Assembly: GCA_009780995.1 (NCBI GenBank)
Contig: WQYY01000002.1
Span: 1 to 35,812, forward strand
Reading direction: 5' to 3'
Length of the DNA stretch: 35,812 nt
Source: Desulfuromonadales bacterium
Lineage (GTDB): Bacteria > Desulfobacterota > Desulfuromonadia > Geobacterales > DSM-12255
A program made the translations under genes and the position numbers. Each line of letters starts with the position of its first letter. Position 1 is the stretch's first letter. The notes under the pieces were generated by a model. That model did no database searches. It saw only the letters and a program-made list of their open reading frames with translations, and was not told the DNA's origin. This document shows positions 1 to 35,812 of this stretch, one piece after another.

Positions 1-320
1 ATCGTTCATTGTGGTCTTTACCAAGGTAGTTAGTTTTTATAAATAGATGGAAAACAAAGGTTATAAACAGGATATCAACATCTGTTGATAATTTTGCAAT
101 CAAGAATTAATTAAACTGGCAAACTAATTTTTATTTTGATGATTAAGACTAGCAAAGGCTAGAAGTATTTGCAAGGTGATTTTCAAAAAGTATTTTACAG
201 AAGGGCTTTAGAGGAAATTTGTAAAAAGATTTCCTCTCTGGCTGCTGATAAAGACCTCTATTTCATTTCCATTCATATCTATGTATCTGAACGTTTAATA
301 CTAATATGTCACTTTATATT

Positions 321-494
321 ATTGCCTAATTATATAACTATCGAGAGAATTGTGTAATCCTAATATTATTATAATATATAGTTTGGATTTCTTACCAGCC
401 CAGGTATTACCTCAGCTAACAAAAATATAAGCATATAAAAAACCATTGAAACTGCATTGCCTAATTGTATAATAATAAAGAGGAATGGGTAATA
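321..494. repeat. Family A composite repeat, copy 1 (ATTGCCTAAT hairpin - GGTATTACC palindrome - ATTGCCTAAT hairpin)
   Basis: ATTGCCTAAT at 321-330 and 456-465 flank CAGGTATTACCTCAGCTAAC (394-420). Same order as at 15911 and 18493. The right-hand hairpin partners are degenerate (GAATTGTGTAAT, GAATGGGTAAT). Confidence 0.75.
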
Positions 495-580
495 AATCTG
501 TATGGCTGATTTTATCCGGACTGGAATAGGTTATCTCAGGAATTGCAGGAATTTGGAAAAGTCTGTATGAATATATACAT

Positions 581-612
581 AAAAACCCCGTCTGGCATAA
601 ACGGGGTTTTTT
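581..612. terminator. Probable bidirectional intrinsic terminator
   Basis: AAAAACCCCGT-CTGGCATAA-ACGGGGTTTTTT: GC stem flanked by A-tract and T-tract, downstream of the minus-strand response regulator. Confidence 0.75.
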
Positions 613-675
613 GACCATCTAAGGAAACCCACTGCAAAAAGGTTTTCCTTAAATTAAGTGTAAAAATTCAGGAAA

Positions 676-1350
676 TCAGTTTTCTTCTTTCAGAATATAT
701 CCAACACCTCTTACAGTATGAATTAGTTTTGAAGGAGCACCTTTATCAATTTTTTTACGTAAATAGTTAACATAAACATCTATAATATTGGTGAAACTGT
801 CGAAGGTATAATCCCATACATGATCGGCAATCATATTTCTAGTTAACACCTGATTGGGATTGCGCATAAAATATTCTAGTAGCCCATATTCTTTTGCAGT
901 GAGGTCTATTTCTTCTTCGTTGCGCCAAACTTTATGAGTTACCGGATCAATTTTTAAATCAGCAAATCTTAGTTCTGCACCGCGATCCATTTCGCTTCTA
1001 CGTATAAGCGCTCTAACTCTTGCGAGCAACTCAGAAAAGGCAAAAGGCTTTACAAGGTAATCATCTGAACCAGTTTCCAAGCCAGTAACAATATCTTCAA
1101 CAGAATTTTTTGCTGTTAACATTAGTACGGGAGTTATATGCTTCTGGGCCCTTAATTCTTTTAGTATATTTATTCCGTCTCTTTTAGGCAGCATCCAATC
1201 CAATATAATTAACCCATAATTATTGGTAAGGGCCATTGATAAACCTTCTTCTCCATCTAAAGCAGTTTGTACTTCAAATTTTTCTTCTTCCAAGCCTCGT
1301 TTAATAAAACTTGCAACCTTTTTTTCATCTTCAATTACTAATACTTTCAT
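676..1350 (-). CDS. OmpR/PhoB-family DNA-binding response regulator
   Basis: Receiver domain (VLVIEDE, LIILDWMLPKRDG, SDDYLVKPF) and winged-helix C-terminus (LTAKEYGLLEYFMRNPNQVLTR, IIDVYVNYLRKKID...TVRGVGYIL). Confidence 0.93.
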   Translation of the reverse strand: MKVLVIEDEKKVASFIKRGLEEEKFEVQTALDGEEGLSMALTNNYGLIILDWMLPKRDGINILKELRAQKHITPVLMLTAKNSVEDIVTGLETGSDDYLVKPFAFSELLARVRALIRRSEMDRGAELRFADLKIDPVTHKVWRNEEEIDLTAKEYGLLEYFMRNPNQVLTRNMIADHVWDYTFDSFTNIIDVYVNYLRKKIDKGAPSKLIHTVRGVGYILKEEN

Positions 1351-1393
1351 TTCTTCCTCCTCTTCAAGTTTTTGCGTTTTTTGATGTGAATTC

Positions 1394-2209
1394 CTACTCT
1401 ATATATTGAATTTTTTTGATTATTTCTCCGGCAGATTCTTCAACTGATTTAGATGTTACATCAATCACAAGCCAGTCTGGATTTTGCTTATATAATTTTT
1501 TACAAAATGCCAGTTCATCAATAATTTCATCGTAGTTAGCGTATGTATTATTAGCAACTTGTTTTAGCTGCATTAACCTTGTTGTTCTTAATGCCGCTAG
1601 TCTCGCAGGGTCAATTAATAATCCTACAACTCTTTTAGGGTTTATTTTAAAAAGCTCTGCTGGCAAATCAATATTTTTAACAATAGGAATATTAGCTACT
1701 TTATACCCTTTATTAGCAAGATACATTGAAAGTGGCGTTTTTGAAGTTCTTGATACACCAATTAAGATGATATCAGCTTTATATAGGTACCTTAACTCTT
1801 GGCCATCATCCTGCTTAACAGTGAAATCAATTGCTTCCATCCTTTTATGGTATGTTGTATCTATTTCATAAAGGAGGCCAGGTTTTTCTCTTGGTTTTAT
1901 GTCCAGAATTTTGGATAATTTCTCTAAAAGGGGATTTAAAATATCAATTGTTTCTAATCCCAAAATTTCTGATTCTGTCTTAAAAAATTCAGCAAGATCA
2001 TGATTTACAAATGTATAAATAATAAGCCCCGGGTTTTTTAGTGCTGCAATGATCCCGGCACTTATCTCTTGTTTGGAGCGCATTTGATTAAATAAATTTA
2101 GCTTAAATTTGGCATTTTGAAACTGCGATATTGCAGCTTTAACAACACGCTCTGCTGTTTCTCCAGTTGCATCTGAAAAAAGATAAATATTACAAATATC
2201 ATTATTCAT
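1394..2209 (-). CDS. ppsR: PEP synthase/PPDK regulatory kinase-pyrophosphorylase (DUF299 family)
   Basis: Starts YLFSDATGETAERVVKAA; contains the P-loop-like IILIGVSRTSKTPLSMYLANKGYKVANIPI characteristic of the family. Confidence 0.9.
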   Translation of the reverse strand: MNNDICNIYLFSDATGETAERVVKAAISQFQNAKFKLNLFNQMRSKQEISAGIIAALKNPGLIIYTFVNHDLAEFFKTESEILGLETIDILNPLLEKLSKILDIKPREKPGLLYEIDTTYHKRMEAIDFTVKQDDGQELRYLYKADIILIGVSRTSKTPLSMYLANKGYKVANIPIVKNIDLPAELFKINPKRVVGLLIDPARLAALRTTRLMQLKQVANNTYANYDEIIDELAFCKKLYKQNPDWLVIDVTSKSVEESAGEIIKKIQYIE

Positions 2210-2387
2210 TTAATTATTTAAGGATAACATTTTATAATTAAGTTTCAATTATCAATTAGAATACGAACATACGTTTATATAGATTTTTCTTAATGAGATT
2301 ACAATTTTTTCTGTTAACATGTCAACCTTTTTATTATTTATTTTAAGCAGTTATAGACAGTTATGCTAGCTTGGTGGAGGGATAGAT

Positions 2388-3299
2388 TTGAAAAAAACAT
2401 TTTGGACTGAGATCAGTTGTAAAGTTCCTGTCGAGATAGTAGATGAATTTTCTGACTTTTTAACGGAACTCACTGGTATAGGAGTTAGCATAGAGAATTG
2501 TTTTTTAAATACATTTGATATTGAGACGGTTGAATCGCCTAGAGATATGACAGTTAAGTCTTATTTGCTACCAGGTGCCGGTTCAGAAGAAATAATCACT
2601 AAAATAAGGGAATATTTTGATGCTTATCAGGAAAAAACTGGTTTTATATTTGAATTGCCAACAGTTTCTCTCATTGCGGAAGAAGATTGGGCTAATAACT
2701 GGAAAAGTAATTTTAAGCCGGTTCAGATAGGGAACAGATTGGTTGTAAAGCCCACATGGGAAAGTTATACGACCTCTGAAGATATCCTTATTTTAGAGCT
2801 TGATCCCGGCATGGCTTTTGGTACAGGAACACATGCTACAACCTGTCTCTGTATAGAAGCTCTTGAAGAATCAGTTGCAACTGATAACGATACTGTTTTA
2901 GATGTTGGCTGTGGTTCAGGTATACTTTCCATAGCGGCGCTGTTATTTGGTGTTCGGCATGCTGTTGCTATTGATATTGACCCTATTTCTGTTGAAAGTG
3001 CAAGAGCAAATGCAAGATTAAACAGAGTCTATAAAAAAATGGAGATATCATTAACTCCAATTGATGCAATAAGTGAAACATTTCCCATAGTAGTAGCAAA
3101 TATATTGGCAGAAGATCTTGTCAAAATGTCACAATTGCTTGTTAATAGAGTCAAATCAAATGGTATTCTTATTCTTTCAGGTATCCTTAAAGAGAGAGAA
3201 GCGTACGTAATAGAGGGCTTTTCAAGTTTTCCCATCGTTCTTATTAGCTCTACCGCAAGTGATGAATGGTGTTGCCTGAAGTATAGGAAGGTTGGTTAA
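2388..3299 (+). CDS. prmA: Ribosomal protein L11 methyltransferase
   Basis: LELDPGMAFGTGTHATTCLC and VLDVGCGSGILSIAA motifs; 303 aa. The start annotated at 2388 is a TTG (ttgaaaaaaac) preceded by a GGAGG-like site. Confidence 0.93.
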   Translation: MKKTFWTEISCKVPVEIVDEFSDFLTELTGIGVSIENCFLNTFDIETVESPRDMTVKSYLLPGAGSEEIITKIREYFDAYQEKTGFIFELPTVSLIAEEDWANNWKSNFKPVQIGNRLVVKPTWESYTTSEDILILELDPGMAFGTGTHATTCLCIEALEESVATDNDTVLDVGCGSGILSIAALLFGVRHAVAIDIDPISVESARANARLNRVYKKMEISLTPIDAISETFPIVVANILAEDLVKMSQLLVNRVKSNGILILSGILKEREAYVIEGFSSFPIVLISSTASDEWCCLKYRKVG

Positions 3300-3301
3300 T
3301 T

Positions 3302-4039
3302 ATGCGTCGTTTTATAGTTCCTTCTGCACAATTAGATAGTGAAATTGTAAATATTACTGGTGAGCTATTCAGGCACATGATAACGGTGTTACGCCTTAGT
3401 ATAACAGATGAACTGATTTTAGCTGACGAGAGGGGTAGGGAAGCATCAGCAGTTATCCTGGATATAAAGGATAAAGAGATTATTTGCAGATTAATGGCAT
3501 TGCCAGAAGGAGTGAAAGGTATAAGTAAGCTGCAAATTACGTTATATCAAGCTCTTCCAAAAGGAGAGAAACTTGATTTTATTCTCCAAAAAGCAACAGA
3601 ATTAGGTGTAACGCATATCGTTTTGTTTGATTCTGAGCGGTCTGTTGTAAAAATAGCAGATGATAAGCTTGAAAAAAAATTAACCCGTTGGAGACGAATT
3701 GTACAAGAAGCCGCAAGACAATCCGGCTCAGTAATTCCTTTTGTAGATTTTTGCGAAAATATTGCAGATTTATCTGAATTTCAAAAAGCCGATTTGAAAT
3801 TGGTTTTATGGGAAGAAGAACATAACCGACATTTAAAGACTGTTTTTAAAGATTTGAAAATACCCGATTCAATTGCTGTTATGGTAGGGCCGGAAGGTGG
3901 TTTTACAGAAGAGGAAGTTGCTGTTGCAAAATCCTTAGGATTTATTTCAGTAACTCTTGGTAAAAGAGTGTTAAGAACAGAAACAGCAGGCATTACAATG
4001 TTGTCTATTTTGCAGTATCTTTGGGGCGATTTGGGCTAG
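3302..4039 (+). CDS. rsmE: 16S rRNA m3U1498 methyltransferase
   Basis: FILQKATELGVTHIVLFDSERSV..., VMVGPEGGFTEEEV, LGKRVLRTETAGI: SPOUT RsmE motifs. Confidence 0.93.
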   Translation: MRRFIVPSAQLDSEIVNITGELFRHMITVLRLSITDELILADERGREASAVILDIKDKEIICRLMALPEGVKGISKLQITLYQALPKGEKLDFILQKATELGVTHIVLFDSERSVVKIADDKLEKKLTRWRRIVQEAARQSGSVIPFVDFCENIADLSEFQKADLKLVLWEEEHNRHLKTVFKDLKIPDSIAVMVGPEGGFTEEEVAVAKSLGFISVTLGKRVLRTETAGITMLSILQYLWGDLG

Positions 4040-5162
4040 TTGTATTATTGCAGAATAAATCAAGAAGTTCTTTCCCAAATATTTCAATTTGCCAGTTTTT
4101 CATTCCATAGGTTTGTTTTAATTCTTTATTCTCTTTTGGTGGGCTTTCAGCCAATTTTTCCAAAATAGAGTTATTTATTGTGATCCCCGGGAGCATACCT
4201 AAGCTTGTTGATTTTTGGATACGCCAATTTTTTAAGGTTTTAAGCAAATTATCATCAATATTTGGTCGATTACTCCATGTCTTTTTTTCTAAAACAGGAA
4301 CTTTTGATTCCTTACCTTTCTTTACCGCTGAGATAATTTTATATCCATAACGTTCAATTATCTTATCTGTGAGCCCTGAAATATGAGAAAGGTCTGCTAC
4401 AGATACAGGTGACCGCTCTGCAATTTCTGTAATAGTTTTATTTCCAATCACTTTGAATGGAGGGAGGTTTCTATGTTGGGCTTCCTGATCTCGGAATTTT
4501 AGCAGACCTTCTAAAATTGCAAGGGAAGATTTAGGTATTTTGGATACTCCTTTAAACCTTGATAGAAGGGGAACTGACTTCCGGTCAGTCATTCTTACCT
4601 GAGACAGGATTTTGCACTCTTCCAAAACCCATGTTAATCGGTTTTTTTCAGTCAGTTCAGCTACCAGCATATGATAGAGCGGAATTAAGTGATTGGTATC
4701 TTCTACCGCATACTCAAGCATATCTTCAGATAAAGGGCGTTTGGCCCAGTCAGCTTGCTGAAAACGTTTATTTAGCTCAATCCCAAATCTTTTTTTGATA
4801 ATTGCTGCCAGGCCAACTGCCGGCTCTCCAAGGAACTGACATGCTATCATAGTGTCAAAAAGATTAGAAATTTCAATTCCAAAACATTGGTGCATCATCC
4901 TTACATCGTAGTCAGCGCCATGGAATATCTTACATATATTAGGATCCGAAAAGATCGGAGCGAGAGTAGAAATATCTAGATCAGCTAAAGGGTCAATAAT
5001 AAAGATTTTAGAAAGTGTTGATATTTGCAGAAGACAGACCTGTTCCTGGTAATGATACATAGAGTCAGCTTCAACATCGCATGCAATAAGGGGCTCCTTA
5101 AGCATGTGTTTGCCTGCACTTTGCAGTGCTTCATTGCTGGTAATCAATTCAAATATTTTCAT
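4005..5162 (-). CDS. rnd: Ribonuclease D (3'-5' exonuclease with HRDC domain)
   Basis: LIACDVEADSMYHYQEQVCLLQIST, KIFHGADYDVRMMH, YAVEDTNHLIPLY and an HRDC-like segment. Confidence 0.88.
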   Translation of the reverse strand: MKIFELITSNEALQSAGKHMLKEPLIACDVEADSMYHYQEQVCLLQISTLSKIFIIDPLADLDISTLAPIFSDPNICKIFHGADYDVRMMHQCFGIEISNLFDTMIACQFLGEPAVGLAAIIKKRFGIELNKRFQQADWAKRPLSEDMLEYAVEDTNHLIPLYHMLVAELTEKNRLTWVLEECKILSQVRMTDRKSVPLLSRFKGVSKIPKSSLAILEGLLKFRDQEAQHRNLPPFKVIGNKTITEIAERSPVSVADLSHISGLTDKIIERYGYKIISAVKKGKESKVPVLEKKTWSNRPNIDDNLLKTLKNWRIQKSTSLGMLPGITINNSILEKLAESPPKENKELKQTYGMKNWQIEIFGKELLDLFCNNTTSPNRPKDTAK

Positions 5163-5201
5163 TTCCCATCTTTCTGCTTATCCTTAAATCGTATAATTAA
5201 T

Positions 5202-6272
5202 CTAAAATTCTTTGATCATTTTGTATAAAGTAGTTCTTTGGACAGCTTTAAAACCGGCTCCTTTAATAATAGAAATCATCTCATTTTGATCCATTCTAAA
5301 ACTACACCCTGCGGCGGCGACTACATTTTCTTCCAGCATTGTTCCACCAAGATCATTTGCACCGAAAAAGAGGGAAACCTGGGCCATTTTCGCTCCCTGA
5401 GTTACCCAGCTTGCCTGGATATTTGGAACATTATCAAGAATAATGCGGGATAACGCCAATACTTTAAGATATTCAACTCCTGTAGCCTGTTTTCCGCCAA
5501 GTTCTGTATTTCCTGGTTGGTATGTCCACGGGATAAAGGCGGTAAAAGTACCACCAGCCTGCTGCAACTCTTTTATCCTAAAAATATGTTCAACAATATC
5601 TTCTGCAGTTTCCATACTTCCGAACATCATAGTTGCTGTTGTTGACATCCCAAGTCCGGCAGCCTCTTTCATAACATTGCTCCAGCCATTCCAGCCGATT
5701 TTTTTGGGAGAAATTTCTTGTCTTACTTTATCTACGAGTATTTCAGCTCCGCCTCCGGGAATAGAGTCAAGGCCGGCCTTTTTTAAACGAACAATTGTAT
5801 CATGAATTGAAAGCCCTGCAATGGAAGCTATATGGGTAATTTCTGCCGGAGAAAGAGAGTGATTTTGAACTTCAGGAAAGTTTGTTTTTATTCCTCTGAA
5901 GAGGTTTTCAAACCATTCAATACTAAGTGAAGGGTGCAGCCCTCCCTGCATTAATAATTGAGTTCCTCCCTTATCAACAAGCTCCTGGATTTTTTTGAAA
6001 ATTTCTTCTTTTTCAAGAAGATAACCGTCTGAATCGTTGATATCACGGTAAAAAGCGCAGAAACGGCACTTTGATTCGCAAATGTTTGTATAATTTACAT
6101 TTCTGTCGACTACAAATGTCACAATGTTATCAGGGTGGAGTTTTTGGCGGATATTATCGGCCATTCTTCCCAGCTCCAGAAGATCAGCATTTTTAAGTAA
6201 AAATAGAGCCTCTTTCCTGTTAATAGCCGTATTATTCTGAACTTTTTTCTTTATAGATTCTGTAGAATACAT
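5202..6272 (-). CDS. mqnC: Radical SAM cyclic dehypoxanthine futalosine synthase
   Basis: CESKCRFCAFYR radical SAM motif, QGGLHPSLSIEW, SIPGGGAEIL, WVTQGAKMAQVSLFFGANDLGGTMLEENVVAAAG. Confidence 0.9.
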   Translation of the reverse strand: MYSTESIKKKVQNNTAINRKEALFLLKNADLLELGRMADNIRQKLHPDNIVTFVVDRNVNYTNICESKCRFCAFYRDINDSDGYLLEKEEIFKKIQELVDKGGTQLLMQGGLHPSLSIEWFENLFRGIKTNFPEVQNHSLSPAEITHIASIAGLSIHDTIVRLKKAGLDSIPGGGAEILVDKVRQEISPKKIGWNGWSNVMKEAAGLGMSTTATMMFGSMETAEDIVEHIFRIKELQQAGGTFTAFIPWTYQPGNTELGGKQATGVEYLKVLALSRIILDNVPNIQASWVTQGAKMAQVSLFFGANDLGGTMLEENVVAAAGCSFRMDQNEMISIIKGAGFKAVQRTTLYKMIKEF

Positions 6273-6292
6273 TGTTTGGATCTCTTCGAATT

Positions 6293-6321
6293 AAAAAGGA
6301 TGCCGAGTAAAGCATCCTTTT
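6293..6321 (-). terminator. Intrinsic terminator downstream of trxA
   Basis: Plus strand AAAAAGGATGC-CGAGTAAA-GCATCCTTTT; on the minus strand the stem is followed by a U-tract. Confidence 0.8.
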
Positions 6322-6347
6322 AATATGCTGCTGTAAAGATGGTAATT

Positions 6348-6677
6348 TTACAGAGCTTTATTAATCATGGCTTCCAACTGTGGTTTAGGAATTGCGCCAA
6401 CTGCCTGGTCAAAAACTTTTCCGTCTTTAAAAATAATAAGGGTTGGGATCCCACGAACTCCGTATTTAGAAGGAGTAACCTGATTATCGTCTACATTTAC
6501 TTTTCCTACTTTCAATTTCCCTTCATAAGCTTCTGCAATAGCATCAACTGTTGGGGCAATAGCTTTACATGGTGCACACCATGTTGCCCAGAAGTCTACC
6601 AACACAGGAACGGTAGAATTAATTACTTCAGTTTCAAAATTGCTATCTCCAAAAGTCATGACCTTTTCACTTGCCAT
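6348..6677 (-). CDS. trxA: Thioredoxin
   Basis: [19 protein letters not shown] active site (CAPC), [17 protein letters not shown]. Confidence 0.95.
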
Positions 6678-6748
6678 AAAAAATCTCCTTTATGTTGTTA
6701 AATACTCAAAAAATATTATAGATAATATGCATAAAAATCAAGATTGGT

Positions 6749-9376
6749 TTAGATTAATTCGTCCAAACTTTTCAGAGCTTCTGCCAGTTTTTCAGGTTGC
6801 GTTCCCCCTGCTTGCGCCATTTCAGGTTTCCCTCCGCCACTTCCGGAGATTATCGGAGCCATTTTTCGTATAAGATCGCCAGCCTTGTAATTGTTGGTAA
6901 GATCTTTTGTCACAGTGACAAGGAGAGTTGCTTTCCCGTCAATATCAGCACCCAGGGCAAGAATACCGGATTGCATCTTATCTCTAAGAGAATCTGCCAG
7001 CTCACGCAGTTGCTTAACATCACCAACTTTTACCTCTACTGCCAGGGTTTTTACTCCTTTAATCTCTTTTGTTTTTGAAAGGAGATCAGAAGATTTCCCG
7101 GCATTTAATTTAGCCTGGAGAGTTTCTACTTCTTTTTGCAGTTCTTTCTGTTTTGCGAGAAGCTTCTCAAATTTTTCAATAAGATTACCACCTTCTGCCT
7201 TAAGTAGAGAGGCAAGCTGGTGCTGTTCTCTGTCAAGATTCTGGCTAAAAAGGAGAAAATTTTCGCCTGTTACAGCTTCTATTCTTCTTACACCGGCAGC
7301 TATTCCTGCCTCACTTATAATTTTAAAAAAACCGATTTCTCCTGTTGCTTTTACATGGGTTCCGCCGCATAGTTCCTGGCTGATATTCTCGACCTTTATA
7401 ACACGGACACTATCGCCGTATTTCTCTCCGAAAAGTGCTGTTGCACCTGATGCAATGGCGTCAGTAGTATCCATTTCGGAAACTTCAACTGCCTCGTCAG
7501 CCATTATATAGCTGTTAACGATTGATTCTACCTGTAGAAGTTCCTGCTCTGTCATTGCTGAGTAATGAGTGAAATCAAAACGAAGCCTTTCAGGTGTAAC
7601 AAGAGAGCCTGACTGTTTTACATGGTCCCCTAAGACAACTTTAAGGGCTGATTGTAAGAGGTGTGTAGCTGTGTGGTTTCTTGCTGTTGAAATACGTTTT
7701 TGACAATTAATTCTCAGGTCTATTGCTTCTCCGACGCTGATATCTCCGTTTTCCACAACTCCTTTATGTACAACCATATCTTGAAACGGTTTTATGGTTT
7801 CTGTTATATTTAATACAGAATGACCTGTAGAAATTTCTCCTGCATCACCTAGTTGACCGCCTGATGTACCATAAAATGGTGTAGACTCAGTAATTAACTC
7901 AACGATATCGCCGCTTTTTGCTTTTTCAACAGTTTTACCGTCAACAATAAGGGCTTTTACCACTCCATAACCGGTTTGTTCCCGGTACCCTGTAAATATC
8001 GTTTTCAGACCATCTCTATGGAGAGTCTTAAATGTATCTGCTATTCCTTCTTCACCGGAACCTTTCCAATTTTCTCTGGCGAGATTACGCTGGCGTTCCA
8101 TGCACAAGTTAAAACCATCTTCATCAATAGAGATATTTTCTGCTGCCATTATGTCTGCTGTAAGATCCACAGGGAAGCCATAGGTGTCATATAAGCGAAA
8201 GACTTCTTCCCCAGGGAGTACAGAATTACCTGAACTTTTAAGGAGTTCAATTTGCTCGTTGAGCATCGCGAGGCCGCGGTCAAGAGTCTCTGCAAAACGT
8301 TCTTCTTCTGCCAGGATTACTTTTCTTATGTATTCTTCTCTTTCAAGCAGTTCAGGGAAAGCTTCTCCCATAATGGAGTTGACGGCATCTATGGTTTTAT
8401 AAAGAACAGGTTCAGCAAAACCGAGCATTTTACAGTGGCGTGCTGCCCTCCTCATTATTCTTCGCAGTACATATCCCCTCCCTTCATTTGAAGGGAGTAC
8501 TCCGTCACAAATGAGAAAATCAATTGCTCTTGAGTGGTCTGCAATAACCCGCATAGAGACATCAGTTTTTTCATCATCGCCATATTTTTTATCAGCCAGT
8601 TTTGCGATGTGCTGGATAATACCCTGCAAAAGGTCTGTATCATAATTTGATTTAACCCCCTGCATTACAGTTGCTATTCTTTCAAGTCCCATACCTGTAT
8701 CTACTGATGGTTTTGGCAGAGGTGTCAAATTTCCTGATGCGTCTCGATTATACTGCATGAAAACGTTATTCCATATTTCCATATAACGGTCGCAGTCGCA
8801 CCCAACGCCACATGTAGGGCTATTGCATCCCACATCAGGGCCGTTATCCCAGAATATTTCAGAACATGGCCCGCAAGGTCCTGTATCTCCCATAGACCAG
8901 AAATTATCTTTTTCACCAAATCTGTATATACGCTCTTTTGGCACTCCTTCTTGCAGGTGCCATATATCAGCAGCTTCATCATCATCTGTGTAAACAGTCA
9001 CATAGAGGCGATTTTTATCGAGCTTCAGCTCTTCTGTAAGAAATTGCCATGCAAAAGCGATAGCTTCCTTTTTAAAATAATCTCCGAAAGAAAAATTTCC
9101 TAACATCTCGAAAAAGGTGTGGTGCCTTGCTGTTCTTCCTACATTTTCAAGATCATTATGCTTGCCCCCGGCTCTTACACATTTTTGAGAACTGGTAGCA
9201 CGCACGTAATCCCGTTTTTCTATTCCAAGAAAACAATCTTTAAATTGATTCATTCCGGCATTTGTAAATAGCAGGGTGGGATCATTATGTGGGATAAGCC
9301 CTGAGCTTTTAACTATAGTATGCCCGTTCCGTTTAAAGTATTCGAGAAACTTTGAGCGGAGCTCTTTTCCTGTCAT
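6749..9376 (-). CDS. alaS: Alanyl-tRNA synthetase
   Basis: 875 aa; [75 protein letters not shown]. Confidence 0.98.
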
Positions 9377-9409
9377 GGTAGCCTCATTTATTGTAAATAC
9401 TTCGCGATG

Positions 9410-9904
9410 TCAACTATTACGGTTAAAGAAATCTGAAATGGAAGATATAGAGAAACCACGGCGCTGTAAGTAGCTGTATACTCTCTGTTTCTCTTTCACT
9501 TCTGATGTGGCATGATTAAAAGAAGCAAAGCGTTTTGACACTATATTTTCCAGAACTTCTTGTTCCTTATATTCTTCTGTCAGTTCAGAAATTGCTTTTG
9601 CAATTATACCTGCTGCGACTCCTCTTCGTTTTAGTTCCATCTGGAGTTTTATGCCATAACTACGGCCACTTCTTATTGCATATCCTCCCCAGTTAAGGGC
9701 GAATTTGTAATCATTTATTAATTTGCCTTTCTTCAGCTGATTAATACAATTTTTTATTGAGGAAGGGGAAAATTTTGCCAAAGTTAACTTTTTTATAAGC
9801 TCTGCTTCTGTATGATCGCGGCGCCCTAATATATTTAGGGCGCGGATATATGCTCTTTGATGTTCTGAATCGACTTTATCCAAAGCTGTCAGATCCCCTG
9901 CCAT
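9410..9904 (-). CDS. recX: RecX regulatory protein
   Basis: LNILGRRDHTEAELIKKL...LKKGKLINDYKFALNWGGYAIRSGRSYGIKLQMELKRRGV...YLQRRGFSISSI. Confidence 0.85.
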   Translation of the reverse strand: MAGDLTALDKVDSEHQRAYIRALNILGRRDHTEAELIKKLTLAKFSPSSIKNCINQLKKGKLINDYKFALNWGGYAIRSGRSYGIKLQMELKRRGVAAGIIAKAISELTEEYKEQEVLENIVSKRFASFNHATSEVKEKQRVYSYLQRRGFSISSISDFFNRNS

Positions 9905-10988
9905 CTACATCAGCATCATTTGAGATGCCAGACAATTTGAGAGCAAAATCAGCCGGATTTGTTGATTGTCGTAGAGCTTCTTCATAGCTGATCAGCTTGT
10001 TTTTCAGAAGATCTGTTATTGACTGGTCGAAGCTCTGCATACCATACGTTGAATAGCCCTGGCTTATTGCTTCTATAAGCTGACCAGTTTTCTCTTTGTC
10101 ATGCATATACTCTCTTGTTCTTGAGGTACCTACCATTACCTCAACTGCAGGGACCATACCTTTACCGTCCTGGCGGGGTATAAGACGCTGAGAAATTATC
10201 CCTTTTATGATGCCGGCGAGTTGTATTCTTATTTGTTGTTCGTAGTATGGTGGAAACACTGAAATAATACGATTAATTGTTTCAGTAACATCAAGAGTAT
10301 GAAGGGCTGACATAACAAGATGTCCGGTTTCAGCGGCCGTAAGAGCCGTTTCAATAGTTTCCAGATCACGCATCTCTCCTACCAGTATAACATCAGGGTC
10401 TTGTCTTAAAGCTCCGTTAAGAGCAATTGGGAAAGATGGTGTGTCAAAACCTATTTCACGCTGGCTTATAATACTTTTCTTGTCTTGGTGAATATATTCA
10501 ATCGGGTCTTCAATTGTAATAACATTATTAGTCCTGGTTTCATTTATATAGTTAATCATTGAAGCCAAAGTGGTTGATTTTCCGCTTCCGGTTGCGCCTG
10601 TAACAAGGATTAACCCTCTTTTTGCCCCGGCTATTTTATTTATAATAGGGGGAAGATTAAGCTCGGCAATTGATGGAATTTTATATGGAATTATCCTGAA
10701 AACCATAGCAGTTGTACCTTGCTGACGATAGGCATTAATACGGGCCCTACATACATTGGGTATATGGAATGCAAGGTCTACTTGTAAATCTTCCTTAAAG
10801 CGCTTTTTCTGATGGTCATTCATTATGGATAAAGCCATATTAAGAATGATTTCTTTTGAAAATTTTGGTGCATTGGGAACGGGATGAAGTTTATTACCTA
10901 TCCTTAATATGGGCGGTATCCCAGACTTAATATGCACATCTGATGCGCGATTTTTTGCGGCAAAAGCCAAAATTTCTTTAAGGTTCAT
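9876..10988 (-). CDS. pilT: Type IV pilus twitching motility ATPase
   Basis: GLILVTGATGSGKSTTLASMINYIN (Walker A), ITIEDPIEYIHQDKKSIISQREIG, GALRQDPDVILVGEMRDLETIETALTAAETGHLVMSALHT. Confidence 0.95.
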   Translation of the reverse strand: MNLKEILAFAAKNRASDVHIKSGIPPILRIGNKLHPVPNAPKFSKEIILNMALSIMNDHQKKRFKEDLQVDLAFHIPNVCRARINAYRQQGTTAMVFRIIPYKIPSIAELNLPPIINKIAGAKRGLILVTGATGSGKSTTLASMINYINETRTNNVITIEDPIEYIHQDKKSIISQREIGFDTPSFPIALNGALRQDPDVILVGEMRDLETIETALTAAETGHLVMSALHTLDVTETINRIISVFPPYYEQQIRIQLAGIIKGIISQRLIPRQDGKGMVPAVEVMVGTSRTREYMHDKEKTGQLIEAISQGYSTYGMQSFDQSITDLLKNKLISYEEALRQSTNPADFALKLSGISNDADVDGRGSDSFG

Positions 10989-10990
10989 AA

Positions 10991-12004
10991 TTATTCCCCA
11001 GTATTGTTTTCTTTGTTGTTAAATCCCACTGCTGTGAGGAGTTTTTCACGGATTTCCGCACACATTTCAGGTTGTTCTTTAAGGAATATTCTGGTATTTT
11101 CACGCCCCTGGCCAATCCGTTCTTTGCCATATGAATACCATGCTCCGCTTTTATCAACTATCCCTTTTTCAACGGCTAAATCCAGAAGATCTCCCTCTTT
11201 TGATATTCCTTCTCCATATAAAATATCAAATTCCACCTCTTTAAACGGAGGGGCAACTTTATTTTTAACGATTTTGACTCTTGTTCTTGAGCCTATTATA
11301 TCATTTCCCTGCTTAAGAGTAGCAATTTTGCGGATGTCCATTCTTACAGAAGCGTAAAATTTGAGGGCGTTTCCACCTGTTGTTGTTTCGGGATTTCCGA
11401 ACATAACGCCGATTTTCATTCTTATCTGGTTAATAAAAATTACGCTGCAATTGGATTTGCTTATTATTCCTGTAAGTTTTCTAAGTGCCTGGGACATAAG
11501 TCTTGCCTGGAGTCCCATGTGAGAATCTCCCATTTCTCCCTCTATTTCTGCTTTTGGTACAAGTGCAGCAACAGAGTCAATAACAAGTACATCTATTGCA
11601 CCGCTTCTTACAAGGGTTTCTGCTATTTCAAGAGCTTGCTCCCCAGTATCAGGTTGAGATACAAGCAGGTCATCAGTTTTTACTCCAAGTTTTCTTGCAT
11701 ATCCTATGTCAAGAGCATGCTCTGCATCTACAAAAGCCGCAATGCCGCCAAGTTTCTGAGCTTCTGATACTATGTGCAAAGCAAGGGTTGTTTTACCTGA
11801 AGATTCAGGGCCGAATATTTCTATTACCCGCCCACGAGGAATACCGCCAACTCCAAGTGCTACATCCAGGGAAAGGGCTCCCGTAGGGATTGCAGCAATA
11901 TCAGGTAAGGGCTGATCGTTGCCAAGGCGCATTATAGAGCCTTTCCCAAACTGTTTTTCTATTTGGCTGACCGCTAATTCAATGGCCTTTTCGCGCTCTT
12001 CCAT
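10991..12004 (-). CDS. recA: Recombinase A
   Basis: [63 protein letters not shown]. Confidence 0.98.
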
Positions 12005-12106
12005 ATACTGGACTCCTAATCATATAAGTAAATTTTAAACTTTAATATATATTTTAGTTTGAACATTATAGTGAAAATTACTGAGAATGTGTAATAAATT
12101 AATGTC

Positions 12107-13342
12107 CTAATATGAAAGAAGATGACGCCTTATAATGTCAAGAGCTTTATATGATGTCATATTTCTTATGGCATCTCGGTTTCCCCGGAATTTACAGCGT
12201 TCCACAGTACATCCCTTTTTATCAGCAAGGGCTATAAACACAGTCCCTACCGGTTTTTCTTCTGCACCCCCGTCAGGCCCTGCTATCCCGGTAACTGAAA
12301 CTCCTATATCACTTCCGGCAGATTCTCTTATCCCAATTGCCATTTTTTCAGCCGTTTCATGGCTTACAGCTCCATAGCTTTCCAGTATATGACCAGGAAT
12401 TCCCAGTAAACGTTCTTTTGAGCCGTTTGAATATGTAACAGCTCCTTGCAGAAAGTATTCAGAACTTCCTGGAATGTCTGTGATCCTTTTAGAGATCAGT
12501 CCTCCTGTACAGGATTCAGCAAGAGCCAGGGTTGCTCCTGTTTTCCTGAAAAGCTCAGCTACTATCGTATCTATTGTAGAGTCACCTTCAGTAACTACTA
12601 ATTCACCTAATATATCCTTTACATTTTGCGTAGCTTTCTCCATTTCAGAAGAGAGTATATTCGGATCTGCCCCTTTGCCTCGCAGCTTTACAAATATAGA
12701 TGGGAAATTTACACAGTATGCAAGGGTTATATTTTCAGGGAGTATAACTTGTTGGAGCATTGCACCTAATTCAGATTCAGGCGCTCCAAAAGTTGTCATT
12801 GTAACTGTTTGGTAAATGTCAGTTTCTTGCCTTTGCTTCATAATATAAGGCAGCACAGTAGCTTTAAACATCTTCAGCATTTCAGAAGGGACACCTGGGA
12901 GGAAAAACATACTGCTGCCATTTAAAGTTACAATAAATCCGCAGGCTGTCCCTTGAGGATTTGGAATTATACCTGCTTTTTCAGGAAGCATGGCCTGTCT
13001 TCTGTTTATTGGGTGTAAAATTCTTTGTGCCCGTTTAGCGTAATCATCAAGGTGTTTGAGAGCCTCTTCATTGAGAGCTACATTTTGACCTGCCGCTTTT
13101 GCCGCAGCCTCTGCGGTTATGTCATCAGTTGTTGGGCCAAGGCCTCCTGTTACAACAATAGTTTTATAATCTTTTGAAAGGCGTTTAAGAGCCTCAATTA
13201 TTGCGGTTTCATCATCTCCGACAGTAGCATGCTCCTTTACCATCATGCCGTTATCATAGAGCAGGGCTGAGAGAGTCGCTGAATTTGTGTCAACTATCTC
13301 TCCTAGGATCAATTCATCACCAATAGATAGAATCGCAATCAT
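12107..13342 (-). CDS. cinA: Competence/damage-inducible CinA family protein
   Basis: ILSIGDELILGEIVDTNSA, VVTGGLGPTTDDITAEA, ALAESCTGGLISKRITDIPGSSEYFLQGAVTYSN. Confidence 0.94.
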   Translation of the reverse strand: MIAILSIGDELILGEIVDTNSATLSALLYDNGMMVKEHATVGDDETAIIEALKRLSKDYKTIVVTGGLGPTTDDITAEAAAKAAGQNVALNEEALKHLDDYAKRAQRILHPINRRQAMLPEKAGIIPNPQGTACGFIVTLNGSSMFFLPGVPSEMLKMFKATVLPYIMKQRQETDIYQTVTMTTFGAPESELGAMLQQVILPENITLAYCVNFPSIFVKLRGKGADPNILSSEMEKATQNVKDILGELVVTEGDSTIDTIVAELFRKTGATLALAESCTGGLISKRITDIPGSSEYFLQGAVTYSNGSKERLLGIPGHILESYGAVSHETAEKMAIGIRESAGSDIGVSVTGIAGPDGGAEEKPVGTVFIALADKKGCTVERCKFRGNRDAIRNMTSYKALDIIRRHLLSY

Positions 13343-13791
13343 TTAATAACCCTCACAACAACCAGCATACATAACCAGGCGTAGATTCCTGCTACAACAT
13401 CATCAAGCACAACACCATATCCATTCTTAAGCTTCTGATCAACCCATTTGGCTGGTTGGATTTTAACAATATCGAAAAAACGAAATAAAATAAAACCTGC
13501 AATAATATATTTCCAGCTGTAGGGTATTGCAGTCATTGTTACCAAATATCCGATTACTTCATCTATAACTATTTTTCCTGAATCCTTTTCCTGAAAAATT
13601 ATTTCTGCTCTTCCTGATATCCAGCATGAGAGAAAGAAAAAGGCGATAAGAGTAGTAAGATATAAAGAGACAGAAAAGGGCGCGAGAATTATATATAGTG
13701 GTATAGCTGCAAGCGTTCCCACGGTTCCTGAAGCAACAGGGCTATAACCGGTTCCCCACCAGGTAGCTAATATCTTTATAAAATTGTTCAT
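13339..13791 (-). CDS. pgpA: Phosphatidylglycerophosphatase A
   Basis: WGTGYSPVASGTVGTLAAIPLY, DSGKIVIDEVIGYLV, FRFFDIVKIQPAKWVDQKLKNGYGVVLDDVVAGIYA. Confidence 0.92.
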   Translation of the reverse strand: MNNFIKILATWWGTGYSPVASGTVGTLAAIPLYIILAPFSVSLYLTTLIAFFFLSCWISGRAEIIFQEKDSGKIVIDEVIGYLVTMTAIPYSWKYIIAGFILFRFFDIVKIQPAKWVDQKLKNGYGVVLDDVVAGIYAWLCMLVVVRVIK

Positions 13792-14960
13792 TCAGGCAAT
13801 TCGCTTTCCAAAATACGGTAGACCTCAATGATTGGAATTCCCTTTTCCAAAGCGATCTTACGGCAATCTTCAAATTCAGGAGTTATCCTTACAGTCCCTT
13901 CAGGCCTGCTTACAATTTTCACATTTACAGCCCCCAAAGAGCTCTTTCTTAATTCAGATTTACGCTCTAAAACAAGCCGTTGAACAGGGTAGTATCTGAG
14001 GCCAATTGCAGTAGATTCAGTAAGAATAATCTGGCCAAGCTCGTGCAGCTTTTCTTTAGTTGCAAGGACTGTCAGGCGTATTCCAGGCCGGTTTTTTTTC
14101 ATTTGAAGCTGTGAAAATGAAACATCAAGCGCTCCTGCCTCAAAAAGCCGCTCCATCAAAAAACCAAACAGCTCCGGGTTCATGTCATCAATATGTGTTT
14201 CCAGTACGAAAATGCGCTCTTCGGCACCATCATTACTTTGTTCACCTATGATAAGGCGGAGAATATTAGGGGTATCAGCGTAATCTTTGCTCCCTGCTCC
14301 GTTTCCTATCGTTGTTACTGTCATAGCTTCCGGCCTGCATGGTTTTGCAAGAGAAGCTACAATAGCAGCTCCTGTTGGAGTTACACGCTCTCCAGTGCTG
14401 CAATTATGATGTATTGGCAAACCTTGGAGTAGTTCTGCCGTTGCAGGGGCCGGAACAGGAAGTCTACCATGTTTAGAATCTATAAAACCGCCTCCGAGAG
14501 GAAGAGAAGAAGTATAAATTTCCTTGATGCCGAAATAATCAAGGCTTATAGCTGTACCAACAATATCTATTATAGAGTCTACTCCACCTACTTCATGAAA
14601 ATGGACCTTTGCCAGCTCAACTCCATGAACCTTTGCTTCAGCTTCTGCAAGTTTTTTAAATATCTGCTTTGCACTGGTTTTGACCTGATCTGTAAGGCTG
14701 CTTGACTCTATCATCTTCACTATATCACTATAGTGGCGGTGGGATTTATCCTCTGTTACTGCGACAGAGAATAGGATCCCCCGGATTCCCTTTCTGTAGC
14801 AGGTTTCAAATTTAAGGTCATAGCATGATTTAGGAAGTGGAAGTTTTGCCAACTCGCTTTTAAGGTGTTCAAAAGGGAGGCCAAGGTCTATAAAGGCGGC
14901 TATTGTCATATCGCCGGCAATTCCTGCCTGACAGTCTATATATAAAGTTTTCATTTGCAA
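13788..14960 (-). CDS. larC: Nickel pincer cofactor biosynthesis protein LarC (single frame)
   Basis: YIDCQAGIAGDMTIAAFIDLG, VHFHEVGGVDSIIDIVGTA, ETHIDDMNPELFGFLMERLFEAGALDV. Confidence 0.93.
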   Translation of the reverse strand: MQMKTLYIDCQAGIAGDMTIAAFIDLGLPFEHLKSELAKLPLPKSCYDLKFETCYRKGIRGILFSVAVTEDKSHRHYSDIVKMIESSSLTDQVKTSAKQIFKKLAEAEAKVHGVELAKVHFHEVGGVDSIIDIVGTAISLDYFGIKEIYTSSLPLGGGFIDSKHGRLPVPAPATAELLQGLPIHHNCSTGERVTPTGAAIVASLAKPCRPEAMTVTTIGNGAGSKDYADTPNILRLIIGEQSNDGAEERIFVLETHIDDMNPELFGFLMERLFEAGALDVSFSQLQMKKNRPGIRLTVLATKEKLHELGQIILTESTAIGLRYYPVQRLVLERKSELRKSSLGAVNVKIVSRPEGTVRITPEFEDCRKIALEKGIPIIEVYRILESELPE

Positions 14961-14964
14961 TATC

Positions 14965-15717
14965 CTATTTATCTCTATTCATAAGACTTGCTGCATATCC
15001 CGCGCCAAATCCGTTATCAATATTAACCACTGTTACTCCGGAAGCGCATGAATTAAGCATTCCAAGAAGAGCAGCGACTCCGCCAAATGATGCGCCATAA
15101 CCAACAGATGTGGGAACTGCAATTACAGGTCTGCTGACAAGTCCGCCAACTACTGAAGGGAGCGCTCCTTCCATTCCTGCTACAACTATTATTACGTTGG
15201 CTGACTGTATAAGTTCCTGTTTTGCTAAAAGTCTGTGAATCCCTGCTACGCCTACATCAAATAGCTGTTCAACTCTGTTTCCCATGATTTTTGCAGTTAC
15301 AATAGCTTCTGAAGCAATAGGTATGTCAGAAGTCCCGGCAGAGATTACCAGAATCGTTCCCTTACCTTTGATTTCTACAGGTTGCTGCTCAATGGTAATA
15401 CAGCGTGCTTCCTTATGCCATACTGCTTGAGGGAATGTTTTACATAATATCTCTGCTTTTTCTTTACTTATACGTGTTGCCAGTACAGGATCATCTTTTT
15501 TCAAAATAGCTCTTATTATCTGATCTATCTGCTCTACTGTTTTATTCTCTCCGAAAATGACTTCCGGAAATCCCTGACGTAGCGGACGGTGGTGATCAAT
15601 TATGGCATCTTCCAACGCTTCAAAAGGGAAATTGCGGAACTTTTGGAAGGCATTTTCAACTGATTCTTCCCCTTGCTGCACTCTGTTAAGAATAGCTTTT
15701 ATACTCTCTTCATTCAT
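14965..15717 (-). CDS. larB: Nickel pincer cofactor biosynthesis protein LarB
   Basis: VISAGTSDIPIASEAIVTA, VVAGMEGALPSVVGGLVSRPVIAVPTSVGYGASFGGVAALLGMLNSCASGVTVVNIDNGFGAGYAA. Confidence 0.94.
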   Translation of the reverse strand: MNEESIKAILNRVQQGEESVENAFQKFRNFPFEALEDAIIDHHRPLRQGFPEVIFGENKTVEQIDQIIRAILKKDDPVLATRISKEKAEILCKTFPQAVWHKEARCITIEQQPVEIKGKGTILVISAGTSDIPIASEAIVTAKIMGNRVEQLFDVGVAGIHRLLAKQELIQSANVIIVVAGMEGALPSVVGGLVSRPVIAVPTSVGYGASFGGVAALLGMLNSCASGVTVVNIDNGFGAGYAASLMNRDK

Positions 15718-15739
15718 CTGTTTCTTCCTATTATGTGGT

Positions 15740-15885
15740 TTCAGCTTTTTACTATTTATCGTGTTAGCCTCGTCTCAGGACATTCGACACCTGTAGGGGC
15801 GATCATTAATCGTCCGAAATTCCCCTCCCTGGAGGGGTGCCCGAAGGGCGGGGTGGTTATCTGGCGCACACTGTGCGCCCCTACA
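15740..15885. repeat. Family B/C repeat element 1
   Basis: Left TTTCAGCTTTTTACTATTTATCGTGTTAGCCTCGTC (C-type end); TGTAGGGGCGATCATTAATCGTCC (15792-15815); CCCCTCC/GGAGGGG TGCCCGAAGGGCGGGG (about 15820-15856); GGCGCACACTGTGCGCCCCTACA (15863-15885). Confidence 0.75.
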
Positions 15886-15910
15886 CATCTGAAGCCAGCA
15901 TGTTTCAAAT

Positions 15911-16057
15911 ATTGCCTAATTATACGAAAAAAAGAAAATCAGCCAAGAAATATAAGATACAATATTATCTGTTAGCTCAGGTATTACCTCAACTAACAGG
16001 AATAACGTCATAAAAGAATAATTGCCTAATTGTACAAATTAAACAGAATTAGGCAAT
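15911..16057. repeat. Family A composite repeat, copy 2
   Basis: ATTGCCTAAT 15911-15920; GTTAGCTCAGGTATTACCTCAACTAAC 15971-15997 (11 of 13 bp paired); ATTGCCTAATTGTACAAATTAAACAGAATTAGGCAAT 16021-16057. Confidence 0.85.
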
Positions 16058-16107
16058 AAACCATTTTACCTAATAACAAAGGATTTTGAGCCATAGACGA
16101 AGCGTCC

Positions 16108-16205
16108 TGTAGGGGCACGATTTATCGCACCCTGTTTATCATATCCACATTGAGCGCGATAAATCGCGCCCCTACGGTCAAATCATACGCGACGAAGGCA
16201 ATGTA
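16108..16205. repeat. Family B/C repeat element 2
   Basis: TGTAGGGGCACGATTTATCGCACC (16108-16132) paired with GCGCGATAAATCGCGCCCCTACG (16154-16176), then ACGCGACGAAGGCAATGTAGCAAG, related to family C right ends. Confidence 0.75.
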
Positions 16206-16229
16206 GCAAGCGGCCATTAATCGAAGCCG

Positions 16230-16706
16230 TCAAGGATATAGCCTGAAGATCTGTTCCGCTATGCATGCCGGCTTTTCACTTCCCTCAATCTCAACTTTTA
16301 TTTCATATATGATTTGGACGGCATCTTTTACCTCTTCAACATCTTTTACACTGCTTTTTGCCCGAATTTTTGAGTTAACCGGCACAGGCGCGGGGAAACG
16401 GACTTTATTAAGGCCGTAATTCACTCTTAACTTCATTCCGGGATAGTTTTTCTGAAATTCACCTTCAGCGTTGCTCCCTGTGAGCATGGGGATAAGGGAT
16501 AGTGTAAGAAAACCATGGGCTATGGTTGTACCGTATGGGGACTCATTTTTTGCTCTTTCAGAATCTATATGTATCCACTGATTGTCTCCTGTTGCCGATG
16601 CAAATTTATTGATTCTGTCCTGGTTAATAAGAAACCAGTCACTTGTCTGAACTTCATATCCTATTTTTACTTTATATATGTTTAAAAGGTTTTCTATTGG
16701 TGTCAT
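16230..16706 (-). CDS. MaoC-family (R)-specific enoyl-CoA hydratase/dehydratase
   Basis: FASATGDNQWIHIDSERAKNESPYGTTIAHGFLTLSLIPML hot-dog hydratase motif. Confidence 0.88.
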   Translation of the reverse strand: MTPIENLLNIYKVKIGYEVQTSDWFLINQDRINKFASATGDNQWIHIDSERAKNESPYGTTIAHGFLTLSLIPMLTGSNAEGEFQKNYPGMKLRVNYGLNKVRFPAPVPVNSKIRAKSSVKDVEEVKDAVQIIYEIKVEIEGSEKPACIAEQIFRLYP

Positions 16707-16722
16707 AAATTATTCCCATTTG

Positions 16723-16880
16723 CAGCTTCCGCTTTTGGTCATCTGTGGTGTTGCCGTCGTTGTGTCTCGTCATGTAGGGGCCGTTGGCAAACGACCCGGG
16801 GGTAAAAATATTCAATACAGGCGGATTGCCATCCGCCCCTACGCATGCTGTCTGGCATGTGAGCCAAAATCCGAAGTCAT
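16723..16880. repeat. Family C terminal inverted repeats enclosing a family B pair (element 3)
   Basis: GCAGCTTCCGCTTTTGGTCATCTGTGG (left) versus reverse complement of right end ATGACTTCGGATTTTGGCTCACATGCC; inside, TGTAGGGGCCGTTGGCAAACGACCC (16773-16797) and GCGGATTGCCATCCGCCCCTACG (16821-16843). Confidence 0.8.
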
Positions 16881-17077
16881 CTTTTTATGGAATATACTTT
16901 ACCATTCAATTCAACTTTGTCTCCATTATAAAGTTTTCTACCACGTCTGAATTCTTTTTCCCCATTTACGAAAACCAGACCTTCAGTTATCAAGATTTTT
17001 GCTTCTCCTCCTGAATTTACTGCACCAACTAATTTGAGAAAGCTGTCCAACTTTATATATTCGGTAGCTATCTCCAT
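16877..17077 (-). CDS. S4-domain RNA-binding protein (YaaA/RlbA-like)
   Basis: MEIATEYIKLDSFLKLVGAVNSGGEAKILITEGLVFVNGEKEFRRGRKLYNGDKVELNGKVYSIKR. Internal Met preferred over the longer ORF start at 17113. Confidence 0.82.
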   Translation of the reverse strand: MEIATEYIKLDSFLKLVGAVNSGGEAKILITEGLVFVNGEKEFRRGRKLYNGDKVELNGKVYSIKR

Positions 17078-17343
17078 CAAATATCCTTTGTTGGCAGTTG
17101 TAATATCATACAATTTTCAATTCATGTCTTTACTTTTGAAATTATCTATATACCCCATTTCGGTATCTCTTTACAGAAATTTATTGTTGGAGTATCAATA
17201 CGACAGTCAGAGAAATTTATTTTAATCGACAGGAATTCACGTTGATTTGTTTGATTAAAAAGCGCTGACTGTAAAATAAAAAGTAGATCGCATCAGGTGA
17301 ATAATACAAAAAGCAGATAAACATTCTTTTAGGAGTAGTCGTC

Positions 17344-18420
17344 ATGATTAGAAAAATTGGGATCGTTTTACAAGTCATCGGTTGGGTTTGTTTAGTTATT
17401 ATCATTGTGAGCGGCTTTAGTGGAGTCGTCCAACAATATGTTTCGGCCAGTAAAACATTAGAAAGTTTGTCGGATATTATAGTGTATGGCCCTATAGGTA
17501 TTGGCTTAGGTCTATTTATGACAATGAGAGGCGGCAAGGGTAAAAAAGTCAAAAATGGCCCGTTAGTTATAGGGAAATTGATGTCAGTGCAAGAGACCGG
17601 CACCTATGTAAACTATCAAGAGGAATTTAAACTGACGTTTCAATTCACAACACAAGATGGGCAACAGATAACAGCTAAGGAAAGAAGGGTTATTTCAGCG
17701 GTCGAAGGGGCACAGTACCAGCCTGGCATGGAATTTCCGATCCGATATAACCCTAAGAAACCTCGGGATTTCATGATTGATTTTAAAGCTAACGAGAACA
17801 GCATTACGCCGGCGTTTGAGCAATCTGCTGGGATTACCGAGCAGGCGAAAAACGGCCCGTTGGTCGTAGGCAGAGTAGTTTCTGTCAAACCGACAACCGA
17901 CGCGGACATGGATGGAAAGAAAATATACGAAGTTTCCATTCAGTTTACTACACAGGCAGGTAGGGCAGTGATAGCTGTGTCAAGGCAAGCTGTTTCACCG
18001 GCCGATCTGCCACGGTTACAGAACCCGGATATGGCACTTCCACTCCGATACGATCCCAATAATCCGCAGGACATAATGATCGATAACCATGCTGACCCTG
18101 AAGAAGTTCGGAAAGCCATGAATAAATACGCTGTGGCGGCTGGTCTGACGACGCAGGAAGCGGTGGATATAAGAGACAACGGAGTACAGGCCACTGGCGT
18201 CGTCATTCAGTCCAAACCTAGTGGCAATGTCGTAAACGGTGCGTCAGAGATGGTATTGACCATTCGCGTGACAAGACCGGACAATACGGGTACATATGAT
18301 GTCACCACAACCAAAAACGTCATGCAAAGCGCCATACCATTCACCACTCCAGGCAGTATGGTGCACGTTTTCTACATGCCCGATAATGAACAGAATGTTG
18401 TTGTTACGTTTCACGCTTAA
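17344..18420 (+). CDS. Hypothetical membrane protein with N-terminal TM helices and three tandem DUF3592-like beta domains
   Basis: Hydrophobic N-terminus (IGIVLQVIGWVCLVIIIVSG...IVYGPIGIGLGLFM), then repeated KNGPLVxGxxxSV...QFTTQxGxxxxAxxR...PxRYxPxxPxDxMID. Confidence 0.75.
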   Translation: MIRKIGIVLQVIGWVCLVIIIVSGFSGVVQQYVSASKTLESLSDIIVYGPIGIGLGLFMTMRGGKGKKVKNGPLVIGKLMSVQETGTYVNYQEEFKLTFQFTTQDGQQITAKERRVISAVEGAQYQPGMEFPIRYNPKKPRDFMIDFKANENSITPAFEQSAGITEQAKNGPLVVGRVVSVKPTTDADMDGKKIYEVSIQFTTQAGRAVIAVSRQAVSPADLPRLQNPDMALPLRYDPNNPQDIMIDNHADPEEVRKAMNKYAVAAGLTTQEAVDIRDNGVQATGVVIQSKPSGNVVNGASEMVLTIRVTRPDNTGTYDVTTTKNVMQSAIPFTTPGSMVHVFYMPDNEQNVVVTFHA

Positions 18421-18426
18421 CGCACT

Positions 18427-18487
18427 TATGACTTTTGCTTTCTCATATAGTGCGTAGCAACACCGCAGATGACCAAAAGCTGAAACC
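18427..18487. repeat. Family C inverted pair without family B core
   Basis: TGACTTTTGCTTTCTCATATAGTGCGTAGC facing GCAACACCGCAGATGACCAAAAGCTGAAACC. Confidence 0.7.
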
Positions 18488-18492
18488 ATTTT

Positions 18493-18668
18493 ATTGCCTA
18501 ATTGTATAAGCTCTCGTAGAATTAGGCAATCATGCTTTAACCACTTTCTCTGTAGCGTGATTTCTATAAGCTGAGGTAATACCTGAGCTAAGAGAAAATA
18601 TAAATTATATATCATAATAGTATAATTATTGCCTAATCCTACAAATGCTAATAGGATTAGGCAATAAT
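18493..18668. repeat. Family A composite repeat, copy 3 (best conserved)
   Basis: Hairpin ATTGCCTAATTGTA...TAGAATTAGGCAAT (18493-18530), palindrome ATAAGCTGAGGTAATACCTGAGCTAAG (18566-18592), perfect 17-bp stem ATTATTGCCTAATCCTA / TAGGATTAGGCAATAAT (18625-18641 / 18652-18668). Confidence 0.88.
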
Positions 18669-18672
18669 TAAT

Positions 18673-19247
18673 ATGACTTTTGCTTTTGGTCATATACGGC
18701 GTTAGCCTAGTCGCGGGCCACTCAACGAGTGTAGGGACCGCCATTGGCCGTTCGTGTTATCGAGCGACCGGGGACGATCGCTCCTGCGATTGGTGTGTTT
18801 CACTTACGCTCTACCCGCCCTACGAGTTGCCTTCCTACTCTGCCCGTAGGGCATTTATATCAATATAAGAATCGTACCATATCTGCATAGTCCGTATGAC
18901 TTTAATATTAATTAAATATCAGAATGTTAAAGTCCTATGGACTATTGATTTGTTGTTACCTGTTTTCTATTGATATGGAAGCCCTACAGGCTGATTAATA
19001 CAATTATTGCGCGGTATAAGATGAGGCAAACACAGCATATGACCAAAACCCAAGGTGAAATAAAAGAATAACGGATTTCGAATTTTGTGCTCCGACAAGA
19101 CCGGCAAGGGTGAAGGGAGGAGGTGTAGAGTGTAGGGGCGCACTGTGTGCGCCCGATAACACGGGCGACAGAGACTGCCACTACAAACGTTGAGCAAGAC
19201 GCGACGAAGGCAACACAGCATATGGCCAAAAGCCGAAGTCATATAGA
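18673..19247. repeat. Approximately 575-bp region bounded by family C terminal inverted repeats
   Basis: Left ATGACTTTTGCTTTTGGTCATATACGGCGTTAGCC; reverse complement of right end ATGACTTCGGCTTTTGGCCATATGCTGTGTTGCC. Interior contains family B motifs at 18730 and 19131 and a hairpin at 18888-18944. Confidence 0.75.
18888..18944. repeat. Inverted repeat/hairpin
   Basis: TAGTCCGTATGACTTTAA (18888-18905) versus reverse complement of TTAAAGTCCTATGGACTA (18927-18944): 16 of 18 match. Confidence 0.7.
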
Positions 19248-19341
19248 GTAAAAGCAAAATATATATTGACAATTAAGCACTTATACAGGTAAAAAAACTA
19301 TTTCATAGTTTATGATAAATCAATTGTAGGAGAATTATAAA

Positions 19342-19494
19342 ATGAGTAAGCGTACATTTCAGCCCAGCAATACATCTCGCAAACGGACTCACGGTTTTCT
19401 TGTCCGTATGGCTACGAAGAGCGGCCGCCTTGTTATAAAGCGTCGTAGAGCAAAGGGACGTAAGCGCCTTTCCGTTTCAGTGCCTGTAAAGTGA
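19342..19494 (+). CDS. rpmH: 50S ribosomal protein L34 (50 aa; below the ORF-track cutoff)
   Basis: Translation [50 protein letters not shown]; preceded by AGGAG. Confidence 0.97.
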
Positions 19495-19504
19495 TATTAA
19501 TTGA

Positions 19505-19855
19505 ATGAACTGTTTTAGCAAGGCAGAAAGGCTGCTGAAACGTAGTGAATTTCTGGCACTTGCTTCTAATGCTATTAAAAAAGAGTATACGCAGCATTTT
19601 ATTGTTGTATCCGGATCTTCTGAATATACACACCCACGTGTTGGGATTACAGTTAGTAAAAAAGTTGGGAATGCTGTTTGCCGCAATCGTGTAAAAAGAG
19701 TAGTTCGAGAGTTTTTTAGAAATAATAAGGAACTTTTTGTTACAGCAGATTATAACATTATCGCCAGAAGCGGTGCAGGCCAGATGAAACATTCTGATCT
19801 CTGTCAGGAACTTGCCAATGCAATTTATAAAATTGGTCAACAGCACTGCAGTTAA
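19505..19855 (+). CDS. rnpA: Ribonuclease P protein component
   Basis: [13 protein letters not shown]..., [28 protein letters not shown]. Confidence 0.95.
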
Positions 19856-20057
19856 ATTTGTAATAGGAGTACTTCGTTTCTATAAAAGGTTTTTGTCACC
19901 ATTTACCGGAGCATCCTGCAGATTTTATCCTACCTGTTCAGAATACTCAATTCAGGCAATACAAAAATATGGACTTTTAAAAGGTGCAATTAAGACTATT
20001 ATTCGTATTGGTAAATGTCATCCGTTTCATCCTGGCGGATATGATCCGGTACGTTAG
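19812..20057 (+). CDS. yidD: Membrane protein insertion efficiency factor YidD (start uncertain; overlaps rnpA end)
   Basis: [60 protein letters not shown]. Confidence 0.93.
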
Positions 20058-20072
20058 CTATAGGAGCTGTTC

Positions 20073-21749
20073 ATGGAAAACCGAAATCTTATAATAGCGG
20101 TTGTTTTGTCGATTGCAGTGATGCTTGGCTATTCATGGTTGTTTCCGCAACCTAAAAAGCCTTTACAGCAGCCTACTCAAACCACTTCTACAACAGCTAA
20201 TCAATCTAATGCTAATACAGTAAATACAGCACAAAAACCTTCTACTACGTCTACTCCAGCAGCGCCAATAACTACAACTTCATCAGCATCAGCTCCTCAA
20301 GGCCAAGTTGCGGCAAAAGATATTACTGTAGAAACCGATCTGTACACTGTAGTCATAAGCACAGACGGCGGAGCAATTAAAAAACTCGCTCTTAAAAGGT
20401 ATAATGATGTTGCAGGTACTGGCGGAAAGCCTTATCTTTTGGTCAATGAGGATAACGCGGCAGGCTATACTATTTCTTCGGAAATTCCGGGGACTCCTTC
20501 TCAGAGAATTCTGTTTTCCGCAACTCAAGATAGTTTGAAAGTCACAGGTTCTGAAAGTAAATCCTTGGAGCTTGTTGCGACTCTGCCTAATGGCCTGCAA
20601 CTTAAGAGGACATTTACGTTTTCCGGTCAAGATTATAGCATACACCTTGATCAATTACTTAGTAACGTTTCGCAAACAACTCAAGAAACTAATATACAAT
20701 TTGTACTCCGTAATAATATAAAAGAACATATAAATGAGCCCTCAGGTGGTTCTGGTCAGGGATTCTTTAGTAGAAGATATATGGATGTTTTTGGCCCTGC
20801 AGTCTTTGCTAATAACGGAGTTGTCTTTGATAAGCTTCAAGGTAAAGGAAGTTTAGAGGCTACTGAGAAAAGTTATGATAAAGGTGTGTTATGGAGCAGT
20901 TTTGGGGATAAATATTTTCTTAATGCCGTACTGGCAAAGGATAATAGCATTGCTTCGGTGACCTTAAGAGAAAAAGATGGCTACCTGGAGCAGATTATTT
21001 CTTCCGCGAAATTTACCCTTAATCCGGGCCAATCTATAAATGTCCCGTTCAAACTTTATTTTGGCCCTAAAGATATTAAGATATTGAAAGCTCAGGGGAG
21101 TGACCTTGAAGATGCTATAAATTTTGGATGGTTTTCAGCTATTGCAAGGCCTTTGCTTTTTGCCTTGAAGTTTTTTTACCGTTACTTGGGTAATTATGGT
21201 TTGGCAATTATACTTCTAACGGTCATTCTAAAAATAATCTTTTTTCCGCTTACGAACAAAAGTTATAAATCTATGAAGGCGATGCAAAAGCTTCAACCAA
21301 AGATGCAGGAACTTAAAGAAAAATATAAAGATGACCGTGAAGGGCTGAACCGTGCAGTTATGGAGCTTTATAGGACAAATAAAGTTAACCCTTTAGGTGG
21401 ATGTCTTCCTATGTTAGTTCAAATCCCTGTATTCTTTGGGCTATACAGAGCTCTTATGTATTCAGTCGAATTGCGTCAGGCACCTTTTTACTTTTGGATA
21501 CAAGATCTCTCTGCAAAAGATCCATATTATATAACCCCTATAATAATGGGTATATCAATGGTTATTCAACAGAAGATGACGCCTACAACTATGGATCCTT
21601 TACAAGCAAAGATGATGCTTGCGCTTCCGGTAGTATTTACCGTTATGTTTCTGAATTTTCCATCAGGTCTTGTTCTTTACTGGCTTGTTAATAATATTCT
21701 TACTATTGCGCAACAGGCGTATATTAACAAAACATTCAAAGAGGCGTAA
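20073..21749 (+). CDS. yidC: Membrane protein insertase YidC
   Basis: 558 aa; N-terminal TM, periplasmic domain, and NYGLAIILLTVILKIIFFPLTNKSYKSMKAMQKLQPKMQELKEKYKDD. Confidence 0.97.
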   Translation: MENRNLIIAVVLSIAVMLGYSWLFPQPKKPLQQPTQTTSTTANQSNANTVNTAQKPSTTSTPAAPITTTSSASAPQGQVAAKDITVETDLYTVVISTDGGAIKKLALKRYNDVAGTGGKPYLLVNEDNAAGYTISSEIPGTPSQRILFSATQDSLKVTGSESKSLELVATLPNGLQLKRTFTFSGQDYSIHLDQLLSNVSQTTQETNIQFVLRNNIKEHINEPSGGSGQGFFSRRYMDVFGPAVFANNGVVFDKLQGKGSLEATEKSYDKGVLWSSFGDKYFLNAVLAKDNSIASVTLREKDGYLEQIISSAKFTLNPGQSINVPFKLYFGPKDIKILKAQGSDLEDAINFGWFSAIARPLLFALKFFYRYLGNYGLAIILLTVILKIIFFPLTNKSYKSMKAMQKLQPKMQELKEKYKDDREGLNRAVMELYRTNKVNPLGGCLPMLVQIPVFFGLYRALMYSVELRQAPFYFWIQDLSAKDPYYITPIIMGISMVIQQKMTPTTMDPLQAKMMLALPVVFTVMFLNFPSGLVLYWLVNNILTIAQQAYINKTFKEA

Positions 21750-21757
21750 CAGCGATT

Positions 21758-23128
21758 ATGTACGTTGCTGATACAATAGCTGCCATAAGCACTCCTATTG
21801 GGGAAGGTGGCATAGGCATTATAAGGGTTAGCGGTCCGGAATCTCTCAAAATCCTGCAATCTATATTTAGACATAATTCAGACGGTGGCCTTATAAGCCA
21901 CCGTTTTTATTATGGCAATATTATCGAACCTTGTTCCGGTGATACACTGGACGAAGTTCTTGTCGTTTATATGAAAGCGCCTAACTCCTTTACCAGGGAA
22001 GATGTTGTAGAAATCCACTGCCATGGCGGTACTTTAGTTTTGGATAAAGTGCTTAAACTTGTATTGGCTAAAGGCGGGCATTTGGCAACACCTGGTGAAT
22101 TTACAAAAAGGGCATTTTTGAATGGGAGGATAGACCTTCTTCAGGCAGAAGCTATAATCGATATTATAAGAGGGAAAACAGATATTGCCCTTTCTGTTGC
22201 TCAGCATCAGAGAGCAGGGGCGCTCTCTGAAAAATTTCTTCAAATAAATAACAGCCTGAAAAAATCACTGGCCCTTTTTGAAGCATATATTGACTTTCCT
22301 GATGATGAGATAGGAGAGCATGATAACAGCTTAATACTGGCGGAAGTTAATTCGGCAGAGGAGCTGGCTCTGCAGCTACTCTCAACATATGAAGAAGGAA
22401 GAGTTATCCGCGACGGCGTTTCAGTAATTATAGCCGGAAAGCCTAACGTAGGTAAATCAAGTCTGTTAAATGCTCTTTTACAAGAGCAACGGGCGATTGT
22501 TACCTCTTTACCAGGAACTACAAGAGACCTTATTGAAGAAATTGTCAATGTTAACGGATTACCTGTAAAGCTTCTTGATACGGCAGGGATACGGAAAAGT
22601 GGTAATTTAGTGGAACAAGAGGGAATCCGTATGGCCCTTGAGCGAATATCAACTGCTGATCTTGTGCTTTTCCTTTTGGATAGTTCCAAACCTTTTGATA
22701 AAGATGATGAACATGCTATGGAAGCCTTCGCAGCTTCAAAACTTATGCTTGTTTTGAACAAAAACGACCTTCCTGAAAAAATAGTGCTTCCTGAACATTT
22801 GAAAGAATTGCCTTTTGTATCTATTTCTACTCTGACAGGATCTGGCCTGAATGAGCTGAAGAAACAGATAACAGATATGTTTTTACATGGTAAAGCCGTG
22901 GACAGTAGAGAGTATGCTGCCCTTTCAAGGGCTCGTCACAGAGATTCCCTTGTGAAAGCTCTGGAAGCCATTCAACGGTTTAAACTGAATTTTGAAATAG
23001 GCGCTCCAAGTGAAATTACGTCAATTGACCTTGGCGAAGCGCTGAATGCAATAGGAGAGATAACGGGGGAAACTACGCCAGAGGATATTTTGGATATTAT
23101 ATTTGGCCAGTTTTGTATCGGGAAGTAA
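21758..23128 (+). CDS. mnmE: tRNA modification GTPase MnmE
   Basis: DTIAAISTPIGEGGIGIIRVSG, GKPNVGKSSLLNALL, TTRDLIEE, DTAGIR, C-terminal FGQFCIGK. Confidence 0.97.
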   Translation: MYVADTIAAISTPIGEGGIGIIRVSGPESLKILQSIFRHNSDGGLISHRFYYGNIIEPCSGDTLDEVLVVYMKAPNSFTREDVVEIHCHGGTLVLDKVLKLVLAKGGHLATPGEFTKRAFLNGRIDLLQAEAIIDIIRGKTDIALSVAQHQRAGALSEKFLQINNSLKKSLALFEAYIDFPDDEIGEHDNSLILAEVNSAEELALQLLSTYEEGRVIRDGVSVIIAGKPNVGKSSLLNALLQEQRAIVTSLPGTTRDLIEEIVNVNGLPVKLLDTAGIRKSGNLVEQEGIRMALERISTADLVLFLLDSSKPFDKDDEHAMEAFAASKLMLVLNKNDLPEKIVLPEHLKELPFVSISTLTGSGLNELKKQITDMFLHGKAVDSREYAALSRARHRDSLVKALEAIQRFKLNFEIGAPSEITSIDLGEALNAIGEITGETTPEDILDIIFGQFCIGK

Positions 23129-23133
23129 TAAAT

Positions 23134-23348
23134 AACTTCAGCTTTTGGTCATATGTATCGTTTGAGTGTAGGGGCGAACTGTGTTCGCCCGCGCCTTTCT
23201 GAGGATGGAACGATTGCAGAAAAAGAAATATCGGCTTTATCTGAAAACTTATAACTCTATTAAAATTATAAAATATGTTGTTATGCCAAGCCATATACAT
23301 ATGATTATCATAATCGATAGCAGCGGGCGAACACAGTTCGCCCCTACA
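23134..23348. repeat. Family B/C element between mnmE and mnmG with a perfect 26-bp inverted repeat
   Basis: ACTTCAGCTTTTGGTCATATG (C-type end, 23134 onward); TGTAGGGGCGAACTGTGTTCGCCCGC (23167-23192) is the exact reverse complement of GCGGGCGAACACAGTTCGCCCCTACA (23323-23348). Confidence 0.88.
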
Positions 23349-23414
23349 TAAAACCCTGTGCCATGGGGCATTGCAAAACCAATGAGTCATTTACAGCCCC
23401 TACAAATTTTAAAT

Positions 23415-23430
23415 TGTTTCACGTGAAACA
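23415..23430. promoter_or_regulatory. parS centromere site (ParB binding)
   Basis: TGTTTCACGTGAAACA: perfect 16-bp palindrome matching the canonical bacterial parS. Confidence 0.93.
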
Positions 23431-23469
23431 TTTTGTATAATTTCTTAAAACAACCAACAGGAAGCAATT

Positions 23470-25344
23470 TTGATAATTTACGATAAAAAATATGATGTAA
23501 TAGTTGTAGGTGGAGGCCATGCGGGATGTGAAGCTGCTCTTGCTTCTGCCCGGATGGGATGCAGCACTTTACTTTTAACCATGAATCTGGACGCTATTGC
23601 AATGATGTCATGTAACCCATCTGTTGGGGGACAGGCAAAAGGACAAATTGTACGGGAGATAGATGCTCTTGGCGGCGAAATGGGCAAAAATATTGATGCT
23701 ACCGGAATACAATTTCGTGTGCTAAACACAAGAAAAGGGCCGGCAGTCCGCTCTTCAAGAGCGCAGGCAGATAAGCGGCATTATCGTTTTAGAATGAAAG
23801 AAGTACTTGAAAAACAGCAGAACCTTGACCTGAAACAAGGAGAAGTTACAGGGTTATGGATTGAAAATGGTCAGGTTTATGGGATAGATACAGTTGCCCA
23901 AGTGAGATATGCGAGCAAAACAGTTGTTCTTACTACCGGAACATTTATGAGAGGTCTTATCCATATTGGCCTCACTCATTATTCAGGTGGTCGGGCGGGA
24001 GATCTCCCTTCAATAGGTTTATCTGATTATTTAAAAAATATAGGGTTTCAGGTAGGGCGGCTTAAAACAGGGACTCCCGCTCGTCTTGACGGTCGTACAA
24101 TAGATTTCAGCAAACTGGAGCCTCAAGGTGGTGATAATCCCCCGCACCCTTTTTCTTTCTCAACTAAAAAACTGGAATGTGAACAAGTTCCTTGCTACAT
24201 AGCTTATACAAATTCCAAAAGCCATGACATAATCCGTTCAAATCTTGACCGTTCCCCTCTTTATTCCGGAATTATAGAAGGAATCGGGCCAAGGTATTGT
24301 CCTTCTATTGAAGATAAAGTTGTACGGTTTCCTGATAAAGAACGGCATCAGACCTTTATAGAACCTGAAGGCAAGCATACTACAGAATATTATCCTTCCG
24401 GACTCTCCACATCTCTTCCCATTGATGTGCAGTGGGCTTTTTACAGGAGTATAAAAGGGCTTGAGAATGTGGAGATAATGCGCCCTGCCTATGCGATAGA
24501 ATATGATTATGTTGATCCTCTGGAATTACATGGCTCTCTTGAGACAAAAAAAATCAGATCTCTTTATCATGCCGGCCAGATAAACGGCACTTCAGGTTAT
24601 GAAGAAGCGGCGGGGCAGGGGCTTATAGCTGGGATCAATGCTGCGCTGCGGGTCAAAGGAAAGGGCACCCTGGTATTGGGGAGAAATGAAGCATATATAG
24701 GGGTTATGATTGATGACCTAGTGACGCTTGGAACAAAAGAACCTTACAGAATGTTTACCTCCAGGGCTGAATACAGGCTTTTGTTAAGAGAGGACAATGC
24801 AGACCTCAGATTGAGAGAGCTTGGTCATAAGCTTGGCCTTGTTTCTGAAGAAGAGTATAAAACCTTTCAGGAAAAGAGGAAAAGCATTGAAGAAAATCTC
24901 CAAAAGATGGAAACATCGAAAATTCTCCCTTCAGAAGCTGATCCTGAATTTATGGACAAGTTCGGATTATCTGATATTCAGAATTCAATAACTTTCGAAC
25001 ATTTATTGAAGCGGCCTGATATCTGTATCAACGATCTTACAGCCCTTGATCCTTCCTTCTCCTCTTTAAGTGAAGAGGTAAAGGAGCAGGTTGAAATTCA
25101 GATAAAATATAAAGGTTATATTGACAGGCAGCTTGATCAGGTAAAGCGTATGGAGAAGATGGAATCTGTGAATATTCCGGTAAATTTCAATTATAGCGCT
25201 GTTTCGGGCTTGACTGCTGAAGTCAGGGAAAAGCTGGAGAAATTCAGGCCTGATACCCTTGGCAAGGCCGCCAGGATTCAAGGAATTACCCCTGCCGCAA
25301 TCGCGATTCTCTCTATTATTATTAAAGCAAAGAGCAATCCATGA
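23470..25344 (+). CDS. mnmG: tRNA uridine-5-carboxymethylaminomethyl modification enzyme MnmG
   Basis: DVIVVGGGHAGCEAALASARMG, MSCNPSVGGQAKGQIVREIDALGGEMG, GINAALR, PYRMFTSRAEYRLLLREDNADLRL. Confidence 0.97.
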   Translation: MIIYDKKYDVIVVGGGHAGCEAALASARMGCSTLLLTMNLDAIAMMSCNPSVGGQAKGQIVREIDALGGEMGKNIDATGIQFRVLNTRKGPAVRSSRAQADKRHYRFRMKEVLEKQQNLDLKQGEVTGLWIENGQVYGIDTVAQVRYASKTVVLTTGTFMRGLIHIGLTHYSGGRAGDLPSIGLSDYLKNIGFQVGRLKTGTPARLDGRTIDFSKLEPQGGDNPPHPFSFSTKKLECEQVPCYIAYTNSKSHDIIRSNLDRSPLYSGIIEGIGPRYCPSIEDKVVRFPDKERHQTFIEPEGKHTTEYYPSGLSTSLPIDVQWAFYRSIKGLENVEIMRPAYAIEYDYVDPLELHGSLETKKIRSLYHAGQINGTSGYEEAAGQGLIAGINAALRVKGKGTLVLGRNEAYIGVMIDDLVTLGTKEPYRMFTSRAEYRLLLREDNADLRLRELGHKLGLVSEEEYKTFQEKRKSIEENLQKMETSKILPSEADPEFMDKFGLSDIQNSITFEHLLKRPDICINDLTALDPSFSSLSEEVKEQVEIQIKYKGYIDRQLDQVKRMEKMESVNIPVNFNYSAVSGLTAEVREKLEKFRPDTLGKAARIQGITPAAIAILSIIIKAKSNP

Positions 25345-25994
25345 TTTGGCAGAATATTTTGCTTAAAGGGGCTGAAGAGATTGATCTGGTTGTGACTCCA
25401 AAGCAGCTACAGCAGTTTGAGGTTTTGTTAGATGAGCTTTTAAAATGGAATCAGAAGATTAATCTGACAGCTATTACAGATTTTGAGGATATAGCGGTTA
25501 AGCATTTTATAGATTCCATGACTCTTTTTAAGGTTATTGATGATGAAGGGACTCTGCTTGATGTAGGTTCTGGAGCGGGTTTCCCGGCTATTCCCCTTAA
25601 GATCATGAAGCCGGAATTGCAAATAGTTTCGGTTGACGCAATTGGAAAGAAGATAATGTTTCAGAAACATATTGCAAGAGTGCTTGCCCTTAAAGAGTTT
25701 ACACCCATACATGAAAGAGTTGAAAAGCTTTATAAGAATTATACGGAACATTTTAACTGGATAGTTTCCAGAGCATTTGCTTCTATTGAAGAATTTGTTG
25801 AATTAGTGGATAAATTACTGGCAGGAAACGGAAAAATTATAGCCATGAAAGGGCGCGATATAAATTCTGAAATAGAAAATTTCAGAATAAAAGAATCAGC
25901 AAATAAATTTCAGATACAAGAGATAAATTTTCACCTTCCGGTGTCAGATGATGAACGTAATTTTATAATTTTTAAGCAAGCTGTTCATGTATGA
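25341..25994 (+). CDS. rsmG: 16S rRNA m7G527 methyltransferase
   Basis: LLKWNQKINLTAITD, KHFIDSM, LLDVGSGAGFPAIPLKI, IVSRAFASIEEF. Confidence 0.93.
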   Translation: MIWQNILLKGAEEIDLVVTPKQLQQFEVLLDELLKWNQKINLTAITDFEDIAVKHFIDSMTLFKVIDDEGTLLDVGSGAGFPAIPLKIMKPELQIVSVDAIGKKIMFQKHIARVLALKEFTPIHERVEKLYKNYTEHFNWIVSRAFASIEEFVELVDKLLAGNGKIIAMKGRDINSEIENFRIKESANKFQIQEINFHLPVSDDERNFIIFKQAVHV

Positions 25995-26171
25995 AAAAGA
26001 TAAATGACCTGCAATTAAAAGTAGTGGTTTATTCAGCCTAAAATTGCCGAGAATAGAAAAATAGCGTAAAATTTTATCTACCCTCTAACAACGCGATAAT
26101 TTTAATTTGTAACCAAAATTTGAAGGCCTATTTTTGAATAAAAAATAAGCAAATCTCCGGCATACAAAAAA

Positions 26172-27044
26172 TCATTCTTCTTCGTAATAATATGAATAGT
26201 CTATACCTTTCATAAACATTTCACGGTCGTTAATTTTATCGGTCAATGCATTTTCCAATAATCTTTTAATTGCACTGCTGTCGGTATGACTTACTATCAT
26301 TGCACTCAGATAATCGTTCTTGTTAATTTTACTCCAATCAACGCATTGTTTTAGTTGTTTTTTGAAAATCAAATCAAGCCAAATTCGTGTGCTTCGTCCG
26401 TTTCCCTCCATAAAGGGGTGGGCAACATTCATTTCCACATATTTATTTACAATATTGTCAAAAGTATTTTCAGGCATTTGTTCAATTTGTTTCAATGTAT
26501 TATCCAAAAACATCGCCATTGCAAATTGAAAACCGCCTTTTGCAATATTTTTTTGCCTGACTTTTCCTGCGAAATCGTACAAACCGCCAAAAATATAAGC
26601 GTGAATTTGCTGTAAACTCTTAACTGTGCCTATATCTTTACTCGCAACGAGATTGCTGCCAAAAAATGAATATGCTTTTTTCTTGCTTTGTCCATCAATG
26701 GTGTTGTCACTATAAAGAAACCAATCAAGAAACTTAATTGCCTTGTTGTTGGGAAAATGTTTGGCAAGAACGATAACCCCGTCACTGTCAAGTGTATCAG
26801 CCAAACGCTTTTTGCCGTCTGCTGCTACAAATTTGAAACCGTGAGTGGCACTCACAAGTTGGTTTTGCTCTTTGATAAGTTTGCGTTTTAGCCAACGCCA
26901 ATAATTGTTTGCTTTTGTGTAATCGTCTTGCTCATTAAGCACCGTAACAATATCTACGACATTAAACCACCATTTGGAATTTTCCTCGTCCCAAACGGCT
27001 CGTACTTCTTTGTCATCGAAAAATCGGATTGATATTTTGCTCAT
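26172..27044 (-). CDS. Fic-family protein with N-terminal Bro-N/RhuM-like domain (putative AMPylase)
   Basis: Fic motif HPFMEGNGRSTR; N-terminal VRAVWDEENSKWWFNVVDIVTVLNEQDDY; C-terminal DKINDREMFMKGIDYSYYYEEE, resembling class III Fic. Confidence 0.85.
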   Translation of the reverse strand: MSKISIRFFDDKEVRAVWDEENSKWWFNVVDIVTVLNEQDDYTKANNYWRWLKRKLIKEQNQLVSATHGFKFVAADGKKRLADTLDSDGVIVLAKHFPNNKAIKFLDWFLYSDNTIDGQSKKKAYSFFGSNLVASKDIGTVKSLQQIHAYIFGGLYDFAGKVRQKNIAKGGFQFAMAMFLDNTLKQIEQMPENTFDNIVNKYVEMNVAHPFMEGNGRSTRIWLDLIFKKQLKQCVDWSKINKNDYLSAMIVSHTDSSAIKRLLENALTDKINDREMFMKGIDYSYYYEEE

Positions 27045-27172
27045 ATATTTTTTTCTTTAATATTTCAAACACGGGTGTATTTTTTACATTATCAGAAGTT
27101 ATTGGATTTTTTTGTGTCTTAATACTGTTGGCAAAGATATAATATTATTTTTAGTTGTCAATACCGAGAACA

Positions 27173-27182
27173 ATTGCCTAAT
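27173..27182. repeat. Solitary family A ATTGCCTAAT half-unit
   Basis: ATTGCCTAATTTTATAATAAACTA upstream of the 27240 ORF. Confidence 0.5.
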
Positions 27183-27239
27183 TTTATAATAAACTATCTG
27201 TCAATGTCTAACTGCCTGCAGTACTAATGAAAGGAACAT

Positions 27240-27830
27240 ATGCGTAAACTTATTATTTTGATTCTGATCGTTATTGTGATTTGTGCAGCCTGTTTCTTTG
27301 GTTGGCCTCTTATACGTACCCTATTTTTTGGAGGCCGTATCTCCTACGCAAATAGTCCTAAGGGGCAATGGGTTGGTGAACTCGAAATCTCAAGAGACTA
27401 TAGCCCCATTATCGCTGGCGCTGTTTTGTCCCATAAGAAGGCTGCTATTCACTTCGATTTAAGCGTCCAAGATACCTTTATGGATAAATACCAAGGAGAC
27501 GGAGAACTATATCTTCAAGGTGATTCCGCCCCACGCCGTATACACATCGGCTCATTCAGTGTCGATGCTGTGCCTACTTTAGATGACAATGGACAAATTA
27601 TCAAAAGCCAAGTTCAGAGGTTATCAGCAGTGCTTCACATCTTTAACAAACCCAAATCCGCAGATGAATATTATGATATCAACGGCCACTTTACGCCTCA
27701 GGAAATGATATTCAAACCAGAGTGGAGCAGCGATCTCACGCTTTCGGGAAAGCTTCACCGAGGAACAGAGCAGGATTTCAATCAAATACGTCAACAGTTA
27801 ACAACTGAGACAAAGAATCAACAACGATAA
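27240..27830 (+). CDS. Hypothetical membrane-anchored/secreted protein
   Basis: N-terminal hydrophobic segment MRKLIILILIVIVICAACFFGWPLI, then a soluble domain of mostly beta appearance. RBS-like AAAGGA upstream. Confidence 0.65.
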   Translation: MRKLIILILIVIVICAACFFGWPLIRTLFFGGRISYANSPKGQWVGELEISRDYSPIIAGAVLSHKKAAIHFDLSVQDTFMDKYQGDGELYLQGDSAPRRIHIGSFSVDAVPTLDDNGQIIKSQVQRLSAVLHIFNKPKSADEYYDINGHFTPQEMIFKPEWSSDLTLSGKLHRGTEQDFNQIRQQLTTETKNQQR

Positions 27831-27957
27831 AAGGGACGGACGGTATTTTGTGGATAGTATATTTAATTGATAGCAAATCTAAAATAGCTTCATATACTGT
27901 TCCTGGAATAGCCGCTATTTCGCAAAACTGCTCGTTAGCGGGGGTGCTTTTTCTGTT

Positions 27958-28986
27958 TTATTTTTTTATTGCTCTTAAACGTGTCATAATAGTATCCCCA
28001 TAAGGAGTAAGTGCCCAGTATTTGCCTTTGTCGTGTATACTACGTTTTTTTAAACTTTCTGTTATGTATCCCAAAGCTCTAAACTGTATTTTCAATGTTT
28101 GGAAGTCAGTGTCAGTGATTGAAAACTCAGCAGGTGTTCTATTATCTTTCTTGAATTTCTTTGCCAAGTCTTTGTATCTTTTTTTTCTTATTATTTCATT
28201 TATTTTAGATTTGATTACAGATTCAGTCGTTTCGTCAATCATTAAAGGACTTATTTCAGCAAATATTTCATTCCAAATTAAATCAACTTTTTCTGTATAA
28301 CGTTCTTTGTCGAGTCCCCAATCTCCCACTGCAACTACAGAAAAATTTACTTCAATACTATCTTCACCTGAACTTAGATTTTCAGTGCCTTCAGGTGCTT
28401 TATCTTTAGATTTTGCTATTTCAATCTGTAATAATTCATTTTGTTTTTTTAGTGCTAAAATTTCTTTTGCAATGTCTTCACTTGGTAAAAAAGTTGCTTT
28501 TACCCATCCATATCTAGGTTTGTCTTTTATCAGTTTTACTAAACTTCTGCTCACAAGTGAGCCAAGGTTACTTGGATTTTCCCAATAACGACACATCTTT
28601 TGTCGAACAAGGTCTTTAAATTTTTCTAACTTCTGTTTTAATTCTCCATCTTTTTCACTTTTTCCTACTGCAATATTTTCTGGATTTTTATGCAAAAAAC
28701 CTATAATCGGAATTTCTTTCGATAATGCGTATTCGTATTCCATTTGAGTGAAACTAACGCCGTCTTTATTTAATGAACCATATCTCCCCCCAACAATAAT
28801 TATGTAATAATCACAATCATCTATAAGTCTTTGTATCAAAGTCCATTGATCGTCGTCAGCAGCAGGAAACAATTCCATTCCAACAGGAATGCAATCAAGC
28901 TCAAGAAGAGCTTGCATTACTTCTTGTCTTTCTTCTGATAAATCTTTGTAAGTTGAACTCACGAAAATCTGGTATTTTTTTTCCAT
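27958..28986 (-). CDS. DUF4062-type (TIR-like) protein with possible C-terminal winged-helix
   Basis: KKYQIFVSSTYKDLSEERQEVMQALLELDCIPVGMELFPAADDDQWTLIQRLIDDCDYYIIIVGGRYGS; C-terminal FRALGYITESLKKRSIHDKGKYWALTPYGDTIMTRLRA. Confidence 0.82.
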   Translation of the reverse strand: MEKKYQIFVSSTYKDLSEERQEVMQALLELDCIPVGMELFPAADDDQWTLIQRLIDDCDYYIIIVGGRYGSLNKDGVSFTQMEYEYALSKEIPIIGFLHKNPENIAVGKSEKDGELKQKLEKFKDLVRQKMCRYWENPSNLGSLVSRSLVKLIKDKPRYGWVKATFLPSEDIAKEILALKKQNELLQIEIAKSKDKAPEGTENLSSGEDSIEVNFSVVAVGDWGLDKERYTEKVDLIWNEIFAEISPLMIDETTESVIKSKINEIIRKKRYKDLAKKFKKDNRTPAEFSITDTDFQTLKIQFRALGYITESLKKRSIHDKGKYWALTPYGDTIMTRLRAIKK

Positions 28987-29258
28987 ATTTCAAATTCTTT
29001 ATTATGAGTATTTGTTTGATAGCATTATTGCTGACATATAAATATACGCACCTTTTCAGGGTTGTCCATAAAATTATTAAAAAACTTTTTATAGTGCAAT
29101 ATATTGTTTATTAATAGGTTTGAGTGGTTACTGAATAATTCAAAAAACATCTAAGATTCGATTTTGCAATGACTTAATTTATTATGTATAAAAGTGTTCT
29201 GGCGGTATTCTTTTTAGTTTTGGTTATCAAGACTCTAAAAAGGGGATAGAACAGAACA

Positions 29259-29268
29259 ATTGCCTAAT
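29259..29268. repeat. Solitary family A ATTGCCTAAT half-unit
   Basis: AACAATTGCCTAATTATCTGATAACC; shares the AACAATTGCCTAATT context with the 27173 copy. Confidence 0.5.
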
Positions 29269-29291
29269 TATCTGATAACCTAACAAACCAC

Positions 29292-29492
29292 TTAATAATG
29301 CGGCGGGACTTCTTCATCACTTATTTCCGCAATAGAAGGCATCAAAATATTTAACTGTTTGGTAATCTGTTTCAGATGATTTTGCATTTGGCTAATTTGT
29401 TGTTCCTGACGATATATAATTTCACTTAATTCCTGTATTATACGCTCTTGTTCCATATAACGCATTTCAAGGTCAATAATTTTCTGTTCCAT
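29292..29492 (-). CDS. SlyX-like small coiled-coil protein
   Basis: 66 aa heptad-rich ...EQERIIQELSEIIYRQEQQISQMQNHLKQITKQL... ending PPHY. Confidence 0.75.
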   Translation of the reverse strand: MEQKIIDLEMRYMEQERIIQELSEIIYRQEQQISQMQNHLKQITKQLNILMPSIAEISDEEVPPHY

Positions 29493-29560
29493 TCTGTTAT
29501 CCCTTTTGATTAATATCTTTTTGGGTTATCTTAAAGTCATCTTACCTTTAAGGGGTCTAT

Positions 29561-30520
29561 ATGTCTTTGAAAAAAGCGGTTCTGCTACTTCAAATGGGGG
29601 GCCCTGATTCAATTCAGGCTGTCCGCCCGTTTTTACTTAAACTCTTCAAAGACAGAGATATAATAAAGATCGGTCCTGCACTGCTGCAACCCCTCATAGC
29701 CAGGCTTATAGTAAATAGGAGGCTTGCCAGAGTAGAAAATAACTACAGGCAGATTGGCGGGAAGTCACCTTTGAGGGAGATCACAGAGGCTCAGGCGGAG
29801 GCATTGCAAAAGGCTTTAGGAGAAGATTACAGATGTTTTGTAGCTATGCGGTACAGTGAGCCTTCAACTAATGAAGCGCTAACTGCCATAAAGTCTGAAG
29901 GTATAACGGATATTACAGTGGTCTCTTTGTATCCTCACTATTCCAGAGCAACTACAGGTTCCAGTATTAATGAATTAAAGAGGGGGTTGAAAAAATTTCC
30001 AAAGGATTGGCAAATCAGAACTGTTGTCCATTTTTATAATAACCCCGGTTATATAGCGGCCATTGCGGAGAATATTGAAAAGGGACTTTCAAAATTTGAT
30101 AGCAGGGGAGATGTGACAATACTCTTTTCAGCTCATTCATTGCCGCAATTTTTTATTGATGAAGGCGACCCGTATCTTGCCCATATCAAAGAGACGGTGA
30201 GGCTGGTAATGGAGAGGTTTGGAGATGTTAAATACCGTCTTGCCTTTCAATCACGGGCAGGGCCTGTTAAGTGGCTTGAACCTTCCACTGATGCAATGCT
30301 TAAAGAGCTTGGAAAAGAAAATTGTAAGAATCTTCTGGTAGTACCTGTATCATTTGTTTCCGATCATATTGAAACATTGCATGAGATTGATATTGAATAT
30401 GCCGCAGAGGCAAAGAAACATGGTATAGAGAATTTTAAAAGAGTGGAATCATTAAACACAATGCCAAAATTTATAGATTGTTTGGCAGATCTGGTAAGGA
30501 CGGCTTCTGATAAAGGCTAG
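29561..30520 (+). CDS. hemH: Ferrochelatase
   Basis: [81 protein letters not shown]. Confidence 0.94.
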
Positions 30521-30524
30521 ACAG

Positions 30525-30704
30525 ATGGCTATATGTAAAGTTTGCGGGAAGAGCATAACAGAAGATCATGGCTCATCAGTGTTTAAAGAGGCTGGTGAAT
30601 GGCTTGCTGAGGAAGTATGGGAAGATGAAGGTGAGCTGTGTGAAGAATGTCTTGAAAACCGTGCAAAGCTGGCAATGATGTATTTGCATGAGTATAACAG
30701 GTAA
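30525..30704 (+). CDS. Small CxxC...CxxC putative zinc-binding protein (59 aa)
   Basis: ATG 4 nt after the hemH stop; MAICKVCGKSITEDHGSSVFKEAGEWLAEEVWEDEGELCEECLENRAKLAMMYLHEYNR. Below the ORF-track cutoff. Confidence 0.65.
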   Translation: MAICKVCGKSITEDHGSSVFKEAGEWLAEEVWEDEGELCEECLENRAKLAMMYLHEYNR

Positions 30705-30707
30705 TTT

Positions 30708-30916
30708 TGAACCGCGAAAAACACGAAAATTTTTTTACCGCAAAGAACGCAAAGGATTACGCAAAGGACACAAAAGCGTGTTCAGTCATTGCGAAAGCTT
30801 TGCGCCATTTGCGTTTAAAAATAAAAGATTTAGGTTTTCCTCTGTAGACTCTGTGTCTCTGTGAGAAACCAAAAAACAGACTTTATTTCGTGTTTTTCGC
30901 GTCTTTCGCGGTTTAA
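30708..30916. repeat. Family D modular intergenic repeat, copy 1
   Basis: AACCGCGAAAAACACGAAAA ... TTTCGTGTTTTTCGCGTCTTTCGCGGTTTAA inverted ends; internal ACCGCAAAGAACGCAAAGGATTACGCAAAGGACACAAAAG and TCTGTAGACTCTGTGTCTCTGTGAGAAACC modules. Confidence 0.8.
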
Positions 30917-30930
30917 TCAGGTTTTTAGTA

Positions 30931-31842
30931 TTAATCCCTTGGTATTGCAATCATTCTGTCTAAAGCCTGTTTTGCCTGTAATCTTATATCTTCAGGGACT
31001 TTTATTACGGGCTGCATTGTTTCAAGGGCTTGTAATATATCTTCAAAAGATGTGAGCTTCATATTCGGGCAAAAAAGAGCCTGAGACGCCAGGATAAAGG
31101 TTTTATCGGGATTTTCTTTTTCCAGTTTATAGAGTATTCCGGCTTCGGTTCCAATAATAAATGTTTTCGCAGGGTTTGACCTGCAAAAATCGTACATGCC
31201 TGATGTTGAGCATACATAATCGGCAAGTTCTACAATCGCCGGGGTACATTCAGGGTGGCATATGAATAACGCTTGCGGGTGCTCTTTTTTCATATTCAGA
31301 ACTTCTTCTTCTTTCAGTCTTTCGTGGGTAGGACAGTAGCCGTCCCAGCAATGGATTATTTTATCGCTGAACTTTCCTACATATCTGCCGAGGTTGCGAT
31401 CGGGCGTAAATATAATTTCCTGCTCTTTAAAGGAAGCGACAACTTTAATGGCATTGGCTGATGTGCAGCATATATCGCTGGCAGCCTTAACCTCTGCTGA
31501 GGAGTTTACATATGTTACAACAGGGGCGCCCGGATATTTAGCTTTGAAAGATTCCAATTCTTCGACAGTTATCATATCTGCCATTGGGCAGCCTGCGTCT
31601 ATGCGGGGGAGAAGTACGGTTTTATCAGGAGAGAGAATTGAAGCGGACTCTGCCATAAAGTGGACTCCGCAAAATACTATTACGTCAGCATCAACTTTTG
31701 CCGCTTCCTGAGACAGGGCAAGAGAATCTCCGGTTATGTCCGCGATTTCCTGCACTTCATCACGCATATAATTATGCGCGAGAAGAACAGCGTTACGCTC
31801 TTTTAAAAGTTTTTTTATACTCTGCTTAACCTCTTCCTGCAT
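30931..31842 (-). CDS. nadA: Quinolinate synthase
   Basis: [80 protein letters not shown]. Confidence 0.95.
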
Positions 31843-31991
31843 AGGTTTTCTCCGGCATATGTTTTGTTTTTAAGCTACAGCACCGCTTTAATCAGCATAA
31901 TCCTGATGTAAACAGTTGCTAATAGTAGACAATTTTCTTTATCATGTCAAACCCTTTGATTTAAGGAACTATGCTATTAATAAGTAAATAC

Positions 31992-32021
31992 TTGACATAA
32001 TAGGATTTTCCGAATTATTAT
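31992..32021 (+). promoter_or_regulatory. Sigma70-like promoter for the tRNA gene
   Basis: TTGACA (31992-31997), 18-bp spacer, TATTAT (32016-32021), 15 bp upstream of the mature tRNA 5' end. Confidence 0.6.
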
Positions 32022-32036
32022 ACACTTTCGCTTTTT

Positions 32037-32113
32037 GGGCCTATAGCTCAGTTGGCTAGAGCTCCCGGCTCATAACCGGGCGGTCCTAGGTTCGAGTCCT
32101 AGTGGGCCCACCA
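32037..32113 (+). tRNA. tRNA with CAU anticodon (Met or lysidine-type Ile2), CCA encoded
   Basis: GGGCCTATAGCTCAGTTGGCTAGAGCTCCCGGCTCATAACCGGGCGGTCCTAGGTTCGAGTCCTAGTGGGCCCACCA; complete cloverleaf, anticodon stem CCCGG-CTCATAA-CCGGG. Confidence 0.95.
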
Positions 32114-32174
32114 TTTTCAATCTTATTGGAGATGTCAATCAAGTGGCTATTAAACAAAAATCCCATTAAAGGGG

Positions 32175-32217
32175 AAAAAAGAGTGCACACCTTCTAAAGT
32201 TTGCACTCTTTTTATTT
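32175..32217 (+). terminator. Intrinsic terminator after the tRNA
   Basis: AAAAAAGAGTGCA-CACCTTCTAAAGTT-TGCACTCTTTTTATTTT: stem plus U-tract. Confidence 0.85.
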
Positions 32218-32224
32218 TAGAGGA

Positions 32225-33343
32225 ATGATATTGCCAAAACTCTCGGATCTTATTGGAATTATTAACAAAATTGCCCCTACTGGGTTTACGGAAGAGTGGG
32301 ATAATTCAGGACTTCAGGTAGGGGATCCTGGCGCTACCATAAAGAAAGTTATGATAGCTCTTGATCCCGGAGCTGAAGCGGTTGAAGAAGCAATAAAAAA
32401 TTCCTGCCAATTACTACTAACACACCACCCATTAATCTTTACCTCTATAAAATCTATCTCAGCACAGAGTTACACAGGATCACTTCTTTACAAAATCATA
32501 AACAATAACCTTTCGGTTTTTTCCATTCATACAAATTACGATATAGCAGAAAATGGCGTTAATGACCTACTTGCGCGGAAACTGAATCTTCAGGAATCTG
32601 AACCCCTTTTAGTTACAGGTGAAGAAAGATTTTTGAAGCTAACACTGTTTGTGCCAACAGATTATACAGACAGAGTTTTAAATGCAGTTCTCCCTTTTGC
32701 TGTTAATTCTGATAAGTACAGGGAATGCTCTTACAGAACCAAAGGTTTTGGTACATTTTCCCCTGTACAGGGTGCAAAGCCTTTTATTGGAGAGATCGGT
32801 AAGAGAGAGACTGTTGAAGAAGAGAGGATAGAGCTGCTTGTAAGGGAATCTGATAAAGCTAACCTGCAAAAAGCCCTTTTAGCTGCCCACCCTTATGAAG
32901 AACCGGCTTTTGATTTTATTTCTGTTGAGGATAAAGGGATCTGCCATGGACTTGGCAGGATTGGTAGAGTGAGCAAGAGTTTTTCAGTAGAAGAGTTTGC
33001 CCGTTTTGTGAAGCAAGCTCTTGATGCTCCTTGCGTGAGAGCTGTAGGAGATATGAAAAAGAGCGTCAGCAAAATTGCTGTCTGTAGCGGCAGCGGCATG
33101 TCGCTATTAAAAGACGCCATAAGGCAGGGCGCGGATTTATTTGTAACGGGAGATATTAAATATCATGAGGCTAGGAACGCAGAGGCGGCAGGAATAGCTC
33201 TGATTGACGCCGGCCATTTTGCGACTGAAAAATTGATGATAGAGGGATTAGTTAATTCGTTAAAACACGAACTTTCAAAAACCAGGTTTAAGCTGGAGTT
33301 AATCCCTTTTAGTAAGGAACAGGACCCTTTTAAGATTATTTAA
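32225..33343 (+). CDS. Nif3-like dinuclear metal-center hydrolase with central insertion (YqfO type)
   Basis: PTGFTEEWDNSGLQVGDP, LLLTHHPLIF, IHTNYDIAENGVNDLLA, DLFVTGDIKYHEA, DAGHFATEK. The ORF-track TTG at 32201 lies inside the terminator; true start is 32225 or TTG 32231. Confidence 0.9.
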   Translation: MILPKLSDLIGIINKIAPTGFTEEWDNSGLQVGDPGATIKKVMIALDPGAEAVEEAIKNSCQLLLTHHPLIFTSIKSISAQSYTGSLLYKIINNNLSVFSIHTNYDIAENGVNDLLARKLNLQESEPLLVTGEERFLKLTLFVPTDYTDRVLNAVLPFAVNSDKYRECSYRTKGFGTFSPVQGAKPFIGEIGKRETVEEERIELLVRESDKANLQKALLAAHPYEEPAFDFISVEDKGICHGLGRIGRVSKSFSVEEFARFVKQALDAPCVRAVGDMKKSVSKIAVCSGSGMSLLKDAIRQGADLFVTGDIKYHEARNAEAAGIALIDAGHFATEKLMIEGLVNSLKHELSKTRFKLELIPFSKEQDPFKII

Positions 33344-33377
33344 ATAGTTAATATTGTATAAACAGGAGGATAAGCCG

Positions 33378-34091
33378 GTGCATGCTAAATTAAGTTTGTT
33401 GGAAGATTTACAGGAGATGGATATTAAGGCGGATAAGAGAAAAGCTGCAATTCAGGGGTTTAACGATGAAATTGCGGTTTTAGACGCCAGGTTGCAGGAA
33501 TTAGAGTCGGAAATCGCTGGGAAGAATTCTGAATTTGAAACGCTGGACTCGGAAAGGAAAGCTCTCGAAGAGAATCTGGCTACTGAAAATGCCAATATCC
33601 AACGATCAGAGACCAATCTGAAAGGGATTACCACACAGAAAGAGTATCAGGCAGTAAACAAAGAAATATCTACCGCTAAAAAGCTTATTACGGAGTTGGA
33701 AGACCAAATACTGCAACTTGGGGTAAAACTTGATGAACTAAAGGCTGAAATTGTTACTATGGAAAAAAGCCTTGAAGAGCTTCGCAGCAATCTTTCTAAA
33801 GAGAAGGAAGAGCTGGCTTCAAAAATAAAAACAGCAGAAGATGAACTTGATTCGGAAAGAGCAGCAAGAGCAAAAGCTGTTAAAGCTATTCCTGCCATGT
33901 TGCTGAAACATTACGAAAAACTCCGTATCGTCCGTAAAGGTGCTGTAGTTGTAGAAGTTCGCAATCAGAGATGTATGGGGTGCAATATGCAAATTCCACC
34001 TCAGATGTATAATACCCTTCATCGTGAAGATGAAGTAATAGCCTGTCCTCACTGCCAGCGTATACTCATAATGTTAAATAAAGCGGCTTGA
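33378..34091 (+). CDS. Coiled-coil zinc-ribbon protein (C4-type, DUF164-like)
   Basis: Long heptad coiled coil with TTQKEYQAVNKEISTAKKLI and C-terminal CMGCNMQIPPQMYN...CPHCQRIL. GTG start after AGGAGGA. Confidence 0.88.
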   Translation: MHAKLSLLEDLQEMDIKADKRKAAIQGFNDEIAVLDARLQELESEIAGKNSEFETLDSERKALEENLATENANIQRSETNLKGITTQKEYQAVNKEISTAKKLITELEDQILQLGVKLDELKAEIVTMEKSLEELRSNLSKEKEELASKIKTAEDELDSERAARAKAVKAIPAMLLKHYEKLRIVRKGAVVVEVRNQRCMGCNMQIPPQMYNTLHREDEVIACPHCQRILIMLNKAA

Positions 34092-34159
34092 TCTTAGAAA
34101 TTTCTGCACTTGCTCTAACCTGTTGAAAAAGCGGAGATAAGATGTAATAATCATCTCCG

Positions 34160-34506
34160 GCTGAAGCAGTACAAACAGTCGCTCTCATTGTATGAGGGAG
34201 GAAAGTCCGGGCTCCATAGAGCATGGTGCTGGATAACGTCCAGCGGGGGTGACCCCAGGGATAGTGCCACAGAGAGAAGTCCGCCGATCTTCTTTGATTG
34301 GTAAGGGTGAAAGGGTGAGGTAAGAGCTCACCGGGTCCGGTGGTGACATCGGACGCCAGGTAAACCCCACCAGGAGCAAGGCCAAATAGGGAAGCGTTAA
34401 GAGCTGCTCGTTCGTGCTTCCGGGTTGGCTGCTGGAGGTTTCAGGTAACTGAAGCCCAAGATGAATGACTGTTGAATACAGAACCCGGCTTATGGACTGC
34501 TTCAGC
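34160..34506 (+). ncRNA. rnpB: RNase P RNA (bacterial class A)
   Basis: Terminal P1 pairing GCTGAAGCAGT...ACTGCTTCAGC; GAGGAAAGTCCGGGCTCC, CCAGGTAAACCCCACC and ACAGAACCCGGCTTATGG conserved segments. Confidence 0.95.
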
Positions 34507-34530
34507 TACTTTTTGTGATAAAATATAATT

Positions 34531-34613
34531 CCTCACAGAGGCACAGAGATCACAGAGAGAAACCAAACCAAAACATTTGATTTAACCGCGAAATACGCGA
34601 AAAACACGAAAAT
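34531..34613. repeat. Family D modular intergenic repeat, copy 2 (modules in different order)
   Basis: CCTCACAGAGGCACAGAGATCACAGAGAGAAACC followed by TTTAACCGCGAAATACGCGAAAAACACGAAAATAAAG. Confidence 0.78.
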
Positions 34614-34626
34614 AAAGCACAAACCA

Positions 34627-34759
34627 TGTAGGGGCGCACTGTGTGCGCCCGCTGTTGTTCGTTTTTAAATTCCCCTCCTGTGGAGGGGTGCCCGAAGGGC
34701 GGGGTGGTGACGCCCTGTTTATCATACCCTCATTGGGCGCGATAAATCGCGCTCCTACA
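34627..34759. repeat. Family B element with mosaic structure
   Basis: TGTAGGGGCGCACTGTGTGCGCCCGC (34627-34652), AAATTCCCCTCCTGTGGAGGGGTGCCCGAAGGGCGGGGTGGT, CCTGTTTATCATACCCTCATTGGGCGCGATAAATCGCGCTCCTACA (to 34759). Confidence 0.82.
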
Positions 34760-34772
34760 GGACGCCTTACTT

Positions 34773-35812
34773 ATGACTCAAAATAAAGAAAAAGTTAGTA
34801 TGATAAGTCTTGGTTGCCCGAAAAACCTTGTAGATGCTGAAGTTATGCTTGGATATCTTGGGAAAGAAGGCTTTGAAATCACCACTGATGAACATACTGC
34901 TAATATAATCATCGTAAATACCTGTTCCTTTATAAAAGAGGCGAAACAAGAGAGTATAGATACCATTCTTGATCTTGCCGACAGGAAGAAAGATGGTAAT
35001 TGCCGTCTCCTGGTGGTTACAGGCTGTTTGCCGCAACGCTATCAGGAAGAGCTGGCAAAAGAGATGCCGGAAGTCGACATTTTTATAGGAACTGCCGACT
35101 ATCCCCGTATTGCGGAGATTATAAAGGAGAAAAACGGAACAGACGGGCAAAGCCGTTATATAAGCGATCCAAATTATCTCTATGATGTGGAAATGCCCAG
35201 AATGCAATCATCTCCAAGGTATTATTCCTATATTAAAATAGCCGAGGGGTGTTCAAACTGTTGCTCATATTGCGTAATTCCCAGTTTAAAGGGGGCGTTC
35301 CGTTCAAGGCCTATGAATCTCTTACTTGAAGAGGCAAGGCGCCTTGTTAGCAGCGGAGTAAAGGAGCTTAACCTTATAGCTCAGGATATAACCGGCTATG
35401 GTAAAGACCTTGGTGATGAAGCAAGTCTTGAAGCTCTTCTGGAAGAGCTTGTAAAAATTGCAGGGTTGCGGTGGATAAGGCTGCTTTACTCCTATCCTGA
35501 AGGGATTACAAACCGCCTAGTTGAGCTGATTAAGAATGAAGATAAAATATGTAAGTATTTAGACCTTCCTATTCAGCATATAAGCGATCCAATCCTCTCC
35601 CGCATGAACAGACGGAGCAAAGAAGCGGATATAAGGGAATTGATTACAAGGCTAAGATCGGAAATTCCTGAATTAGCTCTTAGAACCTCTATAATAGTCG
35701 GTTTTCCTGGAGAGACAGATGAAGATTTCAGAAAGCTTTGCCACTTTGTAGAAGAAGCTCAGTTCGACAGATTGGGAGTATTCTGTTATTCAAGGGAAGA
35801 AGGGACTCCTGC
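34773..35812 (+). CDS. rimO: Ribosomal protein S12 methylthiotransferase RimO (3' truncated by the window edge)
   Basis: [73 protein letters not shown]. Not in the ORF track because it runs off the end. Confidence 0.95.

Follow-up and report, generated by a model that had tools for sequence, protein, structure and literature searches.

What is an element in which two hairpins enclose a central palindrome, and does it act as RNA, as mobile DNA or as a set of sites in double-stranded DNA? The question is raised by three copies within the stretch of DNA analysed here (the window, 35,812 nucleotides), which represents contig C2 of a 1.72-Mb assembly of 135 contigs that is 81.5% complete. The initial annotation had offered a structured RNA, a single-stranded DNA hairpin substrate or a MITE, an interpretation that we find partly supported. 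All three copies lie where it had placed them, the third having the same sense on the minus strand:

321..493, plus strand: copy 1, class A; decayed are the inner arm of the left site (321-358) and the outer arm of the right site (456-493)
395..419, plus strand: central palindrome of copy 1, centre 407
15911..16057, plus strand: copy 2, class B'; the left site (15911-15947) has a decayed inner arm, the 37-bp right site (16021-16057) is intact
15972..15996, plus strand: central palindrome of copy 2, centre 15984
18493..18665, minus strand: copy 3, class A; four half-sites, all exact
18493..18530, minus strand: 38-bp right site of copy 3 (element orientation)
18567..18591, minus strand: central palindrome of copy 3, centre 18579, the exact midpoint of the two sites
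18628..18665, minus strand: 38-bp left site of copy 3 (element orientation)

The claim that all copies share the same architecture holds for copies 1 and 3, which form a class with 38-bp sites whose starts are 135 bp apart, whereas copy 2 belongs to another (37-bp sites, 110 bp apart), its two site centres each lying 55 bp from that of the palindrome. The spacings, given at the time as about 40 and 25-35 nt, are in fact nearly base-exact within each class. As an observation apart from these copies, the intergenic DNA of the window at 15800-15890, 16100-16175, 18720-18860 and 34620-34760 is dense in GTAGGGGCG-type palindromic repeats.

Copy number, classes and geometry

The cassette is a small non-coding DNA family with more than 100 copies in one bacterial genome. 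The outer hairpins had been suspected of resembling each other beyond chance, and they do: the pattern ATTGCCTAATN{5,34}TTAGGCAAT, describing exact ATTGCCTAAT...TTAGGCAAT hairpins, has 76 matches in the 1.72-Mb assembly and 0 in the reversed control. A pattern search for TTGCCTAATN{17,18}ATTAGGCAA yielded 96 matches, and the palindrome core, one mismatch being allowed, was found 95 times in the assembly (control 0). In the sequence taken for analysis, stretches of contigs C1-C65 amounting to 1.27 Mb, the 25-bp central palindrome occurs 119 times (at most 6 mismatches in 25), and 116 of these occurrences are classifiable, that is, distant enough from contig ends. Four classes (A, B', B and C) with ATTGCCTAAT sites at class-specific offsets comprise 98 of the 116; the other 18 consist of 15 class D palindromes with different flanks and three without any recognised flanking site. 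Checked across the genome, the fixed order of the modules is conserved, so the disorder that the initial annotation had named first among the observations speaking against it is not what the genome holds.

The half-site measures 15 bp (ATTGCCTAATnnTMY) and mostly occurs together with an inverted partner across a spacer of 7 or 8 bp. Expressed as starts of 10-bp half-sites relative to the palindrome centre, with a tolerance of 2 bp in class assignment, the offsets are as follows:

Class A, n=40: -86>, -58<, 49>, 77<; two 38-bp inverted pairs, centres -67.5 and +67.5
Class B', n=5: -73>, -46<, 37>, 64<
Class B, n=20: -63>, 36>, 63<
Class C, n=33: -57<, 65<

The two class A site centres were detected 28 times on each side, with few detections elsewhere, and 28 class A copies, picked for well-kept half-sites, align over 173 columns with zero gaps, bordered as AATT-ATTGCCTAAT...ATTAGGCAAT-AAATT. 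Similarity between class C copies starts near the left-site centre, the outer arm being missing in most of them. At the 80% level the exact register is found in 29 of 40 class A, 23 of 33 class C and 13 of 20 class B elements. The distances of site centres are about 45, 54-56 and 66.5-67.5, and their steps near one helical turn are suggestive, with three positions only. Separately, it was observed that in the class B copies at C14, C27 (16378) and C51 the interior is turned round with respect to the repeat that flanks other class B copies.

Class D is without a ATTGCCTAAT half-site; its 15 palindromes are flanked, at exactly -28 and +28, by direct repeats of the ATYRRTCGR type. Identical 9-mers of this type within 150 bp of each other form 15 pairs in the fetched contigs and L126, all with a spacing of 56. 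Among 19 class D elements (C1:11944 and 18 more, e.g. L126:599-663), 15 have identical repeats on both sides and four have repeats that differ in one base, compared with 4.4 identical on average and a maximum of 11 under shuffling. The inner positions of the repeats vary between copies, and the variant is not clearly linked to interior columns. Many copies have common sequence beyond the right repeat, both the repeats and that flank occurring almost only in class D elements, and no unoccupied site was seen. Target duplication was considered as the source of the repeats; it fits their identity and the lack of linkage, but is opposed by the shared right flank and the missing unoccupied site, and the origin of class D is unexplained.

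Placement, conservation and the nature of the sites

The cassettes are placed behind genes: against an ORF-based gene call (1054 genes, 86% coding), 74 of 110 elements lie in tandem gaps, 35 in convergent gaps and a single one in a divergent gap, where about 21 would be expected by gap count and 17 by gap length. Class C, with 19 of 33 copies in convergent gaps versus 5.3 expected, carries A/T tracts between the convergent genes. The same kind of placement bias is known for GTAG REPs (PMC3733652), and GTAGGGGCR sites are common nearby, 64 of the 119 palindromes, as a raw count, having one within 300 bp. Dispersed copies have unrelated flanks and sharp borders, and elements were also found nested with other repeats.

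Among copies with recognisable sites, on which all conservation statistics rest and which introduce a bias toward conservation, the information per position in class A is highest in the half-sites (1.8-1.9 bits), lower in the palindrome (about 1.5) and the spacers (about 0.9), and falls to 0.16 outside. A strong bias is argued against, since only three palindromes are without a recognised flanking site and half-sites away from palindromes have about chance frequency, as far as this can be estimated. Nearest neighbours chosen by spacer sequence are 69% identical in the spacers and 94% in the half-sites in class A; the respective values are 77% and 96% for class C and 83% and 92% for class B, where one pair reaches 90%. 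This difference between half-sites and spacers, together with the gapless alignment, indicates that sites and spacing were kept while the remainder drifted, and as no pair of class A spacers is more than 78% identical, class A shows no recent duplication. Inner and outer sites of class A are equally conserved. Concerted change between sites was not detected in classes A, B and C, except in the left site of class A, where base 1 gives a weak signal. Sites and spacing look as if preserved for the binding of a putative protein.

Whether selection acts on DNA or on a transcript can be judged from base pairing. A compensatory change had been read into one stem of copy 3; it turns out to be one of many combinations of freely varying half-sites, and 70 pooled 38-bp hairpins pair at the shuffled level (inner variable positions, paired versus shuffled: 31 v 30.2; 21 v 25.9; 29 v 35.6; 43 v 41.6). 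All 28 aligned class A copies are mismatched at position 12 of the right hairpin, T13 of the half-site hardly varies while its neighbours do, and the palindrome often places C opposite C at +-6 (class B has C in 18 of 20 copies on the left and likewise in 18 of 20 on the right). Some signals exceed shuffling, namely one inner pair of the class A right site (150-159; p 0.007, uncorrected for multiple tests) and, weakly, two positions of the class A left hairpin (p 0.03 and 0.02, likewise uncorrected). The whole-structure covariation score of class A is above all 500 shuffles, pair counts and types are not, and this control ignores relatedness. As covariation is mostly missing at the variable arm positions, we read the selection as one on double-stranded protein recognition rather than on an RNA stem, and the half-sites as double-stranded sites for a putative protein dimer.

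A structured RNA or 3'-end RNA element, whose hairpins would be transcribed behind genes and stabilise or terminate transcripts, seems quite improbable to us. The downstream placement, with class C and its A/T tracts between convergent genes, and the weak covariation of the class A left hairpin would agree with it, as would the folding, which is better than that of dinucleotide shuffles for the whole class A element (mean z -4.8) and for the class C centre (-16.4 kcal/mol, z -5.2). However, any palindrome folds, the pooled hairpins are without covariation, and the right hairpin is systematically mismatched; moreover, the terminator scan of the window did not pick the cassette stems, and the Rfam comparison proposed earlier returned only RNase P and a tRNA from the window, with no family matching the cassette.

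The 15-8-15 format of inverted half-sites is also that of tyrosine recombinase core sites, from which the classes could have arisen by exchange at the site centre. Such site-specific recombination would explain why class C similarity ends at the left-site centre and why a few class B interiors are inverted relative to the flanks of others. Nevertheless we hold it for very improbable, because within an element the left and right sites differ in their 8-bp centres, in conflict with the identical overlap of lox/dif-type sites, adjacent variable positions do not match across sites, and only three integrase-family genes were found, none of them adjoining an element.

Transposase genes and a probable mobile past

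The Y1-type transposase genes comprise an IS200 tnpA (C97), an IS200-like gene (C24) and three RAYT-like genes (C71, C1 and C51) that score below NCBI's RAYT cut-off. The RAYT-like gene of C51 is bracketed by two copies of one 15-mer in inverted orientation, ATTGCCTAATCGTGT, which belongs to a class A element, and ACACGATTAGGCAAT, just past the annotated start; of the 245 exact half-sites in the contigs analysed, two have the tail CGTGT of this 15-mer, and both are the ones at this gene. An autonomous element with the same ends had been called for, and in the 81.5% complete assembly this gene, flanked by the same half-site, is the only one that comes into question; being one case, it may serve as a candidate for the origin of the family. 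A class A element follows the C1 gene at about 55 bp, on one side only, and the C71 gene has no adjacent element; bracketing by a half-site in only one of three RAYT-like genes counts against the RAYT link. The tnpA of C97 is preceded by a class D element. Two side observations concern the genes themselves: the C97 tnpA (L126:689-1084) has H-L-D in place of the expected HUH motif, and RAYT-like frames (L129:1466-1650, L128, L130) appear, by eye, to hold REP-like palindromes (GTAGGGGCG...CGCCC) twice, inverted and in frame.

In classes A, B, B' and C target duplications were no more frequent than after shuffling, and in the search for empty sites the joined flanks matched other repeats partially, with no clean junction. 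The MITE suggestion accordingly survives as a statement on the past, since a mobile, MITE-like history is likely; for the present, the lack of target duplication and of a clean empty site in the ATTGCCTAAT classes, along with the conservation, points to selection in place. We consider the cassette best read as an old repeat that was probably once spread by a Y1/RAYT-type transposase.

In essence the cassette may still be mobile, a non-autonomous element of MITE, PATE or REPIN-like kind whose half-sites and palindrome serve a transposase in trans as ends and subterminal sites and were kept since only intact copies moved, although we think this somewhat unlikely. Dispersal in many copies with unrelated flanks and sharp borders, RAYT-like and IS200 genes of which some stand beside elements, nesting with other repeats and the resemblance of class D direct repeats to target duplications all suit such an element, and the conserved ends and inner sites could equally be transposase requirements. 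Classes A, B and C, on the other hand, are without target duplication, a clean empty site was not found, near-identical copies are absent, and inner sites are as conserved as outer ones.

Relation to known repeats

The family appears confined to its lineage. Hairpin and palindrome are absent from 146 related genomes, in sets that contain no second genome of the genus, and a phylum sample, which overlaps the 146-genome set, adds 395 other genomes without the hairpin. The search of relatives suggested at the outset gave no related copies in the GTDB species scanned: one exact pattern met solely a single-site family in Psychrobacter (seven hits), which was rejected as a relative, the flanks being alike (one hit inspected) and the hits therefore taken as one unrelated site. 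The palindrome is absent from the viral matches, and the literature matches listed for the cassette sequences treat unrelated subjects only. As observations in their own right, the Psychrobacter sequences (L137-L142) have a single conserved TTGCCTAAT-N18-ATTAGGCAA site, lying in L141 upstream of a gene that by eye is OsmC/Ohr-like, and phage contigs such as L150 (884-951) have a TTGCCTAAT/ATTAGGCAA site between two divergent genes of small DNA-binding regulators (one inspected, by eye).

Among known systems, REP/BIME repeats (GTAG REPs with RAYT; PMC3733652, PMC2817692) share with the cassette the many intergenic copies, the alternating palindromic units at regular spacing, the position between tandem and convergent genes, which was confirmed here, and the Y1 transposase genes of the genome. 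The cassette, however, has no GTAG or CGTC tag at the palindrome end, its sites are 37-38 bp with 15-bp half-sites, and a second, unrelated palindrome is fixed at its centre, in several exact geometries. TIR-associated tyrosine transposases or TIRtrons (PMC3733652) recall the C51 RAYT-like gene between inverted half-sites in a genome with repeat families, but such bracketing is limited to one of three RAYT-like genes here and the cassette repeat is composite. PATEs and other small mobile repeats of Haloquadratum (PMC3119063) are likewise transposase-free, with palindromes near the ends, heterogeneous with short conserved parts and free of target duplication; unlike in these, single-stranded hairpin use is unsupported in the cassette, whose variable stem positions do not keep pairing overall, and the link to an IS605-type element is unproven. 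MITEs (NEMIS, ERIC, RUP; listed in PMC3733652) agree in size (70-300 bp), inverted ends, intergenic position and copy number, and class A ends (ATTGCCTAAT / ATTAGGCAAT) are terminal inverted repeats, but the cassette has neither target duplication nor an identified source transposon with the same ends, and its inner sites are conserved like the ends. Lacking a REP tag as well as a MITE target duplication, the cassette is filed under neither.

We give about an even chance to the cassette being a family of composite palindromic repeats, intergenic and lineage-specific, that acts like a BIME-type DNA cassette. A dimeric protein would bind each half-site pair and another protein the central palindrome, both on double-stranded DNA, so as to form a compact nucleoprotein array downstream of genes, perhaps as transcript end, domain boundary or supercoil sink. 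At an earlier time the family would have been dispersed, perhaps through a tyrosine transposase of the Y1/RAYT type, and its copies would since have been maintained in place through selection on sites and spacing. Class D, which makes no use of the half-site, and the covariation signals of class A count against this reading. More speculatively, and with a clear lean toward doubt, these could be undescribed, lineage-specific nucleoprotein arrays of chromosome-wide extent, in which the central palindrome is joined by flanking sites of one of two unrelated types, ATTGCCTAAT half-sites or the class D 9-bp direct repeats with their concerted changes, in steps of about one helical turn.

Repeats of the REP/BIME type are usually accounted for as parasites or as host sites. 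The nearly exact spacing, the several geometries and the sites kept beside drifted spacers make this question testable here, and if the array reading is right, proteins recognising ATTGCCTAATnnTMY and the palindrome should exist.
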